From: Alphaproteobacteria bacterium
GTDB lineage: Bacteria; Pseudomonadota; Alphaproteobacteria; UBA9219
Reading direction: 5' to 3'
Assembly (NCBI GenBank): GCA_019233975.1
Contig: JAFALY010000035.1
Coordinates: 1 to 64,000 of the forward strand
DNA length: 64,000 bases
Shown here: positions 1-64,000 of the stretch, in pieces
Layout: each line of letters starts with the position of its first letter
Position numbering within the stretch: position 1 is the stretch's first letter
Translations under genes and position numbers: made by a program
Notes under the pieces: model-generated
What the model was told of the DNA's origin: nothing
What the model saw: only the letters and a program-made list of their open reading frames with translations
Database searches by the model: none

Positions 1-333
1 TTCTTCGTGCCAGACTTTCAGGGCGCGGCGGATATGCGGAATGGTAATGGACCCGCCGACCAACAGGCCGATGGCGATGGTTTCACTCATTTCCTCGCTG
101 GTGACGCCCTGCTTATGGCATTCAATCAGGTGATAAAGGATGCAATCATCGCAACGCAGGACCAGCGATGCGACAAAGCCCAGCAGTTCCTTGGTTTTGC
201 GCGGCAGGGCGCCATCCAGATACGTGGTTGTATCAACGCCCAGAAAACGCTTCATGTCGGGCGTGCTGTATTTCGCCAGAATTTCGTTATAGGCGGTGCG
301 TTCTTTTTGAAATGTTTCGACTTTATTGCTCAT
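1..333 (-). CDS. Carboxymuconolactone decarboxylase / AhpD-like protein (3' end cut by window)
   Basis: The first 111 codons are present; the C-terminus lies beyond the left edge. The translation starts MSNKVETFQKERTAY and carries CDDCILYH, the C-x2-C-x3-H signature of the AhpD/carboxymuconolactone decarboxylase fold, followed by a GLLVGGSITIPHIRRAL helix. In this family the two cysteines act as a redox pair, or the fold serves as a ring-lactone decarboxylase. The Cys pair favours a peroxidase or disulfide-reductase role here, which is inference. The ATG at 331-333 is preceded by AAGGAG on the minus strand, a good ribosome binding site. It lies 17 bases beyond the stop of the lpoA-like gene on the same strand, so the two may be co-transcribed. 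Confidence 0.85.
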   Translation of the reverse strand, partial: MSNKVETFQKERTAYNEILAKYSTPDMKRFLGVDTTTYLDGALPRKTKELLGFVASLVLRCDDCILYHLIECHKQGVTSEEMSETIAIGLLVGGSITIPHIRRALKVWHEE

Positions 334-350
334 AACGACTCCTTGACGGG

Positions 351-1691
351 TTAGGGTTTCACAAAACTGGTGGGCGCACTTTCAATAACCTGCGGGCTGG
401 CGGTTGTGACTTGCAGGATTGCAAGGCCGCGCTCCACATGACCATCGGGGTTCAGGCGGAAAATGCCATCCAGACCTGCAAAGCCGTTCGGATTTGTCAG
501 GCTGGCGGTCGTAAAGCCGTTGTTGCGGCGTGACAGAACGGCGGCGAGTGCTGTCGCGTCATAGGCGAGCGAGGCCAGACGTGGCGGCTCCTGCCCATAG
601 GTTGTGCTGTAACCGGTAATAAACCGGCCACGTGTGGCCGGTTCAGATGCCGCATACCATGCGCCTTGTAAAAACGGCACTTGTTGCGCCAGACCGACAA
701 CATCCCACAGGCCGGTGCCAATGCGGTGCACGCGCTGCGGGTCAAAGCCGGCGGTGGTTAACGGGCCGCTCAAGCGGGCCAGTTCATTGCCGCTTTCAGG
801 CAGAAACAGTGTGTCGATGGTTGCATTATGCATAGACAGATTTTGCAACGCCTGCGGCAGACCGGCATCTGTGGAGGGGTCATAGCTTTCCAGCCCTGCA
901 ACCGTGCCGCCATTTTGCACAACGGCTTGCTGGAACGCGGCGGCGACCAGATGGCCATAGGGCGTATTGGGCACCAGTGCTGCATATTGCCGCCCGCCAT
1001 GTTGCGCGGCAAAGGTGATGATGCGCGTGACCTGCTGTTCGGGCGCAAAGCCCATGACATAGGTATTGGCGCTGGCCAGTGATGTGTCGGTCGACAGCGG
1101 CATGACGGAAATATTGGCCGACAGCGCCGTTTGTCGCACAACCTGAATTTGCGAAGCGAACAGGGGGCCGATGATCAATTGCGCCCCGTTAGCAACGGCA
1201 TCCTGCGCCGCTTTCAGGGCGCCATCTTCGGTGTTGCCTGTGTCGCGCGGCATCAATTGGAAACTGTTGTCGCCCAGGTCGAACAGCGCCAGTTGTGCGG
1301 CATTCTGCATCGCCTGACCCAGCGCGGCGTTCGGCCCCGACAAGGGCAGCAAGAGCGCGACCCGGGTACCATGGCCGATCACGCCCGGTTGGTCGATGCT
1401 GGGGGTGCCTGCGGTAACGGCTGCCACGGGTGCTGCCTGCGGTGGTGTTTCTGCGCCCGCCTGGCCTTGTTCGGTGGTGGGTTGCAGCGTTTGGGCCTTG
1501 TTCGCTTTCTTATTGGTTTGTGCGGCTTTGCCCTGTTGCGCTACAGTGTCTTTGCCAAACCACGACGAAGGCGCGTCCCATGTGCTGTTCTGTGCGCAGC
1601 CTGTTACAAGGCCCAGCGCCAGCAGGGCGGGCAGAACCCGCGCCGGGGCACGTTGAGGGAAAAGATATGTCCAGAAAAACCGCATCTGCAT
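351..1691 (-). CDS. LpoA-like lipoprotein, penicillin-binding protein activator
   Basis: The protein has about 446 residues. A signal peptide ends in the lipobox LVTGC about 32 residues in, so it should be an outer-membrane lipoprotein. A low-complexity Gln/Ala/Thr linker follows, then a periplasmic-binding-protein type I fold from GTRVALLLPLSGPNAALGQA onward, with IIGPLFASQ typical of Peripla_BP_6 proteins. This is the LpoA/YraM arrangement; E. coli LpoA activates PBP1A from the outer membrane. The neighbouring rsmI and yraN match the E. coli yraL-yraM-yraN trio, although here lpoA is inverted. Starts at 1706 (GTG), 1691 or 1685 (ATG) are all possible, and each overlaps the 5' end of rsmI. 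The E. coli TPR-like N-domain is not evident. Confidence 0.82.
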   Translation of the reverse strand: MQMRFFWTYLFPQRAPARVLPALLALGLVTGCAQNSTWDAPSSWFGKDTVAQQGKAAQTNKKANKAQTLQPTTEQGQAGAETPPQAAPVAAVTAGTPSIDQPGVIGHGTRVALLLPLSGPNAALGQAMQNAAQLALFDLGDNSFQLMPRDTGNTEDGALKAAQDAVANGAQLIIGPLFASQIQVVRQTALSANISVMPLSTDTSLASANTYVMGFAPEQQVTRIITFAAQHGGRQYAALVPNTPYGHLVAAAFQQAVVQNGGTVAGLESYDPSTDAGLPQALQNLSMHNATIDTLFLPESGNELARLSGPLTTAGFDPQRVHRIGTGLWDVVGLAQQVPFLQGAWYAASEPATRGRFITGYSTTYGQEPPRLASLAYDATALAAVLSRRNNGFTTASLTNPNGFAGLDGIFRLNPDGHVERGLAILQVTTASPQVIESAPTSFVKP

Positions 1692-2581
1692 CACCCGATT
1701 ATCCACAATTAGCCCAAAGGGTAATAGAGGCTAGCGATTTACCCGCTGAATTACCAGCGGGACTTTACGTCGTAGCAACGCCCATCGGGCATCTGGGCGA
1801 TATTACGCTGCGCGCGCTGGTGACGCTGGCGCATGTCGACAAGATTGCGTGCGAAGATACGCGCGTCAGCGGCGGCATGCTGTCGAAATATGGTATCAAA
1901 AAGCCATTGGTCGCCTGTCACGATCATAATGAAAAAGATATCAGCGCCACGCTGATCAACGACATCAAGGCCGGACAACGTGTCGCCTATATCAGCGATG
2001 CAGGCATGCCGCTGATATCGGATCCCGGCTTTCGCCTTGTGTCGGGGTGTCGTGCGGCGGATGTGCCTGTCACCATCCTGCCGGGCGCAAATGCGGCGTT
2101 GACGGCGCTGGCGGGATCTGGCTTGCCAACCGACCATTTCCATTTCCATGGCTTTCTGCCCGCCAAAGCGGAGGCACGGCGCAAAGCCTTGCAAGACCTG
2201 GCCGCAGAGACGGGGACGCTGCTGTTTTATGAATCGCCACAACGATTGGGCGACTCGCTCGCGGCCATGGAATCTGTTTGGGGTGGTGGACGTGATGTTG
2301 TGGTTGCGCGTGAGCTGACCAAATTATTCGAAGAATATCGCGCGGGCACGCTGTCTGATTTGGCGGCCCATTATGCCGCGGCGGAGGTAAAAGGCGAGGT
2401 TGTAGTGTGCGTCGGCCCACCCCAGGACACAAACGTCACGGTTGATTGGGAGGCAATACTGGTCAAGGCTTTGCGGCACTCAACGTTGCGCGATGCTGTG
2501 ACGGCGGTGAGCACCGCAACCGGCATCAAGAAAAGCATCGTCTATGCACGCGCCCTTGAACTGACCGCTGACGACCAGTGA
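1667..2581 (+). CDS. rsmI: 16S rRNA (cytidine1402-2'-O)-methyltransferase
   Basis: The product of 304 residues has GLYVVATPIGHLGDITLRA, the N-terminal signature of RsmI (YraL), a class III SAM-dependent methyltransferase of the tetrapyrrole-methylase fold. It also has YISDAGMPLISDPG and LPGANAALTALAGSGLPTD, which form the cofactor-binding core. The enzyme 2'-O-methylates C1402 in the decoding centre of 16S rRNA. ATG 1667 is preceded by GAGGGA and gives an N-terminal extension of about 35 residues before the conserved core, longer than in E. coli. The C-terminus ends in an ATGIKKSIVYARALEL helix typical of the family. It runs divergently from the lpoA-like gene with overlapping 5' ends. Confidence 0.95.
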   Translation: MSRKTASASPDYPQLAQRVIEASDLPAELPAGLYVVATPIGHLGDITLRALVTLAHVDKIACEDTRVSGGMLSKYGIKKPLVACHDHNEKDISATLINDIKAGQRVAYISDAGMPLISDPGFRLVSGCRAADVPVTILPGANAALTALAGSGLPTDHFHFHGFLPAKAEARRKALQDLAAETGTLLFYESPQRLGDSLAAMESVWGGGRDVVVARELTKLFEEYRAGTLSDLAAHYAAAEVKGEVVVCVGPPQDTNVTVDWEAILVKALRHSTLRDAVTAVSTATGIKKSIVYARALELTADDQ

Positions 2582-2715
2582 GTGCGGATGGGCTTTGTGA
2601 CGTCACGCGCTTTGCGGCACATTGAGGGCTCTATGAATAGTTATTGGCTTATTGTCCCCGCACCCGCTCGCGACCCGCACCAACCTCATGCGGCGCAAAG
2701 GACAAAGACCGTTTC

Positions 2716-3096
2716 ATGAAAACCGCTGCTGACAGAAAGAAACAAACCTATGATAAAGGCCGGTGGGCCGAATGGCTTGCCATGGCATGGCTGACGCTTA
2801 AGGGGTACCGGATTGTGGCGCAGCGTTACCGCAGCCCGCAGGGTGAGGTTGACCTGATCATCAGTCGTGGCCGCGTTCTGGCGGCGGTTGAGGTCAAAGC
2901 GCGTGCCACACGAGAGGGTGCACTGGAGGCTATCAGTCCGCGCCAGCAGCAACGCATCATACGTGCTGCGCAGGACTATATGGCCGCACGGTCTGTTATG
3001 ACGACAGCCGACGCTGGTTGGGTGTTGCGTTTCGATGTTGTGTTGATTTCACCCCGCACCTTGCCGCGTCATATAGAAAATGCGTGGCAGGCCTGA
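2716..3096 (+). CDS. yraN: YraN/UPF0102 family predicted endonuclease-like protein
   Basis: The protein of 126 residues contains KGRWAEWLAMAWLTLKGY, then QRYRSPQGEVDLI and VLAAVEVKAR. The G-E-V-D and E-V-K residues form the PD-(D/E)XK-like nuclease core of UPF0102. Its function is not established in the family; a DNA-processing role is usually assumed. It lies 134 bases downstream of rsmI, as in many proteobacteria. The start ATG 2716 gives the usual family length; an in-frame TTG at 2644 would add 24 unconserved residues. It converges on the heparinase-like gene with a 7-base gap. The T-run just after the stop could help termination, but the hairpin before it is weak. Confidence 0.9.
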   Translation: MKTAADRKKQTYDKGRWAEWLAMAWLTLKGYRIVAQRYRSPQGEVDLIISRGRVLAAVEVKARATREGALEAISPRQQQRIIRAAQDYMAARSVMTTADAGWVLRFDVVLISPRTLPRHIENAWQA

Positions 3097-3103
3097 ATAA
3101 GGC

Positions 3104-4681
3104 TTAGGCTTTTTTTTCGCGCGTGAGGGTCCAGCGAATGCGTGTTTCGCCGATGCAGCTTGTGCCCGCGATTTTTAACTGCTGGCTGCGTTGTGCTGTT
3201 CCATCACCGCAATAAAGGCCGGCTTCCATGCCTACCGGAAATGTATCGACGCGCAGACGCCAGCCAATGCCCGATTGTGTGCGCAGCAGGGCGGTTTGCC
3301 CGCCATGGGTCAATGACGCCTGTATTTGCGGATGCAAATGCCAACGCAGGGTAAAAGGCTGCGGCGTGTTGCCGATAATCGTGTCCATGCCGGTCAGGGT
3401 GTCGCCATCTGCCGCCAAACATAGATGGCGTTTGTGGGTGATGCCGAATTTGGCGCTGTACCCGTCATGCATCACTTCGACGCAGGGATTGCCTTCCAAT
3501 TCGTAACGCTGCATGTCGCAGGCGATGGCATGAACCACGCCGCCATCGGGAATAATTTCGGCGGCGTTGATGTCATTGATCGTCAGGGTTGAATGTGCGG
3601 CGGTTGCGGCGCAAGCCATACGCCATGCGCTGTCGGCATGGTCGGGGATACCACAATTCACCAGTATACGTTCACGCCCCTGACTGAATTCAAAGGACCC
3701 CAACCCCGCATGGGCTTCCAGGTCATGGTCGCGGGGTGGTGGTGCGGCGCCGTCCACAACCAACAGGCTGCGTCCCGCCGTTACGCGTTCATATCCGGTT
3801 TCCGGCAGACGCCGCAGGACACGCGACTTGATCTCGGCCTGCGTTAAAACGGCGTCGATCATCAGGGATGTTTCTTCCCCGCCGCCATGGAACAGGCCCA
3901 GGCCGCCGTCGCCGTAACGATAGAATTTCAGAACCGGCACCATGGCGGCAATGCCTGTGCGCAGTGGGTCCGGTACCTCGATTTCCGCTGCGCGGAACAG
4001 GTTGCGGATATCAATCAGGTATCGCAGCATCAGCAGGTGTCGCGCAGGCGACCGTGATATATGCCCGCCATCCGGCATAATTTCTTCTTCCATCAGGCGA
4101 CGCAATTGTTCAAAGGCGAGGCCCAGCGCCTTGTCGCCATCCTCGAAATTCAAACCGCCGACCATCAACCCCTTGATGGCGCGCAGCCCGTCGCGCCCAC
4201 GCAATGTGGGTGGCAGGGCGCGGACCAGATGCTTCCACTGGCGGTACAGGCTGGCGACCAGCGCGTCGATGAATTCCGGCGGCGCGTTCTGCGTGTAAAA
4301 ATCATAGAACCCGACCCACGCGGCAATACGTTCGCCCAGCGCGCCGGCCGACCATTCCACATCATTCCAACGTTCATTGTTTTGCAGCCACCCGCCAATC
4401 ATTTGCATGGCGTAACCGCGTGCTTGCGCCGTGCCGACAGCGCGCAGATTGCGCAGGGCAGTGGCAGGATGCGGTGCAGGCGGGCTGTCGAACAGAAAAG
4501 GTTGCGCGTTAATGAGGGACAGGCCCTGATCCGCATGGCCGGGCCACGGGTCGGCCAGAACGAATGACAATCGGTCCGGCGCTTCGCCAGACGACAAAAG
4601 CTTGTGATAAAGCGGGCTGCCATAGGCAACAGACTCAATGCTGCGACGAACCTTGTGCAGTATTTTTTCTGCCGGCTTCAT
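3104..4681 (-). CDS. Heparinase II/III family protein
   Basis: The product of 525 residues has an alpha-helical N-terminal half containing WRHLVRALPP-like and GRDGLRAIKGLMVGG segments and PDGGHISRSPARHL. A beta-rich C-terminal half includes SFEFSQGRERILVNCG and AAHSTLTINDINAAEI. This is the two-domain layout of Heparinase_II_III proteins common in alphaproteobacteria, where substrates are rarely known. The family cleaves uronic-acid polysaccharides by beta-elimination. No signal peptide is visible from ATG 4681, so export is uncertain. The start is backed by AAGGGGG about 10 bases upstream. It lies 41 bases downstream of rpe on the same strand, so the two may be co-transcribed. Confidence 0.85.
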   Translation of the reverse strand: MKPAEKILHKVRRSIESVAYGSPLYHKLLSSGEAPDRLSFVLADPWPGHADQGLSLINAQPFLFDSPPAPHPATALRNLRAVGTAQARGYAMQMIGGWLQNNERWNDVEWSAGALGERIAAWVGFYDFYTQNAPPEFIDALVASLYRQWKHLVRALPPTLRGRDGLRAIKGLMVGGLNFEDGDKALGLAFEQLRRLMEEEIMPDGGHISRSPARHLLMLRYLIDIRNLFRAAEIEVPDPLRTGIAAMVPVLKFYRYGDGGLGLFHGGGEETSLMIDAVLTQAEIKSRVLRRLPETGYERVTAGRSLLVVDGAAPPPRDHDLEAHAGLGSFEFSQGRERILVNCGIPDHADSAWRMACAATAAHSTLTINDINAAEIIPDGGVVHAIACDMQRYELEGNPCVEVMHDGYSAKFGITHKRHLCLAADGDTLTGMDTIIGNTPQPFTLRWHLHPQIQASLTHGGQTALLRTQSGIGWRLRVDTFPVGMEAGLYCGDGTAQRSQQLKIAGTSCIGETRIRWTLTREKKA

Positions 4682-4722
4682 CGGACTACCGCCCCCTTGG
4701 AAAACCAAATCCTATTATACCT

Positions 4723-5388
4723 TTATGCACCGCGCAGGAACTCGATGTTGTCTGCATAAGCGCCTGCACCGCCCTTGAACACGGCCGATCCTGCGACCAG
4801 AACATCCGCACCGGCGGCCACAACCTCGGCTACCGTGTCTGGCGCCACGCCGCCATCGACTTCCAGATCTATCTGCCTGCCGCTTGCGTCGATCAGTTTA
4901 CGGATCGCGCGGATTTTCTCCAATTGCGACACGATGAAAGCCTGTCCGCCAAAACCGGGGTTAACCGTCATGACCAGAATAAGGTCCACATCCAGAATGA
5001 CGTTCTCAATTGCGGCAACGGGTGTGGCGGGGTTCAGGGCGACACCGGCCTTTTTGCCATGCGCCTTAATGACATGCAGCGTGCGGTGCAGATGCGGCCC
5101 AGCTTCGGGATGCACGGTGATGATATCGGCGCCCGCTTCGGCAAAGTCGCGGATATACTGGTCAACCGGCGCGATCATCAAATGTACATCGAACGGTTTT
5201 TTGGTGTGGGGGCGCAGATGTTTAATGACCGTCGGGCCGATGGTGATGTTCGGCACAAAATGCCCGTCCATGACGTCGATATGAATATAATCCGCACCCG
5301 CCGCGTCAACTGCGCGTATTTCCTCACCCAAAGAAGCAAAATCCGCTGAAAGAATAGAGGGGGCGATGCGGATTTTCTGTTGGGTCAT
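4723..5388 (-). CDS. rpe: Ribulose-phosphate 3-epimerase
   Basis: The protein of 221 residues starts with [16 protein letters not shown], the defining N-terminus of Rpe. It has [22 protein letters not shown] and [13 protein letters not shown], which supply the metal-binding His/Asp residues and the phosphate loop of the TIM barrel. It interconverts ribulose-5-phosphate and xylulose-5-phosphate in the pentose phosphate pathway. It sits 8 bases downstream of the small secreted-protein gene on the same strand and just upstream of the heparinase-like gene, so the three probably form one operon. Confidence 0.97.
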
Positions 5389-5396
5389 AGGGGTGC

Positions 5397-5858
5397 CTAT
5401 TCCGGTCGGATGGAAAAATGGACGGTGGTGACTTTGCCGTTCGCGCGGGCTGTGATGCGTAACACATCCCCCTCACGCGTATAGGTGCGGCGGTTGGCGG
5501 CTTTCCAACCCAGGTGCGGCAGGCTCTTGTAGTAATAACTATAAACATCATCGACATCAACCATGCCCGTGGCGGTGCTTTCGGCGATGCGGCCCGTGTG
5601 CGGTACGACAAAGATGGTATCGTTCGATGTGTCGACTGTCAGGCCCGGCATCAAGGGCAGGTCATCAATTGCCGTGTCGAACTGCGTACCGTTTTTGCCC
5701 GGCGTCGTGTCGCGTACGGCAAAATCATTAGGGGGCGTGGTATCCTGCAACGTCGCCCGGCTATTGAGCGTGGCGGCTTGCAGGGCAGGCGTCGCCGCGA
5801 CCATGACGGCCAGAGCGACAAGCGATAAAAAGGATAAGGGCAGGACGGAAAGGCGCAT
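5397..5858 (-). CDS. Hypothetical secreted protein
   Basis: This protein of 153 residues has a clear Sec signal peptide ([18 protein letters not shown] core, AxA site near residue 28). The mature part of about 125 residues includes [16 protein letters not shown] and [19 protein letters not shown]. The second half looks like a compact alpha/beta domain rather than a linker. I do not recognise the family. It is immediately upstream of rpe, with only an 8-base gap, so co-transcription is likely while functional linkage is not implied. It is probably periplasmic. Confidence 0.75.
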
Positions 5859-5918
5859 GGGTTCAATCTACCCCATTTCCTTTTATAGAACAATGGGAAA
5901 GGGGTTGCCTGACGGTGG

Positions 5919-6758
5919 TCAGCTTTGCCGTGTGGCGCAATAAAAACTGGACCGTCCGCCCTGCGTTACGCGCTTGATGCCGCCGGTTTTGGCGATGTCG
6001 CAGGTGCAGTCGGGGCAGGCCATCCCTGCGCGGTCATAAACGGCGAATTGATGCTGGAAATAACCCAGCTCACCATCCGCCTTGCGGTAATCCCGCAGGG
6101 TTGAACCGCCTGCTGCAATCGCCGCTTTTAAAACCTTGCGTATGGCAGTCACCAAACGGGTGACCTCATCCGGCTTCAGACTGCCGCATGACCGGGTGGG
6201 CCGGATGCCAGCGCGGTACAGGGCCTCCGAGGCATAGATATTACCGATACCAACAATCCGGCGCTGGTCGAGAAGGAATGTTTTGATGTTCGTCTTGCGT
6301 CCGCGCAACGCTTGCCGCAACCAGTCGAGCGTCAGGGCGGATGTCAGCGGTTCAATGCCCAAATGGGCAAACCACGGATGGTTTTGTATTCGCTGTGCAT
6401 TGACCAGATCGCACAGACCAAACCGGCGCGGATCATTGAACCGAACCGTAACGCCATTGTTGAAATGGAAAACCAGATGATCGTGCTTGCCGGTCTGGTC
6501 ATCGTGCTTGCCGATCACCATCCGCCCCGACATGCCCAGATGCAGCAATAAAACAGACCCGCCATCCAGATGGATCTGGATATATTTGGCGCGGCGGTCT
6601 ATGGCGGTGATGGCCTGCCCCTTCAGTTTGCGCGGCAGGTTGTGCGGCATGGGCGCGCGCAAATCGGCGCGGCGTTGCTCAACCGCCGTTATTGTTGCGT
6701 TTTTCAAGGCCTTGGACAAACCACGGCATACGGTCTCAACTTCGGGTAATTCCGGCAT
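5919..6758 (-). CDS. mutM: Formamidopyrimidine-DNA glycosylase (Fpg) with an incomplete zinc finger
   Basis: The protein of 279 residues begins PELPEVETVCRGL after Met removal, with catalytic Pro1 and Glu2. It has RRAKYIQI (the lesion-contacting Lys), LHLGMSGRM and the helix-two-turn-helix segment GIGNIYASEALYRAGI. It removes 8-oxoguanine and formamidopyrimidines from DNA and nicks the strand. The C-terminal zinc finger reads CPDCTC, then about 20 residues, then FYCATRQS-stop. Family members end in FYCxxCQ, so the fourth cysteine appears replaced by Arg. ATG 6758 was chosen over 6761 because Pro1 must be exposed. The gene is divergent from ubiE. Confidence 0.95.
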   Translation of the reverse strand: MPELPEVETVCRGLSKALKNATITAVEQRRADLRAPMPHNLPRKLKGQAITAIDRRAKYIQIHLDGGSVLLLHLGMSGRMVIGKHDDQTGKHDHLVFHFNNGVTVRFNDPRRFGLCDLVNAQRIQNHPWFAHLGIEPLTSALTLDWLRQALRGRKTNIKTFLLDQRRIVGIGNIYASEALYRAGIRPTRSCGSLKPDEVTRLVTAIRKVLKAAIAAGGSTLRDYRKADGELGYFQHQFAVYDRAGMACPDCTCDIAKTGGIKRVTQGGRSSFYCATRQS

Positions 6759-6820
6759 CATCCCCTCGACAGAAAGCCTGACAAACGTTACAACAGAACG
6801 GTTTTATAAATCACAAGATC

Positions 6821-7627
6821 ATGCCCACACGCAACGCCAGAAAAACACCCCCCAAAATGCCGGATGCCGAAGCCAACTGGTTCGGGCATCGGGCCGTATC
6901 CGCGCAGGAAAAGACCGGTCTGGTTCAGGCGGTCTTTTCATCCGTTGCCGGTAATTATGACGTGATGAACGATTTGATGTCGGGTGGGCTGCACCGTTTG
7001 TGGAAAGACCGGTTGGTTCGCCTGATGCGTCCCAAAGCGGGTCAGGTCCTGTTGGACGTCGCGGGTGGCACGGGCGACGTTGCGCTGCGTTGCTATGACC
7101 GTACGCAGGGGCAGGCGCATATAACGGTTTGCGATTTGAACCCAGAGATGCTGGCGGTTGGCCGTGACAAGGCACGCGACAAAGGCATTCTGGACGTGCC
7201 GACCCCCGTGGGTAACCCCATGCGGTTTATCGTTGGTAATGCTGAAAAACTGCCGACCGACAGTAACAGCGTGGACACCTATTCCATCGCCTTTGGGTTG
7301 CGCAATGTGACACATATCGATCGTGCGCTTGCGGATGCGGCGCGCGTGTTGCGCCCGGGTGGCCGCTTCTTTTGCATGGAATTTACGTCGGGCGTGCACC
7401 CGCGCCTGAAACCCCTTTATGACCGTTATTGCGATGTGGTCATGCCGTTGCTGGGGCAATATGTGGCGGGCGACCGCGCTTCTTATGAATATCTGGCCGA
7501 AAGCATCCAGCGTTTTCCGGCGCAGGAAGATCTGGCCACACGTATGCGCGACGCCGGATTTGAACAAGTGTCGTGGCAGAATCTAACCGGCGGCATTGCC
7601 GTCATTCATTCAGGGTGGAAATTATAA
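6821..7627 (+). CDS. ubiE: Ubiquinone/menaquinone biosynthesis C-methyltransferase
   Basis: The product of 268 residues has the UbiE/COQ5 pattern: VFSSVAGNYDVMNDLMSGG, LDVAGGTGDVALR (SAM-binding motif I), FIVGNAEKLPTDSNSVD and IAFGLRNVTHIDRAL. It adds the C-methyl group to the benzoquinol ring in ubiquinone synthesis. The N-terminus carries a basic extension of about 20 residues; ATG 6857 is a possible shorter start. Its stop overlaps the uppP start by one base (TAATG), so the two are translationally coupled. Confidence 0.96.
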   Translation: MPTRNARKTPPKMPDAEANWFGHRAVSAQEKTGLVQAVFSSVAGNYDVMNDLMSGGLHRLWKDRLVRLMRPKAGQVLLDVAGGTGDVALRCYDRTQGQAHITVCDLNPEMLAVGRDKARDKGILDVPTPVGNPMRFIVGNAEKLPTDSNSVDTYSIAFGLRNVTHIDRALADAARVLRPGGRFFCMEFTSGVHPRLKPLYDRYCDVVMPLLGQYVAGDRASYEYLAESIQRFPAQEDLATRMRDAGFEQVSWQNLTGGIAVIHSGWKL

Positions 7628-8493
7628 TGACCTTTCTACAGGCTTTGTGGGTTGCGATTTTACAGGGCGTCACCGAACTTTTTCCGATCAGCAGCCTTGG
7701 TCATGCCGTCATTATGCCACGCTTGCTGGGCTGGTCGCTGGATCAAAAAGCGCCTGATTTTCTGCCATTTCTAGTGGTTTTACACCTGGGCACGGCGGCG
7801 GCTCTTTTGCTGTATTTCTGGCGCGACTGGCTGGGTTTTGCGCGCGCCGTTCTGGGCGTTGGTGCTGTGGAAGACGTCACGCGCGAACGGCGCATTTTCA
7901 CGCGCATTTGTCTGGCCACGCTACCGGCTGTCGTGCTGGGGTTCGCGCTTGAACATAAATTGCGCAGCATTTTTGGTACGCCGGAGCTGGCCGCTGTGTT
8001 CCTGTTCATCAACGGCTTTGTGTTGTTTGCGGGTGAGAAGCTGCAACGTCGTTTGCATACCAAAAAGAATCTGGCCGTGACCACGCCGCTTGAGGCCATC
8101 AGTTTGCGCGCCGTAGTGATCATCGGTGCGTGTCAGGCGCTGGCGCTCATCCCCGGTATTTCCCGCGCGGGCGCAACCATGGTCGGTGGCCTGCTGGTTG
8201 GTCTGTCGCATCGTGATGCCGCGCGTTTTAGCTTCCTGCTCGCCACACCCATTATCGCGGGTGCGGGCGTTCTGGAAGTGCCCAAGCTTTTGCATTTGTT
8301 GCATGACGGCGCGAGCGTCAGCCTGAATGGTGGCGCCATGGCCATGGCGGGCGTTGTGGCCGGTATTACCGCCTGGTGTTCCACCGCCTTTTTGATGCGT
8401 TATTTCAAAGCGTCAGAGGTTGAAGCCCTAAACCCGTTTGCCTACTACTGCTGGGCTGCCGGTCTTGTTAGTTTAGCGCTGATGACGCTCTGA
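7627..8493 (+). CDS. uppP: Undecaprenyl-diphosphatase (BacA/UppP family)
   Basis: This integral membrane protein of 288 residues is rich in hydrophobic helices. The first family motif is QGVTELFPISSLGH, with the Q-x3-E pattern and SSxGH. The second is IPGISRAGATM, matching PGxSRSxxT except for Ala in place of the second Ser. The enzyme dephosphorylates undecaprenyl pyrophosphate, recycling the lipid carrier for peptidoglycan and other surface polymers. The length is slightly over the usual 265-275 residues. Its start overlaps the ubiE stop; the gene is followed by a hairpin without a T-run near 8513-8532. Confidence 0.93.
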   Translation: MTFLQALWVAILQGVTELFPISSLGHAVIMPRLLGWSLDQKAPDFLPFLVVLHLGTAAALLLYFWRDWLGFARAVLGVGAVEDVTRERRIFTRICLATLPAVVLGFALEHKLRSIFGTPELAAVFLFINGFVLFAGEKLQRRLHTKKNLAVTTPLEAISLRAVVIIGACQALALIPGISRAGATMVGGLLVGLSHRDAARFSFLLATPIIAGAGVLEVPKLLHLLHDGASVSLNGGAMAMAGVVAGITAWCSTAFLMRYFKASEVEALNPFAYYCWAAGLVSLALMTL

Positions 8494-8560
8494 CCCGGCT
8501 TGCATTTTAAACGGCAGGGCTTATGCTCTGCCCCATTCAACCCCTTTAAAGGATGCTCTC

Positions 8561-9310
8561 GTGGCGACGAAAAAAACGGCAACAAAAAAGAAGGCAGCTC
8601 CGCAAAAGAAAACCGCTTCGGCTAAGAAGGCAGCGCCAAAAAAGACCGTAAAACCCGCCGCGAAGAAAGTAACGGCTAAAAAGCCTGCCGCCAAGAAACC
8701 TGCCGCTAAAAAGCCGGTTGCCAAAAAGGCGGCCGCCAAAAAGATCGTTGCGAAAAAGGCTATCACGAAAAAGTCCGCGGCCACCAGGGTAACGGCAAAG
8801 GTTGCGACCAAGAAGGTCATTGCCAAGAAACCTGCCGCGAAGAAAGTAACAGCTAAAAAGCCTGTCGCGCCTAAACCCGCCGCGCCTACGCCCGTTATCA
8901 AAAAACCCGCTGGTCTGCCGGAACAGCTTTTGTCCGCCGCGCTCAAGGTTCTGGATGAAAGACAGGCCGAAGAAATCGTGACCGTCGACCTGACGGGGCG
9001 CAGCACCATGGCGGATTACGTCGTGATCGCCTCCGGTCGCGCGTCACGTCAGATTGGCGCCATTGCGCATTACATGGCGCAGGCTTTTGCCCTGTTGGGC
9101 GTGCGCAATACGCGCGTCGAAGGCGCCAGCGAAGGCAACTGGGTCCTTGTTGATGCGGGTGATATTATCATCCATTTGTTCCGCCCCGAAGTGCGCGCTT
9201 ATTATGATCTGGAACAGCTCTGGACCAAAAAAGGCAACGCGCGCGATGTCGCGGTTCCCGAAGCCGCCGCGGTTGACGCCTCACCGACGCACGAAGAAGA
9301 CGTTGCATGA
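8561..9310 (+). CDS. rsfS: Ribosome silencing factor RsfS fused to a histone-H1-like Lys/Ala tail
   Basis: Residues 119-230 form an RsfS/Iojap domain (LPEQLLSAALKVLDERQAEE, DYVVIASGRASRQ, WVLVDAGDIIIHLFRPEVR). RsfS binds uL14 and blocks subunit joining under starvation. Residues 1-118 are unusual: a run of AAKKPAAKK-type repeats, almost all Lys, Ala, Pro, Thr and Val, resembling histone H1 or AlgP tails. Standard RsfS has about 105-120 residues, so this protein is doubled. The start is GTG 8561 with AAAGGA seven bases upstream. No in-frame ATG lies between the tail and the domain, so the tail is translated with it. The end overlaps rlmH as ATGA. Confidence 0.93.
   Translation: MATKKTATKKKAAPQKKTASAKKAAPKKTVKPAAKKVTAKKPAAKKPAAKKPVAKKAAAKKIVAKKAITKKSAATRVTAKVATKKVIAKKPAAKKVTAKKPVAPKPAAPTPVIKKPAGLPEQLLSAALKVLDERQAEEIVTVDLTGRSTMADYVVIASGRASRQIGAIAHYMAQAFALLGVRNTRVEGASEGNWVLVDAGDIIIHLFRPEVRAYYDLEQLWTKKGNARDVAVPEAAAVDASPTHEEDVA
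8564..8900 (+). repeat. Degenerate Lys/Ala-coding repeats in the rsfS 5' region
   Basis: The stretch is built from imperfect copies of units such as gccgccaagaaacctgcc and gcgaagaaagtaacggct. They encode AAKKP and AKKVTAKK blocks. The near-identical copies at about 8659-8690 and 8836-8865 show recent duplication. The repeats account for the tail on RsfS and may change length between strains. Confidence 0.8.
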
Positions 9311-9759
9311 AGGTGCTGGTCCTTGCGATCGGCAAATTGCGTGGCGACGAAAGCGCCTGGTGCGATGAATATCTGAAACGGTTGGGGCAGGATATCAGCG
9401 TCAAGGAAATGGCCGCGCCTAAAAACCTGAGCGGGGCCGAAGCGCAAAAGGCCGAAGCCGCCCTGATCCTTCAAGCCATTCCGCCGCAAAGCCATGTTGT
9501 CCTGATGGATGAACGCGGTAAAGATTGCACCAGCCGCGACTTTGCGGGCCTTCTGGAACGCTGGCACATGGAGGCGCGGCAGGTGGTGTTTATTATCGGT
9601 GGTGCTGACGGCGTGACGGATGATGTTCGGAGAAAAGCGCAGACGACATTATGTTTTGGTCATGCGACATGGCCGCATCGTCTGGTGCGCGTGATGTTGT
9701 TGGAACAAATCTATCGCGCGCGGCAAATCACGGCCGGACACCCCTATCACCGCGATTAA
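9307..9759 (+). CDS. rlmH: 23S rRNA (pseudouridine1915-N3)-methyltransferase
   Basis: This SPOUT methyltransferase of 150 residues has the SAM-binding elements HVVLMDERGKDCTS and FIIGGADGV and the conserved C-terminus LLEQIYRARQITAGHPYHRD. It methylates pseudouridine 1915 in helix 69 of 23S rRNA in assembled 70S ribosomes. ATGA overlap with rsfS indicates translational coupling; the rsfS-rlmH pair is common in bacteria. It converges on the macroglobulin gene five bases downstream. Confidence 0.97.
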   Translation: MKVLVLAIGKLRGDESAWCDEYLKRLGQDISVKEMAAPKNLSGAEAQKAEAALILQAIPPQSHVVLMDERGKDCTSRDFAGLLERWHMEARQVVFIIGGADGVTDDVRRKAQTTLCFGHATWPHRLVRVMLLEQIYRARQITAGHPYHRD

Positions 9760-9764
9760 TGCCT

Positions 9765-12700
9765 TTAACGAACGATGATTTTCTGTGTGGCAGATTGTTG
9801 ATCTGTATGGCTGCTGTCCGTGTGCAGCGTGACAGATGGCAATAGGCCCTGACCTTTGCCCTGTGCGCGCCACAGGCTGATAACGCTCCAGGCGCGGTCT
9901 TGCGGTGACAGCTTCATTTGCAGGCTGTCCGTCAGCCATTCGCAATTTTCAGTTGCCGCAGACGGCTGGTTATTTAGACGTGGTGTCAGCCAACCCATGA
10001 AATCGCCACTATCGGGTGCGGCTATGGCGCAGGATGCCGGTTCCAATAAACCGCCGCCGGGCAGGGATAACATCGCTTTGTCTTTCAACGCGTCGCCGGA
10101 TGAGATCACCATGACATAGGTGGCCCCCGCCTGCAGTTGTGTCGAATCCGCATCGCTGCCATCCACGTGGTATAAATGGCGCTGCAATGTTCCAGTGGCG
10201 GCCCGCCTTACCGGGGACAATGCTATTGCCGTCAGATAAACGGGTTGCTGCGTGTTGTTTTTGAGTGTGGGTGCGGATGTTCTGGTGACCGTTCCCGCAA
10301 GGCGGATCCCCGCATCATGGCGCGTCAACAGGGCCGCGCGAGCCATCAGCAGGGCGGCTGCCGTCGACCGGTTTGGCTCGGCCTTACCTTCAACATCGGC
10401 CAGTTGTTTTTGCACATCATCGGCGGCGACCAACGGATTAAGCGCCAGATAGGGCAGGCAGGCAAGGCGTGCGGTATCGTTGGCTGTCGCGCAAGACGCC
10501 TTGCTCAACCACGCGCGCGCGTGGTCGTCATCGTGCAATTGTTGGAAGGCGTAGGCCAATTGCGCGGCGGCGGCATGTGGCAGGTCTTTATCCTGACTGG
10601 TGTCCGAGAAATAGCGCAGGCCCGCGGGGTCGATGGTGCCATTGTCCACGGCATTATGCGCCAATGCCGCATAAATGGCAGCGCGTATCGGACGTTCTTC
10701 ATCCTGCATCCAACTATCGCCCAGTTTGCGATGAAGGAGGCCCAGCGCGCGGGCGCGGCCACTGATGGCGGCGGGTTGATGCATGTCGGACAGCGCCATA
10801 ACGCCTGCCGCCGTCAGCAGCAGGTTATTATCAAAACTGCCATCCGTGCTTTGCCGGATCAGCAGACGCTCGACATCGCGATTAAGGCGCGACTGCCACG
10901 CCGTGTCGTTCATCATGCCGGTTGAAACAACGACCGTGCGCCACGCGCGCAGCGCGTTTAGCTCATCCACCAGATCCTGCGCCGTTACCGGCGTTTGCTG
11001 CAGCAAGGCGGCCAGCATTGCCGGTGCTTGACCCAGACTGCTGCTCGATTCCAGAATCAGGCCGGGTGTTTTGGTAAGCGTGGCATCATGCGGCAGGCTT
11101 TGCTGCGGCATCAAAATCGTTTCATGCAGAACAGTAATGCCGGGGATGGGGGCGTCTTCTGATACCGGATTGGCGGCGGGTTGCGGCGCTGGCGTTGCCG
11201 TTGTTTTCTCTGCGGGTCCGGTGTTGATGATGGTCTGCCCCGTCCATGTAGCGCCATTTTTAATGTCATCGCCCGCGGCTGTGGCGCTGATATGTACGGC
11301 GATGGCATGACCCCAATCCGTACCGGGCGTCAGGCTGATCTCATTCTTACCAGCCGGTTTTTGCATGTGCAGGGTTTGGCGCAACTGGTCGTCGCTGATG
11401 ATCGCTGTGATCAAAGCGGGCTTCTCAAGATTAAAGTGTATTTTGTACACGCCGCCGCCGCCGGGTTTGTCGGTTGTCAGGGTCAGTGAGCCGTTCATAC
11501 CCTGTGGTCCTGTGGCGTTTTTCCATCCTGCGCTGAAAGGCAGGCTGGCTGTGACATGTTCGTCGGAATCCAGAACGTCCAGCCGGTACATACCCGATGT
11601 TACGGGCCATTCAATGCGCGCCGGGCCTGATGGCGGCACGTATAGATCGTGGCTGCTGATCAGGCGGGCCTGATTTTCCAGTGCATAATCCCACCGTCCA
11701 TCAGCCTGATGCCAGGCAAAGCTGCGGCCCCTTTCATAAATGCGGTAGGACAGATCATCCGCGCTCACCCGTTTGCCGTCCGGGTTGACGACGACGACAT
11801 CAAAACGCGCCGTGCCATTTTCTGCAAAATGTGCGTGTGGCTGTGTCGCGCGCACACCCACCAGTCTTTCATGCGGCTTGACGGGCAGCAAGATAGGGGC
11901 AGAGGCTGCAATATCATCGCCGAAAATTGTCGCACTGTTTTCATCCGTGTCATCGGCGCGCAGTCGTGCGGCGGCGGGGATCGGCAAATTCGCAGGCTGA
12001 TTGACTTTCAGATACAGCGTTGCCTGGCCGCGTGCATCCGTCACAAAATGCGCGATGGTTTGCGGTGCGTCCTTAGTGGCGGTGTTGCCGCTAAAACCCG
12101 CGCCAAATTCGACATTATCCCAACCGGCAAAGGGATGGCGCGTGGGCTGCCAGTCATTGCGAACCACACCGGAAACAAAGGGGGCCGGCGTGCCGTCTGT
12201 GCGCAGGCTGCGTACATGCAAAACGACCTTGCCGTCTTCGGGCAGTTGCGTTTGTTCAGACTCGACGACAAAAACGGGCGCGTCGGGGTGGTGGGTGACA
12301 CGCAGTGCTGTCTCTGCCATCGGCGCTTCACCCGGCATCTGCCATACCAGTTTCCACAAACCTGCGAGCGTGGGGGCGGTTAATGAGACCTCGCCATGGC
12401 CCGCGTTGCCAACCCTGACCGGGCTTGCGGCATAGACACTGTTGTCCGTGTTCAAAATCTGCACGACGCTGTCTTTGACATCAACTGGGTGGCCATGTAC
12501 ATCTTCAGCCAGTAAGTCCAGCGTGACAGTATCACCGGGGCGATAAAAGCTTTGATGCGTATGAATACGCGCCTCGACCAAGGGTGGCTTTAAGGCATCC
12601 AGCGCATGAATGGCCGGCGCCGCAAAAGCGATATCGCCTGCCGCGCTCTGGCCGACAATAATCACAGGCTGTTTGACGGTTTCACTGGGCAAATGTAGCA

Positions 12701-13670
12701 GGGCCGTTCCAGTTGCATCGGTTTCGCCTGATGCGACGACATGTCCGCCATTGTCGATGGCTGACAATTTAACCTGTGCCGCAATCCCGCCTTCCTTGCG
12801 GTTGTCGCTGATGACCGTGATGGCGCCAGCGTCGCGCAAGGCCAGGATGTTCAGAGTGCCGCGGTTCAACCACACGGCCGCGCTGGGCGGCAGGTCGGTC
12901 ATATGCGTTTTGTCATCAGGTGCCGTAACAGCCAGTAAATAAAGGCCGGGTTGCGCATTGGCCACAAGGCTGTTCAGCGGCAGCGGCGTTGTTGTTACCG
13001 TGTCGGGCTTGCTTTCCACCGCCATATCCCATTTTTTCATCAGCGTACCGTGCGTGCGCGCAAAAGTGGCGCTTTCAGACGGGGCCAGTGTTGTCTGCAA
13101 CCGCTGCTGCCATGCATCCGCCATGGCGGATGTGTCATTGACGGCGTACAGTTCCAATGTCAGGTGGTAGGTGTTGATGCTGCGCAGGGCGATGTCATCA
13201 CCCCAGTCAATCATGCCGTTGCCGTGCAATGTTTGTGGAAAAGAAAGAGCGGGGGTGCGGGGCGGAATGTCGATATTCAGCTTTTCGCCGCTTTTCATGT
13301 AAAAGCCGTCCGCACCGCGCAGTTCGTCAACGCGCAGGTGATAATGCGCACGATGTTCCAGACCGCGCAGGCAAAGCTGGTTGCCGGCGAGTGTCAGGTT
13401 TTTGGAGGCGAGCGTCATCACCTCATCATTCAATGTCACCTGAACCTTGGGCTTGGCGGCCAGTTCCTTTGTATCCGGTGCCGCGCCTGCAAAGTCATGA
13501 TCCATTTCCAAGCAAAAATCTGCCGTTTCGCCTTCGGCCTGAATAATGGGGCGCGTGATATGCACAGTTTTGTCATCAGCGCGGGCGGCGTGCGTGAAAG
13601 CAGGCACGGCTATAAGGCCGCAGAGCGAGAATAAAGTGAGGCGCGAAAAGGGGCGTGAAAGACGAAGCAT
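9765..13670 (-). CDS. Alpha-2-macroglobulin family protein lacking the thioester motif
   Basis: The exported protein has about 1301 residues with a signal peptide ending near THAARA. Mid-protein features are typical of bacterial alpha-2-macroglobulins: SFYRPGDTVTLDLLAEDVHG, a macroglobulin-like beta repeat, the ARGQATLYLKVN segment and a helical terpenoid-cyclase-like region rich in ALAHN/AQLAYAFQQL helices. At the spot where thioester members have CxEQ, the sequence runs AMLAALLQQTPVTAQDL, with no Cys or CxEQ. It therefore resembles the E. coli YfaS (MagD) type rather than YfhM. Such proteins are thought to trap or inhibit foreign proteases in the periplasm. Start ATG 13670 was chosen for the signal peptide; 13724 is an alternative. 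No pbpC neighbour is present. Confidence 0.82.
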   Translation of the reverse strand: MLRLSRPFSRLTLFSLCGLIAVPAFTHAARADDKTVHITRPIIQAEGETADFCLEMDHDFAGAAPDTKELAAKPKVQVTLNDEVMTLASKNLTLAGNQLCLRGLEHRAHYHLRVDELRGADGFYMKSGEKLNIDIPPRTPALSFPQTLHGNGMIDWGDDIALRSINTYHLTLELYAVNDTSAMADAWQQRLQTTLAPSESATFARTHGTLMKKWDMAVESKPDTVTTTPLPLNSLVANAQPGLYLLAVTAPDDKTHMTDLPPSAAVWLNRGTLNILALRDAGAITVISDNRKEGGIAAQVKLSAIDNGGHVVASGETDATGTALLHLPSETVKQPVIIVGQSAAGDIAFAAPAIHALDALKPPLVEARIHTHQSFYRPGDTVTLDLLAEDVHGHPVDVKDSVVQILNTDNSVYAASPVRVGNAGHGEVSLTAPTLAGLWKLVWQMPGEAPMAETALRVTHHPDAPVFVVESEQTQLPEDGKVVLHVRSLRTDGTPAPFVSGVVRNDWQPTRHPFAGWDNVEFGAGFSGNTATKDAPQTIAHFVTDARGQATLYLKVNQPANLPIPAAARLRADDTDENSATIFGDDIAASAPILLPVKPHERLVGVRATQPHAHFAENGTARFDVVVVNPDGKRVSADDLSYRIYERGRSFAWHQADGRWDYALENQARLISSHDLYVPPSGPARIEWPVTSGMYRLDVLDSDEHVTASLPFSAGWKNATGPQGMNGSLTLTTDKPGGGGVYKIHFNLEKPALITAIISDDQLRQTLHMQKPAGKNEISLTPGTDWGHAIAVHISATAAGDDIKNGATWTGQTIINTGPAEKTTATPAPQPAANPVSEDAPIPGITVLHETILMPQQSLPHDATLTKTPGLILESSSSLGQAPAMLAALLQQTPVTAQDLVDELNALRAWRTVVVSTGMMNDTAWQSRLNRDVERLLIRQSTDGSFDNNLLLTAAGVMALSDMHQPAAISGRARALGLLHRKLGDSWMQDEERPIRAAIYAALAHNAVDNGTIDPAGLRYFSDTSQDKDLPHAAAAQLAYAFQQLHDDDHARAWLSKASCATANDTARLACLPYLALNPLVAADDVQKQLADVEGKAEPNRSTAAALLMARAALLTRHDAGIRLAGTVTRTSAPTLKNNTQQPVYLTAIALSPVRRAATGTLQRHLYHVDGSDADSTQLQAGATYVMVISSGDALKDKAMLSLPGGGLLEPASCAIAAPDSGDFMGWLTPRLNNQPSAATENCEWLTDSLQMKLSPQDRAWSVISLWRAQGKGQGLLPSVTLHTDSSHTDQQSATQKIIVR

Positions 13671-13864
13671 GGGGTCAAAATTCGGGCTTGGACGAGGTTC
13701 TTGGGGACTGGTTGCGGACCCCACTTCTTTACCAGCATAACACTATGAAAATGAATGGTTTTTTTCGGGCAAAAAGCCCTTTTTTATAGCATAAAAGATT
13801 AGCCTTTGGATGGCGGTTCGGCTAGAATTACAGATCTGCCGGTCAAAGACGATTCTTTCAATGA

Positions 13865-17256
<3,392 letters not shown>

Positions 17257-17270
17257 GAATTTTCTCTGTT

Positions 17271-17858
17271 TTACATAAGCGGTGCAATGCGCCACAGGGG
17301 AATGTCCTGCTGGGCGTGATGCGGGACGGCGTTGCCGTAATACATATCTTCGCCTGCAATCTGTTGTGACAGGGCGCGCAGCCATGCGCCGTGCGAGACG
17401 ATCAATATCGTCTTGCCCGCGTGGGTTTGTATCAGATCATGAAAGGCGTTTAACGCGCGCTGCTTCAGGGCATCAATGCTTTCGGCGCCGGGCGGCAGAT
17501 GCGTGGTATAAATCCAGTCACGCGCCAGCTTGTCATTGGCCAGCGGATTGCCGGTTGTTTCCAGCCCGATCTCATCCAGCGTTTTACCTTCGGCGGCGCC
17601 CAGCCCGCGTTCTATCAGGCGTTCGTTATAATGAATGCCGATGCCTGTTGTTGTGCCGATAATTTGTGCCGTTACGGCCGCGCGATCCAGGGGGCTCGCG
17701 ATAATCAGGTCAAAACGTACCTGCTTCAAAGCTTGCGCGGCCTGCCGGGCCTGTTCAAGGCCTGCGGCGTTTAGTGGCACGTCCCGGATCTGACCCTGCA
17801 TGCGCTTTTGCGCGTTCCATTCGGTTTCGCCATGGCGAATAAGGTAATGACTGTTCAT
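17271..17858 (-). CDS. Histidine phosphatase family protein (phosphoglycerate-mutase-like)
   Basis: The protein of 195 residues starts MNSHYLIRHGETEWNAQKRM. RHGE holds the phospho-accepting His; LIIASPLDRAAVTAQII and ILIVSHGAWLRAL supply the second Arg and His of the active site. The family covers GpmB, CobC and broad phosphatases, and the exact substrate cannot be read from sequence. It lies upstream of the GDPD gene in a probable two-gene operon. Confidence 0.92.
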   Translation of the reverse strand: MNSHYLIRHGETEWNAQKRMQGQIRDVPLNAAGLEQARQAAQALKQVRFDLIIASPLDRAAVTAQIIGTTTGIGIHYNERLIERGLGAAEGKTLDEIGLETTGNPLANDKLARDWIYTTHLPPGAESIDALKQRALNAFHDLIQTHAGKTILIVSHGAWLRALSQQIAGEDMYYGNAVPHHAQQDIPLWRIAPLM

Positions 17859-17902
17859 CGCACCGTTATACGGAAGTAGACCGTCGGCGGCAACGGCCTA
17901 TC

Positions 17903-19831
17903 CTAATTCACCCTGTTTTTAATCAGGCCTTGCACCACGCTGGGGTCGGCCAGGGTGGATGTATCGCCCAATCCATCTTCTTCGTGCGCGACGATTTTGC
18001 GCAAGATGCGGCGCATGATTTTGCCTGACCGCGTTTTGGGCAGGCCCGTCGCCCATTGAATAAAGTCGGGCGTGGCGATCGGCCCGATGGTTTTGCGTAC
18101 CAACGCCACCAAGACGCGATGCAGCTCATCGTTCGCCACTTCGCCGGTTTTCAGCGTGATAAAAGCATAGATGCCCTGACCCTTAATCTCATGCTGGCAA
18201 CCGACCACGGCGGCTTCGGCCACTTTGGGGTGCGCCACCAGCGCACTTTCAATCTCGGCAGTTGACAGACGGTGCCCCGCGACATTGATGACGTCATCGA
18301 CGCGGCCTGTGATCCAGTAATAACCGTCGGCGTCACGGCGGCATCCGTCACCCGTGAAATAGCGGCCGGGATATATCTTGAAATACCCTTCCTTATACCG
18401 CTCATGGTTTTTCCAGAGCGTGCGCATCATACCGGGCCAACTGCCCTTGATGCACAAAATACCTTCGGCTTCGCCGTGCAGCTCCTCGCCGCCCTGATCG
18501 ACAATGATTGGCTCCACACCGAAGAAAGGCAGTGTGGCCGAACCGGGCTTTAACGCCGTTGCGCCAGGCAGGGGGGTTATCATATGGCCACCGGTTTCCG
18601 TCTGCCACCATGTGTCGATGACGGGGCAACGCCCTTCACCAACAACACGGTGATACCACAGCCATGCTTCGGGATTAATGGGTTCGCCTACCGAGCCCAT
18701 CAGGCGCAAGCTTTTACGGCTGGCGCGTTTTACGAAATCATCGCCTTCGCGCATCAGGGCGCGGATCGCCGTCGGCGCCGTATAGAAAATTGTGACCTTG
18801 TGCTTGTCGACAACCTGCCAGAAACGGCTGTGATCCGGGTAGTTCGGCACACCTTCGTACATCAAGGTCGTGGCCCCGTTTGCCAGGGGCCCGTACAGGA
18901 TATAGGAATGGCCCGTGACCCAACCCACGTCAGCCGTGCACCAATACACATCGCCATCATGATAATCGAACACATATTTGTGCGTCAGGGCGGCGTACAA
19001 CAGATACCCGCCCGTTGTATGCAAAACACCCTTTGGTGTCCCGGTTGACCCGGATGTGTACAGGATAAACAACGGATCTTCCGCGCTCATCTCAACCGGT
19101 GGGCATTGGTCGCTCACCTTCGCGGCCTCGTCATGGTACCAGAAATTCAGCTTATCATCCCATGCTGCGACATTGCCGGTATGACGGACGACCAAAACCG
19201 AATGCACATGGGGGCAGATACGAATAGCTTCATCCACGTTGGCTTTCAGCGGGATTTTCTTACCGCCGCGTATGCCCTCGTCGGCGGTAATGACAACGCG
19301 TGAGTGGCAATCCTGAATACGGTCGCGCAAACTGGTGGGCGAAAAACCGCCAAATACGACCGAATGAATAACGCCGATGCGCGCGCAGGCCAGCATAGCA
19401 AAAGCGGCTTCGGGGATCATCGGCATATAAATCGTGGCCGTGTCGCCTTTCTGTAGCCCGTGCGCCTTTAGAACATTGGCAAAGCGGCAAACCTCGCGGT
19501 GCAGTTCGGCATAGGTAATCAGGCGTTGCTGGTTCGGTTCGTCCCCTTCCCAGATAATCGCGGTCTGGTAGGCACGTTCCGGCAGATGGCGGTCGATGCA
19601 GTTTTCGGCAACATTCAACGTGCCGTCTTCAAACCAACGCACCAGAACTTCGCCCTCGAACGAAGCGTTCTTAACTTTCCTGAATGGCTTGATCCATTTC
19701 AGGCCCTTGGCCATTTCACCCCAAAAGGAGTCCGGATCCTTAATCGACCGCGCATACATTTCTTTGTATTGCGCGGCGTTAATCCATGCTTTGGCGGCTG
19801 TTGCGGGGTCAACGGGGAAGATATCAGACAT
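17903..19831 (-). CDS. acs: Acetyl-CoA synthetase
   Basis: The enzyme of about 642 residues has [19 protein letters not shown] (AMP-binding P-loop), [39 protein letters not shown] and the C-terminal lysine motif [16 protein letters not shown]. That Lys is acetylated in other bacteria to switch the enzyme off. It activates acetate to acetyl-CoA via acetyl-AMP. ATG at 19831 or 19840 are both possible. The stop is 44 bases beyond the start of the phosphatase gene on the same strand, so the acs, phosphatase and GDPD genes may be loosely co-transcribed. Confidence 0.97.
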
Positions 19832-20032
19832 GACCATCACCTGCGAAGAATAGGTATGTTTATCATTATCACAGATATTGTTTAATTATAGAGCCTATAT
19901 TTATTGCGATGCAGCATATAATTTATAGCGAATGCTATTTATTGCTTGCTCAAAAATAACGCCGTAGCCTTTGTGGACAGTACGCAATTTATAATTAAAC
20001 GGTTTTGTCAGGCCTTTTACAAAGGGGGGATT

Positions 20033-20269
20033 ATGGCAAGAGGTTATGAGGACTACCTAGCAGAGCAAAGTGTTTCATCTAAAAAAGCCGGCAGTTTTTT
20101 TCTTGCTGGATTGGTGATTTGTATGATTGGTGGGGTTTTGTTGGGCGCTCATCCAATACTCGGCGGATGCCTGCTTGCATTCGGGGGCATCATGCTGATG
20201 CCCGCAGCCGTTTCCACGATAAGGGCAATCTATTTCGGGCTACGCGCGCGGTCACTTGAGAATCGCTGA
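20033..20269 (+). CDS. Small two-helix membrane protein, unknown
   Basis: The protein of 78 residues has a short polar N-terminus (MARGYEDYLAEQSVSSKK). Two closely spaced hydrophobic Gly-rich helices follow, at roughly residues 21-40 and 44-63, then a basic tail. AAAGGGGGGA lies about four bases before ATG 20033 and marks the start. The family is not recognised. It faces the rpsA terminator on the opposite strand, and its upstream region is AT-rich. Confidence 0.6.
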   Translation: MARGYEDYLAEQSVSSKKAGSFFLAGLVICMIGGVLLGAHPILGGCLLAFGGIMLMPAAVSTIRAIYFGLRARSLENR

Positions 20270-20302
20270 GCCTGTAATTTTTTCAAATGCGTGTTGTTCC
20301 AT

Positions 20303-20330
20303 AAAAAAGGCGGGGCCGAAGCCCCGCCTT
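20303..20330 (-). terminator. Rho-independent terminator of rpsA
   Basis: On the minus strand the sequence forms AAGGCGGGGC-TTCG-GCCCCGCCTT, a perfect 10-bp stem with a UUCG tetraloop, followed by TTTT. It lies 27 bases past the rpsA stop. Confidence 0.93.
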
Positions 20331-20356
20331 GGTCTGCGTCTTCTGTATACGAAAGC

Positions 20357-22120
20357 TTAGGCTTCGTCCTTCTTCTGCGCTTTCTTGATCGCAGCGCCGA
20401 GGATGTCACCCAGCGAAGCGCCTGAATCGGACGAACCGTATTCTGCCATCGCCTGCTTTTCTTCATCCAGTTCGCGCGCCTTGATCGACAACGCTACCTT
20501 GCGGGCGCCTTTGTCGATGTTGGTGATCTTGGCGTCGACCTTTTCACCGACAGCGAAGCGGTCTGCGCGCTGTTCTGAACGGTCGCGGGCCAGATCGCCG
20601 CGCTTGATGAAGCCGGTGAAACCGTTGGCGGTGTCGCCCAGCGAGACTTCGATACCGGCTTCCTGAACCGTGCTGACGGTGCAGGTGACGATGTCGCCCT
20701 TCTTAAAGTTGACGGCAACGCCTTCGAATGGATCTTCAGACAGCTGCTTGATGCCAAGGCTGATGCGTTCCTTTTCGGCGTCGATCTCAAGGATCTTGAC
20801 CGTAACGCTCTGGCCCTTTTGATAGTCCTTGATGGCTTCTTCGCCAGCCTTATCCCATGCGATATCGGACATGTGAACCATGCCGTCGATGTCGCCGGTC
20901 AGACCGACAAACAGGCCGAATTCGGTGATGTTGCGAATTTCACCGGACAGCGTGTCGCTTTCCTTGTGATCTTGCGCAAACTTCGCCCAGGGGTTGTCGA
21001 CGCACTGCTTGATGCCCAAGCTGATGCGGCGCTTCTGCATATCGATTTCGAGGACGATGACTTCCACTTCCTGGCTCGATGAAACGATCTTGCCGGGGTG
21101 AACGTTCTTCTTGGTCCACGACATTTCGCTGACATGCACCAGGCCTTCGATGCCCGGCTCCAGTTCGACAAAGGCGCCGTAGTCGGTGATGTTGGTCACG
21201 CGGCCCTTCATGCGCAGGCCAACAGGGTACTTGGCGACCACGCCTTCCCACGGATCGGCTTCCAGCTGCTTCATGCCGAGGCTGATACGCTGCGTTTCAG
21301 CGTTGAAGCGGATCACCTGCACGGTGACCTGCTGCCCGATTTGCAGCATTTCCGACGGATGGTTGATACGCTTCCAGGCGATGTCGGTGACGTGCAACAG
21401 GCCGTCCACGCCGCCCAGATCAACGAACGCGCCGTAGTCGGTGATGTTTTTCACAACACCCTGCAGAACCTGGCCTTCCTTCAGGCCGGCGATCAGGTCG
21501 CTGCGCGCTTCCGCACGGCTTTCTTCCAGAACGGCGCGGCGCGACACGACGATGTTGCCGCGGGCGCGATCCATCTTCAGGATCGCGAACGGTTGCGGGG
21601 TACCCATTAACGGGGTGATGTCGCGCACGGGGCGGATATCAACCTGGCTGCCGGGCAGGAAGGCTGTGGCGCCGTTCAGGTCAACCGTAAAGCCGCCCTT
21701 GACGCGGCCAAAGATGACGCCCGTAACATGCGCGTTCTTGTCAAAGCTTTGTTGCAGAACGGTCCAGCTTTCTTCGCGCTTGGCCTTTTCGCGGGACAGC
21801 ATCGCTTCGCCGTCGCGGTTTTCCATGCGTTCCAGGAACACTTCGACCATGTCGCCGACCTTCAGTTCGGCGGGTTGGCCGGCCATCGCGAATTCACGCA
21901 AGGCCACACGGCCTTCGGACTTCAGACCGACGTCGATCATCACGAATTCTTTTTCAACCGAGCGGATAACGCCCTTAACAACCGAACCTTCCAGGCTGCC
22001 GGACTTGCCGAAGCTTTCTTCCAGAAGGGCGGCAAAGCTTTCGCCGCTGGCCGGGGCCGGGGCGTTCGCTGCTGTTGGCGTAAGCGTTTCGCTTGCGCGC
22101 TTTGTCGTTGTACGTGCCAT
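20357..22120 (-). CDS. rpsA: 30S ribosomal protein S1
   Basis: The protein of 587 residues has six S1 (OB-fold) domains. Repeated signatures include ITDYGAFVDLGGVDGLLHVTD, ITDYGAFVELEPGIEGLVH, ITEFGLFVGLTGDIDGMVH and RISLGIKQ/RISLGMKQ. S1 binds mRNA leaders on the 30S subunit and aids initiation. The first 25 residues form an Ala/Thr-rich leader typical of alphaproteobacteria. The start at ATG 22120 has AAAGGA upstream. It follows cmk on the same strand, the usual cmk-rpsA order, with a 190-base spacer that could hold its own promoter and leader. Confidence 0.97.
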   Translation of the reverse strand: MARTTTKRASETLTPTAANAPAPASGESFAALLEESFGKSGSLEGSVVKGVIRSVEKEFVMIDVGLKSEGRVALREFAMAGQPAELKVGDMVEVFLERMENRDGEAMLSREKAKREESWTVLQQSFDKNAHVTGVIFGRVKGGFTVDLNGATAFLPGSQVDIRPVRDITPLMGTPQPFAILKMDRARGNIVVSRRAVLEESRAEARSDLIAGLKEGQVLQGVVKNITDYGAFVDLGGVDGLLHVTDIAWKRINHPSEMLQIGQQVTVQVIRFNAETQRISLGMKQLEADPWEGVVAKYPVGLRMKGRVTNITDYGAFVELEPGIEGLVHVSEMSWTKKNVHPGKIVSSSQEVEVIVLEIDMQKRRISLGIKQCVDNPWAKFAQDHKESDTLSGEIRNITEFGLFVGLTGDIDGMVHMSDIAWDKAGEEAIKDYQKGQSVTVKILEIDAEKERISLGIKQLSEDPFEGVAVNFKKGDIVTCTVSTVQEAGIEVSLGDTANGFTGFIKRGDLARDRSEQRADRFAVGEKVDAKITNIDKGARKVALSIKARELDEEKQAMAEYGSSDSGASLGDILGAAIKKAQKKDEA

Positions 22121-22310
22121 TTGTAGATTTTCCTTTCGCGGGTGTGGTCGGACGCTGCCTTCCATCACCGGCATGCTTTCGCTTTGGCGGATGCACCGCC
22201 GTTTTGTTGAACCTGCCACAAGACCGGGCGGAGGCTGAAAGCAAGGCCGCATGCCCGTCATTTGTCACAGGGTGCCGGCACCTGCCGGCGGCCTGCATTA
22301 TACCAGAAAT

Positions 22311-22979
22311 TCAGGCGCGCCCCAGCTTTTGCCGGATGATGCGCATGCTTTCCTGATACACAGCCTCGGCATCCATGGTGGTGGTATCCATCACAACGGC
22401 GTCCGCGGCGGGTTTTGTCTGGGCTACCGAACGGGTCGCATCGCGCGTATCACGTTCGACAAGGGCCTGAAAAACCGCGTCGTAAGTAACATTTTCACCC
22501 CTGGCCTGCAACTGATTAAAACGCCTGCGCGCCCGTTCTTCGGCGCTGGCGGTAATAAACAGTTTGACGGGGGCGTAAGGGGCAATAACGGTACCAATAT
22601 CGCGCCCGTCAACAACGGCGCCTGCCTTCCCACCGGGTGGGTTTAAACAGAAATCTTTCTGATATTTCAGTAAGTTAGTTCTAACTTCAGGCACGGCGGC
22701 CACTAAGGACGCACCCGTGCCTGAGGCCGCGCTGCGCAGTTCGGGCTGACTCAAAAAGGTGGCACTGTCACCCGTGCAAAACTTTTCAGAGGCGGCAATG
22801 GCGTCTGCGGCGTTACCGGCCTGCCCGCCATCCTGAACGGCCTGATAGGCCACCGCCCGGTATAAAAGACCCGTATCCAGATAGGCAAAACCCAGTGTTG
22901 CCGCGATGCGTTCGGCCAAAGTGCCTTTACCGCTCGCGGAGGTGCCGTCGACGGCGATGATGGTGGGTTTTTGCTGCAT
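22311..22979 (-). CDS. cmk: Cytidylate kinase
   Basis: The product of 222 residues has the P-loop AVDGTSASGKGTLAERIA, LDTGLLYRAVAYQ and VVDGRDIGTVIAPYAPVKLFITASAEERARRR, the CMP-binding and lid elements. It phosphorylates CMP and dCMP with ATP. ATG at 22979 gives the standard N-terminus (MQQKPTIIAVDG). It lies upstream of rpsA, conserved order. Confidence 0.96.
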   Translation of the reverse strand: MQQKPTIIAVDGTSASGKGTLAERIAATLGFAYLDTGLLYRAVAYQAVQDGGQAGNAADAIAASEKFCTGDSATFLSQPELRSAASGTGASLVAAVPEVRTNLLKYQKDFCLNPPGGKAGAVVDGRDIGTVIAPYAPVKLFITASAEERARRRFNQLQARGENVTYDAVFQALVERDTRDATRSVAQTKPAADAVVMDTTTMDAEAVYQESMRIIRQKLGRA

Positions 22980-23024
22980 TATGTCTCTATAGAACTTTGG
23001 GGTCACACAGTTCAACCAGCAAAA

Positions 23025-23050
23025 AACCCCGCCTTTTGAGGGGCGGGGTT
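23025..23050 (-). terminator. Rho-independent terminator of the parvulin gene
   Basis: On the minus strand AACCCCGCC and GGCGGGGTT form a nine-pair stem around an eight-base loop, followed by TTTT. It lies about 21 bases past the stop of the parvulin gene and separates it from cmk. Confidence 0.9.
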
Positions 23051-23071
23051 CTATGGCGGCCTTGTAAAGGC

Positions 23072-23926
23072 TTACTTCTTGTCGGCCTTGGGTTCTTCCT
23101 TCATCGGCGATCCGTCGATGTTGAACTTTTCGACCTTGGCCTTGGCTTCCAGATCCTTGATCAGGTCGTTGGTCATTTCCTGACCCAGCTGGTTGCCGAT
23201 TTGATCCTTCACTTCGTCGAGCGGCGGGGCCGACGATTTGCGCTTATCTTCGACCTTGATGACGTGATAACCGAATTCGGTTTTGACCGGCTTGTCGCTG
23301 ACTTCACCGACCTTCATGCCGAACGCGGCGTCGGCAAAGGGCTTCACCATCGCGTCATGCGGGAAGTAATTCAGATCACCGCCCTGCTTGGCCGATGATT
23401 TGTCTTCCGACTTTTCTTCCGCCAGCTTGGCGAAATCGGCACCATCCTTCAGTTGCTTGATGATGGCGGTCGCTTCGTCTTCGGTCTTGACGAGGATATG
23501 ACGTGCGCGCACTTCTTCCTGCGGCTTGAACTTGGTGCTCAGCTCATCATAACGGGCCTTGATCTTGGCGTCCGTGATCTTGGGCTGTACCGTGCGGCGG
23601 ACATAGGTTTCAGCGACAATCTGCGCTTCGGCGTCCTTGACCTTTTCCTTCACTTCCTTGTCGTTCTGCAGTTTCTGCGCATAGCCTTGTTGCGCGGCGA
23701 TCTTGGTTGCGATCATGCGTTGCAGGACTTGCGGATACAGCATTTGCGGCGGGATCTGCTGCGCCTGCGGGCCGAGGCCTTGCAGTTCGCGCATAACGTC
23801 CGAACGGTGCAGTTCGTCGCCGTTCACACGCGCAACAACCGGGTCAGATGCATCGGCGGCAAAAGCGGGGACGACAAACGCGCCCATCAGCAACGCGGCC
23901 GTGGTGAGAAGGAGGGTTTTCTTCAT
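23072..23926 (-). CDS. Periplasmic parvulin-type peptidyl-prolyl isomerase
   Basis: The protein of 284 residues has a signal peptide (MKKTLLLTTAALLMGAFVV, AxA near residue 24). A SurA/PrsA-like helical N-domain follows, then a parvulin domain at about residues 135-232 with VRARHILVKTEDEATAI, GGDLNYFPHDAMVKPF and TEFGYHVIKVEDKR. It should catalyse prolyl isomerisation and chaperone exported proteins in the periplasm. The charged tail (KADKK) is not a membrane anchor. It has its own terminator; monocistronic expression is likely. Confidence 0.94.
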   Translation of the reverse strand: MKKTLLLTTAALLMGAFVVPAFAADASDPVVARVNGDELHRSDVMRELQGLGPQAQQIPPQMLYPQVLQRMIATKIAAQQGYAQKLQNDKEVKEKVKDAEAQIVAETYVRRTVQPKITDAKIKARYDELSTKFKPQEEVRARHILVKTEDEATAIIKQLKDGADFAKLAEEKSEDKSSAKQGGDLNYFPHDAMVKPFADAAFGMKVGEVSDKPVKTEFGYHVIKVEDKRKSSAPPLDEVKDQIGNQLGQEMTNDLIKDLEAKAKVEKFNIDGSPMKEEPKADKK

Positions 23927-24075
23927 CGATATATCCTTGCAGGTTAGAGAATCTGAAGAGATCAGAGACAGGACGTCCTTCAGGGTTAACGGGTTAAGGT
24001 TGAAACATCAAGCCCCATAAATGCGGCGGTAAAAGGGCGGGAACGGAAAAGGCTCGCGCCCATGCAGGCAACAAA

Positions 24076-24101
24076 AAAGGCGGTTCAGAAGAACCGCCTT
24101 T
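24076..24101 (-). terminator. Rho-independent terminator of carD
   Basis: On the minus strand AAAGGCGGTTC-TTCT-GAACCGCCTTT forms an 11-bp perfect stem, followed by TTTG. It lies 23 bases past the carD stop. Confidence 0.92.
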
Positions 24102-24124
24102 GATGTTTTGATACTGACGCCGAC

Positions 24125-24640
24125 TTAGGCCGCTTTCTTTTCGCGTTCCTTGGTCAGGACGTTTTCCAGCTTCTGCGTCGCCTTCATCTGATCGATCTTT
24201 TCGACGGCGGCCAGTTCACGGGCCAGACGTTCCAGCGCGGCCTGATAAATCTGGCGTTCGCTGTAGGACTGTTCCGGTTGGTCCGAACCGCGATGCAAAT
24301 CACGCACGACTTCGGCGATGGAGACCGGATCGCCCGAATTGATCTTTGATTCATATTCCTGCGCGCGACGCGACCACATGACGCGGCGAACCTTGGAACG
24401 ACCTTGCAGGGTGGTCAGCGCTTCCTTGATACGGTCGCGCGAGCTAAGGCGGCGCAGACCCGATGTCTTGGCTTTGCTGACGGGAACCTTCAGGCGCATG
24501 CGATCCTGTTCGAACGAAATCGAGTACAGCATCACATTTTCACCGGCAACGGCAAAACTATCTATACCTTCGATACGACCAACACCGTGAGCAGGATAAA
24601 CAACAAAATCACCCTTCTTAAATTCCAACTTTTCAGCCAT
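24125..24640 (-). CDS. carD: CarD family transcriptional regulator
   Basis: The product of 171 residues has the Tudor-like RNA-polymerase-interaction domain (FKKGDFVVYPAHGVGRIEGI, MRLKVPVSKAKTSGLRRL). It is followed by the helical DNA-binding domain (VMWSRRAQEYESKINSGD, ERLARELAAVEKI). CarD binds the RNA polymerase beta subunit and stabilises open complexes, notably at rRNA promoters. GAGGGAG lies ahead of ATG 24640. It is monocistronic, with its own terminator. Confidence 0.96.
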   Translation of the reverse strand: MAEKLEFKKGDFVVYPAHGVGRIEGIDSFAVAGENVMLYSISFEQDRMRLKVPVSKAKTSGLRRLSSRDRIKEALTTLQGRSKVRRVMWSRRAQEYESKINSGDPVSIAEVVRDLHRGSDQPEQSYSERQIYQAALERLARELAAVEKIDQMKATQKLENVLTKEREKKAA

Positions 24641-24949
24641 GCGCACATCTCCCTCAAAAAATACCAGGCGGCAAGTATCACAAACAATCGTGACAAAACG
24701 GGGGCGTAACAAAATGGCTATTCCGCAACGCAAAACTTACGGAAACGTCCAAACCCACATTCATCAAAGGGTTATTCGGATAACCTGTCCTTACGTGAGA
24801 TCTTATACCATTTTTTAGTAATTATTACAAAGCTTTCATGTCATAAAGAAAAACATCCATGCTAATCAATAGATTAGATGGGAAAAAATAGTTAACGAAT
24901 CTGCCTATAACGGAATCGGAAAGAGACTCAGTCGTTAACGAATATCCGG
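24641..24949. other. AT-rich intergenic region between carD and fdxA
   Basis: This stretch of 309 bases has no gene I can support and is clearly richer in A and T than its surroundings. It holds the carD upstream region and the fdxA 3' flank. A 10-base direct repeat, GTTAACGAAT, occurs at 24891-24900 and 24934-24943. No convincing fdxA terminator hairpin was seen. Confidence 0.6.
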
Positions 24950-25282
24950 TTACTCACCGGCCTTTTCGCTGAAAAACTCTTTGAATTTATTGGGTTTTCC
25001 CTTCCATTCATCCGCGTCTGCCGGGGCGTCTTTTTTGCGGGTGATGTTGGGCCATTTGGCGGCATAGTCGCGATTCATTTCCAGCCATTTTTCAGCTTCC
25101 TTGTCGGTATCGGAAATAATCGCCTCTGCCGGGCATTCGGGTTCGCAAACGCCGCAGTCGATGCATTCATCGGGGCTGATAACCAGCATGTTTTCGCCTT
25201 CATAGAAGCAATCTACGGGGCAAACTTCCACGCAATCCATGTATTTGCAGCGGATACAGGCTTCGGTCACAACATACGGCAT
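24950..25282 (-). CDS. fdxA: Seven-iron ferredoxin FdxA
   Basis: The protein of 110 residues starts [19 protein letters not shown] and has [12 protein letters not shown]. This is the 7Fe pattern: one [3Fe-4S] and one [4Fe-4S] cluster, with the FdxA C-terminal extension of about 50 residues rich in acidic and Lys residues. It acts as a low-potential electron carrier. GGAG precedes the start. It is transcribed divergently from fur across 116 bases. Confidence 0.95.
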
Positions 25283-25398
25283 AACAAACTCCTTCGCCGG
25301 CGCCGGGCGCCTGCGTCATCTAAAAATCCAGAGGGCTTTCATAAGCAAGCCGGGCGCTTAATGCAAGACCCTATTCAGGGGGTCAAGAAAGGCATGAC

Positions 25399-25848
25399 AT
25401 GGCCCTAAAACCGGATTATTTTGCCCCCATGAATATTACACGCATTGAAAAACTGTGCCAGGAACGCGGTCTGAAAATGACCGAGCAACGGCGCGTTATC
25501 TGCCGCGTTTTATCGCAGGCCGACGACCATCCCGACGTGGAATCCATCTTCCAGCGTGCCGCAGCCATAGACCCGAAAATCAGCATTGCCACGGTTTACC
25601 GTACCATGCGCCTGTTCGAAGAGGCGAATGTGATCGAAAAACTGGATCTGGGCGATGGCCGCGCGCGTTACGAAGAAAACCGCGACGAACATCACCACCA
25701 TCTGGTGGATATCAAGTCGGGCCGCGTGATCGAGTTCAAGAATGAAGAGCTGGAGGCGATGAAGCGCAAAATCGCCGCCGATCTGGGCTATGACATGGTC
25801 GATTGCCGGCTTGAGATTTATGGTATTCCCAAAACATCCAAGGCCTGA
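25399..25848 (+). CDS. fur: Ferric uptake regulator family protein (alphaproteobacterial Fur type)
   Basis: The protein of 149 residues has a winged helix (GLKMTEQRRVICRVLSQA, KISIATVYRTMRLFEE) and the metal site ENRDEHHHHLVDIKSGRVIEF. The CxxC zinc pairs of E. coli Fur are missing, as in alphaproteobacterial Fur/Mur proteins. These respond to Mn or Fe and repress uptake genes. ATG 25399 has AAGAAAGG six bases upstream; ATG 25429 is an alternative shorter start. fdxA diverges from it, and sodB, a frequent Fur target, lies about 2.5 kb away. Confidence 0.93.
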   Translation: MALKPDYFAPMNITRIEKLCQERGLKMTEQRRVICRVLSQADDHPDVESIFQRAAAIDPKISIATVYRTMRLFEEANVIEKLDLGDGRARYEENRDEHHHHLVDIKSGRVIEFKNEELEAMKRKIAADLGYDMVDCRLEIYGIPKTSKA

Positions 25849-25878
25849 AGGGTTAAGGAACCGGGGTTGTGCAGGTAA

Positions 25879-25907
25879 TTGACGCCAGCGTTTAAAACGT
25901 CTATCAG
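25879..25907 (+). promoter_or_regulatory. Sigma-70-type promoter of tRNA-Thr
   Basis: TTGACG (25879-25884), a 17-base spacer and TATCAG (25902-25907) lie 19 bases before the mature tRNA 5' end. This is ideal spacing for a stable-RNA promoter. Confidence 0.6.
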
Positions 25908-25926
25908 CATGCCCTTACGTCGTTTC

Positions 25927-26001
25927 GCCGTTGTAGCTCAGGGGTAGAGCAGCGCATTCGTAATGCGCGGGTCGGGGGTTCAATTCCCTCCAACGGCACC
26001 A
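25927..26001 (+). tRNA. tRNA-Thr (CGT)
   Basis: The cloverleaf is complete. The acceptor pairs GCCGTTG with CAACGGC, and the D arm contains AGCTCAGGGGTAGAGC. The anticodon stem GCGCA/TGCGC encloses TTCGTAA with anticodon CGT, and the T arm has GGTTCAATTCC. The discriminator A and CCA are encoded (25998-26001). It decodes ACG. Confidence 0.97.
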
Positions 26002-26101
26002 CGTAATTACGCATACAACACAGCCGCCATCCCAAATCATCTCTTTGTGTCACCGCCGGTTTTATGCATGATGGGGCACGTCCTGCCTGACCGAGGTTTT
26101 C

Positions 26102-26995
26102 ATGCCCGCACCCGCTATTATCGTCACCGCCGGTGATGAACAGTATTTCACCCTTTTGGCTGATCTGATCCAGTCCATTCGTCACCAGACCTATGACTTG
26201 GCGTTTGATCTGGGCGTGATCGATGTCGGACTCAGTGCCGACAACAAAAGCTGGCTGGCGTTACAGGGCGTCACGGTTGTGCCCGCCCGAAGCGATATCG
26301 ACTATCCGGGCCGCACGGAATGGGAACAGAAAAAGCCCGGCTTTCGCACGCTGACGGCACGCCTTTTTATGCGCAGCTATTTTCCCGGCTATGACACCTA
26401 TATGTGGATGGATGCCGATGTGTGGGTGCAGACGCCCGATGCGATCAACTGCATGCTGAAAGCCGCCGCGCAAAGCGACGCCATTCACATTTGTTGCGAA
26501 CTGGACCGTTGTTATAAAACCTTCTTTGAACATGCGGCGATCTGGCACATTTTCCGCGACTGGTATAACGCGAATTACGGCGAACAAGTTGGCGCGGCCA
26601 TGACGTTAAAGCCGATGCTGAACGCGGGCGTGTGGGCGATGTCCAAGGCCTCGCCTGTGTGGCAGGCCTGGGTTGATTTGTACACCGCCGCCCTGCAGAA
26701 ATTGAACGAAGCGACGGACAAAAGCTTTATGGCGGACCAGTTGGGGTTGAACATCCTTCTGTATCTGCAAAAGCTGCCGCATGTGATTATGCCCGCGACG
26801 TTTAACTGGATCACGTTCTACGCCTTGCCGATGTTCGACCCGCAAAGCGGGCTGTATGTGGAACCGGCGCCGCCTTACCGGCCCATATCGCAGTTTCACC
26901 TGACGCGGCCCATCAAAATCCAGTCAGAGAAAATTGCCTGCGTCGGCGGCGGTGAAGTTGAAAGGCCCCTGACTTTCGCCAGACGTCAGGGATAA
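26102..26995 (+). CDS. Predicted glycosyltransferase (nucleotide-sugar GT-A fold)
   Basis: The protein of 297 residues begins with a Rossmann-like APAIIVTAGDEQYFTLLADL. It carries YDTYMWMDADVWVQ, a DxD metal/nucleotide-sugar site, and later MLNAGVWAMSK and MADQLGLNILLYL, which fit GT8-like retaining transferases. The acceptor and sugar are unknown. No signal peptide is present, so it is cytoplasmic or membrane-associated. It follows tRNA-Thr by 100 bases and stands alone, so context gives little help. The start ATG 26102 has the upstream GAGG. Confidence 0.75.
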   Translation: MPAPAIIVTAGDEQYFTLLADLIQSIRHQTYDLAFDLGVIDVGLSADNKSWLALQGVTVVPARSDIDYPGRTEWEQKKPGFRTLTARLFMRSYFPGYDTYMWMDADVWVQTPDAINCMLKAAAQSDAIHICCELDRCYKTFFEHAAIWHIFRDWYNANYGEQVGAAMTLKPMLNAGVWAMSKASPVWQAWVDLYTAALQKLNEATDKSFMADQLGLNILLYLQKLPHVIMPATFNWITFYALPMFDPQSGLYVEPAPPYRPISQFHLTRPIKIQSEKIACVGGGEVERPLTFARRQG

Positions 26996-27006
26996 GCCTT
27001 CTGCGA

Positions 27007-27216
27007 CTAGACTTCGGGCTTACCCGGTTCGCGGGATACCACCATGCCATCGGTCCGGTTTATTTCCATGCCATCAACCGTGATGATTTTACGGACAGGC
27101 GTAAACACATTCAATTTGCCGAGGCTCAACCAGCAGGCAAGCAAGATATCGCACGCCACAAACAAAGGTCCTTTGTCGCCGTCACCACCATCTTTGCCTG
27201 GATTATCGTACGCCAT
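27007..27216 (-). CDS. Small protein of unknown function, paralogue A
   Basis: The product of 69 residues starts MAYDNPGKDGGDGDKGP, a Gly/Asp-rich head. A hydrophobic segment (LFVACDILLACWLSLG) and a beta-like tail (FTPVRKIITVDGMEI) follow. The next gene upstream encodes a protein with the same head (MAFDNPGDGG) and a matching PVR...VGG...VS pattern, so the two look like tandem paralogues. No strong ribosome binding site is seen. The function is unknown. Confidence 0.5.
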   Translation of the reverse strand: MAYDNPGKDGGDGDKGPLFVACDILLACWLSLGKLNVFTPVRKIITVDGMEINRTDGMVVSREPGKPEV

Positions 27217-27239
27217 TGGCCTGCCAACAAAGTACAACG

Positions 27240-27467
27240 CTAGGGATTAGGGTGGTTGGGGTCTTGGTTTTTGGGCAGCAGGTGCATGGAGACTAACAGG
27301 CCATGACCTGTGCCGATGATCGCGCCGCCTACCCTGAAGACCAGTCGTACCGGTGCCATGTGTGAGTTGGCCAGAAATTTGACCAGCGAGAGGTCGCGCA
27401 AGACCGCCACAACCGGTTCTGAACCACCACCACCGCGACCACCATCACCCGGATTATCAAATGCCAT
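27240..27467 (-). CDS. Small protein of unknown function, paralogue B
   Basis: The product of 75 residues starts MAFDNPGDGGRGGGGSEP. A segment VVAVLRDLSLVKFLANSHM and a weakly hydrophobic stretch with APVRLVFRVGGAIIGTGHG follow, and the tail is Asn/Pro-rich. Its head and PVR region align with the neighbour downstream (27007-27216), which supports both being real. It ends 23 bases before that gene. The start could extend to 27482. No known domain was recognised. Confidence 0.5.
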   Translation of the reverse strand: MAFDNPGDGGRGGGGSEPVVAVLRDLSLVKFLANSHMAPVRLVFRVGGAIIGTGHGLLVSMHLLPKNQDPNHPNP

Positions 27468-27517
27468 AACAATACGAACCAAAAATAATCAACTAAATCG
27501 CTAACCACCTTGCGGAT

Positions 27518-27700
27518 TTAAGAATCCAGGTTATCAGGTATGAATACGCCCAGCAAACCGCCTTTTCTGCCGGTGCCGGTAGGGCGAATAGATCCTTTTT
27601 TAAAGATGTTTTTGTCCTCACCACTGCTCAGCATGCCGGCTATGGCGTCCGACACACGAAACCAAAGCCAACGACCGCTACCCTGATTATTTCCTGACAT
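27518..27700 (-). CDS. Small protein of unknown function (third of the tandem set)
   Basis: The product of 60 residues starts MSGNNQGSGRWLWFRVSDA and ends with GRKGGLLGVFIPDNLDS. GGGGA about eight bases upstream of ATG 27700 is a clear ribosome binding site. The Gly/Asn-rich head recalls the two downstream genes, although the rest does not align clearly. All three point the same way and lie within 700 bases, consistent with one small operon downstream of the sodB terminator. Confidence 0.5.
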   Translation of the reverse strand: MSGNNQGSGRWLWFRVSDAIAGMLSSGEDKNIFKKGSIRPTGTGRKGGLLGVFIPDNLDS

Positions 27701-27766
27701 AAAACCATTCCCCAAAAACTATTATCCATAATTCACACAGACCATAGCGCATGGACATGAAACTAA

Positions 27767-27790
27767 AAACCCCGCCTTTGGGGCGGGGTT
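27767..27790 (-). terminator. Rho-independent terminator of sodB
   Basis: On the minus strand AAACCCCGCC and GGCGGGGTTT pair around a short loop, followed by TTAG. It lies 40 bases past the sodB stop and insulates the small-protein genes downstream. Confidence 0.85.
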
Positions 27791-27829
27791 TCAAGTTTTT
27801 TGCTGTTAATAATTGAGGGGCTAAGTTCT

Positions 27830-28429
27830 TCAGGCGCCCAGATTCTTTGCGGCAAAATCCCAGTTCACAAGGTGATCAAGGAACGCCTGCACCATATCGC
27901 CGCGGCGGTTCTGGTAGTCGATGTAATAGGCATGTTCCCACACATCGCAGGTCAGCAACGGCTTCAGGCCCAGCACCGACGGCGTCACGGCGTTCGCGGT
28001 TTTGGCGACGTCCAGCTTGCCTTCCTTGTTGACGACAAGCCACGCCCAGCCTGAACCGAACTGCGTCAGGGCGGCATCCTTGAACTTGGCTTTGAAGGCG
28101 TCCAGACCGCCGAAATCGGCATCAATGCGTTGCGCCAGGGCGCCCGTGGGCGCGCCGCCGCCTTGCGGCTTCATGCTGTTCCAGAAGAAAGTATGGTTCC
28201 ATATCTGCGCGGCGTTGTTGAAAATCTTCGCCTTGCTGTCGTCGCCATAAGTGGCGGCGATGATGGATTCCAGCGTCGCATTTTCATGCGGTGTGCCGGC
28301 CACCAGCGCGTTCAGCGTATCGACATAGGCCTTGTGATGCTTGCCGTAATGAAAGTCGAATGTCTTGGATGACATATGCGGCTCAAGCGCGGTCGGGGTA
28401 TAAGGCAGGGCGGGGAGTTCAAACGGCAT
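27830..28429 (-). CDS. sodB: Iron-type superoxide dismutase
   Basis: The protein of 199 residues has the metal ligands in FDFHYGKHHKAYVDTLN, AAQIWNHTFFW and LLTCDVWEHAYYIDYQNRR. The length and the FWNSMKPQGGG region fit the Fe-type SodB. It dismutates superoxide in the cytoplasm. GGAGG precedes the ATG at 28429. The gene has a strong terminator and appears monocistronic. Confidence 0.96.
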   Translation of the reverse strand: MPFELPALPYTPTALEPHMSSKTFDFHYGKHHKAYVDTLNALVAGTPHENATLESIIAATYGDDSKAKIFNNAAQIWNHTFFWNSMKPQGGGAPTGALAQRIDADFGGLDAFKAKFKDAALTQFGSGWAWLVVNKEGKLDVAKTANAVTPSVLGLKPLLTCDVWEHAYYIDYQNRRGDMVQAFLDHLVNWDFAAKNLGA

Positions 28430-28666
28430 AAGGGCCTCCGTGGCATGAGGTGATTGAGGGGCGTCAGAAGATATCGGGGACGAATTTTTTGTTCCCTACG
28501 ACACTCGGCACTATGTGCGCTATTCGGATTAACCCGTCAATTGACAAATTCCTTCAGAAAGCGCGACTACGTGAAGAAAGGTTACTTAATCCTCCGGAAT
28601 GATGGGGGTAAGCTATATGTATGCGAAATAAGGTGATGCCCGGCCCGCGAAAGACTTAGATCCCGC

Positions 28667-29227
28667 TTAGGACGATAAATGCCTTAAAAGACGACGAACG
28701 CCACTGAAACGTCTTCCTTTTGGCATCATGGCGTAGCTATGGGCAACGACACCATCGGCTATAAAATTATCGCCGCCTTCGATATCCAAATTATACACTT
28801 GTTGCGGCCCAAGATCGTCGGTGCCCGTGACAACAGAAGGCGTTAATCTACCGTCCTGCCAAACCATTAAAACGTCACCTTTTTGGAGCTCACTGACCTC
28901 TCTCCATACTTTTTTCTTACCTTGCTGGACCAGAACAGTATGTGTGCCCGTGGCCTCGATAGCGCCATGTTGATGAGAGACTTTGGTGAGCGCCATCGGC
29001 CCTTCGCTGACCCGAAGCTCTTTAACAGTGTGTGCCAGCAGTTGCCCACTCGCTTTGTCCCAAGAATAGAGAATCTCATCTTTTTTGAGATCAGAGATCC
29101 GCTTTGAGCCATCTGGAGTTAAAATCGACGTCGCTGCAGAGAAGCAGCTGCTGTAGTTGTAACCATTTCGTCCCGGATAATAGGCGCCAGTCTGGTCATT
29201 GGGGGACGGCAAATTAATAATACCCAT
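28667..29227 (-). CDS. Stand-alone Hint-domain (intein/hedgehog-like) protein
   Basis: The protein of 186 residues is almost entirely one Hint domain. The catalytic Cys is at residue 28 (SSCFSAATSILTPDG). The block-B T-x-x-H is in GAIEATGTHTVLVQQG, and the C-terminal block is NFIADGVVAHSYAMM. Hint domains perform N-S acyl shifts that drive self-splicing or cleavage. Here the C-terminal Asn usual in splicing inteins is replaced (AHSY), which favours cleavage or N-terminal reaction only. The N-extein equivalent is 27 residues with no signal peptide; the C-extension is short and Arg-rich. Base composition is more AT-rich than in the flanking genes, hinting at acquisition. No clear ribosome binding site was found. 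Confidence 0.75.
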   Translation of the reverse strand: MGIINLPSPNDQTGAYYPGRNGYNYSSCFSAATSILTPDGSKRISDLKKDEILYSWDKASGQLLAHTVKELRVSEGPMALTKVSHQHGAIEATGTHTVLVQQGKKKVWREVSELQKGDVLMVWQDGRLTPSVVTGTDDLGPQQVYNLDIEGGDNFIADGVVAHSYAMMPKGRRFSGVRRLLRHLSS

Positions 29228-29419
29228 AATTATACTCGCATCAATATGATCGCCACGCAGGCATCAGTTGGCCAATAGTTACAGGTTGATGAAATATTCA
29301 CCGGCCCACATTCGAAATCTTAACGGGCTTAACAAAACCGTATCTATAATAAGCTTTTTCTTAATGCTGGCTCGATGGGTGTGTCAATAACAAGAAAAGC
29401 TAAAATACTTTCATCGGTC

Positions 29420-30817
29420 CTAAAACCCCGTCGCGATGCGGTCGACCAATTGCTTGACCGTCGGGACAAAGTTGTTCGCATAAAACGGATCATCAGCAAA
29501 GCGATAGGCGTTGTGGCCTGAGAACATCAAATGGCTGTCGATGTCTTCGCCGTGGCTGATGCTTTGCAATGTCTTTTGAATGCAGAATGAGCGCGGGTCA
29601 GGTTTGCGGCCTGTGGTGCCTTGTTCATTTTGCGACCAGTTCGAAAACTGGCAGGCCGATAGGCAACCCATGCAGGCGGCCTGATCGCTGACGATCTGCT
29701 GCGCCTTTTCGGGCGTCATGAAAATCAACGTATTGTCGGGTGTGCGCAGCGACTTGGTGAAACCGGCTTCCTGCCACGTTTGTACGCGGGCCATATCGCC
29801 TGACGTCAGATAAACCGGCTTGCCAACGGTACCGACCTGGAACGCCACTGTGTGCGCGCCATGTACTTCTAGCGTATAGACAACCTGACGGTCTGAACGT
29901 TCGCGCAACTCTTTCATGAAAGTGTTGTTCACGGCAGATGAATAAAATCCGGTCGGCGAGAATTTATTCAGAAAAACATCGCCTTTCTTCAGCGTCATCA
30001 GGTGACGCTTCCATGCGGGTGAGATCGGGCTTTCCTGTGTCAGCAATGGCCGCGTGCCGAACTGGAACGCGATGGGGCCGATTTCCGGATTGTCCAGCCA
30101 GTGTTCCCATTCGGAAATCCACCACACGCCGCCCGCCATGATGATGGGCGTGTTATCCAAACCATATTCGCGCATCTGTTGGCGCAACGCCACGACGCGG
30201 GGATACGGGTCGCCCGGCTGTTGCGGATCTTCGCTGTTCGACAAACCGTTATGACCACCGGCGCGCCACGGATCTTCGTAAACGACGCCGCCCAAACCAT
30301 CGCGGAATTTGTTGTAGGAACGCAACCACAGGGCGCGGAATGCGCGCGCGGATGAAACGATGGGGTAGTAGAAGATATTGAAACGCGCGGCGATTTCGGC
30401 GACGCGATAGGGCATGCCCGCACCGCAGGTGACACCGTTGATCAACCCCTTGGCGCCTTCCAGAATACCTTCCAGAATTTTTTCCGCCGCCGCCATCTCC
30501 CACAACACATTCACGTGGATGCGGCCTTTGCCGCCTGCGGCTTCGTAGGCGTTACGCGCCTGCGTGATGCCACCCTCGATGGCGTAAGCGATCAGTTCCA
30601 GATGGCGGTCGGCCCGCGTGCGACCTTTATACAGTTGCGGAATGACATGGCCTTGTGCGTCATAGCTGTCCGCGTTCACACCGGAAAAGGTGCCGATGCC
30701 ACCCGCTGCCGCCCATGCGCCCGAGCTTTCGCCGTTCGACACGGAAATACCTTTGCCGCCTTCGATTAAAGGCAGAACTTCGCGGCCGGAGATCATCAAA
30801 CTATTCAAAGCTTTCAC
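29420..30817 (-). CDS. Nitronate monooxygenase / FMN-dependent flavin oxidoreductase family
   Basis: The protein of 465 residues has the TIM-barrel signatures PIIMAGGVWW (phosphate-binding Gly loop), GAGMPYRVAEIA and IAFQFGTRPLLTQES typical of 2-nitropropane-dioxygenase-like FMN enzymes. A distinctive segment, QAACMGCLSACQFSNW, near residue 385 contains three closely spaced cysteines. This longer subgroup has no firm substrate; related enzymes oxidise nitronates or act as enoyl reductases. The start ATG 30817 is preceded by AAAAGAAAAGGAAG. The gene stands alone between the Hint gene and the HIG1-protein gene. Confidence 0.8.
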   Translation of the reverse strand: MKALNSLMISGREVLPLIEGGKGISVSNGESSGAWAAAGGIGTFSGVNADSYDAQGHVIPQLYKGRTRADRHLELIAYAIEGGITQARNAYEAAGGKGRIHVNVLWEMAAAEKILEGILEGAKGLINGVTCGAGMPYRVAEIAARFNIFYYPIVSSARAFRALWLRSYNKFRDGLGGVVYEDPWRAGGHNGLSNSEDPQQPGDPYPRVVALRQQMREYGLDNTPIIMAGGVWWISEWEHWLDNPEIGPIAFQFGTRPLLTQESPISPAWKRHLMTLKKGDVFLNKFSPTGFYSSAVNNTFMKELRERSDRQVVYTLEVHGAHTVAFQVGTVGKPVYLTSGDMARVQTWQEAGFTKSLRTPDNTLIFMTPEKAQQIVSDQAACMGCLSACQFSNWSQNEQGTTGRKPDPRSFCIQKTLQSISHGEDIDSHLMFSGHNAYRFADDPFYANNFVPTVKQLVDRIATGF

Positions 30818-30888
30818 GTCGCTTCCTTTTCTTTATGCGGCGGGGATTTGCGGTTTTAGCAATATATGGGGTTTACCACAACGCATCT

Positions 30889-31092
30889 TTAATGCTTTGC
30901 GGTGACCAGCAGGACGACAAACAGCAGGAGCGCCAACCCCTGCAGTGCAATACGCGCCTGCATCAGGCGGTTGCCGTACTTGCGGGCGAAGGTGCCGCCC
31001 TTGGCCATGCTGATCAGCCCCAGCACCAGTACACCCAGTACGGCGAGCAGCATTAGGACCATCAGCGTAAAAGAAGGTGATGACGTATTCAT
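30889..31092 (-). CDS. HIG1-domain twin-transmembrane protein
   Basis: The protein of 67 residues has two transmembrane helices (about residues 9-29 and 48-64) joined by a basic loop GGTFARKYGNRLMQARI. The loop and helix spacing match bacterial Hig_1_N proteins, small membrane proteins related to mitochondrial respiratory supercomplex factors. The ATG at 31092 has GGATGGG upstream; ATG 31104 would add four residues. It diverges from tsaD across about 90 bases, an arrangement I recall from other alphaproteobacteria. Confidence 0.82.
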   Translation of the reverse strand: MNTSSPSFTLMVLMLLAVLGVLVLGLISMAKGGTFARKYGNRLMQARIALQGLALLLFVVLLVTAKH

Positions 31093-31185
31093 AGACCCAT
31101 CCATTGTGAAGCGGGGCCATTCTGTGCCATAACGCCGGAATGTGCAAACCGAAGCCCTAACCTGTTCAGAAGATAGTCTTTTTAC

Positions 31186-32223
31186 ATGCGCGTCCTCGGT
31201 CTTGAAACCAGTTGCGATGAAACGGCGGTCGGTATCGTCGATGACGGCCATACCGTTCTGGCGAACGAAGTTGCAACACAGCTTGCTGCGCACCAGCCCT
31301 ATGGCGGCGTGGTGCCGGAAGTTGCTGCACGCGCGCATCTGGACGTGATTGACGAATTGGTGCGGCGCGCGCTTGCGACTGCAGGGCTGACACTGGCCGA
31401 TATAGACGGTATCGCGGCCACATGCGGGCCGGGGCTGATCGGTGGCGTGATGGTCGGCGCCATGACCGGCAAGGCGTTGGCCGCTGTTCGCAAATTGCCG
31501 TTTATGGCCGTCAATCATCTGGAAGCGCATGCCCTGACGCCGCGCCTGACGGACCGTGTGGCTTTTCCCTATCTGCTCCTTTTGGTGTCGGGTGGACATA
31601 CACAATTGCTGCGCGTCGATGGCGTGGGCCAGTACCGCAAACTGGGCGGCACGATTGATGACGCCGTGGGCGAATGTTTCGATAAAGGGGCCAAAATGCT
31701 CGGCCTTGGCTATCCGGGTGGTCCGTTGCTGGAACAGGCGGCCTTGCGCGAAACAACCTTGCCGTTTCCCGAATTGCCGCGCCCGATGTTAGGTCGGGCC
31801 GGATGTGACTTTTCATTCTCAGGCCTCAAGACCGCGCTACGTCAGGTCATCGATAAGGCGGGTCGTGCCGCCGCCAGTCCTGATTTCGTTACGGCGGCTG
31901 CTCGTGCTTATCAGGCCGCCATCGCTGACATCCTGTCCGACAGGGCGCGCAACGCCCTTGCCATAATAGGTGAAGACAATAGTTCTCCGGTAACAGCCCT
32001 TGTGGTGGCGGGTGGTGTGGCCGCCAATCAGGCCGTGCGGGCCCGTTTGACCGAAACTGCCGCCGATTTTGGGCTGGGCTTTGTGGCACCGCCCATCGCC
32101 CTTTGCACCGATAATGGTGCCATGGTTGCCTGGGCCGGGTTGGAAAGATTACGCCTTGGCCTTACCGATCCGCTTGATACAGCCGCCCGCCCCCGCTGGC
32201 CGTTGGCTGCAGGCGACACGTAA
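31186..32223 (+). CDS. tsaD: tRNA N6-adenosine threonylcarbamoyltransferase
   Basis: The protein of 345 residues starts MRVLGLETSCDETAVGIVDD and has VPEVAARAHLD, the metal-binding VNHLEAHAL, LLLVSGGHTQLL, and SFSGLKTALRQ, all hallmarks of TsaD/Kae1. It transfers the threonylcarbamoyl group to A37 of ANN-decoding tRNAs with TsaB and TsaE. The length is standard. Confidence 0.98.
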   Translation: MRVLGLETSCDETAVGIVDDGHTVLANEVATQLAAHQPYGGVVPEVAARAHLDVIDELVRRALATAGLTLADIDGIAATCGPGLIGGVMVGAMTGKALAAVRKLPFMAVNHLEAHALTPRLTDRVAFPYLLLLVSGGHTQLLRVDGVGQYRKLGGTIDDAVGECFDKGAKMLGLGYPGGPLLEQAALRETTLPFPELPRPMLGRAGCDFSFSGLKTALRQVIDKAGRAAASPDFVTAAARAYQAAIADILSDRARNALAIIGEDNSSPVTALVVAGGVAANQAVRARLTETAADFGLGFVAPPIALCTDNGAMVAWAGLERLRLGLTDPLDTAARPRWPLAAGDT

Positions 32224-32424
32224 GTTAATGCTTTTTAAGGATTTTTACTGATTATGAAAATAATCGGCCAGAAACTCTTTCTTTCCAGCTGTCGTTAAGG
32301 ATTGTTTCAGGATTCATCTGTTACTCCATAGGCTTACGCATTGTTGTCGCCGCGGTTTTCTTAAGATCCACATCTGGATATGGAGCTTGCGGCATCATTC
32401 AGGGGCTATTACTTTCGGGCACGC

Positions 32425-32883
32425 ATGTCAGACCTATCTACACGTTCCGAGCTTCCCGTTTCACCTGAGGGTAGTGTGAGACCCGAAGGACCCAGTTGGC
32501 AGGATCAGGATCCTGTTCTGCGCGATATGTGGTTGCAGATGAAGACACCACAAGAAATCTCGGCTGTTTTGAACCGCTCTGTTCCCGCCATTATGACGCG
32601 CGCTGCACGCCTGGGCTTGCCGCGTCGCGCAGCACCAGGCCGCAAACCGGGCCGCCGTGCGGTCAATCCGGATGGTACGCCGCAGGTTTACCAGCCGCGT
32701 GTGCGTGCCGCTGCAGCCTATACGGCAGATGCGCCGGCAGCAGTTGTATCACTGCGCGTTTGCCTGATGTGCCTCAAGCAATTTGAATCGGCCGGTCGTC
32801 ACAACCGTATTTGCAATAGCTGCAAAGGCTCAGGTGAATATTCAAGTGCCAGCGCGCTTGGCGATATGCACTTGTCCGGCTAG
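32425..32883 (+). CDS. GcrA-like HTH regulator with C-terminal zinc ribbon
   Basis: The protein of 152 residues has an N-terminal DPVLRDMWLQMKTPQEISAVLNRS-x-PAIMTRAARLGLPRR helix-turn-helix region resembling GcrA/SANT-like domains. A basic Pro/Arg linker follows, then a C-terminal CLMC...RICNSC zinc ribbon. A DNA-binding role is likely. GcrA proper is a cell-cycle transcription factor in alphaproteobacteria, and this is a divergent relative at best. It lies just upstream of the type IV secretion genes on the same strand, 18 bases before the first dotI, so it could regulate or simply be co-transcribed with them. An upstream in-frame ATG at 32380 is less likely. Confidence 0.7.
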   Translation: MSDLSTRSELPVSPEGSVRPEGPSWQDQDPVLRDMWLQMKTPQEISAVLNRSVPAIMTRAARLGLPRRAAPGRKPGRRAVNPDGTPQVYQPRVRAAAAYTADAPAAVVSLRVCLMCLKQFESAGRHNRICNSCKGSGEYSSASALGDMHLSG

Positions 32884-32901
32884 GCGGAAGGAAAGTTTCC
32901 C

Positions 32902-33582
32902 ATGTCAAAACCCGAAGCCGCTGCGAAAACAGAATTGACGGCTGCCAAAATCGACCCTGTTGCCACGGTCATGCATCGCAATGCGTTTTACCGCGACGGC
33001 TATCGCATGCTGCTGCGCATTACAGTCGTGCAATTGTTTGTCATCGGCCTGTTGATCGCCAGCCTTGTGGGCATGGTGCTGACGGTTGAAACGCGGCAGG
33101 TTTATTTTGCCACGACATCCGATGGACGCATTATCCCGATTATTCCGTTGTCCGAACCCTATCGTGAAAATTCGGAAGTCGTCACCTGGGCCGCTGAGAC
33201 GGCCAAGAACGTAATGCGCTTTGACTATATTGATTATAAGGCGCGGCTGCAGCAGGTTTCGCCCAGTTTTACACCCGGTGGATGGGAGAGTTTTAACAAG
33301 GCGCTGAAGGATTCGAACCTGCTGGATGCGTTGCAGGCACGCAAACTGGTGCTTACCATGACCGTCAATGCGGCGCCGGAAATCATCAATTCGGGGCTTC
33401 ATAACGGCATTTACACCTGGGATCTGCGCATGCCCGTAACCATCAAGATGGACGGTGCAGAACCGCCGCAACCCATTAACGCCAGCCTGCTGTTGCGTGT
33501 CGTGCGCGTTTCGAATTTGCAAAACCCGGATGGCATCAGTATCGAACAATGGGTGACCTTGACCGGTCAGAACAACCGCTGA
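32902..33582 (+). CDS. Dot/Icm type IVB secretion protein DotI/IcmL, first copy
   Basis: The protein of 226 residues is a bitopic inner-membrane protein. It has a cytoplasmic head, a transmembrane helix at about residues 40-62 (QLFVIGLLIASLVGMVL) and a periplasmic DotI/IcmL (TraM) domain with VVTWAAETAKNVMRFDYIDY, FTPGGWESF and YTWDLRMPV. DotI forms a ring at the inner membrane. In Legionella the gene before icmL is icmM (dotJ), a shortened paralogue. Here that position is held by a copy with an intact periplasmic domain. AAGGAAAG precedes the ATG. The stop overlaps the next start by one base. Confidence 0.88.
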   Translation: MSKPEAAAKTELTAAKIDPVATVMHRNAFYRDGYRMLLRITVVQLFVIGLLIASLVGMVLTVETRQVYFATTSDGRIIPIIPLSEPYRENSEVVTWAAETAKNVMRFDYIDYKARLQQVSPSFTPGGWESFNKALKDSNLLDALQARKLVLTMTVNAAPEIINSGLHNGIYTWDLRMPVTIKMDGAEPPQPINASLLLRVVRVSNLQNPDGISIEQWVTLTGQNNR

Positions 33583-34364
33583 TGGCTGAAAATCCGCAAC
33601 CGGCTTCTTCTACCAAAGGCACATCAAAGCCAAAACCCAAAGCCGCGCGTAAACCCTTTTTACAGACGGGCCGCGTGGGGAAGTTGGCTAAAACGCCTTT
33701 GATGAGAGTGTTGTTGACGCGCGATTTCTTCTCGCTCGAGCCCGTTGCCGTTGATTTTCTACCCTATGAGGAAGCCGAGGCAGCACGCACCTTCCGCGTT
33801 ATTCGCGGTGTGTCGCGTAATGCCATTATCATTGCAGCCTTGACGATATTGATGGTCTTTCTTATCCCCTTCACGCGCCCGCTGACCGTCTATTACGCGT
33901 TGGCGCCTGCGGGCAAGGTGACGCAGATGATCCCCCTGCCGCAACCGAATCTGACGAATGCCGCTGTGACCGGCTGGGCCGCAGAAAGCGTGACAGAGAT
34001 ACTTTCTATCGGCTTTGGTGACTTTGATGAAAAACTGGTGCGGCAGAAAAAACGCTTCACCCGCGATGGTTGGGAGGCGTTTGTTAAAAGCTTCCTGAAA
34101 GAAGGAGTCGACCAGTCGTTCCGCCGGCATCAGCTGGTCCTGACCACTGTGCCGACGGATACCCCCCTTGTCGTATCGCAGGGCGTCAATGCCGACCATG
34201 TTTATGAATGGAAGGTACAAATGCCCATCATCATGAACTACACAACCAACAATAACGTTTCCAAGCCGGTAAACGGGAATATCGAGTTAACTATTGTGCG
34301 CGTTCCCTATGAGCAGAGCGCCAGCGGCTTGGCGATAGATGTGTGGCATCAGTCACGCCATTAA
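33582..34364 (+). CDS. Dot/Icm type IVB secretion protein DotI/IcmL, second copy
   Basis: The protein of 260 residues has a Lys/Pro-rich cytoplasmic head, a transmembrane helix at about 80-100, and a periplasmic IcmL domain (TGWAAESVTEILSIGFGDF, FTRDGWEAFVKSFL, YEWKVQMPIIMNY). It aligns over its full length with the preceding gene, so the pair arose by duplication. Its head is longer. The one-base overlap (TGATG) with the first copy indicates coupled translation and suggests a hetero-oligomer like Legionella DotI-DotJ. Confidence 0.9.
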   Translation: MAENPQPASSTKGTSKPKPKAARKPFLQTGRVGKLAKTPLMRVLLTRDFFSLEPVAVDFLPYEEAEAARTFRVIRGVSRNAIIIAALTILMVFLIPFTRPLTVYYALAPAGKVTQMIPLPQPNLTNAAVTGWAAESVTEILSIGFGDFDEKLVRQKKRFTRDGWEAFVKSFLKEGVDQSFRRHQLVLTTVPTDTPLVVSQGVNADHVYEWKVQMPIIMNYTTNNNVSKPVNGNIELTIVRVPYEQSASGLAIDVWHQSRH

Positions 34365-34496
34365 GGAAATCTCTGCCGGGGGGCATTCTTTCCTCGACAG
34401 GCATGGTTTGGGGTTTGTAAACTGTCTCTTAACTTTGATTTGGTGAAAAGCTAGGCTGCCTCAGCGCATTTCGCCTGACTGATTCGAGGGGTTGTT

Positions 34497-35831
34497 TTGT
34501 CTACTATCCGCTTGTACTTCCAACGGAACATGGCTCTCTGCCTTACGCTGGCCTCCGGGCTTGCTCTGGCGACGGCCCCCGCCCTTGCGCGCAGCGCTTC
34601 TGACACCACGTCGGACAGCTTTTTTTCCGCGAGTGATTTGACCTATGCCAAGTCGGGCACATCGGCCCATGGCAGTGCGCAACCGACGCAAGGTGACGGT
34701 GGTGCTATGGGAACGCTCAGCGTACCCGCAACGACAGCGGCTTCACCAGACGTGGCGGCCCCAGCGGTAACACCGCCGACCGTGACACCACCAACGGCAA
34801 CAGCAAAGCCTGTCTCGAGCGTGGCGGCCAAGGTCGCGGCGTCAGGGCAGACGGCAGCGGTCACCCCAACGGTGACGCCCGCGACTTCCGCGCCGACATC
34901 AACCGCCAACGGTATTTCCATTCCTGAACCACCGCCCGCCACGGCGCTGACCAACGATGCGACGCAACTGGCAGCGCAAGCTGAACAAGCCGCCCTGCAG
35001 GCGCAGGCGGAAGCTGAAGCTTCGCAAGCTAAACAGGAAGAAGATCACAATCGCAAATCTTTCAAAAAGGCGGAAATGGGATTGTTGCCCATGTCGCCCG
35101 ATCAGGTGCGCGGCTTTATGCATCGCCTTGAAGATACGCAGGAAGCGGCGCAACCGCCTTCAACCGGTCAACCGCATGGTAAGGTGCGTATCACGACCAT
35201 TTCGCTTGATCCCGGTAGCGATCCGCCACAGGTCAGTCTGGCCGCGGGCTACGTGACCACAATTAATATGCTCGACTCCACGGGCGAGCCCTGGCCCATA
35301 CTGGATGTGGGTGTCGGTGGTAATTTCGAGGTATCGCCGACGCAGGCTGGTTCGCATGTCGTGCGTATTATGCCACTGACGCGCTATGGTGCCGGTAACC
35401 TGTCCATTCTCCTGAAGGACCTGCCGACCCCCATCATTTTCCGCTTGTCGGCGGCGACCAACAATGTTGACTTGCGACTGGATGCGCGCATTCCCAAATT
35501 CGGCCCGAATGCCAAGATGCCGCTCGTGAACAGGCCGCGCCTGGAAGCGGGCGATGATGCGCTCATGAACATCCTGCAAAACAACCCGCCTGCCGAAGCG
35601 CACCGCATGAAGGTCAGTGGCATTGATGCGCGCAGTTCTGCCTGGGCAGTGGGTGAACATGTTTATGTGCGGACGCCGCTCACGCTTTTGTCGCCATCCT
35701 GGAACGCCAGTGTGGCGTCTGCGGACGGCATGACCGTTTATGATATCGGCAATGCGCCTATTCTCTTGATGTCCGATAATGGCGCGGTCGTGCGTGCGCA
35801 TCTTTCGATGGATACAGATCATGACAAATAA
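34497..35831 (+). CDS. Dot/Icm core-complex protein DotH/IcmK
   Basis: The product of 444 residues has a signal peptide (cleavage near ATAPALARS), then about 110 residues of Ala/Pro/Thr-rich linker. A coiled Gln/Glu-rich helix and the conserved C-terminal half follow, with AAGYVTTINMLDSTGEPWPI, VRIMPLTRYGAGNLSILL and PIIFRLSA. These are hallmarks of DotH/IcmK (TraN), an outer-membrane core component and VirB9 analogue. The start is TTG 34497 with GAGGGG six bases before it; the next Met (34530) would spoil the signal peptide. It overlaps dotG by 11 bases. Confidence 0.88.
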   Translation: MSTIRLYFQRNMALCLTLASGLALATAPALARSASDTTSDSFFSASDLTYAKSGTSAHGSAQPTQGDGGAMGTLSVPATTAASPDVAAPAVTPPTVTPPTATAKPVSSVAAKVAASGQTAAVTPTVTPATSAPTSTANGISIPEPPPATALTNDATQLAAQAEQAALQAQAEAEASQAKQEEDHNRKSFKKAEMGLLPMSPDQVRGFMHRLEDTQEAAQPPSTGQPHGKVRITTISLDPGSDPPQVSLAAGYVTTINMLDSTGEPWPILDVGVGGNFEVSPTQAGSHVVRIMPLTRYGAGNLSILLKDLPTPIIFRLSAATNNVDLRLDARIPKFGPNAKMPLVNRPRLEAGDDALMNILQNNPPAEAHRMKVSGIDARSSAWAVGEHVYVRTPLTLLSPSWNASVASADGMTVYDIGNAPILLMSDNGAVVRAHLSMDTDHDK

Positions 35832-37482
35832 TTTTGATGATTTCGAAGGCAATGAGCATTTGGGTGAAGAACCCACCGCCGTTCCCGCGAAAAAGGGATT
35901 GGTCGAAAGCCTTGGCCACGCCTGGCGTTCGCAGCCGGTATTTAAACTATTTGTGCTGATGGTTGCTGTTGGTGCTGTTGCCGCCGTGTCCATCAGCTTG
36001 ATGTCGGGCGACCGCAAGACACAAAGCTCGGCCAATGTCATCAAGCCGCCGGATTTGAACGAAGCGCCTGGGGGCAAAAGCTCGCCCTACATGAAGGAGC
36101 AGACCGAACTTGCCAACAAGCAGCGTGTCGCTGAAGCGATCAAGAGCGGCGGCAGTGCGGTCCCAACCCCTGTGGGTGCGACGGGAGGGCCCGGTGATGC
36201 GCTCGGGGGCACCAAAGAAGACGATATGCTGAATGAATTGAAGGCTGAGATTGCCAGCATGAACAAGCAGATTCAGGACACAAAACGTGCGGCCCCGCCG
36301 CCCATTACGTCGGTTGCCGTTCAAGGCGTGCCGCAGCAGGGCCAACCCGGCCAGCCTGAGCGCTTTGATGATTCTCTGGCGCAGGCCATGCAACGCCAGA
36401 TGTCGCAGCTGATGGATTCATGGACGGTTCACGGCATTAAATCCGTGACGGTCAGTAAGTCAGGTCATGGTGATGGTGGTGGTGATGAAATTGTAGATGC
36501 CAATGCATCCGGCACCGGCGTTTCAACTGTTCGGCATAACCCGACGGAAACCAGCGCAGGGTCTTCTGCCGCAGGTGGCTCTTCGGTCGGTAATTCGCAG
36601 GCGCGCACAATCGTTCCGGCGGGCACGGTCAGCTATGCACAATTACTGACCGAAGCAAATTCTGACGTGCCGGGTCCGATTATGGTGCAGATTGTCTCTG
36701 GCCCGCTGGCGGGTGCGCGTGCGATCGGCAGTTTTGAGGTTGCGAACGGCAACGCCGACTATCTGGTTCTGGACTTCAAGCTCGCCAATTATAAAGGGCA
36801 TGATTATCGTCTGAACGCAATCGCGCTTGATCCGGATACGACCTTGGGCGGCATGGCGACAGAGGTTGATCAACGTTACTTTATGCGTGTTGTACTGCCG
36901 GCGGCATCGGGCTTTCTGCAGGGGTTTGCCTCCGCGCTCGGGCAGGGTGACTCGAACACAACGATCAGTGGTACGACCACCATCGTACAACAATCCAGCA
37001 AGGGATATAAGCAGGGCCTTTACTCCGGGCTTGGCGGTGCTGCACAGACAGCCGGACAGTTCTTCCAGAATCAGGCCAACCAGACGCGACCTTTGGTGCG
37101 CGTTGCCGCAGGTACGCCGCTTGGTTTGTTCTTTGTCGATACGGTTGCCGAAGATTCCTATTACCAGTCTGATGCGCAGATCGCGGCAGATTGCGCCAAG
37201 CAGGGCATGGCCGTTGGCCAGATTACAGCCAACCAGACCGGTTGCGTACAAAAGACAACGAGTATTAACGGCATTCCCGGTTTTGGTGGCGTGAATGGTT
37301 TGGCGGGGAATCCCTACGCTCAGCTCAATGGCCTCGCTGGCGGCGGCGTGCCCACGACGGGGGCTGGCGCTGTACCCTATCCGAACTACGCTACATCGGG
37401 GCAAACCGGCGTGACCAACCCTCTCGCATTATCTGGCGGCACAACCGCTTATCCGGGCAGCACGATCTATTATACGCACTAA
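35821..37482 (+). CDS. Dot/Icm core-complex protein DotG/IcmE (VirB10-like)
   Basis: The protein of 553 residues has a cytoplasmic N-terminus, one transmembrane helix at about 38-60 (FKLFVLMVAVGAVAAVS) and a periplasmic linker. The C-terminal VirB10/TrbI-like beta barrel contains IVPAGTVSYAQLLTEANSD, GPIMVQIVSGPLAGARAIG and PLVRVAAGTPLGLFFVDTV. DotG spans both membranes and forms the channel wall. Legionella DotG is about twice as long because of pentapeptide-like repeats; those repeats are absent, as in IncI TraO. It follows dotH with an 11-base overlap. Confidence 0.92.
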   Translation: MTNNFDDFEGNEHLGEEPTAVPAKKGLVESLGHAWRSQPVFKLFVLMVAVGAVAAVSISLMSGDRKTQSSANVIKPPDLNEAPGGKSSPYMKEQTELANKQRVAEAIKSGGSAVPTPVGATGGPGDALGGTKEDDMLNELKAEIASMNKQIQDTKRAAPPPITSVAVQGVPQQGQPGQPERFDDSLAQAMQRQMSQLMDSWTVHGIKSVTVSKSGHGDGGGDEIVDANASGTGVSTVRHNPTETSAGSSAAGGSSVGNSQARTIVPAGTVSYAQLLTEANSDVPGPIMVQIVSGPLAGARAIGSFEVANGNADYLVLDFKLANYKGHDYRLNAIALDPDTTLGGMATEVDQRYFMRVVLPAASGFLQGFASALGQGDSNTTISGTTTIVQQSSKGYKQGLYSGLGGAAQTAGQFFQNQANQTRPLVRVAAGTPLGLFFVDTVAEDSYYQSDAQIAADCAKQGMAVGQITANQTGCVQKTTSINGIPGFGGVNGLAGNPYAQLNGLAGGGVPTTGAGAVPYPNYATSGQTGVTNPLALSGGTTAYPGSTIYYTH

Positions 37483-37541
37483 ACGAACGGCCTCAACAGG
37501 TTTTGTGAAATCGATGGCGCGCCGCGTCAAAGGAGAATGGA

Positions 37542-38747
37542 ATGAGCGACGAGAATCTGGATCATCACGAACAGCATGACCATGCAGAGGTTGGTCACGA
37601 TCATCATGAAGCCGCAGGCGATGCCTGGCATGGCCATGAACCGCCGATTGATGATTTCAGCGATCCGATGTCCGAAGCCACGGCGTCAGAAGAATCAGAT
37701 TCAATAGAAGACATCGCCGTCCCCGTTGAAATGACGCGCCGTTCGCCGGTCGCGATTGTTGCGGCCGCGATTGTCGGCGGTGTCCTGCTGATTGGCGCCG
37801 TTGCGTATTGGCAATTCGGTTCCATGCTGCGCGGTACGCCGCAAACCCCGCGTCCTATCAGCATGACACAGAACGCGGCCCCTAAACCCTTGTCGGCTGA
37901 ATTGACAAAGGATAACGGCATTATTCAAAACGGCACGGCACAGCCGACGCCGCCTGCGGCGGAGCCGCAACCACCTATGGTGCCGCCGGTAGCCGAAGCG
38001 CCTGCGCCAGCACCAGTAACTGCACAAGCGGTGGCTCAGGAACCTGCGCCGGTTAACCCCGCCTCTATCCCTGTCACGAATGCGCAACCGGTTTCCACTG
38101 CCCCAGCACCCGCAGCGCAGCCTGTTGTTGCTCAACCGGTGGTACCAGCACCAGTTCCATCAACTACTGCGGTTGTTGCACCCGCTGCTGTTCCCGCACC
38201 TGCGCCTGTTACAGCTCCTGCCACCGCTAAAAACGCCGCGACGGATGACGCGCGCGTGGCCGAACTAACCGCCCGTGTTGACGAGCTGCAGAAGTCGTTG
38301 GCGCAAGCCACACAACAGCTGTCGCAAATGGGCAATAAGGTGGCAACGCCTGCGGCCTCCGGCGATGTGAACGATCGCATTGCGCATCTGGAGCAGGAAA
38401 TTATCCAGCTACAGCAGGCCCCCGCCACCGTTAAGGCCAGGCCGATTGTGCAGGCCGCAGCCGAAGCGCCGGTTGTAACCAGCCACAAAAAGCATCACAG
38501 CAAAACCCCCGGCACCACAAGTCACCACAAGACGACGCAAAAATCGACGCGTGAAGCGAATACCAGTGGTCGTTGGGTTTTGCGCGCCGCCTCGCCGGAT
38601 GAAGCCTGGGTTTCCAAGACCGCCGATTCCCACGATCTGCGGCCTGTTCATGTAGGCGATACCGTGCCGGGGATTGGTCGTGTACAATCCATCGACCAGG
38701 TTGGTGACAACTGGGTTGTGCGTGGCACCGCCGGCGCCATACACTAA
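37542..38747 (+). CDS. DotF/IcmG-like type IVB secretion protein
   Basis: The product of 401 residues has a His/Asp/Glu-rich N-terminus (about 12 His in the first 35 residues) and a transmembrane helix at about 68-93. A long Pro/Ala/Val linker and a coiled coil (VAELTARVDELQKSLAQATQ, DRIAHLEQEIIQLQQ) follow, with a small C-terminal domain (WVLRAASPDEAWVSKTAD, VGDTVPGIGRV). Topology and position after dotG match DotF/IcmG, which docks effectors and associates with the core in Legionella. Sequence identity to IcmG is not obvious to me, so the call rests on layout and synteny. AAAGGAGAATGG marks the start. Confidence 0.7.
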   Translation: MSDENLDHHEQHDHAEVGHDHHEAAGDAWHGHEPPIDDFSDPMSEATASEESDSIEDIAVPVEMTRRSPVAIVAAAIVGGVLLIGAVAYWQFGSMLRGTPQTPRPISMTQNAAPKPLSAELTKDNGIIQNGTAQPTPPAAEPQPPMVPPVAEAPAPAPVTAQAVAQEPAPVNPASIPVTNAQPVSTAPAPAAQPVVAQPVVPAPVPSTTAVVAPAAVPAPAPVTAPATAKNAATDDARVAELTARVDELQKSLAQATQQLSQMGNKVATPAASGDVNDRIAHLEQEIIQLQQAPATVKARPIVQAAAEAPVVTSHKKHHSKTPGTTSHHKTTQKSTREANTSGRWVLRAASPDEAWVSKTADSHDLRPVHVGDTVPGIGRVQSIDQVGDNWVVRGTAGAIH

Positions 38748-38762
38748 TAATAAATCTGCTAT

Positions 38763-38790
38763 AACAAGGGATTACGCATAATCCCTTGTT
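38763..38790 (+). terminator. Strong hairpin terminator inside the Dot/Icm cluster
   Basis: AACAAGGGATTA-CGCA-TAATCCCTTGTT is a perfect 12-bp stem followed by TTGC. It starts 16 bases after the dotF-like stop. It should end or attenuate transcription there, splitting the cluster into at least two units. Confidence 0.7.
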
Positions 38791-38985
38791 TTGCATGGGT
38801 CCATTGCCCCGATTCCTGCTTTTATTTTCGGGCAAGAATGCGATAAAATCCTTGCGCCATAGGCATGAAAATAATTATCCTTGCAATTAAAAGCTTGTTA
38901 AGCGTTCTCCGTGCAAACTGTGGTGACAGAGAGAATTCGAGATAAATTGAAGTTAATCAAAGAGATATCAATTGGGGAAAAGCCG

Positions 38986-39975
38986 ATGCGGACGCGCACA
39001 GCTTGGATAGTTCAGAATATGTTGGTTGCCATTCGCAACCGCGCCGCGGCAGCGTTTAATGCCTCTTCTGCCATCATCACAGCCTTGTTTTTGCTTGGAA
39101 TGATCCCCGGTAAGGCCGATGCCGCAACCTTTGGCGACGTTATTTGTAACATCAGTACCCCAAATTCCGTCGGGGATATAGGCGCTATATTGACCGGTGT
39201 TGCCTATCTGGGCGGTGCGATCGCGATCGGCAGTGGGCTGCTTATGCTGTCAAAATCGGCAGAAAACTCGCGTGATAATCCCTTGCATAAAGCCATCGCT
39301 GCTATGGTCGGTGGTACCGGACTGTTATTCTTGCCTGGTTTTACGAACTGGTCGGTTACCTCCCTGTTCACTTATCAGGGGGCTGGTGGCGTGACGTCTT
39401 GCGTGCCGGGGCAACCGCAAAGTTCGTCAGGCGGCGGGCTGGACGTCATGATGACCAATCTGGTGCAGAATATCCAGGATCCTATGGTCTATCTGATCTC
39501 GTTTGTCTCCTTCATCGCCGGTACGTTTTTCATGATCCGCGGCCTGCAAAAGGCCACGAAATACGGTGCAGACCCGCGTGCCAATTCGGTTACAGCCATC
39601 TTGGCGAATATCATCTTCGGCGCGTTGTTGTTCACTGTCGGACAAACTGTCGACACGATTATGACCACCATTTTTGGGACGAACAGCATCACCAGCTTTG
39701 ATGCCGTCGGCAACGCCATTGACAACATGTTTGCCAGCGCCGGCGACACGACCCAGTTCAAGGCCGCAATGAAGGCTGCTTTTACCTTCTTCCAGTTAAT
39801 CGGCATGATCGCCTTCGTGCGCGGCATACTGGTGTTGAAGGCGCATGCCGAAGGCGACAGTCAGAAAACCATTACGCAGGGTCTGACGCATATTATTGGT
39901 GGCGCCATGGCCATTAACATTTATGAATTCCTGCAGCAGGTCAACGACACGTTCGGTTTTGACTTCTTGTCCTGA
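38986..39975 (+). CDS. DotE/IcmC-like membrane protein of the type IVB system
   Basis: The product of 329 residues has a signal/first helix followed by several hydrophobic helices in two similar halves (GAILTGVAYLGGAIAIGSGL...FLPGF and MVYLISFVSFIAGTFFMIRG...FTVGQ). The final segment, IGMIAFVRGILVLKAHAEGD, closely resembles the family signature of the downstream IcmD-like protein (LIGTGAMKLKKHAEGD). Legionella IcmC/DotE and IcmD/DotP are related inner-membrane proteins at this map position. The role in the machine is poorly defined. Start ATG 38986 has GGGGA upstream; a longer frame to 38911 is less likely. Confidence 0.8.
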   Translation: MRTRTAWIVQNMLVAIRNRAAAAFNASSAIITALFLLGMIPGKADAATFGDVICNISTPNSVGDIGAILTGVAYLGGAIAIGSGLLMLSKSAENSRDNPLHKAIAAMVGGTGLLFLPGFTNWSVTSLFTYQGAGGVTSCVPGQPQSSSGGGLDVMMTNLVQNIQDPMVYLISFVSFIAGTFFMIRGLQKATKYGADPRANSVTAILANIIFGALLFTVGQTVDTIMTTIFGTNSITSFDAVGNAIDNMFASAGDTTQFKAAMKAAFTFFQLIGMIAFVRGILVLKAHAEGDSQKTITQGLTHIIGGAMAINIYEFLQQVNDTFGFDFLS

Positions 39976-40186
39976 ATTTTGCGGCGCCGCACAGCAGAAA
40001 AATCCCATGAAAGTAATTTTCTGGCACAATCTGGAATTGCTGAAATCCAGCCCTATGTGTTAGAAAAGTAAGGCAAACACCGTGCTTTCGCAGGCCATGA
40101 AATTAAATCCGCGTTAAGGAATGGGTGCTAGCGTGGAAATAGAAAGCCCATAAAACTTTAGTCAAATACAACTGGGGAGAGGAACC

Positions 40187-40570
40187 ATGAAGAATCAGAA
40201 ATTGTCGAATGAGATTTTGCAAGGCTTGATGATGGCGGCAGTTGTCGCTGCGGCGCTGCCGATCCCGGAAATGGCTTTCGCGCAAAATCTCGCGAACAGC
40301 GTTGACGTTGTCCATACGGGCATGTCGCGTATTCCGAATATCATTGCTGGCCTGTTTTACATGGGCGGCGCGGGCCTGATCGGCACCGGTGCCATGAAGC
40401 TGAAGAAGCACGCCGAAGGTGACAGCGGTACTACGCTGGGTCACGGCCTGGGTCGTGTCGGTGCGGGTACCGCGCTGATCGCCATGCCGGCCTTTGGTAA
40501 CTGGCTCAACAACTCGATGGCGATCGGTTACAACGGCGCCACGTCGCAGAGCCTCGGCACCATTCAGTAA
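40187..40570 (+). CDS. DotP/IcmD-like membrane protein of the type IVB system
   Basis: The product of 127 residues has a signal peptide (cleavage near MAFAQN). It then carries SRIPNIIAGLFYMGGAGLIGTGAMKLKKHAEGD, with helix one and a conserved charged motif, and a second hydrophobic region ending in PAFGNWLNNSM. Size, topology and position before icmJ match IcmD/DotP. GGGGAGAGGA precedes ATG 40187. It is a short paralogue of the DotE-like gene upstream. Confidence 0.82.
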   Translation: MKNQKLSNEILQGLMMAAVVAAALPIPEMAFAQNLANSVDVVHTGMSRIPNIIAGLFYMGGAGLIGTGAMKLKKHAEGDSGTTLGHGLGRVGAGTALIAMPAFGNWLNNSMAIGYNGATSQSLGTIQ

Positions 40571-40587
40571 GCAGACGAAGCAGAGCT

Positions 40588-41277
40588 GTGAGCTTTCTCC
40601 CCATCACCCTCGGCGTCAGGCCTGCTCCTGGCGCCGGGAAGGTGAGTCCCGCAAAAACCAAGGCTATGAAAGAGGAAGCGCTGCAGCGCGACGGGAACAC
40701 CTGTCGCTTCTGCGGCTTTCATGCGCTTAAGTATCAGCGGGTTATCGCCTGTGCCGATGCGGGGGATCCGCCGTATGCGACCGTTTGCACTTTTTGCGAA
40801 CAATGCCTGATGCCGGAAACGACAGGTATCACGGGTGCCGGTCTTTTGGTCTGGTTGCCGGAATTGACACAGGTGCAGTTGAATCACATCGTGCGCGCAA
40901 TTTATGTCGCGCGATCCTTACGCGAAGACGAAGGCGGCGAAGCGTTGGCCAACATGGCGACGCGCGCGCTAGATATGATCACATCACGCCGTGCGGACGC
41001 TAAACGTCGTCTTGGCAGTGATGACCCCATTTTGCTGGCGACCATCATGCAGGAAAATCTGTCGCCGGAAGAAAAACAGACCGCGCTGACCAAACTGGAA
41101 GGCGTTCGCCTTCTGCCAGCCGAAAAATACATGGTTCACGGCCCGAAGGGTGACGCCAATCATTTCCCGCAGATTGTTCGTTTCTGGTCGTCGCCACAGG
41201 GTCCCTTTGGTCGTGTTCCTGCCAACCAGTGGCAGGAAATGTTCCAGACGGCAGCCTCAACCGCTGGCAACGCCTAA
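40588..41277 (+). CDS. DotN/IcmJ, zinc-binding component of the type IV coupling complex
   Basis: The product of 229 residues has a Cys-rich module RDGNTCRFCGFHALKYQRVI ... TVCTFCEQCLMPET, the zinc-binding HNH-like region of IcmJ/DotN. The helical part VWLPELTQVQLNHIVRAIYV and SSPQGPFGRVPANQWQEMF are also characteristic. Legionella DotN joins DotL and DotM in the coupling complex that selects effectors. The start is GTG 40588; the resulting N-terminus (SFLPITLGVRPAPGAGK) resembles that of family members, which argues against the later ATG 40666. It lies 17 bases after the icmD-like gene. Confidence 0.87.
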   Translation: MSFLPITLGVRPAPGAGKVSPAKTKAMKEEALQRDGNTCRFCGFHALKYQRVIACADAGDPPYATVCTFCEQCLMPETTGITGAGLLVWLPELTQVQLNHIVRAIYVARSLREDEGGEALANMATRALDMITSRRADAKRRLGSDDPILLATIMQENLSPEEKQTALTKLEGVRLLPAEKYMVHGPKGDANHFPQIVRFWSSPQGPFGRVPANQWQEMFQTAASTAGNA

Positions 41278-41547
41278 ACCCTCGCCATACCCGTTGAATA
41301 ACGTCATAACTGCCCACATGTCGGTGGTGTTGCAATTCCTGCGTATTATCAGGCTGTTAATGAAGCGTTGATGTGCTGCGGTTCAGCTTAATGTGGTCTG
41401 AAACTACCCCCTTGTTAAATAACACTTAGCCCGCATTTTTTGATTACCAATTATTCATAAGTGGGTTACTAGATTAAGGGGTTCGGCTGGCTGCCTGTTT
41501 CGCAGGCGGTCTACCCCGTCATATCTGGTAACGTGTTCGCATCATTC

Positions 41548-44538
41548 ATGTTTTCGATCCTTGAGGATATCCTAGCCACTGCCATGTCGGTTGCGCGTCA
41601 GCCGGTTGAATCCTTCGTTCAACTGGAAACTGCGGACGACCCCCATACACTGGTAGCGGCTGATGGCTCGCTGGTCAGTTTTGTCCACCTGTTCGGCTCG
41701 CGGCAGGTTATCGGCGATGCGGAATATGGCTGGATCATCGATCAGGCGACCGTAAAGCTTGGCGCGCGCTTCGACAGGCCCGGCTATGCCATGCAGGTTT
41801 ACTTTATGCGCGATCCTGCGCTGGTCGGTCGTGAAATTGACCGCGTGATGCGCGGTAATCGTCGCACGGCACAGGGGTTAGAGCTTGATCTGGACGATCT
41901 GTTCGACGAACGCCGCCGCAACATTGCGCGATACACGGCGCAGGAAGAAATTTATCTGGTCCTTTGGACACGGCCGACGGTGCTGACGCCAAACGACCTG
42001 AAGGACGCCATCAAGCAACGCGCGGATAAAAAATGGCCGCAGGCCGGACGCTCGCAATTTCCGCATCTGGCGCTTGAGCCGTTGCGCGCGCGTCACAAAA
42101 GCTATGCTGCTTCCGTCGTTGCCTCGCTGGAAGAACTGGCGATGAAGGCGGCGCTGGTGGATGTGCATACGGCGCTTGCTTCTGTGCGGGGCAGTATCTA
42201 TCCGACGCTGGCGAACGACGAATGGCGCGCCAATCTGCCGGGTGACCCGTTGATGCCGCGCCACCCGGGCAGCCGCACGCGTGACGCATCCGACCTTTTG
42301 TGGCCGCCCTTGCGCCAGCAAATTTGCACAGGCGATGCGGAAATCGTCTCCTCAACCATTGTGCGTGTCGGCAATTTGCTGTGGGGTGGCGTCGATATGA
42401 CGCTGGCACCGGCTGAGCCGACGCCGTTCCCGCAATTGCTGTCGCGCCTGATTGATAACGATGTGCCGTTCCGCGTCTCATTCCTGATTGAAAGCGGCGG
42501 GGCCAAAGGTGCGGCACTCAAGGCCGGCATTGCTGCTGTTTTGGGTTTCACCAATCAGGTCAACCGGCAGATCCGCGCGTCGCTGCGTGCGCTGGATATT
42601 TATGCGCAAAGCCAGCCGGTCGTGAAATTGCGGCTTTCGATTTCAACGCACGCGCCGGTCGGTGAGCGTAAGCTGATCGAAGCGCGTTTGGGCGCTATCA
42701 CACAGGCGCTCGAAGCCTGGGGTTATTGTCAGGCGTCTTCGGCGGGCGGCGATCCGCTCGAAATCGTTATGTCGTCGGCGCTGGGCATTGCCTGCGCGTC
42801 CACAGCGCCTGCAGCCGTGGCGCCGTTCCGTGAAGTGGTCAAACTACTGCCGTGGCAAAGGCCGTCTTCGCCGTTCAAGGAAGGCGCCGTTATCTTCCGC
42901 ACCGATGACGGACGCCTGTGGCCCTATCAGACGGGCAGCAGCCTGACGACCACATGGTTCGACCTGATTTTCGCGCAACCCGGCGCGGGTAAATCCGTGT
43001 TGATGAACGCGCTTAATCTGGGCGCTGTGTTGTCGCTCGGGGCAACCAAACTGCCTTATGTCGCTATTCTGGATATCGGTCCATCTTCATCGGGTTTGAT
43101 TTCGCTGATCCGCGACGCGTTGCCGCTCGACCGCCGCCATGAAGCGCTGCATTTCAAACTGCGCATGACACCGGAATACGCGATCAATCCGTTCGACACG
43201 CAATTGGGTTGCCGTTATCCGTTACCGGAAGAACGGTCATACCTGATTGAACTTATTACCCTGCTTTGCACGCCGCCCGGCTCCGAACCTTATGACGGTA
43301 TGGGGCAATTGGCGGGGCTTTGCGTCGATGAAATGTATCGCTGGCGCGATGACTCGGGCGCCAACACGGAATCACGCCCCTATTTACAGGGGATCGAAGG
43401 CGAAGTGGATGAAGCGCTTGCAACCTATAACGTACATCTGCCGGATGATCCGTATTGGTGGGATGTCGTGAATGCCTTGTATGACGCGGGGGCCTATCAC
43501 CTCGCCATGCTGGCGCAGCGCCATGCGGTGCCGACGTTGGTTGATGCCGTGACGGCATCACGCCGCCCGCAGATCCGCGCCCTTCTGGAAGAAACGCAAA
43601 TCGGCGCTTCGGCTGAAACGCTCTTGCATGCGTTTGAACGTATGATCGCCTCTGCCGTGCGTGAGTTTCCGATTTTGGCGTCCGTAACGCGCTTTGACAT
43701 TGGTGGCGCGCGCGTGGCAGCCATCGATTTGCAGGAAGTCTCGCCGCAGGGGGATGATCTGGCTGATCGTCAAACCGGCATTATGTATATGCTGGCGCGG
43801 CATGCCCTGATCCATTCCTGGTGGTTGGGGCCTGAAATGCTGCGCTCGGTGCCCGAACGGTTCCGCCCCTACCACGAGGGCCGTATTCGCGATATCCGCG
43901 AAACGCCCAAGCGTATTTGTTATGACGAATTCCACCGCACCAGCAAAACCCCTGGTGTCCGCGCGCAAATCATCCGCGACGTGCGCGAAGGCCGTAAGTG
44001 GGGCGTGCAGATCGTGCTGGCTTCGCAATTGCTGGATGACTTCAGCAAAGACATGGTCGATCTGGCAACGGGTATCTGGATCTGCGGCACGGCTGTGTCT
44101 GAACGCGCGATACAGGAAACCGCCGACCGTTTTGGTCTGACCGACACCGAACGGTGGATTATGCGTTACCGCCTGACAGGTCCGCGCCCCAGCGGCGCGC
44201 CGGTGCTGTTGCTGCTGTCCACCAACGAAGGACGGTATGACCATCATTTGGTCAATACGCTGGGGCCGGTTGAATTGTGGGCCCTGTCGACGTCCAGCGA
44301 AGACGTTCTGTTGCGTACGCAACTATACGAAGCGCTGGGGGCCAATCTGGCGCGTAATATTCTGGCGCAATACTTTCCGGGCGGGACCGCGCGTCATGAA
44401 ATTCGCCGCCGCGTTGTTCTGCGTACCGAGAAAGGCGAGTTTTCAGCCAGTTCCACCGCGCAGATTATTAGTGAGCTGGCGCAGGAACTGATCGCGCAGG
44501 CGCGGTCGGATACGACAAAATTGCTGGCGCAGAGCTGA
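41548..44538 (+). CDS. DotO/IcmB, VirB4-class ATPase of the type IVB system
   Basis: The ATPase has about 996 residues. Its N-terminal part has VESFVQLETADDPHTLVAADGSL, typical of IcmB/TraU. The Walker A loop is FAQPGAGKSVLMNALNLG near residue 480. The Walker B-like region is KRICYDEFHRTSKTPGV, followed by QIVLASQLLDDFSKDM with sensor-like residues. It powers assembly or translocation at the inner membrane. ATG 41548 gives the usual N-terminus; GTG 41533 is an alternative. A 270-base gap without a gene precedes it, larger than elsewhere in the cluster, so a separate promoter is plausible. Confidence 0.93.
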   Translation: MFSILEDILATAMSVARQPVESFVQLETADDPHTLVAADGSLVSFVHLFGSRQVIGDAEYGWIIDQATVKLGARFDRPGYAMQVYFMRDPALVGREIDRVMRGNRRTAQGLELDLDDLFDERRRNIARYTAQEEIYLVLWTRPTVLTPNDLKDAIKQRADKKWPQAGRSQFPHLALEPLRARHKSYAASVVASLEELAMKAALVDVHTALASVRGSIYPTLANDEWRANLPGDPLMPRHPGSRTRDASDLLWPPLRQQICTGDAEIVSSTIVRVGNLLWGGVDMTLAPAEPTPFPQLLSRLIDNDVPFRVSFLIESGGAKGAALKAGIAAVLGFTNQVNRQIRASLRALDIYAQSQPVVKLRLSISTHAPVGERKLIEARLGAITQALEAWGYCQASSAGGDPLEIVMSSALGIACASTAPAAVAPFREVVKLLPWQRPSSPFKEGAVIFRTDDGRLWPYQTGSSLTTTWFDLIFAQPGAGKSVLMNALNLGAVLSLGATKLPYVAILDIGPSSSGLISLIRDALPLDRRHEALHFKLRMTPEYAINPFDTQLGCRYPLPEERSYLIELITLLCTPPGSEPYDGMGQLAGLCVDEMYRWRDDSGANTESRPYLQGIEGEVDEALATYNVHLPDDPYWWDVVNALYDAGAYHLAMLAQRHAVPTLVDAVTASRRPQIRALLEETQIGASAETLLHAFERMIASAVREFPILASVTRFDIGGARVAAIDLQEVSPQGDDLADRQTGIMYMLARHALIHSWWLGPEMLRSVPERFRPYHEGRIRDIRETPKRICYDEFHRTSKTPGVRAQIIRDVREGRKWGVQIVLASQLLDDFSKDMVDLATGIWICGTAVSERAIQETADRFGLTDTERWIMRYRLTGPRPSGAPVLLLLSTNEGRYDHHLVNTLGPVELWALSTSSEDVLLRTQLYEALGANLARNILAQYFPGGTARHEIRRRVVLRTEKGEFSASSTAQIISELAQELIAQARSDTTKLLAQS

Positions 44539-44579
44539 TCCGTCCGGCACAATACGGAGCATAGAGAGGATGACATACC

Positions 44580-45812
44580 ATGGCCGATAAAGAACCTGAG
44601 ATGGGATGGACTTTTGTGCTGCTGTTCCTCGTGCTGGGACTGGCGCTTATCCTGTTCTGGTATTATTTCCGCGGCCCTATCCTTGAAACGCTGCGCTGGG
44701 TTCGCTTGGGCGAATTGTGGATGATCCACCCCTTTACCAATGTGCTGGACCCTTGCATCAACTGGGTTCGGTTTGCCCAGATCAACGATACATCACCGTC
44801 GATGGATATGGTGCACTACACCTACCAGTGCTTTGGTGCGGATACGCTCGCCACACTGACGGGACCGGACCGTGCGGATTACTTCGCGCTCAGCGCCCAG
44901 CCGATGAGCGACCTTGAATCCCGCATCAGTGTTTATCTGAAATGGCCGCTGATAGCCGCCTTTGTCGCAGTTGGCGTTCATGCCAGCTATTTCTCGATCA
45001 AAAACAAGTTTCGTCAACGCCATAACCTGGAAAGCTTTATCAAGGTGCAGGCGAAGATGTGGCCGGTCATTAATCCGATTGTGGATTTTAATCCCATTAA
45101 ATCCAGTGCCCGCCTTTATGGCAGCAAGGTGCCGGATAAACTTCCTTTGTTTGCCGAAGCCCTGTCGCCCGAAGAATGGATCAGTTTCCACCGCATCCCC
45201 GTCAGTAACGGCGTTGTGGACCGCGAAGCGACGCGGCGCGCTCTGGTTGCACAATTGGGGCCGCGTTGGAACGGTATCAAGGGTCAACCGGATTATATCC
45301 GCGCCCTGCTGGCCGCCTTTGCGCTAAAGGGCGTACAAAAACGTGATCAGTGCGAAGAACTGCTGGGTAAAATCGCACTCTGCTGGTCGGCCAAGGGCGG
45401 CATGCAATTGACGCCCGCCGTTATGACGGAAGTGAACAAGATATTGCGTGATCCGAATATTGGCGGCAAGGCGGAAGAACTCGGCGCAAACTTTGCCTAT
45501 CGCGCCACGGCCGTGCTGGGTATCTTGCGCTGGGGTCGTATGCAGGGCGGTGTTATTGCACCCGCTGCGTTTCTATGGATGCGTGGCGTTGACCGCCCGT
45601 TATGGTACGCTATGAACAATCTTGGCCGCCGTTCTTTCCATGCCGAAGGGGCGGGTGCTTTGGCGCACTTTATGGCTGAACAGGCCGCCGGTAATGCCTT
45701 GCCTATCCCGCGTGTGGATACGGCGATCATCACCTTCAACCAGTATCTTGCTGAAACCGGCAGGCCGATCCCGCCGCGCGAAGGTGATGATGATCATCGC
45801 AAGGGGGCATGA
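44580..45812 (+). CDS. DotM/IcmP, type IV coupling complex membrane protein
   Basis: The product of 410 residues has an N-terminal hydrophobic helix (FVLLFLVLGLALILFWYYF), a second at about 120-140 and a soluble C-terminal domain with FAEALSPEEWISFH and YAMNNLGRRSFHAEGAGALAHFM. These match IcmP/DotM, which partners the ATPase DotL/IcmO. In Legionella icmP lies beside icmO, but no DotL gene is in this window. AGAGAGGA precedes ATG 44580. The stop overlaps the next start as ATGA. Confidence 0.86.
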   Translation: MADKEPEMGWTFVLLFLVLGLALILFWYYFRGPILETLRWVRLGELWMIHPFTNVLDPCINWVRFAQINDTSPSMDMVHYTYQCFGADTLATLTGPDRADYFALSAQPMSDLESRISVYLKWPLIAAFVAVGVHASYFSIKNKFRQRHNLESFIKVQAKMWPVINPIVDFNPIKSSARLYGSKVPDKLPLFAEALSPEEWISFHRIPVSNGVVDREATRRALVAQLGPRWNGIKGQPDYIRALLAAFALKGVQKRDQCEELLGKIALCWSAKGGMQLTPAVMTEVNKILRDPNIGGKAEELGANFAYRATAVLGILRWGRMQGGVIAPAAFLWMRGVDRPLWYAMNNLGRRSFHAEGAGALAHFMAEQAAGNALPIPRVDTAIITFNQYLAETGRPIPPREGDDDHRKGA

Positions 45813-46339
45813 CCATGGCGCTCGGTAAAACAGCCGTTGAGGCAAAGCGTGTCGGCAGCTCGCTGGTTGCAACATTCAACCGCGCAAAGCCGCCGCTAAT
45901 CTGGCGCTTTGATCTTGAGCGCCATCACAGTTTTACCCTGTCATTGCAGGGCGAGCAGGGAGATTGGGAACTGGGCATGACATCACTGAAAGGTGATTTT
46001 CATCCCATCGTCACCTTTACGGCCCGCGAAGATGCCGATGAAGCCTTTGCCGCAGTCGCACAGATATTGGCCAAAGGCGCCACCTCCAAACGCAACTGGC
46101 TCAAGTCGCTGTTAAAGTTGGTCGGGGGTTGCATCGTTTTGTTTGTCATTCTGCTGTTCTGCATGGTGGCCTTCGTGCGGTTTGAAGCAAAAGAATCTGT
46201 TATGCATAGCGGACTGCCAGCGACGATGGGTATGGCTGGCAGTGCCCCGGGTGGTACGGCTGCTAAACCGACCGAGAACGCGTCGCCCAAAGTCGGTGAC
46301 CCGCAATCTGCGGATGATGTGCTGCGGCCACCCCCATGA
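45809..46339 (+). CDS. Membrane protein of unknown function in the Dot/Icm cluster
   Basis: The product of 176 residues has a soluble N-terminal part of about 95 residues (PPLIWRFDLERHHSFTLSLQ, GDWELGMTSLKGDF). One transmembrane helix at about 100-122 and a short Gly/Pro/Ala-rich periplasmic tail follow. It overlaps dotM by four bases (ATGA), so it is translated together with it and is probably part of the same machine. I do not recognise it as a named Dot/Icm protein. ATG 45815 is an alternative start. The N-terminal part may be a small beta-rich domain. Confidence 0.72.
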   Translation: MTMALGKTAVEAKRVGSSLVATFNRAKPPLIWRFDLERHHSFTLSLQGEQGDWELGMTSLKGDFHPIVTFTAREDADEAFAAVAQILAKGATSKRNWLKSLLKLVGGCIVLFVILLFCMVAFVRFEAKESVMHSGLPATMGMAGSAPGGTAAKPTENASPKVGDPQSADDVLRPPP

Positions 46340-46374
46340 TGCGCGCGTGGCCTTGCACAGGGAGAAATTGACGC

Positions 46375-47133
46375 ATGTATATGCTCGTTTTCATCACGCT
46401 TGTGATTGGCCTCATCAACATCTATGCGCAGATATTGACGGTGCAGACCCAAAGGCTTGCGGCCAGACAGGTCGGCCTGGCGCGCACCATGCAGCAATGG
46501 CAAACCGCCGCCATTTCAATGGCGAACAGCATCTATTATGAAAATGGCACACCGGCCACCACGTCGGGGTGCAGTCTGTCGATTAATGTGCCTGCCGGTC
46601 TTGCGGTATGTGCGCCACCCGTTCCCGGTGTAACGGGAGATGCCGCTGGTACGGTGACCGCTGGCGGCAATGTGCTGAACATGATTGTTAACCACAACAC
46701 TAACGCGACGGAATGCGTTCATCTGCCATCCGTGTGCACGGCGCATTCCGGCATAAACTGCACAAGTTGTAAGGCCAGCTACGATGCGGCAGATTATCAA
46801 TACTATTCCATCTATGTGAAGGATAACACAACGCATCAAAGCTTTGTGGTGACTTTCGTTCCGCCGCCCACTATTTCAGCCAGCAATCCAGCCCCCGGTT
46901 TTCTGACGCTCGCAGGGGGTTATCAGACCAGCCAGACTCAGGCGGATCTGATGCAGCAGTTCGTCAACGCGTTTGTGCCGAATTATACCTATGGCATCGT
47001 GAATGGGCGTGTTTTAAAGGTCGCAGGGGCGCAGATAAACGGCAACCCGCTGACTTTTGACCTGACGGGCTTGGCAGTTGGTACAATACCGGATAATTCT
47101 ATTGCGATGATCGGCAACCCGGTCGGCTTCTGA
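46375..47133 (+). CDS. Pilin-like membrane-anchored exported protein, unknown
   Basis: The product of 252 residues starts with an uncharged hydrophobic helix (MYMLVFITLVIGLINIYAQI) followed by a long amphipathic helix (QTQRLAARQVGLARTMQQW). This is pilin-like architecture but without the charged leader and Gly-Phe cleavage site of a type IV prepilin. The distal part contains five Cys, suggesting disulfides, and beta-rich segments. It precedes the prepilin-S74 gene by 26 bases and likely shares its transcript. Possible roles are a minor pilin or assembly partner. Confidence 0.65.
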   Translation: MYMLVFITLVIGLINIYAQILTVQTQRLAARQVGLARTMQQWQTAAISMANSIYYENGTPATTSGCSLSINVPAGLAVCAPPVPGVTGDAAGTVTAGGNVLNMIVNHNTNATECVHLPSVCTAHSGINCTSCKASYDAADYQYYSIYVKDNTTHQSFVVTFVPPPTISASNPAPGFLTLAGGYQTSQTQADLMQQFVNAFVPNYTYGIVNGRVLKVAGAQINGNPLTFDLTGLAVGTIPDNSIAMIGNPVGF

Positions 47134-47159
47134 CGACACGGGACAGAAAGGAACAAGTC

Positions 47160-48551
47160 ATGAAACTGATGCAACATTTCCGTTCCGGGCTTCGTAAAAA
47201 ACAGGGCGGTTATACGCTCGTGGAACTGGCGATTGTCCTTGCCGTTGCCGGTCTGCTTTTTACCGGCTTATGGCGCTTGCTGTCGGGCGGTAATCTGCAA
47301 CTGAAAGACGCCGCCACCGCCACGCAACAACAACAACTGATCAGTGCCATCAAGGGATACTTGTTGTCATCAAACGGCACTTCCTTTATTCAGTTGGCAG
47401 GTTCAGCGGGCACATGGCAGTTGAAACTGCCGACGAATGCAGCAGGCACGGCGAACTGCGTCACTGAGGTTGCGGGTTATAACGAAACCGGCCTTTGCAA
47501 CTATCTGCCCGCCGGATTTTCAGCGACGACCACCAACCCGTATGGTCAGACTTATCTGGTTTATGGCAAAAATGATGCAAACAGTCCGCCGGTCGGTTTT
47601 GCGTTCCTGATCATGACAACGGGCGGTGAAACCATCACTGATGCCTCGGGTGGTCGGGTCAGCAGTCAAGTCGGCGCCGATGGTGGTTTTATCTATAGCA
47701 ACAATGTCTGCGGTAACGCCCCGAGTGTTTTTGCCTGGGCTTGCGGTGCTTATGGCGCATGGTCGGAACTCGTGACCGATTTCGGCGTGGCGGCACCCGC
47801 TGCCGGTGGTTTTGTTGCCAGCCGCACTTATTATTCGCCGGATCAGGATGCGAACCAGCCGTGGCTCGCCCGCACATTACTGAATAACAATATTGGCTAT
47901 AACACGATGTCGACCAACCTGTTTTTGGGTGGGCAGACCATGTATATGGCAAACTCGACAGGCGCGACAGCGGGTGGTGGCACAATCAGCATGCAGGGCG
48001 GATCCATGACGGACGCCGTCACGGACGCAACCGGCGCGCAGATCAATATAACGCACAGCAGTACCGGCAATACCACCAATCCGCGCCCGCAGATATCAGT
48101 TGCCAGTGGTTGCTCGCAAACCAGCCCCGGCGCCCCGGCCAGTTGTCAGTACTCAATCAACGTCACAGGTGACATGAACGTGTCCAGCCTGATCAACGCC
48201 AACTATGTTTATGCGCAGAACCTGTATGCGCAGAGCTTTATTTATCAATCATCGGATCAGCGTCTGAAGAAAGACGTGACGACCATCGAAGATGGGCTCG
48301 ACAACGTCATGCGTATTCGACCGGTCAATTACACCCTGAAGGTCAATGATAAAAAGAGCATGGGTGTTATTGCGCAAGAGCTGCAACAGATTTACCCCGA
48401 CGCCGTAACGGTTAGCGACGGCAACGGTATGTTGGCGGTGAATTATTCCAGTCTGATCGCGCCGCTGATCGCCTCGGTACAGGAACTAAAGCACGAAAAT
48501 GATGCGCTCAAGGCGCGTATTCAAGCGTTGGAAACTAAGACGGGCCGCTAA
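47160..48551 (+). CDS. Type IV prepilin-like protein with C-terminal Peptidase S74 chaperone domain
   Basis: The product of 463 residues has a basic leader, then KKQGGYTLVELAIVLAVAGL. The peptidase cleavage site is G17/Y18 and Glu sits at position +5 of the mature protein, as in type IV pilins. Residues 60-360 are Gly/Thr/Asn-rich and beta-fibre-like. Residues 365-463 are an intramolecular chaperone auto-processing domain: SSDQRLKKDVTTIEDGLDNV, MGVIAQELQQIYPDAV, VNYSSLIAPLIASVQELK and a closing coiled coil. The SDQRLK stretch has the Ser and the Lys five residues on, which form the catalytic dyad in phage endosialidases. Self-cleavage and trimer formation are therefore expected. AAAGGA precedes the ATG. 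It is the last gene of the cluster on this strand. Confidence 0.88.
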   Translation: MKLMQHFRSGLRKKQGGYTLVELAIVLAVAGLLFTGLWRLLSGGNLQLKDAATATQQQQLISAIKGYLLSSNGTSFIQLAGSAGTWQLKLPTNAAGTANCVTEVAGYNETGLCNYLPAGFSATTTNPYGQTYLVYGKNDANSPPVGFAFLIMTTGGETITDASGGRVSSQVGADGGFIYSNNVCGNAPSVFAWACGAYGAWSELVTDFGVAAPAAGGFVASRTYYSPDQDANQPWLARTLLNNNIGYNTMSTNLFLGGQTMYMANSTGATAGGGTISMQGGSMTDAVTDATGAQINITHSSTGNTTNPRPQISVASGCSQTSPGAPASCQYSINVTGDMNVSSLINANYVYAQNLYAQSFIYQSSDQRLKKDVTTIEDGLDNVMRIRPVNYTLKVNDKKSMGVIAQELQQIYPDAVTVSDGNGMLAVNYSSLIAPLIASVQELKHENDALKARIQALETKTGR

Positions 48552-48564
48552 GACACGGCCCTTT
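48542..48564 (+). terminator. Possible terminator at the end of the Dot/Icm cluster
   Basis: GGGCCG (48542-48547) pairs with CGGCCC (48556-48561), followed by TTTATT. The hairpin overlaps the prepilin stop codon. The stem is short and the T-run imperfect. Confidence 0.45.
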
Positions 48565-48946
48565 ATTGCGGCACGGTGTTGAGCTCGCACTGCAGAACGC
48601 AGCCGCGACCGTCCGTTGCGGGGACAATGCAGCATGTGGGGGCCAACTGTGAGCCTATCCCCTTGGGAATGGCGTCTGTCCTGCCTTCAAGGCAGCTGTT
48701 TAAGTCCGGTGTCGTGAAATCTTCAAAAAATCCGTCAGGTGAAGTGTACCCGAAATTCTGGGTGATGCATTTGTTGGCGGCTGCCAGCAGGGCTGGCGGC
48801 GGCAGGTAGGCGTCTTGCGGGCAGGCGAAATGCTCGCTGCACATGGCGCGACCAAAATTGTGCGACTTTGGCGGATCATCAGCCAGAGCGGGTGTGCAAA
48901 CCAGCAAACCAAACGCAGCAATAGCAACGCGTAAGTGCAAACGCAT
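48563..48946 (-). CDS. Small secreted cysteine-rich protein, unknown
   Basis: The product of 127 residues has a signal peptide (cleavage near TPALADD). The mature part of about 105 residues contains eight cysteines (MCSEHFAC, NKC, SC, TCC, GC, QC), enough for four disulfides. No known family is recognised. It converges on the prepilin gene with 11 bases between the stops. It could be a secreted or periplasmic factor, possibly related to the neighbouring system, but only position suggests this. Confidence 0.65.
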   Translation of the reverse strand: MRLHLRVAIAAFGLLVCTPALADDPPKSHNFGRAMCSEHFACPQDAYLPPPALLAAANKCITQNFGYTSPDGFFEDFTTPDLNSCLEGRTDAIPKGIGSQLAPTCCIVPATDGRGCVLQCELNTVPQ

Positions 48947-49056
48947 AGGGTGTCCCCTGTAAAATGGCGATGTTTATTTTTGCCTTAAAACCGCTTGTTT
49001 AGCAACTCGTATGTTGTAGGATCGGCGCCATCAAACCCCCTGTCCGGAGGATGCCC

Positions 49057-49641
49057 ATGACGCGCCGCCAATCCCCTGTGCAATTACCCGACAATCGTGA
49101 CCATCTTATCCGTTATGCCGCCAAGGCACCGCAGCACCTGTACTGGGATTTCTGTTCGTTCGGTGATGTGCCGCTGGCGGTTGGTATCGATGATGACGGC
49201 ACCGTGTGCCGCGTGCATTTCATGCCATCGGCCAAGTCAAAGAAGCTGCCTGAGGCTTGGCTAAAAGAATGGCCCGACACGGTCTTTATTCATTATCCCA
49301 AGGCCATCGTCGCCCTGACACAACACATATTCACCGGCAAACCCTGCGCCATACGCATGGTGGGCACACCGTTTCAGCAAAGCGTCTGGAAGCAGATTGC
49401 GAAAATCCCGTCGGGTGATATTGTGACCTATGCCGATATTGCGCGTCGTATCAAAAAGCCTCTGGCTTCGCGTGCTGTCGGTACCGCCTGCGGCGCAAAT
49501 CCGGTGCCGCTGCTGGTCCCCTGTCACCGCGTATTGGCCAGCAATGGCGGGTTGGGCGGCTTTGGCGGTGGTCTGCCGTTGAAGAAAAAGCTTCTGGCGA
49601 TGGAGCTTCTTGAACCGTCCGCGTCCAAGAAAGCAGCCTAA
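49057..49641 (+). CDS. ogt: Methylated-DNA-[protein]-cysteine S-methyltransferase
   Basis: The product of 194 residues has GTPFQQSVWKQIAKIPSGD, then YADIARRIKKPLASRAVGTACGANP and the active-site LLVPCHRVLASNG. It removes alkyl groups from O6 of guanine in DNA by irreversible transfer to the Cys. The start ATG 49057 is six bases after GGAGG; the earlier ATG 49051 touches the ribosome binding site. It could equally be called ada C-domain-like, but no Ada N-domain is present. Confidence 0.95.
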   Translation: MTRRQSPVQLPDNRDHLIRYAAKAPQHLYWDFCSFGDVPLAVGIDDDGTVCRVHFMPSAKSKKLPEAWLKEWPDTVFIHYPKAIVALTQHIFTGKPCAIRMVGTPFQQSVWKQIAKIPSGDIVTYADIARRIKKPLASRAVGTACGANPVPLLVPCHRVLASNGGLGGFGGGLPLKKKLLAMELLEPSASKKAA

Positions 49642-49644
49642 AGC

Positions 49645-50103
49645 TTAGTGGTAGACGCCGCCGCAGATCAACGTGGTGTCAAACTTCTCGCAATAGGCAT
49701 CTTTCGGGCTCACCGTATGCGTGATGGGGTCCATGTATTTATAGGATTGCCAGAATGACTGTTTTGTCAGCCCCATCTCAATACGTTCCTGAATGAAGGG
49801 CGTGCCGTCAATATCTTTCAGGGCCATCAAATCATGCCCGACCAGAACGGGGTTCTGGCCATGCGCCAGGCATTTGCCCGTTGTGTCATAGGCCGTCAAA
49901 TAAAGGTCGCCCTTAATATACGGGCCCGATTTATTCATGATATCGGCAAAAGTTTCGGTTGGCCCTTTGGCCTTTAATTCTTCAATCGCCTTTTTGACAA
50001 AGGCGACCGCTTCATCCTTGGTTGCTTTGCTGTCGTCAGCGTGTGCAGCCATGGCAGTGCAACACAAAGTCACAAACGAAAGAAACAGTACAGATGAACG
50101 CAT
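49645..50103 (-). CDS. Exported single-Cache-domain protein
   Basis: The product of 152 residues has a signal peptide (AMAAHA site). The Cache-type sensor fold has DEAVAFVKKAIEELKAKG, DLYLTAYDTTGKCLAHG, NPVLVGHDLMALKDIDGTPF and a C-terminal KDAYCEKFDTTLICGGVYH. Such free-standing Cache proteins bind small ligands in the periplasm. The two late Cys may form a disulfide. It converges on ogt with a three-base gap. Confidence 0.85.
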   Translation of the reverse strand: MRSSVLFLSFVTLCCTAMAAHADDSKATKDEAVAFVKKAIEELKAKGPTETFADIMNKSGPYIKGDLYLTAYDTTGKCLAHGQNPVLVGHDLMALKDIDGTPFIQERIEMGLTKQSFWQSYKYMDPITHTVSPKDAYCEKFDTTLICGGVYH

Positions 50104-50163
50104 GTCTGATCTCCGTCATGGGGGTGAGAGACCAAGCCTAGAAGAAGAAATATTGACGACAGG

Positions 50164-51348
50164 TTAATTGACCAGATCAACCCGATTACCGCTTGTTGCA
50201 CTGCGGCTAATCGTATTCTGATACTGTCCTAATGCTTTTAACAGGAGGGCGTCATTACTGAAGCCGTTCGGCAACATATAGTTATCCTGGCCCCATGTCC
50301 TGGCTGTGCCGCCCGCTGTGTTGACGGTGGTTTGGGCCATGGTTGAGGCCGTTTGTGTATCGGGTGCGGTCGTGGTGGCAATCGTCGGGCTGCTGGTGTT
50401 CGTTGACGTACCTGCGGCTGCATTCGGGGTTATGACGGGCTGCGCTGGCGTGTTGACGATAGGGTGCGCGCCGGGCATGGCCGGGTTGGTTTCAACGGTT
50501 GAACTGGTGCGCATGTCATGGCCGTTTTGGACCAACGCGATCATGCGGTCCTGCTGTTTGATGGTTGCATTCAGCCGCTCAATGGCAGTGGCCACGGGTG
50601 TGCGTGACTGCGCCGGAACATTGCTGGCGGTGCGTACCGGCGCGATAACGCCGCCATAAGGCAATTTGTTGGGGTTGAGCGGGAAAGCATGCGCACTGTC
50701 TGTACGATCGGGCAGGGGGAAACTTTTATCTGCGCGCAACGGCTTTAACGTCGCCTGATTGTTCAGGGCAAAAACAGGCGCGCTGACCGAGGCTGCCGTA
50801 GCGGGGATGCTGGGTGTGATGGCACCATTTGCCTGCGCCAGTTTTATGCTTTGCTGTATTTCCGGCTGTTGTGGCGCTTGTTGCACGGCTTGTTGTGCGG
50901 CCGCATCAGTATCGGCCATCATAACGGGCGTTTCCTGCGGTTTCTGCGCGCCTTCATCGTCACCTAACATCGCCAGAACAATATGCCCGGTTGCGTCATG
51001 TCCGGTTTGCGATTCCATTAAACTGTCGCCGGTTGACCCGGCCAGCGCCAGTACGCCAGAGGCAATACCACCAACACCGCCGTACAAAATATCACCTGCC
51101 ACGCGCGCGGCGGGATGAATATCTTCACCTGCAATGGCGCGATAGGCTGAGCTGATTACCGGGATGTGCTCAAGCGGGTTCAGCGTGTCGAGTAAATCGC
51201 TGAAAGTAAAATTCTCGTCGGTCTGGACTTCGGACGCTGTGCGGTCGAATTTCGTATAGCGACGACTGTCCACGCTCGCGGCATTTATGTTGCTCGCGGT
51301 CTGCGTCGTGGCGGCCGTATCCGCTAGAACTGGATTAACCTGCAGCAT
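50164..51348 (-). CDS. Hypothetical protein with a conserved alphaproteobacterial N-terminal block
   Basis: The product of 394 residues has FTFSDLLDTLNPLEHIPVIS and YRAIAGEDIHPAARVAGDIL, followed by GGVGGIASGVLALAGS, a small hydrophobic patch. I recall this block from conserved alphaproteobacterial proteins of unknown function. The rest is Ala/Thr/Pro/Gln-rich and probably disordered, with a basic Lys/Pro region near the middle (KPLRADKSFPLPDR). No signal peptide is evident. ATG 51348 has GAGGGGG next to it; starts at 51390 or 51411 are possible. Confidence 0.6.
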   Translation of the reverse strand: MLQVNPVLADTAATTQTASNINAASVDSRRYTKFDRTASEVQTDENFTFSDLLDTLNPLEHIPVISSAYRAIAGEDIHPAARVAGDILYGGVGGIASGVLALAGSTGDSLMESQTGHDATGHIVLAMLGDDEGAQKPQETPVMMADTDAAAQQAVQQAPQQPEIQQSIKLAQANGAITPSIPATAASVSAPVFALNNQATLKPLRADKSFPLPDRTDSAHAFPLNPNKLPYGGVIAPVRTASNVPAQSRTPVATAIERLNATIKQQDRMIALVQNGHDMRTSSTVETNPAMPGAHPIVNTPAQPVITPNAAAGTSTNTSSPTIATTTAPDTQTASTMAQTTVNTAGGTARTWGQDNYMLPNGFSNDALLLKALGQYQNTISRSATSGNRVDLVN

Positions 51349-51542
51349 GTCCCCCTCACCCACCAGGTATATGTGCAAACCTTGTGCCATAATATTATTG
51401 ATATTTTTCAATATATTAGGTGCTTGCCGTGGAAAAGATTGCCGCCCCTGCGGGCCAAGAATGATGTCACGCTGCTTGGTTTTGCCATTCGTGCCGCCTA
51501 TTCTTTAATGGTAAAAATTCAGCCGAATCAGTCGGATGCTTC

Positions 51543-52169
51543 ATGCCCACACTTTATCTGCTCATTCCCGATCTGGCGCTGGCCGACGCTGTGCGCGAAC
51601 AGTTGCCATGCCAGATGGTGTTGCCAGACGCGCCGCAACCACATGATGTGTTTCTGGTTGATGAAGCCTGCGCTGATAAAAAATCCCTGCAGAAAATCAC
51701 GCAGTGGCGCGTTGATTGTCCTCTGACCATCCTTACGCTCGGTGCAGCGCCTGTGGGGCTGGATGCTGCTATCATCACTGAAAATTTTGCCAAGCCTGTA
51801 CGGCTTGGCCATCTGACCGGGCGCGTCGTTTTCTATCTGGAAACAGCACCGCGTTTGCGCGCCAATCCTATCTGGATTGGCCCTTATCAGTTACAGCCTG
51901 CGCTGAGACAGCTTTTGCGGGATGCGGGTGACCCCATACGCCTGACGGAAAAAGAAACCGCCATTCTGGAATATCTGGCGCAAAGCAAAGAGCCCGTACC
52001 ACGCGAAGATCTGTTGGCCGCCATCTGGGGGTATGACGGGCGTATCGATACGCACACGCTAGAGACGCATTTGTACCAATTGCGGCGCAAACTGGACCCT
52101 GAACAACAGGGGTATGAGATTTTGGTGACACGCAACGCCGCTTATTTCATTACACAGGGCGCGCCGTGA
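51543..52169 (+). CDS. OmpR-type winged-helix regulator with degenerate receiver
   Basis: The product of 208 residues has a receiver-like N-terminal half (DVFLVDEACADKK, FAKPVRLGHLTGRV). It retains an Asp in FLVDE and a Lys, but the acidic pair near the N-terminus is reduced. The C-terminal winged helix has RLTEKETAILEYLAQSKEPV and IDTHTLETHLYQLRRKLD, clear Trans_reg_C features. No histidine kinase is adjacent. It overlaps the M15-like lipoprotein gene, so they are one operon. Confidence 0.85.
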   Translation: MPTLYLLIPDLALADAVREQLPCQMVLPDAPQPHDVFLVDEACADKKSLQKITQWRVDCPLTILTLGAAPVGLDAAIITENFAKPVRLGHLTGRVVFYLETAPRLRANPIWIGPYQLQPALRQLLRDAGDPIRLTEKETAILEYLAQSKEPVPREDLLAAIWGYDGRIDTHTLETHLYQLRRKLDPEQQGYEILVTRNAAYFITQGAP

Positions 52170-52771
52170 TGTGGGCAGGCGTGCGGAACCTATGCCTTGC
52201 CGTGCTGCTTGCGCTGTCGCTGACTGCCTGCGACACGACATCCGACAGTGGTACGCATGCGCCCAGGCAAGTGTCGGGTCGCGGCATGGCAAAGACAAAG
52301 CCTGATCCGCTTCTGACCCGGCGTATCGTTTTGGTGCACGCACCAAGCGGCGAGCATCTGGATGTCGTCTATTATCATGACGGCGCGTATGACAAAGACG
52401 CACTGAAGAAAATCAACCACATCATGCGCGACCGCCACGCCAATGTTGATGGTGAAATGGACCCGGAACTGATTGATTATATGCTGGACCTGCGCACGCG
52501 GCTTTCCCTGCCCCCTACAGTGCCGTTCGAGGTTTTTTCCGGTTACCGCACGCGTGAAACCAACGACATGCTGGCGCGGCATAATAATCATGTGGCGATC
52601 GAAAGCCTGCATATTCATGGCTGGGCGGTAGATTTTCGCATCGCGCATGTGAACGGCGCGGCGCTGTGCGAGATTGCCAAAACCATGCAGCGCGGCGGCG
52701 TTGCCTACTACCCCGACGACAACCATGTGCATATTGATTTAGGTAATATTCGCACCTGGAATGGGAAATAA
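52169..52771 (+). CDS. DUF882/M15-family lipoprotein (peptidoglycan endopeptidase-like)
   Basis: The product of about 200 residues has a lipobox SLTACDTT near residue 22. It then carries the M15 metallopeptidase motifs VFSGYRTRETNDML, SLHIHGWAVDFRI and NHVHIDLGNIRTW. The zinc-binding His and Asp residues of YcbK/MepK are present, so cell-wall cross-link cleavage is likely. The start overlaps the regulator stop by one base; GTG 52166 is an alternative. Confidence 0.86.
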   Translation: MWAGVRNLCLAVLLALSLTACDTTSDSGTHAPRQVSGRGMAKTKPDPLLTRRIVLVHAPSGEHLDVVYYHDGAYDKDALKKINHIMRDRHANVDGEMDPELIDYMLDLRTRLSLPPTVPFEVFSGYRTRETNDMLARHNNHVAIESLHIHGWAVDFRIAHVNGAALCEIAKTMQRGGVAYYPDDNHVHIDLGNIRTWNGK

Positions 52772-52894
52772 CTGATATAAAACGGCTTTGCGCAAGCAAT
52801 CTGGGGCTGGACAGGGGACATTCAAACTGCTATTCACCCACCCCTTGCCGTCCCGAAAGTGACTATCGGGCTGCAGGGTTATAAAGTGTGGTGC

Positions 52895-52970
52895 GGGCGA
52901 TTAGCTCAGTTGGTAGAGCAGGTGACTCTTAATCACCGGGTCCAGAGTTCGAGCCTCTGATCGCCCACCA
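52895..52970 (+). tRNA. tRNA-Lys (CTT)
   Basis: The acceptor pairs GGGCGAT with ATCGCCC, and the D arm has TAGCTCAGTTGGTAGAGCA. The anticodon loop CTCTTAA gives CTT, and the T arm has GAGTTCGAGCCTC. Discriminator A and CCA are encoded. It decodes AAG. Confidence 0.97.
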
Positions 52971-52993
52971 TTATTTTACAAACGGTTACGAGA

Positions 52994-53021
52994 AAAAGGC
53001 GACCTGCAAGGATCGCCTTTT
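52994..53021 (+). terminator. Rho-independent terminator after tRNA-Lys
   Basis: AAAAGGCGA pairs with TCGCCTTTT around a ten-base loop, then CTGTTT. It starts 24 bases past the tRNA. Confidence 0.75.
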
Positions 53022-53203
53022 CTGTTTCTGGGTAACAAACGGGGTAACAGGTTAAGGCAAGCTTGCTGTTTTTCTCCGCCCCACCAAAATCTCAAATATA
53101 CTATCAGTAATGCCTTGATGTTTGCCGCGCACGCCTCATATCAGGCAGAGACTTCGGGTCAACGACAGTGATGGTCAGTCCGATACGATACGCGCCAACG
53201 CAT

Positions 53204-54355
53204 TTAAAGCGACTGTAGGGCCGCGCGGACGCGTTCAACAACATCCGTCCAGACTTTGCGTTTTGTCTGCCTGAATAGGCGCAGGGAGGGATACCATGGG
53301 CTATCGTCACGATCCGGGAACCAGCGCCAATCGGCAACGTGCATGAGCATGCCCCAAGCTGGCCTGCCGAGAGCACCTCCAAGATGCAAGGGGGCACTGT
53401 CGATTGAAATCAGCAAGTCCGCAACGCAAAGGATAGCGGCTGTATCGTCAAAATCTTTAATCTCCTCATCGAGGTTGATTACTGAAAGACCCTCTGGCGG
53501 ATTTTTGGCCTGTTCCGCATGCGGGCCTTTCTGGATAGAAAGAAAGGTCGCCTTAGCATCACCCAGAGGGGCCAGCTGTTCAAGCGACATGGATCGATCC
53601 GGATAAGGCGTTGGCCTGCCGCCCCAGACCAGTGCGACAAGGGGATGGGGTAAAGCAGCCAGACGTTGCTGCCATTTCTCCAGCTTAAGCGTGTCCGGCG
53701 TAAGATACGATGTCGATACTGGTAGATCGGAAAACGTCAACCCTAGCGCCATTGGCAGGCTCATCAGCTCACAATGATATTGTCCGGGCGGGGGCAGCAT
53801 GCCGGGTTGCGTTATGATATCAATGCCCGGCATACGCTGCGCCAGCGGCAGAACTTCGGGGCTGACTTCAAAAACAATTATTGCGCCACTGCGTTCTTTC
53901 GCAAGTGGTAACAGGCGCATAAACTGAAATGTGTCGCCATGCCCTTGCTCGTCATGAATTAATAATGTTTGTCCCTCAATCCGCTGGCCATTCCAGCGCG
54001 GCAATTGAACGCGGCGCTCAATCTTTTTTGTGTGTGGCAGCCCATAGCGATGGCGATATTCGCGCCACCCGCGATCAAAATCACCAAGCATCAGGCATGA
54101 TTCAGCGATATCAAAACGAAGGGGAAGGTCACCCGGAACATTTTTAAGCAGCATGAGGCGTATGTCGCGCGCCTCTTCGAACTTTTTCTGATGCCAAAGC
54201 ACGTGGGCCAGCATTTTCCATGTCGCAATCGGGCCGGTTCCCTGCGACAGCGTTTGACGAAGCGCCACTTCTGCTTCTGGAAAATGCCCTTCTTTGATAA
54301 GGATATCGAGGTCCTGCTCCGATTGTTGGGCCAATTTCATTGTGTCAGGATTCAT
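53204..54355 (-). CDS. TPR protein with glycosyltransferase-9-like C-terminal domain
   Basis: The product of 383 residues has about three N-terminal TPR-like helices (GHFPEAEVALRQTL, VLWHQKKFEEARDI, CLMLGDFDRGWREY). The C-terminal domain has LLIHDEQGHGDTFQFMRLL, LVALVWGGRPTPYPDRSM and LISIDSAPLHLGGALGRPAW, a GT-B fold of the heptosyltransferase/GT9 type. Such TPR-GT proteins often modify surface or flagellar proteins. It overlaps the upstream sulfotransferase gene by one base (TGATG), so the two are coupled. It lies near the autotransporter. Confidence 0.83.
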   Translation of the reverse strand: MNPDTMKLAQQSEQDLDILIKEGHFPEAEVALRQTLSQGTGPIATWKMLAHVLWHQKKFEEARDIRLMLLKNVPGDLPLRFDIAESCLMLGDFDRGWREYRHRYGLPHTKKIERRVQLPRWNGQRIEGQTLLIHDEQGHGDTFQFMRLLPLAKERSGAIIVFEVSPEVLPLAQRMPGIDIITQPGMLPPPGQYHCELMSLPMALGLTFSDLPVSTSYLTPDTLKLEKWQQRLAALPHPLVALVWGGRPTPYPDRSMSLEQLAPLGDAKATFLSIQKGPHAEQAKNPPEGLSVINLDEEIKDFDDTAAILCVADLLISIDSAPLHLGGALGRPAWGMLMHVADWRWFPDRDDSPWYPSLRLFRQTKRKVWTDVVERVRAALQSL

Positions 54356-56466
54356 CAAGAGGCATTCCCAAGTGCCTGTAGAAGGTCTTTTAGATAAGGG
54401 GCGGAGGCTTTCCACCGGCCTACGCTGCGCTGATAGACGGGTTCTCTGACCTGATTGGCGCTGGCCGTTTTGATAGGGCGTGTCAATTTGTGGAACTCCA
54501 GACAACACTCGTCCCATGGCAACCCGCAAAAGTCAATCAGGCGCTGCGACTCTGTTTCCAGATTAGCGACAATATCCTCATAATTGACTTCCAGAAAACG
54601 GTCCACAGGCAGCACATGACGCCAATGCGCCATCAGTTTTTCATAGGCTTTATAGAATTGCCCCAATTCTTTCTGGTCATAGGTGAATTGCTGTTCTGCC
54701 GTAAACAACTTGGTGTAGCAGGATAAACAGGTATCAACGGGATCGCGGCGGCAATGGATAATGCGCGCCTGCGGTAAAGCCAGCGCGATCACGCCAGCAT
54801 AAAGAAAATTGGCTGGCATCTTGTCAACAATGCGTCGGTGCGGTTTGGCAAGTTTATCTATCAGTGCCGTATAGGTATTGCCTATTCTTGAATAATCTTC
54901 CGGCGTTGCCTGAGAGAAATACTGCGGAAAGGCGGATGTACCTAGGGAGTCGCACAGTGCGGTCAATTCTCCGGCACCCCAGGCATCGGGGTGCGAGGCG
55001 ATGATCTGCTCAACTAGTGTAGTGCCGGAACGCGGCATGCCGATGATGAAAATGGGTCTGTCCGAAGAAATGCCGCCGCCACGATTTTGCTGAAAATGTG
55101 TTTCAGAAAAAGTATCGGCGATAGAATTCATCCATTGATGCGTTGCATCAGGGTCATAGGCAATTTGTGCGCGCTTCAGGCGGTTGCCAGCATCCAGATA
55201 ATGAAAGGCGCGTTCGTGGTTTCCAACATCCAGCCACGCCTTACCGAGCGCAAAATGCAGAGACAGCCTGTCGCCATAATGCTGTATGTGACCTTTTTCC
55301 AAAAGATTTTCCATGCGGGAAATATCCGGATCGTCGGCCTTAAAGATTTTGGCGTCTGCAAGATGAAACAGGGCGGTGGCGGATCGTGGGTTAAGTGTCA
55401 GTATTTCCTGAAACACCCTGATGGCTTCATCCTTTTTGCCTGTTTCCATAAGCATGGTGCCTTTGTTGTTCAAGGTTTGAAAAGCCGTCGCACCCTTGGC
55501 CTCAGCTGCTTTATCATAGGTTGACAACGCTTCTTCATAGTTACCGCAAGCCTGCAAAGCTTGCGCGAGCGCATCCAGAGTACCCCCATTCTCAGGGGCC
55601 ATGAACACGGCTTGCTGTGCTGTTTGCAGTGCGTCTTCCGGGTGACGGAGTTTGATGAGGGTAAGTGCCTTGTTGGCCATAGCCGCCGCATGATTGGGCG
55701 CAACGCCTAGAAGCGCATTCAGCCATTGCAGGGCTGCTTCATGGTGGCCCCATGCCGACTCGGCTGCTGCCGCATTGATATAGGCATCAAAAAAGCTGGG
55801 GTTGATTTCTATAGCGCGGTTCGCTTCTTCGATTGCCTGCTGGCGATCACCAAGATCCTTGTAAAGATTGGACAGGTTGCTGTGCGCCTCCGGATAGTCA
55901 GAATTGATGACAATGGCGCGCTTATAGCAATCCAGGGCCTTTTTAAGGTCACCCATCTGGCGGAATGTATTGCCAAGATTGTTGTGTGCCTCCGCATAAT
56001 TGGGCTTCAGATTGACGACGCGTTCAAGGCACATCAGTGCCTCTTCATAGCGCCCCATTTCCTGCAGGATGATGCCCAGATTATTCCATGCACCTGTTGA
56101 CACCATATCGAGGGTAACAGCGCGCCGCGCCGCTTTTTCCCCTTCCTCCAACAATCCTTTCTGCCGACACATTTCAGCAAGATTGCTCAGATACAGGGCT
56201 GGTGTTTGCGGAGAAAGGCAGGCGCGACGTAAATAGTCGATCGCCAGATCCAGATTGTTGCAGTTATGTGACATAAGGCCAAGTAGGTGCAAAACATCCG
56301 GCTGTTCCGGCCAAACCGCCAGAACTTTCTGGCACAGTACCTCTGCCTGATTGATCTGTCCTACGTTCCAATGCGCATAAGCTGTTGAGATCGCTTGCTC
56401 AATACTCATGCTCTGGCCCTGCTCGCTGGGCAAAGGTTGTGGAGATGGCGTAGTAGTTTGCATCAT
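54355..56466 (-). CDS. TPR-repeat sulfotransferase
   Basis: The protein of 703 residues has an N-terminal superhelix of about ten to eleven TPR units (for example YAEAHNNLGNTFRQMGDLKK, YPEAHSNLSNLYKDLGDRQQ). The C-terminal sulfotransferase domain has PIFIIGMPRSGTTLVEQII, the 5'-phosphosulfate loop of PAPS-dependent enzymes, and ARIIHCRRDPVDTCLSCY, the 3'-phosphate site. It probably sulfates a protein or glycan, with the TPRs recognising it. The head of the gene diverges from the autotransporter gene over 153 bases. Confidence 0.88.
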   Translation of the reverse strand: MMQTTTPSPQPLPSEQGQSMSIEQAISTAYAHWNVGQINQAEVLCQKVLAVWPEQPDVLHLLGLMSHNCNNLDLAIDYLRRACLSPQTPALYLSNLAEMCRQKGLLEEGEKAARRAVTLDMVSTGAWNNLGIILQEMGRYEEALMCLERVVNLKPNYAEAHNNLGNTFRQMGDLKKALDCYKRAIVINSDYPEAHSNLSNLYKDLGDRQQAIEEANRAIEINPSFFDAYINAAAAESAWGHHEAALQWLNALLGVAPNHAAAMANKALTLIKLRHPEDALQTAQQAVFMAPENGGTLDALAQALQACGNYEEALSTYDKAAEAKGATAFQTLNNKGTMLMETGKKDEAIRVFQEILTLNPRSATALFHLADAKIFKADDPDISRMENLLEKGHIQHYGDRLSLHFALGKAWLDVGNHERAFHYLDAGNRLKRAQIAYDPDATHQWMNSIADTFSETHFQQNRGGGISSDRPIFIIGMPRSGTTLVEQIIASHPDAWGAGELTALCDSLGTSAFPQYFSQATPEDYSRIGNTYTALIDKLAKPHRRIVDKMPANFLYAGVIALALPQARIIHCRRDPVDTCLSCYTKLFTAEQQFTYDQKELGQFYKAYEKLMAHWRHVLPVDRFLEVNYEDIVANLETESQRLIDFCGLPWDECCLEFHKLTRPIKTASANQVREPVYQRSVGRWKASAPYLKDLLQALGNAS

Positions 56467-56493
56467 ACGATACCCAAGCAGAGGGTTAAATGA

Positions 56494-56522
56494 TTTAAAA
56501 TCGGCATAGTCTTACTGACCAA
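56494..56522 (-). promoter_or_regulatory. Candidate promoter of the TPR-sulfotransferase operon
   Basis: On the minus strand TTGGTC, a 17-base spacer and TTTAAA lie about 28 bases before the start at 56466. The match to the consensus is moderate. The -35 adjoins a duplicated CTTACT/AAGTATT element. Confidence 0.4.
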
Positions 56523-56542
56523 GTATTAGCTTACTAAGTATT
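56511..56542. repeat. Duplicated CTTACT...AAGTATT element between divergent genes
   Basis: CTTACT occurs at 56511-56516 and 56530-56535, and AAGTATT at 56521-56527 and 56536-56542, giving two copies of one unit with slightly different internal spacing. They lie between the outward-facing -35 boxes of the two divergent promoters, so an operator is plausible. Confidence 0.45.
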
Positions 56543-56571
56543 TGACAGAATCCGGCCAACATTTCTACTAT
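56542..56571 (+). promoter_or_regulatory. Promoter of the autotransporter operon
   Basis: TTGACA (56542-56547), an 18-base spacer and TACTAT (56566-56571) lie about 50 bases before ATG 56620. The -35 is a perfect consensus. It would drive the autotransporter and probably the three enzyme genes behind it. Confidence 0.65.
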
Positions 56572-56619
56572 GTTGAGCTTCCAGACGCCAATCCTTAATC
56601 CTTCTGCACAGGATACTCC

Positions 56620-59600
56620 ATGGCTTATAAATTCCGCGCCTCCCTTAGCCTGGATGTATCACTTTTGGCGCTGACGGTTGCCGCGGCCTTTGACGTCAAG
56701 CCAGCAGCAGCCTGCACGAACATAACTGGTGACACTGCCATTACGACCGCCACCAGCAACTGCTTGTCATGGCAGGCTGGCAATCTGACGATTGCAAACG
56801 GGGGAACCATTACGACAGGCTCGAGGGCGATCACCATAGCCGGATATGACCTGTCATCAAAATTTTTGTCCATCGCTTCGGGTGGAACCATCCATGCCAC
56901 GTCTTGGGCCACGGTTGAACTTGGAAATAACAGTAAACTGGGCACCATTGTTAATAGCGGCCACCTCCTGACTCCGGGAAGTACTTCCAATATTGTTGTT
57001 GATAGCAATGCCACACTAGGAACTATTACTAATAGTGGCGCCATGTCAGGGTACGTTGCCGATTATGCTGGCAGCATAGGTGTTATCAATAATGTGATCG
57101 GGGGCACTATCGGCAGCGGCAATACCGCTGTTGATAACCAATCGAACAGCACGATCGGTGTTATTACCAATGTGGGCACCATCAATGGATCGATCGCCAA
57201 TTACAGCGGTTCTATTACGAGCATTGGCAATGGTGATGGCACCAATACCGCACTTATTGCTGGCATTACCAACAGCGGCACCATAGGTGTAAACACTAAT
57301 GACCCCATTAAAAACCTTAATCATGGTAGCATTGGCTTTATCACCAATAGCGGCTTTATTTCGTCCAATGGCGATATTGCGATCGATAATGATGGCGGCA
57401 CGATTGGAACCATTTCAAATAGTGGTTCAATAGCAGCTATAGATACGGGCATTTACAATAATGGCAGTAGCGCGACCATTGGTACGATCACCAATAGCGG
57501 CACGATATCCGGCACCGGTGGCTGTTGCCATGTATCTGTCAATAATAACAACGGCACGATCGGCACAATCACCAATACCAGTTCCGGGAATATGCAGGGC
57601 TATATCAGCAATTATAGCGCCGGATCCATCGGTACGATCAGCAATGCAGGCACGATTGCGGGGTATTCGGGCACGGGCATTTATAACAATGCCACCATCG
57701 GCACCATCGTGAATACGGGGACGATCTCCCTGCCGATCAAAAACTACAATACCATATCATTTATCAATAATGAGTCTGGTGGCACCATCGGCAATGGATC
57801 TGCAACCTATGCCATCCTCAATAACAATGGCGGAACAACAATCAGCACAATTGCAAATGCGGGTACATTGATTGCCTCTTCGTCGGCTATTTACAACAAT
57901 AATGGTGCCACAATCGGCACGATCACCAATACCGGCAGCATCAGCGGCTCCAACGGTATTACAAACAACGCCAGTTCGCAGATCATGGTCATCAGCAACG
58001 CGGCCTCTTCGACAATTTCTGGCGAAAATGCGGCGATCTACAACAATGGCGGCACGATCGGCACAGTGACCAACGCCGGTGTTTTAACCGGGTATCCGGC
58101 CATCAACAACAGCGGCACCCTGTCAACGCTCTCCAATACAGGGGCGATCACCAGTTCCAGCCAAGCCATCATTAATTCCGGCACAATTGGCGCATTGGTC
58201 AATAGTGGCACGATTAGTGGCGCGCAGGACGCTATCAGCAGCACCGGAACCTTTACCGGAGCGATCTCCAACAGCGGCACGATCAGCGGCACGATCAGCG
58301 CCAGTCAGAACTTGACGATCACCGGTGGCAGCAGTGGCAATTTGGGCGTACTGACCGGTGGGGCTATCGTTGCCAATAATCTGACATTCGATAACGCCGC
58401 CTTCCAGTTGCTCGGTGACAACATTAATGTGGGTTCGGGCAGTGGAACAATCACGAATAACGGCACACTTCAGGTCAATGCCACGCGGACGATAACAGGC
58501 AACTACAGCCAATCGTCATCGGCCTTGCTCAAGATCGGCGTCACAAACGCAAGCAATTATGGCAAGATTGTCGTCAGTGGCAACGCATCGATGGCCAACG
58601 ACCAGATCACGATCGTTCCCCTAAGTGGCGTCTTGTCGTCGACCGAAACATTTACAATCGCTCAGGTCTCTGGGTCCTATAATTTCTCTGGCATTACGGC
58701 GACAGCAACCGGATTTACCCCGCAGGTATCATCCATTGCAAGTGGTGGCTATGAAGATTTGATCATTGACCTTTCTGGCCCCAAATATGGGACAATCGGT
58801 GCCGCTGCGGGCGGTGGTTCCGCGCCATCTGTCGGCACAGCTTTGGACCAAATCAAACAACTGCACAGCAATGGTGATCCAACCCCTGGGTTTGATCCAT
58901 CTGTTCTGACCGATTTGAACAATTTAGGGCAGCAATCACAAACGGCGGAGCAGAGCGGCATCAAGCAGCTTGGACCCACGCAGCTTACACCGCAGCTTGT
59001 GTCAACAAACTTCCAGGTCAATCAGACGACGGGCGTTATTTCACAGCATCAGGACCAATTGACCCAAAATACACATAGCGAGATTGGACGTGCCGCTGGA
59101 TCTGAATATCAGTCAGGTGCGTTCTGGGGTCAGATTAGTGGTGGCACGGCCTTCAAGGCTTCGGATTCAGCCTCTGATGGATATCATCAAAACTACTATG
59201 GCATCACGTTTGGCGCTGATAACCATATAGACGATAAGACGACCCTTGGCGGGGCGTTGAGTTGGAATCGCAGTAATGCACGCGGTCTCGACAGTTTGGC
59301 GGGGAACTCTGTCGGTGTAAACAACGTGCAACTGACGGCCTATGGTACACATCGTTATGACGAGCTCTTCGTCAATGCCATGCTGGGTGTTGGCTACAAC
59401 ATGTTTAATCAAAGCCGTGACATTGCGTTCCTTGGTCAAACGGCAAAAGCCAAGTATTCTGGCATGCAATACATGACGAAGCTGGATGGGGGGTATGATA
59501 TCGATGCCGATGTCATGACCGTAACGCCGGTGGCCGGTTTCCAGGCCGTGCGTACAGTGGACAACGGTTATACAGAAAGCGGCACATCAGCGAATGTGGC

Positions 59601-59931
59601 CGTCGGCCATATGGGATACAATACTTACACGACATCGCTTGGCGCCAAGTTCTCTACGGATATGGATACCGATTGGGGCAAGCTCGTGCCGGAAATGAAG
59701 ACGACATGGTCGCATGATTTGCAGCGTGGCGTTGTGTCAACATCTGCAACGATGGGTGGGGTGGCCTTTAGCACCGCGACACCGCGTGTTGCCCAGAACG
59801 GATTGGGCCTTTCGCTCGCGGCAACCTTGAAACAGGATGATGATGTTGCTGTTCGCGTTGAATATGACGGCGATATCCGTGATGGCTATCAGAGCCACTC
59901 GGGCCTTGTGAAGCTTAATATTGGATTTTAG
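56620..59931 (+). CDS. Autotransporter with beta-helix repeat passenger
   Basis: The product of 1103 residues has an N-terminal signal region (cleavage near AAAC, residue 31). The passenger carries about 20 imperfect repeats of the type IGTITNSGTI/IGTISNAG at roughly residues 107-555, the pattern of a right-handed beta helix. A less repetitive shoulder, a Gln-rich linker and a C-terminal beta barrel at about residues 832-1103 follow. The barrel opens with FWGQISGGTAF and ends in KLNIGF, with the terminal Phe expected for BAM recognition. It is a type V secreted surface protein, perhaps an adhesin. A good promoter precedes it. The enzyme gene downstream starts two bases after its stop. Confidence 0.92.
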   Translation: MAYKFRASLSLDVSLLALTVAAAFDVKPAAACTNITGDTAITTATSNCLSWQAGNLTIANGGTITTGSRAITIAGYDLSSKFLSIASGGTIHATSWATVELGNNSKLGTIVNSGHLLTPGSTSNIVVDSNATLGTITNSGAMSGYVADYAGSIGVINNVIGGTIGSGNTAVDNQSNSTIGVITNVGTINGSIANYSGSITSIGNGDGTNTALIAGITNSGTIGVNTNDPIKNLNHGSIGFITNSGFISSNGDIAIDNDGGTIGTISNSGSIAAIDTGIYNNGSSATIGTITNSGTISGTGGCCHVSVNNNNGTIGTITNTSSGNMQGYISNYSAGSIGTISNAGTIAGYSGTGIYNNATIGTIVNTGTISLPIKNYNTISFINNESGGTIGNGSATYAILNNNGGTTISTIANAGTLIASSSAIYNNNGATIGTITNTGSISGSNGITNNASSQIMVISNAASSTISGENAAIYNNGGTIGTVTNAGVLTGYPAINNSGTLSTLSNTGAITSSSQAIINSGTIGALVNSGTISGAQDAISSTGTFTGAISNSGTISGTISASQNLTITGGSSGNLGVLTGGAIVANNLTFDNAAFQLLGDNINVGSGSGTITNNGTLQVNATRTITGNYSQSSSALLKIGVTNASNYGKIVVSGNASMANDQITIVPLSGVLSSTETFTIAQVSGSYNFSGITATATGFTPQVSSIASGGYEDLIIDLSGPKYGTIGAAAGGGSAPSVGTALDQIKQLHSNGDPTPGFDPSVLTDLNNLGQQSQTAEQSGIKQLGPTQLTPQLVSTNFQVNQTTGVISQHQDQLTQNTHSEIGRAAGSEYQSGAFWGQISGGTAFKASDSASDGYHQNYYGITFGADNHIDDKTTLGGALSWNRSNARGLDSLAGNSVGVNNVQLTAYGTHRYDELFVNAMLGVGYNMFNQSRDIAFLGQTAKAKYSGMQYMTKLDGGYDIDADVMTVTPVAGFQAVRTVDNGYTESGTSANVAVGHMGYNTYTTSLGAKFSTDMDTDWGKLVPEMKTTWSHDLQRGVVSTSATMGGVAFSTATPRVAQNGLGLSLAATLKQDDDVAVRVEYDGDIRDGYQSHSGLVKLNIGF
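56935..58290 (+). repeat. Imperfect repeats encoding the autotransporter beta helix
   Basis: The DNA repeats units like ggcacgatcggcacgatcaccaatag every 50-90 bases, roughly twenty times with many substitutions. They encode the IGTITNSG turns. The best-conserved copies are at about 57465-57650 and 57905-58080. Copy number may vary by recombination. Confidence 0.8.
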
Positions 59932-59933
59932 GT

Positions 59934-61382
59934 GTGAAGCTGGCCGTTGCTGACCTGATCAGGGAGCGGTTTCTTACTGAGGGCGCGTGCGCGGGGCGAA
60001 CCTTTCCGGTACTTAATCCTGCAGACGGGCAGATTCTAGCCCATGTTCCAGACAGAGAGCCTGCGGATGCAGAACAAGCTATTCAGTCTGCCCATCAGGC
60101 CTTTGGCACCTGGAAGAAATACCTAGCGAGCGAGAGAAGCGTTGTCCTGCGCCGCTGGTATGATCTGATCATAGAGAATCTGGATGAATTGTCAGAAATT
60201 TTGACGCGCGAACAGGGCAAACCCTTTGATGAATCTAAAACGGAAATCCGCAATGGCGCACTGGGTTTAGAGTTTGCTGCGGAAGAAGCCAAGCGCATTG
60301 CAGGTGAAATTCTGACGCCCTTTCGCGATGATGCGCGCGCGCTTGTTTTAAGGCAACCCCTTGGTGTCATTGCGGCCATAACGCCGTGGAATTTCCCGAG
60401 TGGCATGGTTTTGCGCAAAATATCTGCGGCGTTGGCGGCGGGCTGCACGGTTGTTTGCAAACCTGCTGAAGAAACGCCCCTGTCAGCCCTGGCGCTTGCG
60501 GTTTTGGCGGAAAGGGCAGGGGTGCCGCCGGGCGTCTTGAACATTATTACGACTTCTCAGCCAGCCGCAGTTGGCGCTGTGCTTGCGACACATCCGCTTG
60601 TCAGGGGCGTTGCCTTTACCGGATCAACGGAAGTTGGCCGCCTTCTGATGAAACAGGCTTCCTCAACAATCAAAAAAGTGCTTTTGGAACTCGGCGGTAA
60701 TGCGCCCTTTATCATATTCGACGACGTCGATATTCAGGAAGCCGTACGCGGTCTGATATCTTCTAAATTCAGAAATAGCGGCCAGACCTGCATCACGGCC
60801 AATCGCATCTTTGTGCATGAAGCTATTTACAATGATTTCGTCGCATCTTTTGTGCCAGAGGTTCAGAAACTCAGGTTGGGCAATGGCCTTGAACCGGGGG
60901 TTACGCAAGGGCCGCTGATCAATCAGACGGCACTCAGGAAAGTGGAAGAACATGTTGTGGATGCTGTCCGCAAGGGCGCCAAAATTGTTACCGGCGGCAA
61001 AGTGTCAGCTTTGGGGGGAACCTATTTTGAACCAACCGTGTTGGTGGATGTACCGCTTAATGCCTTGCTGATGTCAGAAGAGACATTCGGGCCCGTTGCT
61101 GCGCTCACGCGTTTTCGAGATGAGCAAGATGTCATTGCACAGGCGAATGACACCCATCAAGGGCTTTCTGCCTATTTCTACACACGCGATATGAAGCGTA
61201 TCTGGCGCGTTTCTGAGGCGCTTGAAAGCGGTATGGTGGGTGTTAACACGGGAGCCATTACTTCGGCCTATATTCCTTTTGGGGGTGTTAAGCAATCCGG
61301 CCTTGGACGTGAAGGCAGCCATCATGGGATTGAGGAATATACGGAACTCAAGTATGTGTTGATGGGGAGTATTGACACATGA
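59934..61382 (+). CDS. Aldehyde dehydrogenase, succinate-semialdehyde-dehydrogenase-like
   Basis: The product of 482 residues has PLGVIAAITPWNFPSGM, VAFTGSTEVGRLLM, LLELGGNAPFII (catalytic Glu), FRNSGQTCITANRI (catalytic Cys) and the GabD-type end KQSGLGREGSHHGIEEYTEL. It should oxidise an aldehyde to an acid with NAD(P). GabD-like sequence suggests succinate semialdehyde, but the context of MfnB and SDR genes could mean a furan aldehyde. The start is GTG 59934, two bases after the autotransporter stop with no separate ribosome binding site, so translation is probably coupled. It overlaps the next gene by four bases (ATGA). Confidence 0.9.
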   Translation: MKLAVADLIRERFLTEGACAGRTFPVLNPADGQILAHVPDREPADAEQAIQSAHQAFGTWKKYLASERSVVLRRWYDLIIENLDELSEILTREQGKPFDESKTEIRNGALGLEFAAEEAKRIAGEILTPFRDDARALVLRQPLGVIAAITPWNFPSGMVLRKISAALAAGCTVVCKPAEETPLSALALAVLAERAGVPPGVLNIITTSQPAAVGAVLATHPLVRGVAFTGSTEVGRLLMKQASSTIKKVLLELGGNAPFIIFDDVDIQEAVRGLISSKFRNSGQTCITANRIFVHEAIYNDFVASFVPEVQKLRLGNGLEPGVTQGPLINQTALRKVEEHVVDAVRKGAKIVTGGKVSALGGTYFEPTVLVDVPLNALLMSEETFGPVAALTRFRDEQDVIAQANDTHQGLSAYFYTRDMKRIWRVSEALESGMVGVNTGAITSAYIPFGGVKQSGLGREGSHHGIEEYTELKYVLMGSIDT

Positions 61383-62104
61383 AAATACTGATAAGTCCGA
61401 CCGATGTTGAAGAAGCCATCCTCGCCTTTGAGGCGGGCGCTGATATTATAGATATTAAAAACCCTCGCGAGGGTTCGTTGGGGGCTGCGCCGGTTGAGAC
61501 CATTGAACGTATCGTGGGTGCTTTGGGATCCGGCGGTGCCACATTAAGCGCGACGCTGGGCGACCTGCCCTACAAGCCGGGGACGGCATCGCTTGCGGCG
61601 CGCGGGTTGGTGTCGTGTGGCGTGCATTACATCAAGGCGGGCCTGTATGGGCCACAGACCATTGCGGAAGGTATCGACCTGATGCGCGCCATTGTTACAA
61701 GCTGTAAAAGCCATACAGCCGATGTAACTGTTGTGGCGGCGGGCTATGCGGATTATGCGCGGTTCAATGGTCTTTCCCCTCTCAACATTGTTGACATTGC
61801 GCACCAATCCGGTGCGGATATGGTCATGCTGGATACTTTCTATAAAGATGGTCAGAACTTGTTTGATGCGCTGTCAGAAACCGTGCTGGCATCCTTTATA
61901 ACAGCCGCAAAGACTAAGGGGCTACGAACGGCTCTCGCGGGTTCGTTGAAGCGTGAGCATATTGTTCCCTTATTGCGTCTGGGGGTTGATGTCATTGGTG
62001 TGCGTGGCGTCGTTTGTCAGGCCAGCAACCGTGATGGGAAAATCGATCCCGTCAGAGCCAAAGATTTTATGGCCTATGTCCGCGACAGCAGGCAGGCGGC
62101 ATAA
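61379..62104 (+). CDS. MfnB-like (5-formylfuran-3-yl)methyl phosphate synthase
   Basis: The product of 241 residues begins MKILISPTDVEEAILAFEAG, then ADIIDIKNPREGSLGA, the fingerprint of MfnB (DUF556). It also has GVHYIKAGLYGP, VMLDTFYKDGQNLFDAL and ALAGSLKREHIVPLLRLGVD, so the TIM barrel appears complete. In methanogens MfnB condenses two glyceraldehyde-3-phosphates into the furan phosphate precursor of methanofuran; the Lys in the DIKNP stretch is the Schiff-base residue. Bacterial homologues occur in methylotrophs and in some natural-product clusters. Here it sits between an aldehyde dehydrogenase and an SDR, overlapping the former as ATGA and abutting the latter. Confidence 0.9.
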   Translation: MKILISPTDVEEAILAFEAGADIIDIKNPREGSLGAAPVETIERIVGALGSGGATLSATLGDLPYKPGTASLAARGLVSCGVHYIKAGLYGPQTIAEGIDLMRAIVTSCKSHTADVTVVAAGYADYARFNGLSPLNIVDIAHQSGADMVMLDTFYKDGQNLFDALSETVLASFITAAKTKGLRTALAGSLKREHIVPLLRLGVDVIGVRGVVCQASNRDGKIDPVRAKDFMAYVRDSRQAA

Positions 62105-62950
62105 ATGTCCGCGGTCTGGCTGATTACGGGTGCAGCCTCAGGTTTTGGTCGTGAGCTTGGGAAGGCTGTTTTACACAAAGGATATCATGCTGTCCTTACG
62201 GATATCGATACCGCCCCCATACAAGACTACGCGGCCGATTACCCGGAGCGTTCGATCATTAGAAAAGTAGATGTTACGATTCCGGCACATATCGCTGATG
62301 TTGTCAGTGAAGTAGAAAAGACCTATGGCAAAATCGATGGTCTGGTTTGTTGTGTTGGGCATGGGTATCTGGGCACTGTTGAAGAAACGCCTGAGGCAGA
62401 TATTCGCACATTGTTCGATGTCAATTTTCTGGGCACTGTGCGCTTGATACAGGCCGTTTTGCCGGGCATGCGTCAAAGCCGCTCTGGCAGCATCATCACT
62501 TTCTCATCGACGGCTGGTCTTGCCGCTTTCCCGGGCGCAGGTTTCTATAGCGCCACTAAATTTGCGCTTGAAGGTTTTACAGAGGCTTTGGCGCAAGAAG
62601 TTCAGGAGCTGGGCTTAAAAGTGATGGTTGTCGAGCCGGGGCCGTTCAGAACCAACTGGCAGGGCAAGGATTTTCGTACCGCTCAACAAAATATTGCCGA
62701 CTATGCTGAAACCGCTTGGCTGCGCCAGAAACAAATAACGGATTTGGATAAACAACAACCGGGTGATCCGGCGCGCGCCGCAACCATCATTCTCGATACG
62801 ATAGAATCCGGGAATGCGCCGTTGCGGTTATTACTCGGTAAGAAAGCCATAGCCGTAGCGCATCAGAAACTTGAGAAAATGCGTCAGGAGTTCATGCAGT
62901 GGGAAACCGCTTCACGCAGCGCTGATTTTCCCGACGACCAAATTTTCTAA
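62105..62950 (+). CDS. Short-chain dehydrogenase/reductase
   Basis: The product of 281 residues has WLITGAASGFGRELG (NAD(P)-binding loop), VCCVGHGYLGTVEE (NNAG-equivalent), SIITFSSTAG (catalytic Ser) and FYSATKFALEGFTEAL (Tyr-x3-Lys). Substrate is unknown; a hydroxymethyl/formyl furan interconversion fits the neighbourhood. Its ATG directly follows the stop of the MfnB-like gene. The last 39 bases overlap the convergent ligase gene. Confidence 0.9.
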   Translation: MSAVWLITGAASGFGRELGKAVLHKGYHAVLTDIDTAPIQDYAADYPERSIIRKVDVTIPAHIADVVSEVEKTYGKIDGLVCCVGHGYLGTVEETPEADIRTLFDVNFLGTVRLIQAVLPGMRQSRSGSIITFSSTAGLAAFPGAGFYSATKFALEGFTEALAQEVQELGLKVMVVEPGPFRTNWQGKDFRTAQQNIADYAETAWLRQKQITDLDKQQPGDPARAATIILDTIESGNAPLRLLLGKKAIAVAHQKLEKMRQEFMQWETASRSADFPDDQIF

Positions 62951-64000
62951 TGCTTTTCTGTCGATCTTGCCCATGTCGTTCCGTGGTAATCTGGTGACGT
63001 CGATAAAACGCTTCGGGATCATTCTCTCCGGTAGTTGCTTCAGACAGGCTTGCCGCAATGATGTTTCATCAAAGCCTTCGCTCGTTTCCACTAGCGCATG
63101 CAATTCATTAATGCCTAGGGCATTGGGGGTCATGTAAATTCCGGCTGTAATGCCTGCGGACGCCAGAATGCCTTCGATAAATTCCGGTTTGATTTTCTCG
63201 CCACCCAAATTCATCACATTTTCGCTGCGCCCCTCAAGGATCAGGAGGCCATCATCCTGCAAGCGGCCAAGATCGCCCGGATAAAACCACCCATCACGGA
63301 AATGCGATCCGGATTGGGGTATTTCTCCCAGATAACGGGTTGCCATATAATCACCACGTATGCGGACAATCCCTTCTGCCCCCGGGGTTTGTGGATTACC
63401 GGATTCATCAACGATTTCCACCTGCGTACCGGGCGTAATATAACCAGCCGCGCCGTGGGCTCTGTCGATATGGTGGGCGGCCATGGTTGCGATCTGTCCG
63501 GTCTCTGTTGAGCCGTAACCGGTTACAATAAAAGACCCCATATGGGCGCGAATGCTGTCCAACAGGGGTCGGGATAAAGCGCTGCCCGTCGATATGATGG
63601 CGTTAAACAAATGTGTGCACCGATAGGTGTCATAGGCGTTGATGATTTCCGCCAGCCCGGCGGGCGCTGCAACCAGCGCTTCGACCCGGTGCAAGCGCAA
63701 AGCGCGCATGGTTACTTCGGCATTCAGACCACGCGCAAAATATGTCCCGCCCTTGATCAGCGCGTAAATGAAAAATGTAAAGCCAATCGATGTGGCGAGC
63801 GTCATATCACAAAAGATGCGTTGTGCCGTTGGCAGTTGCGCCCCAAAGATATGATAGTAGCGAATCAAACGGCCCAATATCATGTTGTGGGTCAGTGCAA
63901 TGCCTTTGGGTTCTCCGGTCGTGCCGGATGTCAGGATGATGCGGCAAACGTCATTCCCTTGCGGAACGTAACGAAGGACGGGGGCCTCACCATTTCCTTC
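62912..64000 (-). CDS. AMP-dependent acyl/aryl-CoA ligase (5' end beyond window)
   Basis: About 362 codons are visible. The P-loop ILTSGTTGEPKGIALTHN is encoded at 63895-63950, so the true start lies to the right of the window. It also has VTGYGSTETGQIATMA, WFYPGDLGRLQDDGLLILEGR and the C-terminal PRNDMGKIDRKAL with the catalytic Lys. It should activate a carboxylic acid as an adenylate. The acid may come from the aldehyde dehydrogenase in the facing operon, which is inference. It overlaps the SDR gene tail to tail. Confidence 0.88.
   Translation of the reverse strand, partial: EGNGEAPVLRYVPQGNDVCRIILTSGTTGEPKGIALTHNMILGRLIRYYHIFGAQLPTAQRIFCDMTLATSIGFTFFIYALIKGGTYFARGLNAEVTMRALRLHRVEALVAAPAGLAEIINAYDTYRCTHLFNAIISTGSALSRPLLDSIRAHMGSFIVTGYGSTETGQIATMAAHHIDRAHGAAGYITPGTQVEIVDESGNPQTPGAEGIVRIRGDYMATRYLGEIPQSGSHFRDGWFYPGDLGRLQDDGLLILEGRSENVMNLGGEKIKPEFIEGILASAGITAGIYMTPNALGINELHALVETSEGFDETSLRQACLKQLPERMIPKRFIDVTRLPRNDMGKIDRKALENLVVGKISAA

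What the first reader, a model, noticed from the sequence alone, without database searches (positions are those of the whole stretch)
28667..29227. Free-standing Hint domain with a Cys nucleophile but no splicing Asn
The whole protein is a Hint domain with short flanks. Such domains usually sit inside larger secreted proteins, where they release a toxin. Alone, AT-richer than its neighbours, and without a C-terminal Asn, it may be a remnant of a polymorphic toxin or a new trans-acting cleavage module.
Basis: partly seen in the sequence, partly recalled or inferred. Interest (0 to 1): 0.58.

Follow-up and report, generated by a model that had tools for sequence, protein, structure and literature searches.

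The report
Orphan intein-like domain missing its asparagine
A small bacterial gene encodes little more than one protein-splicing-type (Hint) domain that has kept the parts needed to cut at its front end but lost the residue needed to splice, so it looks like a recently acquired, stranded relative of phage inteins rather than a new system.

Summary
In detail: window 28667-29227 (minus) is an intact 186-aa ORF consisting of a Hint domain (residues 28-164) with a 27-aa head and a 22-aa basic tail. Cys28, Thr93-x-x-His96 and the penultimate His163 are kept; the last residue is Ser164, not Asn. A model built with relatives is confident over the Hint core (116 of 186 residues at pLDDT 90 or more) and matches inteins, Hedgehog and BIL domains about equally (Z about 19-21). 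Pfam calls it Intein_splicing, above cut-off; toxin-type PT-HINT is below. It is an orphan: no orthologue in 33 genomes of its order or 385 sampled in its class; head and tail match nothing convincing; codon usage is unadapted. The tree puts it beside inteins in a huge phage's T4-like portal protein (97/92), but other placings are not rejected. Best reading: a recently acquired orphan mini-intein or BIL-type domain that can form the thioester at Cys28 and release its own head, but cannot splice or cut at its C-terminus. Toxin-remnant and trans-acting ideas have little positive support. The tail's resemblance to Hedgehog's sterol region is chance level. Real, but a modest member of a known kind.

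The parts
28667..29227 (-). orphan Hint ORF, 186 aa, ATG start
   Evidence: Pfam Intein_splicing above cut-off
28736..29146 (-). Hint domain, residues 28-164 (Cys28 to Ser164)
   Evidence: alignment A1, model with pLDDT mostly over 90, Z about 20 to inteins, Hedgehog and BIL
29144..29146 (-). Cys28, predicted nucleophile of the N-S acyl shift
   Evidence: invariant in 24 of 24 rows
28940..28951 (-). block B motif Thr93-Gly-Thr-His96 (TxxH)
   Evidence: Thr and His invariant in 24 of 24 rows; TxxH role in Hedgehog from passages of PMC9163320
28736..28741 (-). His163-Ser164: penultimate His kept, terminal Asn absent
29147..29227 (-). 27-aa head, predicted disordered, would be released on cleavage before Cys28
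   Evidence: pLDDT under 50 for residues 1-24; only chance-level matches elsewhere
28670..28735 (-). 22-aa tail, net charge +6, predicted mostly disordered
   Evidence: only chance-level matches elsewhere

Best explanation
It is an orphan mini-intein or BIL-type Hint domain, most likely brought in recently by horizontal transfer (a phage is the best guess for the source), and now encoded alone. Shown: a complete Hint fold by prediction, Cys28, TxxH and penultimate His kept, terminal Asn absent, no host protein around it. Inferred: the Ser27-Cys28 bond rearranges to a thioester, which water or a small thiol resolves, freeing the 27-aa head; the C-terminal side is not cut because there is no Asn to cyclise; no splicing. 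Whether the cell gains anything is not shown; a stranded module with leftover chemistry is likelier than a selected function.
For: Intein_splicing above cut-off and PT-HINT below; intein_Cterm above cut-off. Cys28, Thr93, His96 invariant in 24 of 24 rows. Model core mostly pLDDT over 90 with disordered ends; Z 20.7 to Ssp DnaB mini-intein 6fre, 20.5 to Hedgehog 1at0, 19.2 to BIL 2lwy. Mean log RSCU -0.161 against +0.076 to +0.355 in 15 neighbours, near a uniform-synonym null of -0.240, sd 0.056. No orthologue: in 144 genomes all 21 matches in 11 other genomes are 35% identical or less; order and class searches agree. Sister to two Hint domains in a T4-like portal protein of phage LR756508, support 97/92. 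Short Hint-only viral proteins exist, e.g. 143 aa in Lactobacillus phage P1 and 144 aa in Herelleviridae sp. cttEB8.
Against: The AU test does not reject grouping it with the order's C-terminal Hint domains (p 0.136) or with the tail-protein Hints (p 0.131). No phage gene or mobile element was recognised beside it in the 10 neighbours tested. An intact catalytic core with no internal stop also fits a selected function. No cleavage was measured. The -1 residue is Ser rather than Gly as in Hedgehog, which may slow the first step (inference).
Confidence: 0.55

Rival explanations
1. Remnant of a polymorphic toxin or other secreted Hint-bearing protein: the delivery part and the toxin part were lost and the releasing Hint domain survives.
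For: Its best hits by sequence among relatives are C-terminal Hints of larger, probably secreted proteins. In another alphaproteobacterium (G108) short Hint ORFs sit by longer Hint-bearing genes, which looks like such debris. In one search, 4 of 56 Hint matches lie in open frames of 200 aa or less (this one included), and 3 of those 4 lack His-Asn.
Against: PT-HINT below cut-off; no remnant peptide of a host protein in the gaps on either side, only matches of 6-20 residues at E 0.2 or more; no toxin or immunity gene recognised next door; tree prefers portal inteins.
Confidence: 0.25
2. A selected stand-alone self-cleaving protein: the 27-aa head is the product, released or passed on from the thioester, with the basic tail as a membrane or partner anchor.
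For: Intact core and flanks of defined length; tail is +6 with an amphipathic 11-mer whose moment 200 of 5000 shuffles of the tail reach; Hedgehog shows that a Hint without the Asn can transfer its N-terminal part to an alcohol (passages of PMC9163320).
Against: Head and tail recur nowhere beyond chance; unadapted codons; no orthologue; tail against the Hedgehog sterol region scores at chance, 2198 of 5000 shuffles reach it for Drosophila Hh and 3809 of 5000 for Shh.
Confidence: 0.12
3. A trans-acting cleavage module that works on another protein of the cell.
For: Only that it stands alone.
Against: Known Hint reactions are on their own chain (established knowledge, recalled); the only other Hint found in the genome lies in a different 311-aa protein; no other protein shares its head.
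Confidence: 0.03

Closest known systems
Class 1 mini-inteins (Pfam Intein_splicing; e.g. Ssp DnaB, Mtu RecA; portal-protein inteins of phage LR756508)
   Same: Cys1, TxxH, penultimate His, block F/G sequence, fold
   Different: no host protein, no terminal Asn, no Cys/Ser/Thr at +1 (Tyr165), so splicing is not expected
Bacterial intein-like (BIL) domains
   Same: fold (2lwy, Z 19.2); lacks the +1 nucleophile, as BILs do (passages of PMC7664689)
   Different: BILs keep the His-Asn end (recalled) and sit inside larger proteins (passages of PMC5874633); here neither holds
Hedgehog autoprocessing (Hog) domain
   Same: fold (1at0, Z 20.5); N-terminal cleavage without Asn; His-Ser-Tyr-Ala (163-166) lies where Hedgehog has Ser-Cys-Tyr-Ala (inferred from range ends)
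   Different: tail of 22 aa shows no similarity to the sterol recognition region beyond chance; -1 is Ser, not Gly; no signalling domain
PT-HINT of polymorphic toxins
   Same: same superfamily
   Different: match below the curated cut-off, no toxin domain downstream
Other short Hint-only ORFs
   Same: free-standing Hint ORFs in an alphaproteobacterium (L133 177 aa, L135 144 aa) and viral proteins of 143-172 aa
   Different: heads and tails differ; the tree does not join the three short ones tested with this one

Membership tests
Hint superfamily | Hint fold with block A nucleophile and block B TxxH | tested here: met
Intein (class 1) | Cys/Ser at position 1 and TxxH | tested here: met
   Cys28, Thr93, His96
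Intein (class 1) | terminal His-Asn and +1 Cys/Ser/Thr | tested here: not met
   His163-Ser164, +1 Tyr165
Intein (class 1) | inserted in a host protein | tested here: not met
   head and tail of 27 and 22 aa without homologues beyond chance
BIL domain | no +1 nucleophile | tested here: met
   Tyr165 at +1
BIL domain | placed inside a larger bacterial protein | tested here: not met
   whole ORF is 186 aa with 12 in-frame codons before it
Hog domain | C-terminal sterol or adduct recognition region | tested here: inconclusive
   tail similarity at chance level; 22 aa is too short for a firm test
Hog domain | general base at the position of Hedgehog Asp303 | not tested
   no residue-level structural alignment was printed
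PT-HINT / polymorphic toxin | PT-HINT match at curated cut-off, toxin domain after it | tested here: not met
   15.2 bits against 27.7; tail of 22 aa only
any of these | self-cleavage activity | not testable with these tools
   needs expression

The most novel reading that the evidence does not exclude
A minimal bacterial counterpart of Hedgehog processing: a stand-alone Hint that activates its own 27-aa N-terminal peptide as a thioester and passes it to an alcohol, amine or lipid, steered by the basic tail.
Probability: 0.05. Interest if true: 0.75.

Novelty: new member of a known kind. Interest (0 to 1): 0.27.

Why it matters
If it cleaves, it is a very small natural Hint precursor and a convenient model of N-terminal-only Hint chemistry. 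If it is debris, it is a clean snapshot of an intein-like element stranded without a host gene. The order also has a family of C-terminal Hints with no His-Asn in large proteins, which may be the more interesting lead.

Tried and rejected
Polymorphic-toxin remnant: looked for host fragments in the two flanking gaps (28 peptides against 4293 stop-to-stop frames of fetched loci; only matches of 6-20 residues at E 0.2 or more) and for toxin neighbours: nothing. Insertion into a conserved locus: SodB was found in 28 of 33 genomes and the monooxygenase in 30 of 33, but besides the own genome the places listed put the two on one contig only in G004, about 13 kb apart, and in G029, whose genome is two contigs and where they are over 700 kb apart, so there is no empty site to compare. 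Split intein: rejected, blocks A, B, F and G are present in one chain. Hedgehog-like sterol region in the tail: looked striking by eye (Ser-Tyr-Ala, Arg-Leu-Leu), rejected by shuffles. PHROG phrog_21587 (2.2e-6): it covers the Hint part and rings in 3 of 39 genomes, so it says only 'Hint'. Defence systems: no PADLOC match. Genome contigs and viral contigs with P0001 alone gave no relative; with A2 viral contigs gave none and genome contigs 6 loci. Single-sequence structure: useless, pLDDT 36.9. Plasmids: 6 records, about 31% identity or less, annotated polymorphic-toxin HINT or TIGR04388 proteins; phages: 10 records. Literature: searches listed no paper that by title or abstract start deals with free-standing bacterial Hint proteins; I read only passages of PMC7664689, PMC5874633, PMC3482391, PMC2362128 and PMC9163320.

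Full report
What is there. The ORF at 28667-29227 (minus) is 186 codons, ATG to stop, with 12 in-frame codons before the ATG. Pfam scores it as Intein_splicing at 36.7 bits (cut-off 35.8), Hint_2 and PT-HINT being below cut-off; NCBIfam's intein_Cterm passes its cut-off while intein_Nterm does not. In an alignment of 24 Hint domains Cys28, Thr93 and His96 are invariant. The chain ends the domain with His163-Ser164 followed by Tyr165, where class 1 inteins have His-Asn and a nucleophile (established knowledge).

Fold. Without relatives the prediction fails (pLDDT 36.9). With ten relatives (A5) the mean is 80.5, 116 of 186 residues reach 90, and the low parts are the head (1-24) and the tail (167-181, 184-186). 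Foldseek's best PDB matches are BIL2 of Tetrahymena and mini-inteins. VIA-align gives Z 20.7 for 6fre, 20.5 for Hedgehog 1at0, 20.4 for the RecA mini-intein 2in0 and 19.2 for the BIL 2lwy. These lie within 1.5 of each other, so the fold does not say which branch of the superfamily it belongs to. In the viral library 173 matches reach E 0.001, among them short proteins of 143-172 aa that are little more than a Hint.

Relatives. In 144 related genomes, 12 have a match: two places in the own genome and 21 in 11 others, none over 35% identical. Twelve of the 21 are C-terminal Hints of proteins in six genomes of the order whose ends lack His-Asn; six are Hints near the N-terminus of a tail protein, ending His-Asn-Gly; three are others. 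A profile search of 33 genomes of the order found 21 matches in 11 genomes, and one of 385 genomes sampled from the class found 56 matches in 33 genomes. Of those 56, four lie in open frames of 200 aa or less; three of the four, this one included, lack His-Asn. Short Asn-less Hint ORFs therefore recur, but rarely, and the tree does not join the three short ones tested with this one. The other Hint in the own genome is the end of a 311-aa protein on another contig.

Origin. The ORF's codon usage (mean log RSCU -0.161) lies outside 15 neighbours (0.076 to 0.355) and nearer to random synonyms (-0.240, sd 0.056). SodB and the monooxygenase on either side are widespread in the order, which fits an insertion between resident genes, but no relative has the two adjacent in the places listed, so there is no empty site. 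The tree of 49 domains joins it to two Hints inside the portal protein of phage LR756508 (97/92), a protein that Pfam identifies as T4-like portal with Intein_splicing matches. The end branches are 1.2-1.4 changes per column and AU tests do not reject two other placings (p 0.136 and 0.131). Phage descent is a lead, not a result.

Head and tail. The head occurs once in the own genome. In 144 genomes it has one further match at E 0.088, and the tail two at E 0.036 and 0.054; all are chance level for that many genomes. Neither has a match in 50,697 phage records. The tail is +6 with an amphipathic 11-mer reached by 200 of 5000 shuffles. A resemblance to Hedgehog after its Ser-Cys-Tyr-Ala motif does not survive shuffling: 2198 of 5000 for the tail, and 655 of 5000 for residues 157-186, against Drosophila Hh; 3809 and 921 of 5000 against Sonic hedgehog.

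Mechanism. Established for Hedgehog: Cys forms a thioester with the residue before it with help from TxxH, and cholesterol resolves it; inteins share the first step (passages of PMC9163320). BILs lack the +1 nucleophile and mainly cleave (passages of PMC7664689). By analogy this protein should make the thioester at Ser27-Cys28 and lose its head by hydrolysis or thiolysis; without Asn the C-terminal step should not run. All of this is inferred.

Verdict. A genuine but modest orphan. Function in the cell is unproven, and debris with leftover chemistry is the likeliest reading. Toxin remnant remains possible (0.25); a selected peptide-releasing protein is a long shot (0.12).

Noticed in passing
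L007, L008, L009, L016, L019, L021 (relatives); L152-L156 (IMG/VR contigs): A Hint ending His-Asn-Gly sits near the N-terminus of a phage or gene-transfer-agent-like tail protein (Phage-tail_3 and Rcc01698_C by Pfam in L154); four copies in genome G006.
   Followed up: partly
L003-L006, L011, L012, L014, L015, L017, L020, L022, L023: In six genomes of the order, proteins with open frames of about 350 to over 900 aa, many rich in Cys, end in a Hint domain that lacks His-Asn, i.e. Hedgehog-like in layout; five such genes in genome G003.
   Followed up: partly
L002:518-1453 (own genome contig C26): 311-aa Cys-rich protein, signal-like start by eye, with a C-terminal Hint (His-Asn-Lys), next to a Peptidase_S74 chaperone-like gene at L002:33-440.
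   Followed up: partly
L084:3822-7982: Portal protein of uncultured phage LR756508 (T4-like by Pfam) carries two Hint domains of mini-intein size and a third, longer intein-like insert.
   Followed up: partly
window 32902-37482: Type IVB secretion (Dot/Icm-like) genes: DotI/IcmL, DotH/IcmK and a TrbI-like gene by Pfam.
   Followed up: no
L134, L135 (genome G108): Several Hint-bearing ORFs, some truncated or free-standing, on one contig of another alphaproteobacterium, as if produced by rearrangement.
   Followed up: no

Follow-up and report, generated by a model that had tools for sequence, protein, structure and literature searches.

A PilV-like prepilin ending in a Peptidase S74 chaperone domain accompanies an IncI-type type IVB secretion system in an alphaproteobacterial order

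The window analysed here, a stretch of 64,000 nucleotides, contains a run of plus-strand genes for a type IVB secretion system (T4BSS) that leads up to a gene encoding a prepilin-like protein, which we call S74-PilV (Table 1). The ORF begins with ATG and encodes 463 residues in a single frame, and two genes (45809-46339 and 46375-47133) separate it from the gene for DotM. Elsewhere in the window, a 186-aa ORF on the minus strand (28667-29227) matched an intein/Hint splicing domain (PF14890).

Table 1. Genes of the secretion and pilin cluster and the parts of S74-PilV, in coordinates of the window.
Feature	Position	Strand	Evidence or remark
DotI/IcmL	32902..33582	+	PF11393, E 2.4e-47
DotI/IcmL, second copy	33549..34364	+	PF11393, E 3.3e-36
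DotH/IcmK	34497..35831	+	PF12293, E 5.3e-72
DotG/TraO	35779..37482	+	NF033900, E 4.7e-43; NF033884, E 3.3e-25
DotF/IcmG-like	37542..38747	+	weak NF038218, E 0.0042
TraQ-like protein	38911..39975	+	NF033883, E 3.1e-15
VirB2/TrbC-like small membrane protein	40187..40570	+	weak PF04956, E 0.0063
DotN/IcmJ-like	40588..41277	+	NF038221, E 5.1e-21
DotO/TraU ATPase	41533..44538	+	R64 TraU match; order-wide conservation
DotM/TrbA coupling-complex protein	44580..45812	+	PF23127, E 1.2e-42
Small conserved membrane protein lying between DotM and the pilin-partner gene	45809..46339	+	
Upstream partner of S74-PilV, single-TM	46375..47133	+	next to S74-PilV in most relatives inspected
S74-PilV, predicted type IVb minor pilin/tip adhesin with S74 intramolecular chaperone	47160..48551	+	463 aa
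Class III (prepilin) leader, 17 aa, predicted cut Gly17/Tyr18	47160..47210	+	N_methyl; invariant G17/E22
PilV-like pilin domain, residues 18-238	47211..47873	+	R64 PilV hhalign; plasmid PilV tblastn; model
Predicted variable fibre tip, residues 239-364	47874..48251	+	identity/gap profile; PHROG tail-fibre profiles
Peptidase_S74 chaperone and C-terminal coiled coil, residues 365-463, predicted self-release	48252..48548	+	Pfam; dyad
Catalytic dyad codons, Ser365 and Lys370	48252-48254; 48267-48269	+	
Small secreted Cys-rich protein, convergent with pilin gene	48563..48946	-	beside it in many relatives

The two ends of the protein belong to different families. The Pfam N_methyl profile matched residues 12-37 (E 8.8e-6; 25.5 bits against a curated cut-off of 21.2), and the leader ends in KKQGG/YTLVE, which places the predicted cut between Gly17 and Tyr18 with Glu at +5. 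Peptidase_S74 matched residues 365-417 (E 3.1e-16; 59.8 bits against a curated cut-off of 22), and its catalytic motif reads Ser365-Asp-x3-Lys370. The earlier note had described a textbook prepilin N-terminus and a C-terminal S74 domain with a Ser-x4-Lys dyad and had proposed profile searches for both; each description held, with both matches above the curated cut-offs. A second S74 domain in the genome from which the window derives (L002, G000:C26:15-332) is interrupted by a contig end, and S74 domains were also seen within open frames of 25,189 aa (G132:C34, L161) and 9,801 aa (G029:C1:636085-636663).

The pilin part was identified by comparison with plasmid-borne pilins. Alignment by hhalign to R64 PilV gave a probability of 96 and an E value of 2.7e-9 across residues 8-264, and tblastn against plasmids matched annotated PilV adhesins over residues 11-265, with E values down to 2e-8. 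The Shufflon_N family (PF04917), which covers the shufflon-type PilV tip adhesins of conjugative plasmids, was matched by 4 of 28 members of the S74-PilV set (best E 4.3e-12), the window protein itself giving no match in this search. On these three lines of evidence a generic pilin was dropped in favour of PilV; judged by sequence, residues 8 to 264, approximately, share ancestry with PilV, which serves the IncI-type type IVb pilus as its tip adhesin. In IncI plasmids the PilV C-terminus decides which recipient cell is gripped (PMC9045228). The PilV proteins of R64 and TP114 resemble S74-PilV in this homologous N-terminal region, in a constant anchor followed by a variable C-terminal tip, and in the company of PilN-PilO-PilQ-PilR and an IncI-type T4BSS; they differ in that their C-terminus is a shufflon segment, whereas an S74 chaperone occupies that place here and no shufflon was noticed at the locus in the window. 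A pilin-anchored fibre tip matured by S74, as the earlier note had suggested, is still the best reading of the sequence, but its pilin is of the PilV type rather than generic, and since PilV accompanies IncI-type T4BSS, its occurrence beside a type IVB cluster is no surprise. In a sample of 385 alphaproteobacterial genomes, fusion of PilV with S74 was confined to the order to which the window belongs, and PilV-like N-termini without S74 were found outside it. Large PilV-like pilins without an S74 match were also seen in genome G133, two of them adjacent at L142 (C13, 7299-9599 and 9596-11917; 767 and 774 aa) and a third of 775 aa on contig C29.

The gene neighbourhood fits this identity. The gene run upstream of the pilin gene is as the note had it when it placed the protein at the end of a Dot/Icm cluster, but the likeness of that run to the IncI (R64) tra genes is as strong as to Legionella Dot/Icm, and TraQ and TraO models both match within it. 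The cluster is therefore better called an IncI-type T4BSS with a type IVb pilus system. The genome holds DotB, DotC, DotG, DotH, DotI, DotL, DotM, DotN and DotO, that is, a T4BSS of the Dot/Icm type (MPF_I). Its T4BSS, pil and DotL genes are assembled on separate contigs (C4, C19, C33): C4 carries DotC, DotB, PilN, PilO2, PilQ, PilR and three further prepilins, with the pil genes adjoining those for DotB and DotC, and DotL lies on C33. Proteins of the prepilin peptidase family are also present. In a related genome (G025) a single 32-kb stretch reads DotN-DotO-DotM-DotL...DotC-DotB-PilN-PilQ-PilR-pilins-partner-S74-PilV and ends with the S74-PilV gene. In R64, too, both gene sets lie in one transfer region. 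A homologue of the small membrane protein at 45809-46339 sits between DotM and DotL at two loci (L042 and L180). The adjoining partner (46375-47133) resembles PilM in size and topology, yet hhalign gave a probability of 0.5% for that assignment, so that no homology to PilM was detected; no Pfam match was obtained for 8 homologues of this family. A TraY/DotA-like ORF was seen in G009 (L035).

A search covering 144 genomes returned near full-length homologues from the whole of the window's family and from two more families in its order. For the analysis of conservation we used 28 complete ORFs from this order, including that of the window. In all 28 the prepilin N-terminus and the S74 C-terminus are joined in one frame and both domains are recognised by Pfam, with S74 always C-terminal, behind the variable fibre segment. 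The earlier note had named a frameshift joining two genes as a finding that would overturn its interpretation; such an origin, or a chimera, is out, as many genomes carry the homologue as one ORF. One copy (L026, G029:C1 around 1640284-1641815) is broken into two overlapping frames, which may reflect a sequencing error, a pseudogene or a frameshift.

Gly17, Glu22, Ser365, Asp366 and Lys370 are invariant in the 28 proteins, as would be the case if selection acted on prepilin processing and on S74 chemistry alike. The invariance of Ser, Asp and Lys favours real self-cleavage, as judged from the alignment. It also weighs against an arrangement in which S74 only folds and trimerises the protein and is never cleaved, leaving a trimeric stalk with the C-terminal coil as the working tip. 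The conservation of that coil (residues 431-463), about equal to that of the pilin domain (42% versus 44%), speaks for such a stalk; the residues between Asp366 and Lys370, in contrast, differ among the homologues while the catalytic residues do not, and mutation of the equivalent Ser in Bdellovibrio Bd3182 abolished processing and localisation (PMC10769870). We consider the uncleaved stalk unlikely and self-cleavage the preferred reading.

A model of the pilin domain alone reached a mean pLDDT of 76.8, mainly 70-94 for residues 18-229, and predicts a long N-terminal helix with a beta sheet, in which Cys195 is conserved. A Foldseek search with it gave no significant fold match despite the confident helix and sheet. 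In the monomer model of the whole protein, for which 10 sequences were used, both the pilin region and the C-terminal coil are resolved, and pLDDT falls below 50 for residues 230-381. Such a gap would be compatible with an intertwined trimer, without being evidence for one. Matches of the whole model in a fold search of the PDB, in which the tip region was unmodelled, were not significant.

The stretch between the anchor and the chaperone is the most variable part of S74-PilV. Mean pairwise identity was 44% in the pilin domain and 44% in the S74 core, and 27% with 37% gaps in residues 239-364. PHROG tail-fibre profiles, among them phrog_5668 (E 1.4e-29), align to as much as residues 242-460, so that the match runs upstream of the S74 domain into this middle region. 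The same profiles are what might be advanced for a phage or prophage tail fibre fused to a pilin by accident and without function. That origin we hold to be scarcely credible, given that three families of the order conserve the protein with its catalytic and pilin residues invariant and that no phage genes occur among the annotated neighbours within the window.

One genome, G016, displays two versions of the tip. The end of its pilin contig, C72, shares an exact 149-nt stretch with each of two alternatives, contigs C57 and C52, and the far ends of these share a second exact 149-nt stretch with contig C28. The structure (L182, L183 and L184 on C57, C72 and C52, respectively) is a metagenome assembly bubble with two paths, along which the same pilin domain runs in frame into different tails of tip and S74, 220 and 246 aa in length. 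The paths differ as well in the homologue of the convergent Cys-rich gene and in a long, repeat-rich, Hint-domain-like gene. The change is an allele replacement in one orientation, with no inversion. The simplest reading is that two haplotypes of the population have exchanged tip cassettes; two tip copies within one genome are a possible alternative.

The secretion system is widely retained in the order. DotO was found in 31 of its 33 genomes, 62-76% identical where near full length. DotL was found in 23 of 32 genomes searched, all 23 being among the 28 members of the order and the 4 others coming from elsewhere in the class. Almost every genome in which they were found has one copy of each, and this, together with the identity of DotO, is as expected for vertical inheritance. 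For a phylogenetic profile we took the 21 genomes with a completeness of 90% or more and a contamination of 5% or less. DotO was present in 20 of these and the S74-pilin likewise in 20, the latter split between contigs in G016 and broken in frame in G029. The sole good-quality genome lacking S74-PilV (G028) also lacks DotO and DotL; this joint loss would link the pilin with the T4BSS, and as a single event in one genome it is only suggestive.

Whether the cluster belongs to an integrated IncI-like conjugative element, with S74-PilV selecting recipients, can be weighed on the same data. Its gene set is of the IncI type and homologous to that of R64, and PilV of IncI plasmids does recognise recipients (PMC9045228). 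However, profiles for three relaxase families, PF03432, PF03389 (MobA_MobL) and PF08751 (TrwC), found no match in the window's genome. The single-copy DotO and DotL and the range of DotO identity also tell against this element, and the cluster in the window is bounded by tsaD and ogt. We judge a conjugative adhesin to be improbable. Since no relaxase of these three families was detected, protein delivery is likelier than conjugation, and we infer a resident machine for protein delivery or cell contact rather than a mobile element. The system here thus departs from the IncI PilV plasmids in being chromosomal-looking and order-wide as well as in its lack of a detected relaxase.

Several described systems share parts of this design. 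The S74 subgroup of the mosaic adhesive trimers (MATs) of Bdellovibrio bacteriovorus consists of surface fibres for which trimerisation and self-cleavage were demonstrated experimentally (PMC10769870). Like S74-PilV they are bacterial surface fibres terminated by S74 with an SDxxxK motif; unlike it they begin with a signal peptide and an N-terminal beta-rich domain in place of a prepilin anchor. Membership of the MAT superfamily was accordingly rejected, as the beta-rich domain of ~130 aa that follows the signal peptide is absent and the protein begins instead as a prepilin, with a PilV domain. Another parallel is offered by TcpB and CofB, homotrimeric minor pilins at the tip of type IVb pili (PMC9565799). 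They too are large, tip-placed type IVb minor pilins with additional C-terminal domains behind the pilin domain, but they carry no S74 and serve stand-alone adhesive pili rather than a T4BSS. Both have small secreted partners, TcpF and CofJ (PMC9565799), with which the Cys-rich protein at 48563-48946 may be compared; that this protein, whose versions in G016 differ along with the tip, might likewise be bound there is a guess by analogy.

The earlier note was not aware of a described system of this kind linked to a type IVB secretion cluster; prepilin-S74 fusions in themselves have been recorded before. As given in the relevant sections of Raynaud et al. 2021, the combination IPR012902-IPR030392 is one of the 15 modular pilin architectures met most often (PMC8179133). 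Those sections list it only, with S74 as a peptidase function, and connect it neither with PilV or a T4BSS nor with trimerisation or variation of the tip (PMC8179133). From this predicted function, and from the name of the domain, one might suppose a pilus-borne protease acting on other proteins, as the same sections suggest (PMC8179133). Characterised S74 domains, however, act in cis and once, for their own release from a trimeric fibre (PMC10769870); the best sequence matches of the domain in S74-PilV are phage tail-fibre chaperones and MyRF, and its constant place behind a variable fibre segment is a further point against a protease working in trans, which we regard as very unlikely.

Prepilin-S74 proteins also occur outside the order. 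Among 70 S74 loci found there, 10 began, by pattern, like a prepilin, and 6 of these exceeded the Pfam N_methyl cut-off; L089 gave no N_methyl match, and L069, L088 and L091, falling below the cut-off, were not counted as firm prepilins. The firm cases come from Bacteriovoracaceae, a family related to known predators, from Gastranaerophilales-type MAGs and from one rumen MAG. Three of the six also carry YadA_head repeats, a fold that is trimeric. Prepilin, YadA_head and S74 were seen together in the Gastranaerophilales-type MAGs at L116:8285-10480, L123:8258-10327 and L131:43-2382, and short prepilin-S74 proteins of 357-360 aa were seen in Bacteriovoracaceae (L069, L072, L077). In the open-access full-text literature we found no paper describing a PilV-S74 protein of an order-wide T4BSS with tip exchange. 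What appears to be new is the PilV identity, the order-wide link with a T4BSS, the conserved dyad and the exchange of tips.

Taken together, we put a probability of about 0.7 on S74-PilV being the pilV product of a resident IncI-type T4BSS with a type IVb pilus, forming a trimeric tip that would be folded by S74 and then cleaved. We infer a course of events extending from leader removal and placement at the tip to trimer formation, cleavage before Ser365, ligand binding and transfer of cargo. A prepilin peptidase would remove the leader of 17 residues, and the pilin domain (residues 18-238, approximately) would be built into the pilus, in all likelihood at the tip. Three chains would fold together, residues 239-364 or thereabouts becoming an intertwined trimeric fibre. 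The C-terminal S74 domain would drive this folding, cut the chain before Ser365 and depart. The mature variable fibre may then bind a ligand displayed on the surface of a neighbouring cell, bringing the T4BSS into contact with that cell. Its order-wide conservation alongside a type IVB machine suggests that S74-PilV probably decides which cell the machine grips. Tentatively, and with more doubt than confidence, one may picture a resident, seemingly non-conjugative IncI-type T4BSS that picks its targets through a type IVb pilus bearing a self-cleaved, trimeric, phage-like fibre, with cassettes of tip, S74 and cognate secreted protein swapped as phages exchange tail fibres.

The finding joins two subjects: how S74 matures the fibres of phages and predators, and how type IVb tip pilins confer specificity on elements carrying a T4BSS. 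It may be that tips of the PilV type are trimers by necessity and depend on a chaperone in cis for their maturation. Prepilin-S74 proteins are common in databases, and for their architecture self-cleavage offers a different reading from that of a working protease. The uncultivated alphaproteobacterial order itself would be marked by a conserved, contact-dependent secretion machine.
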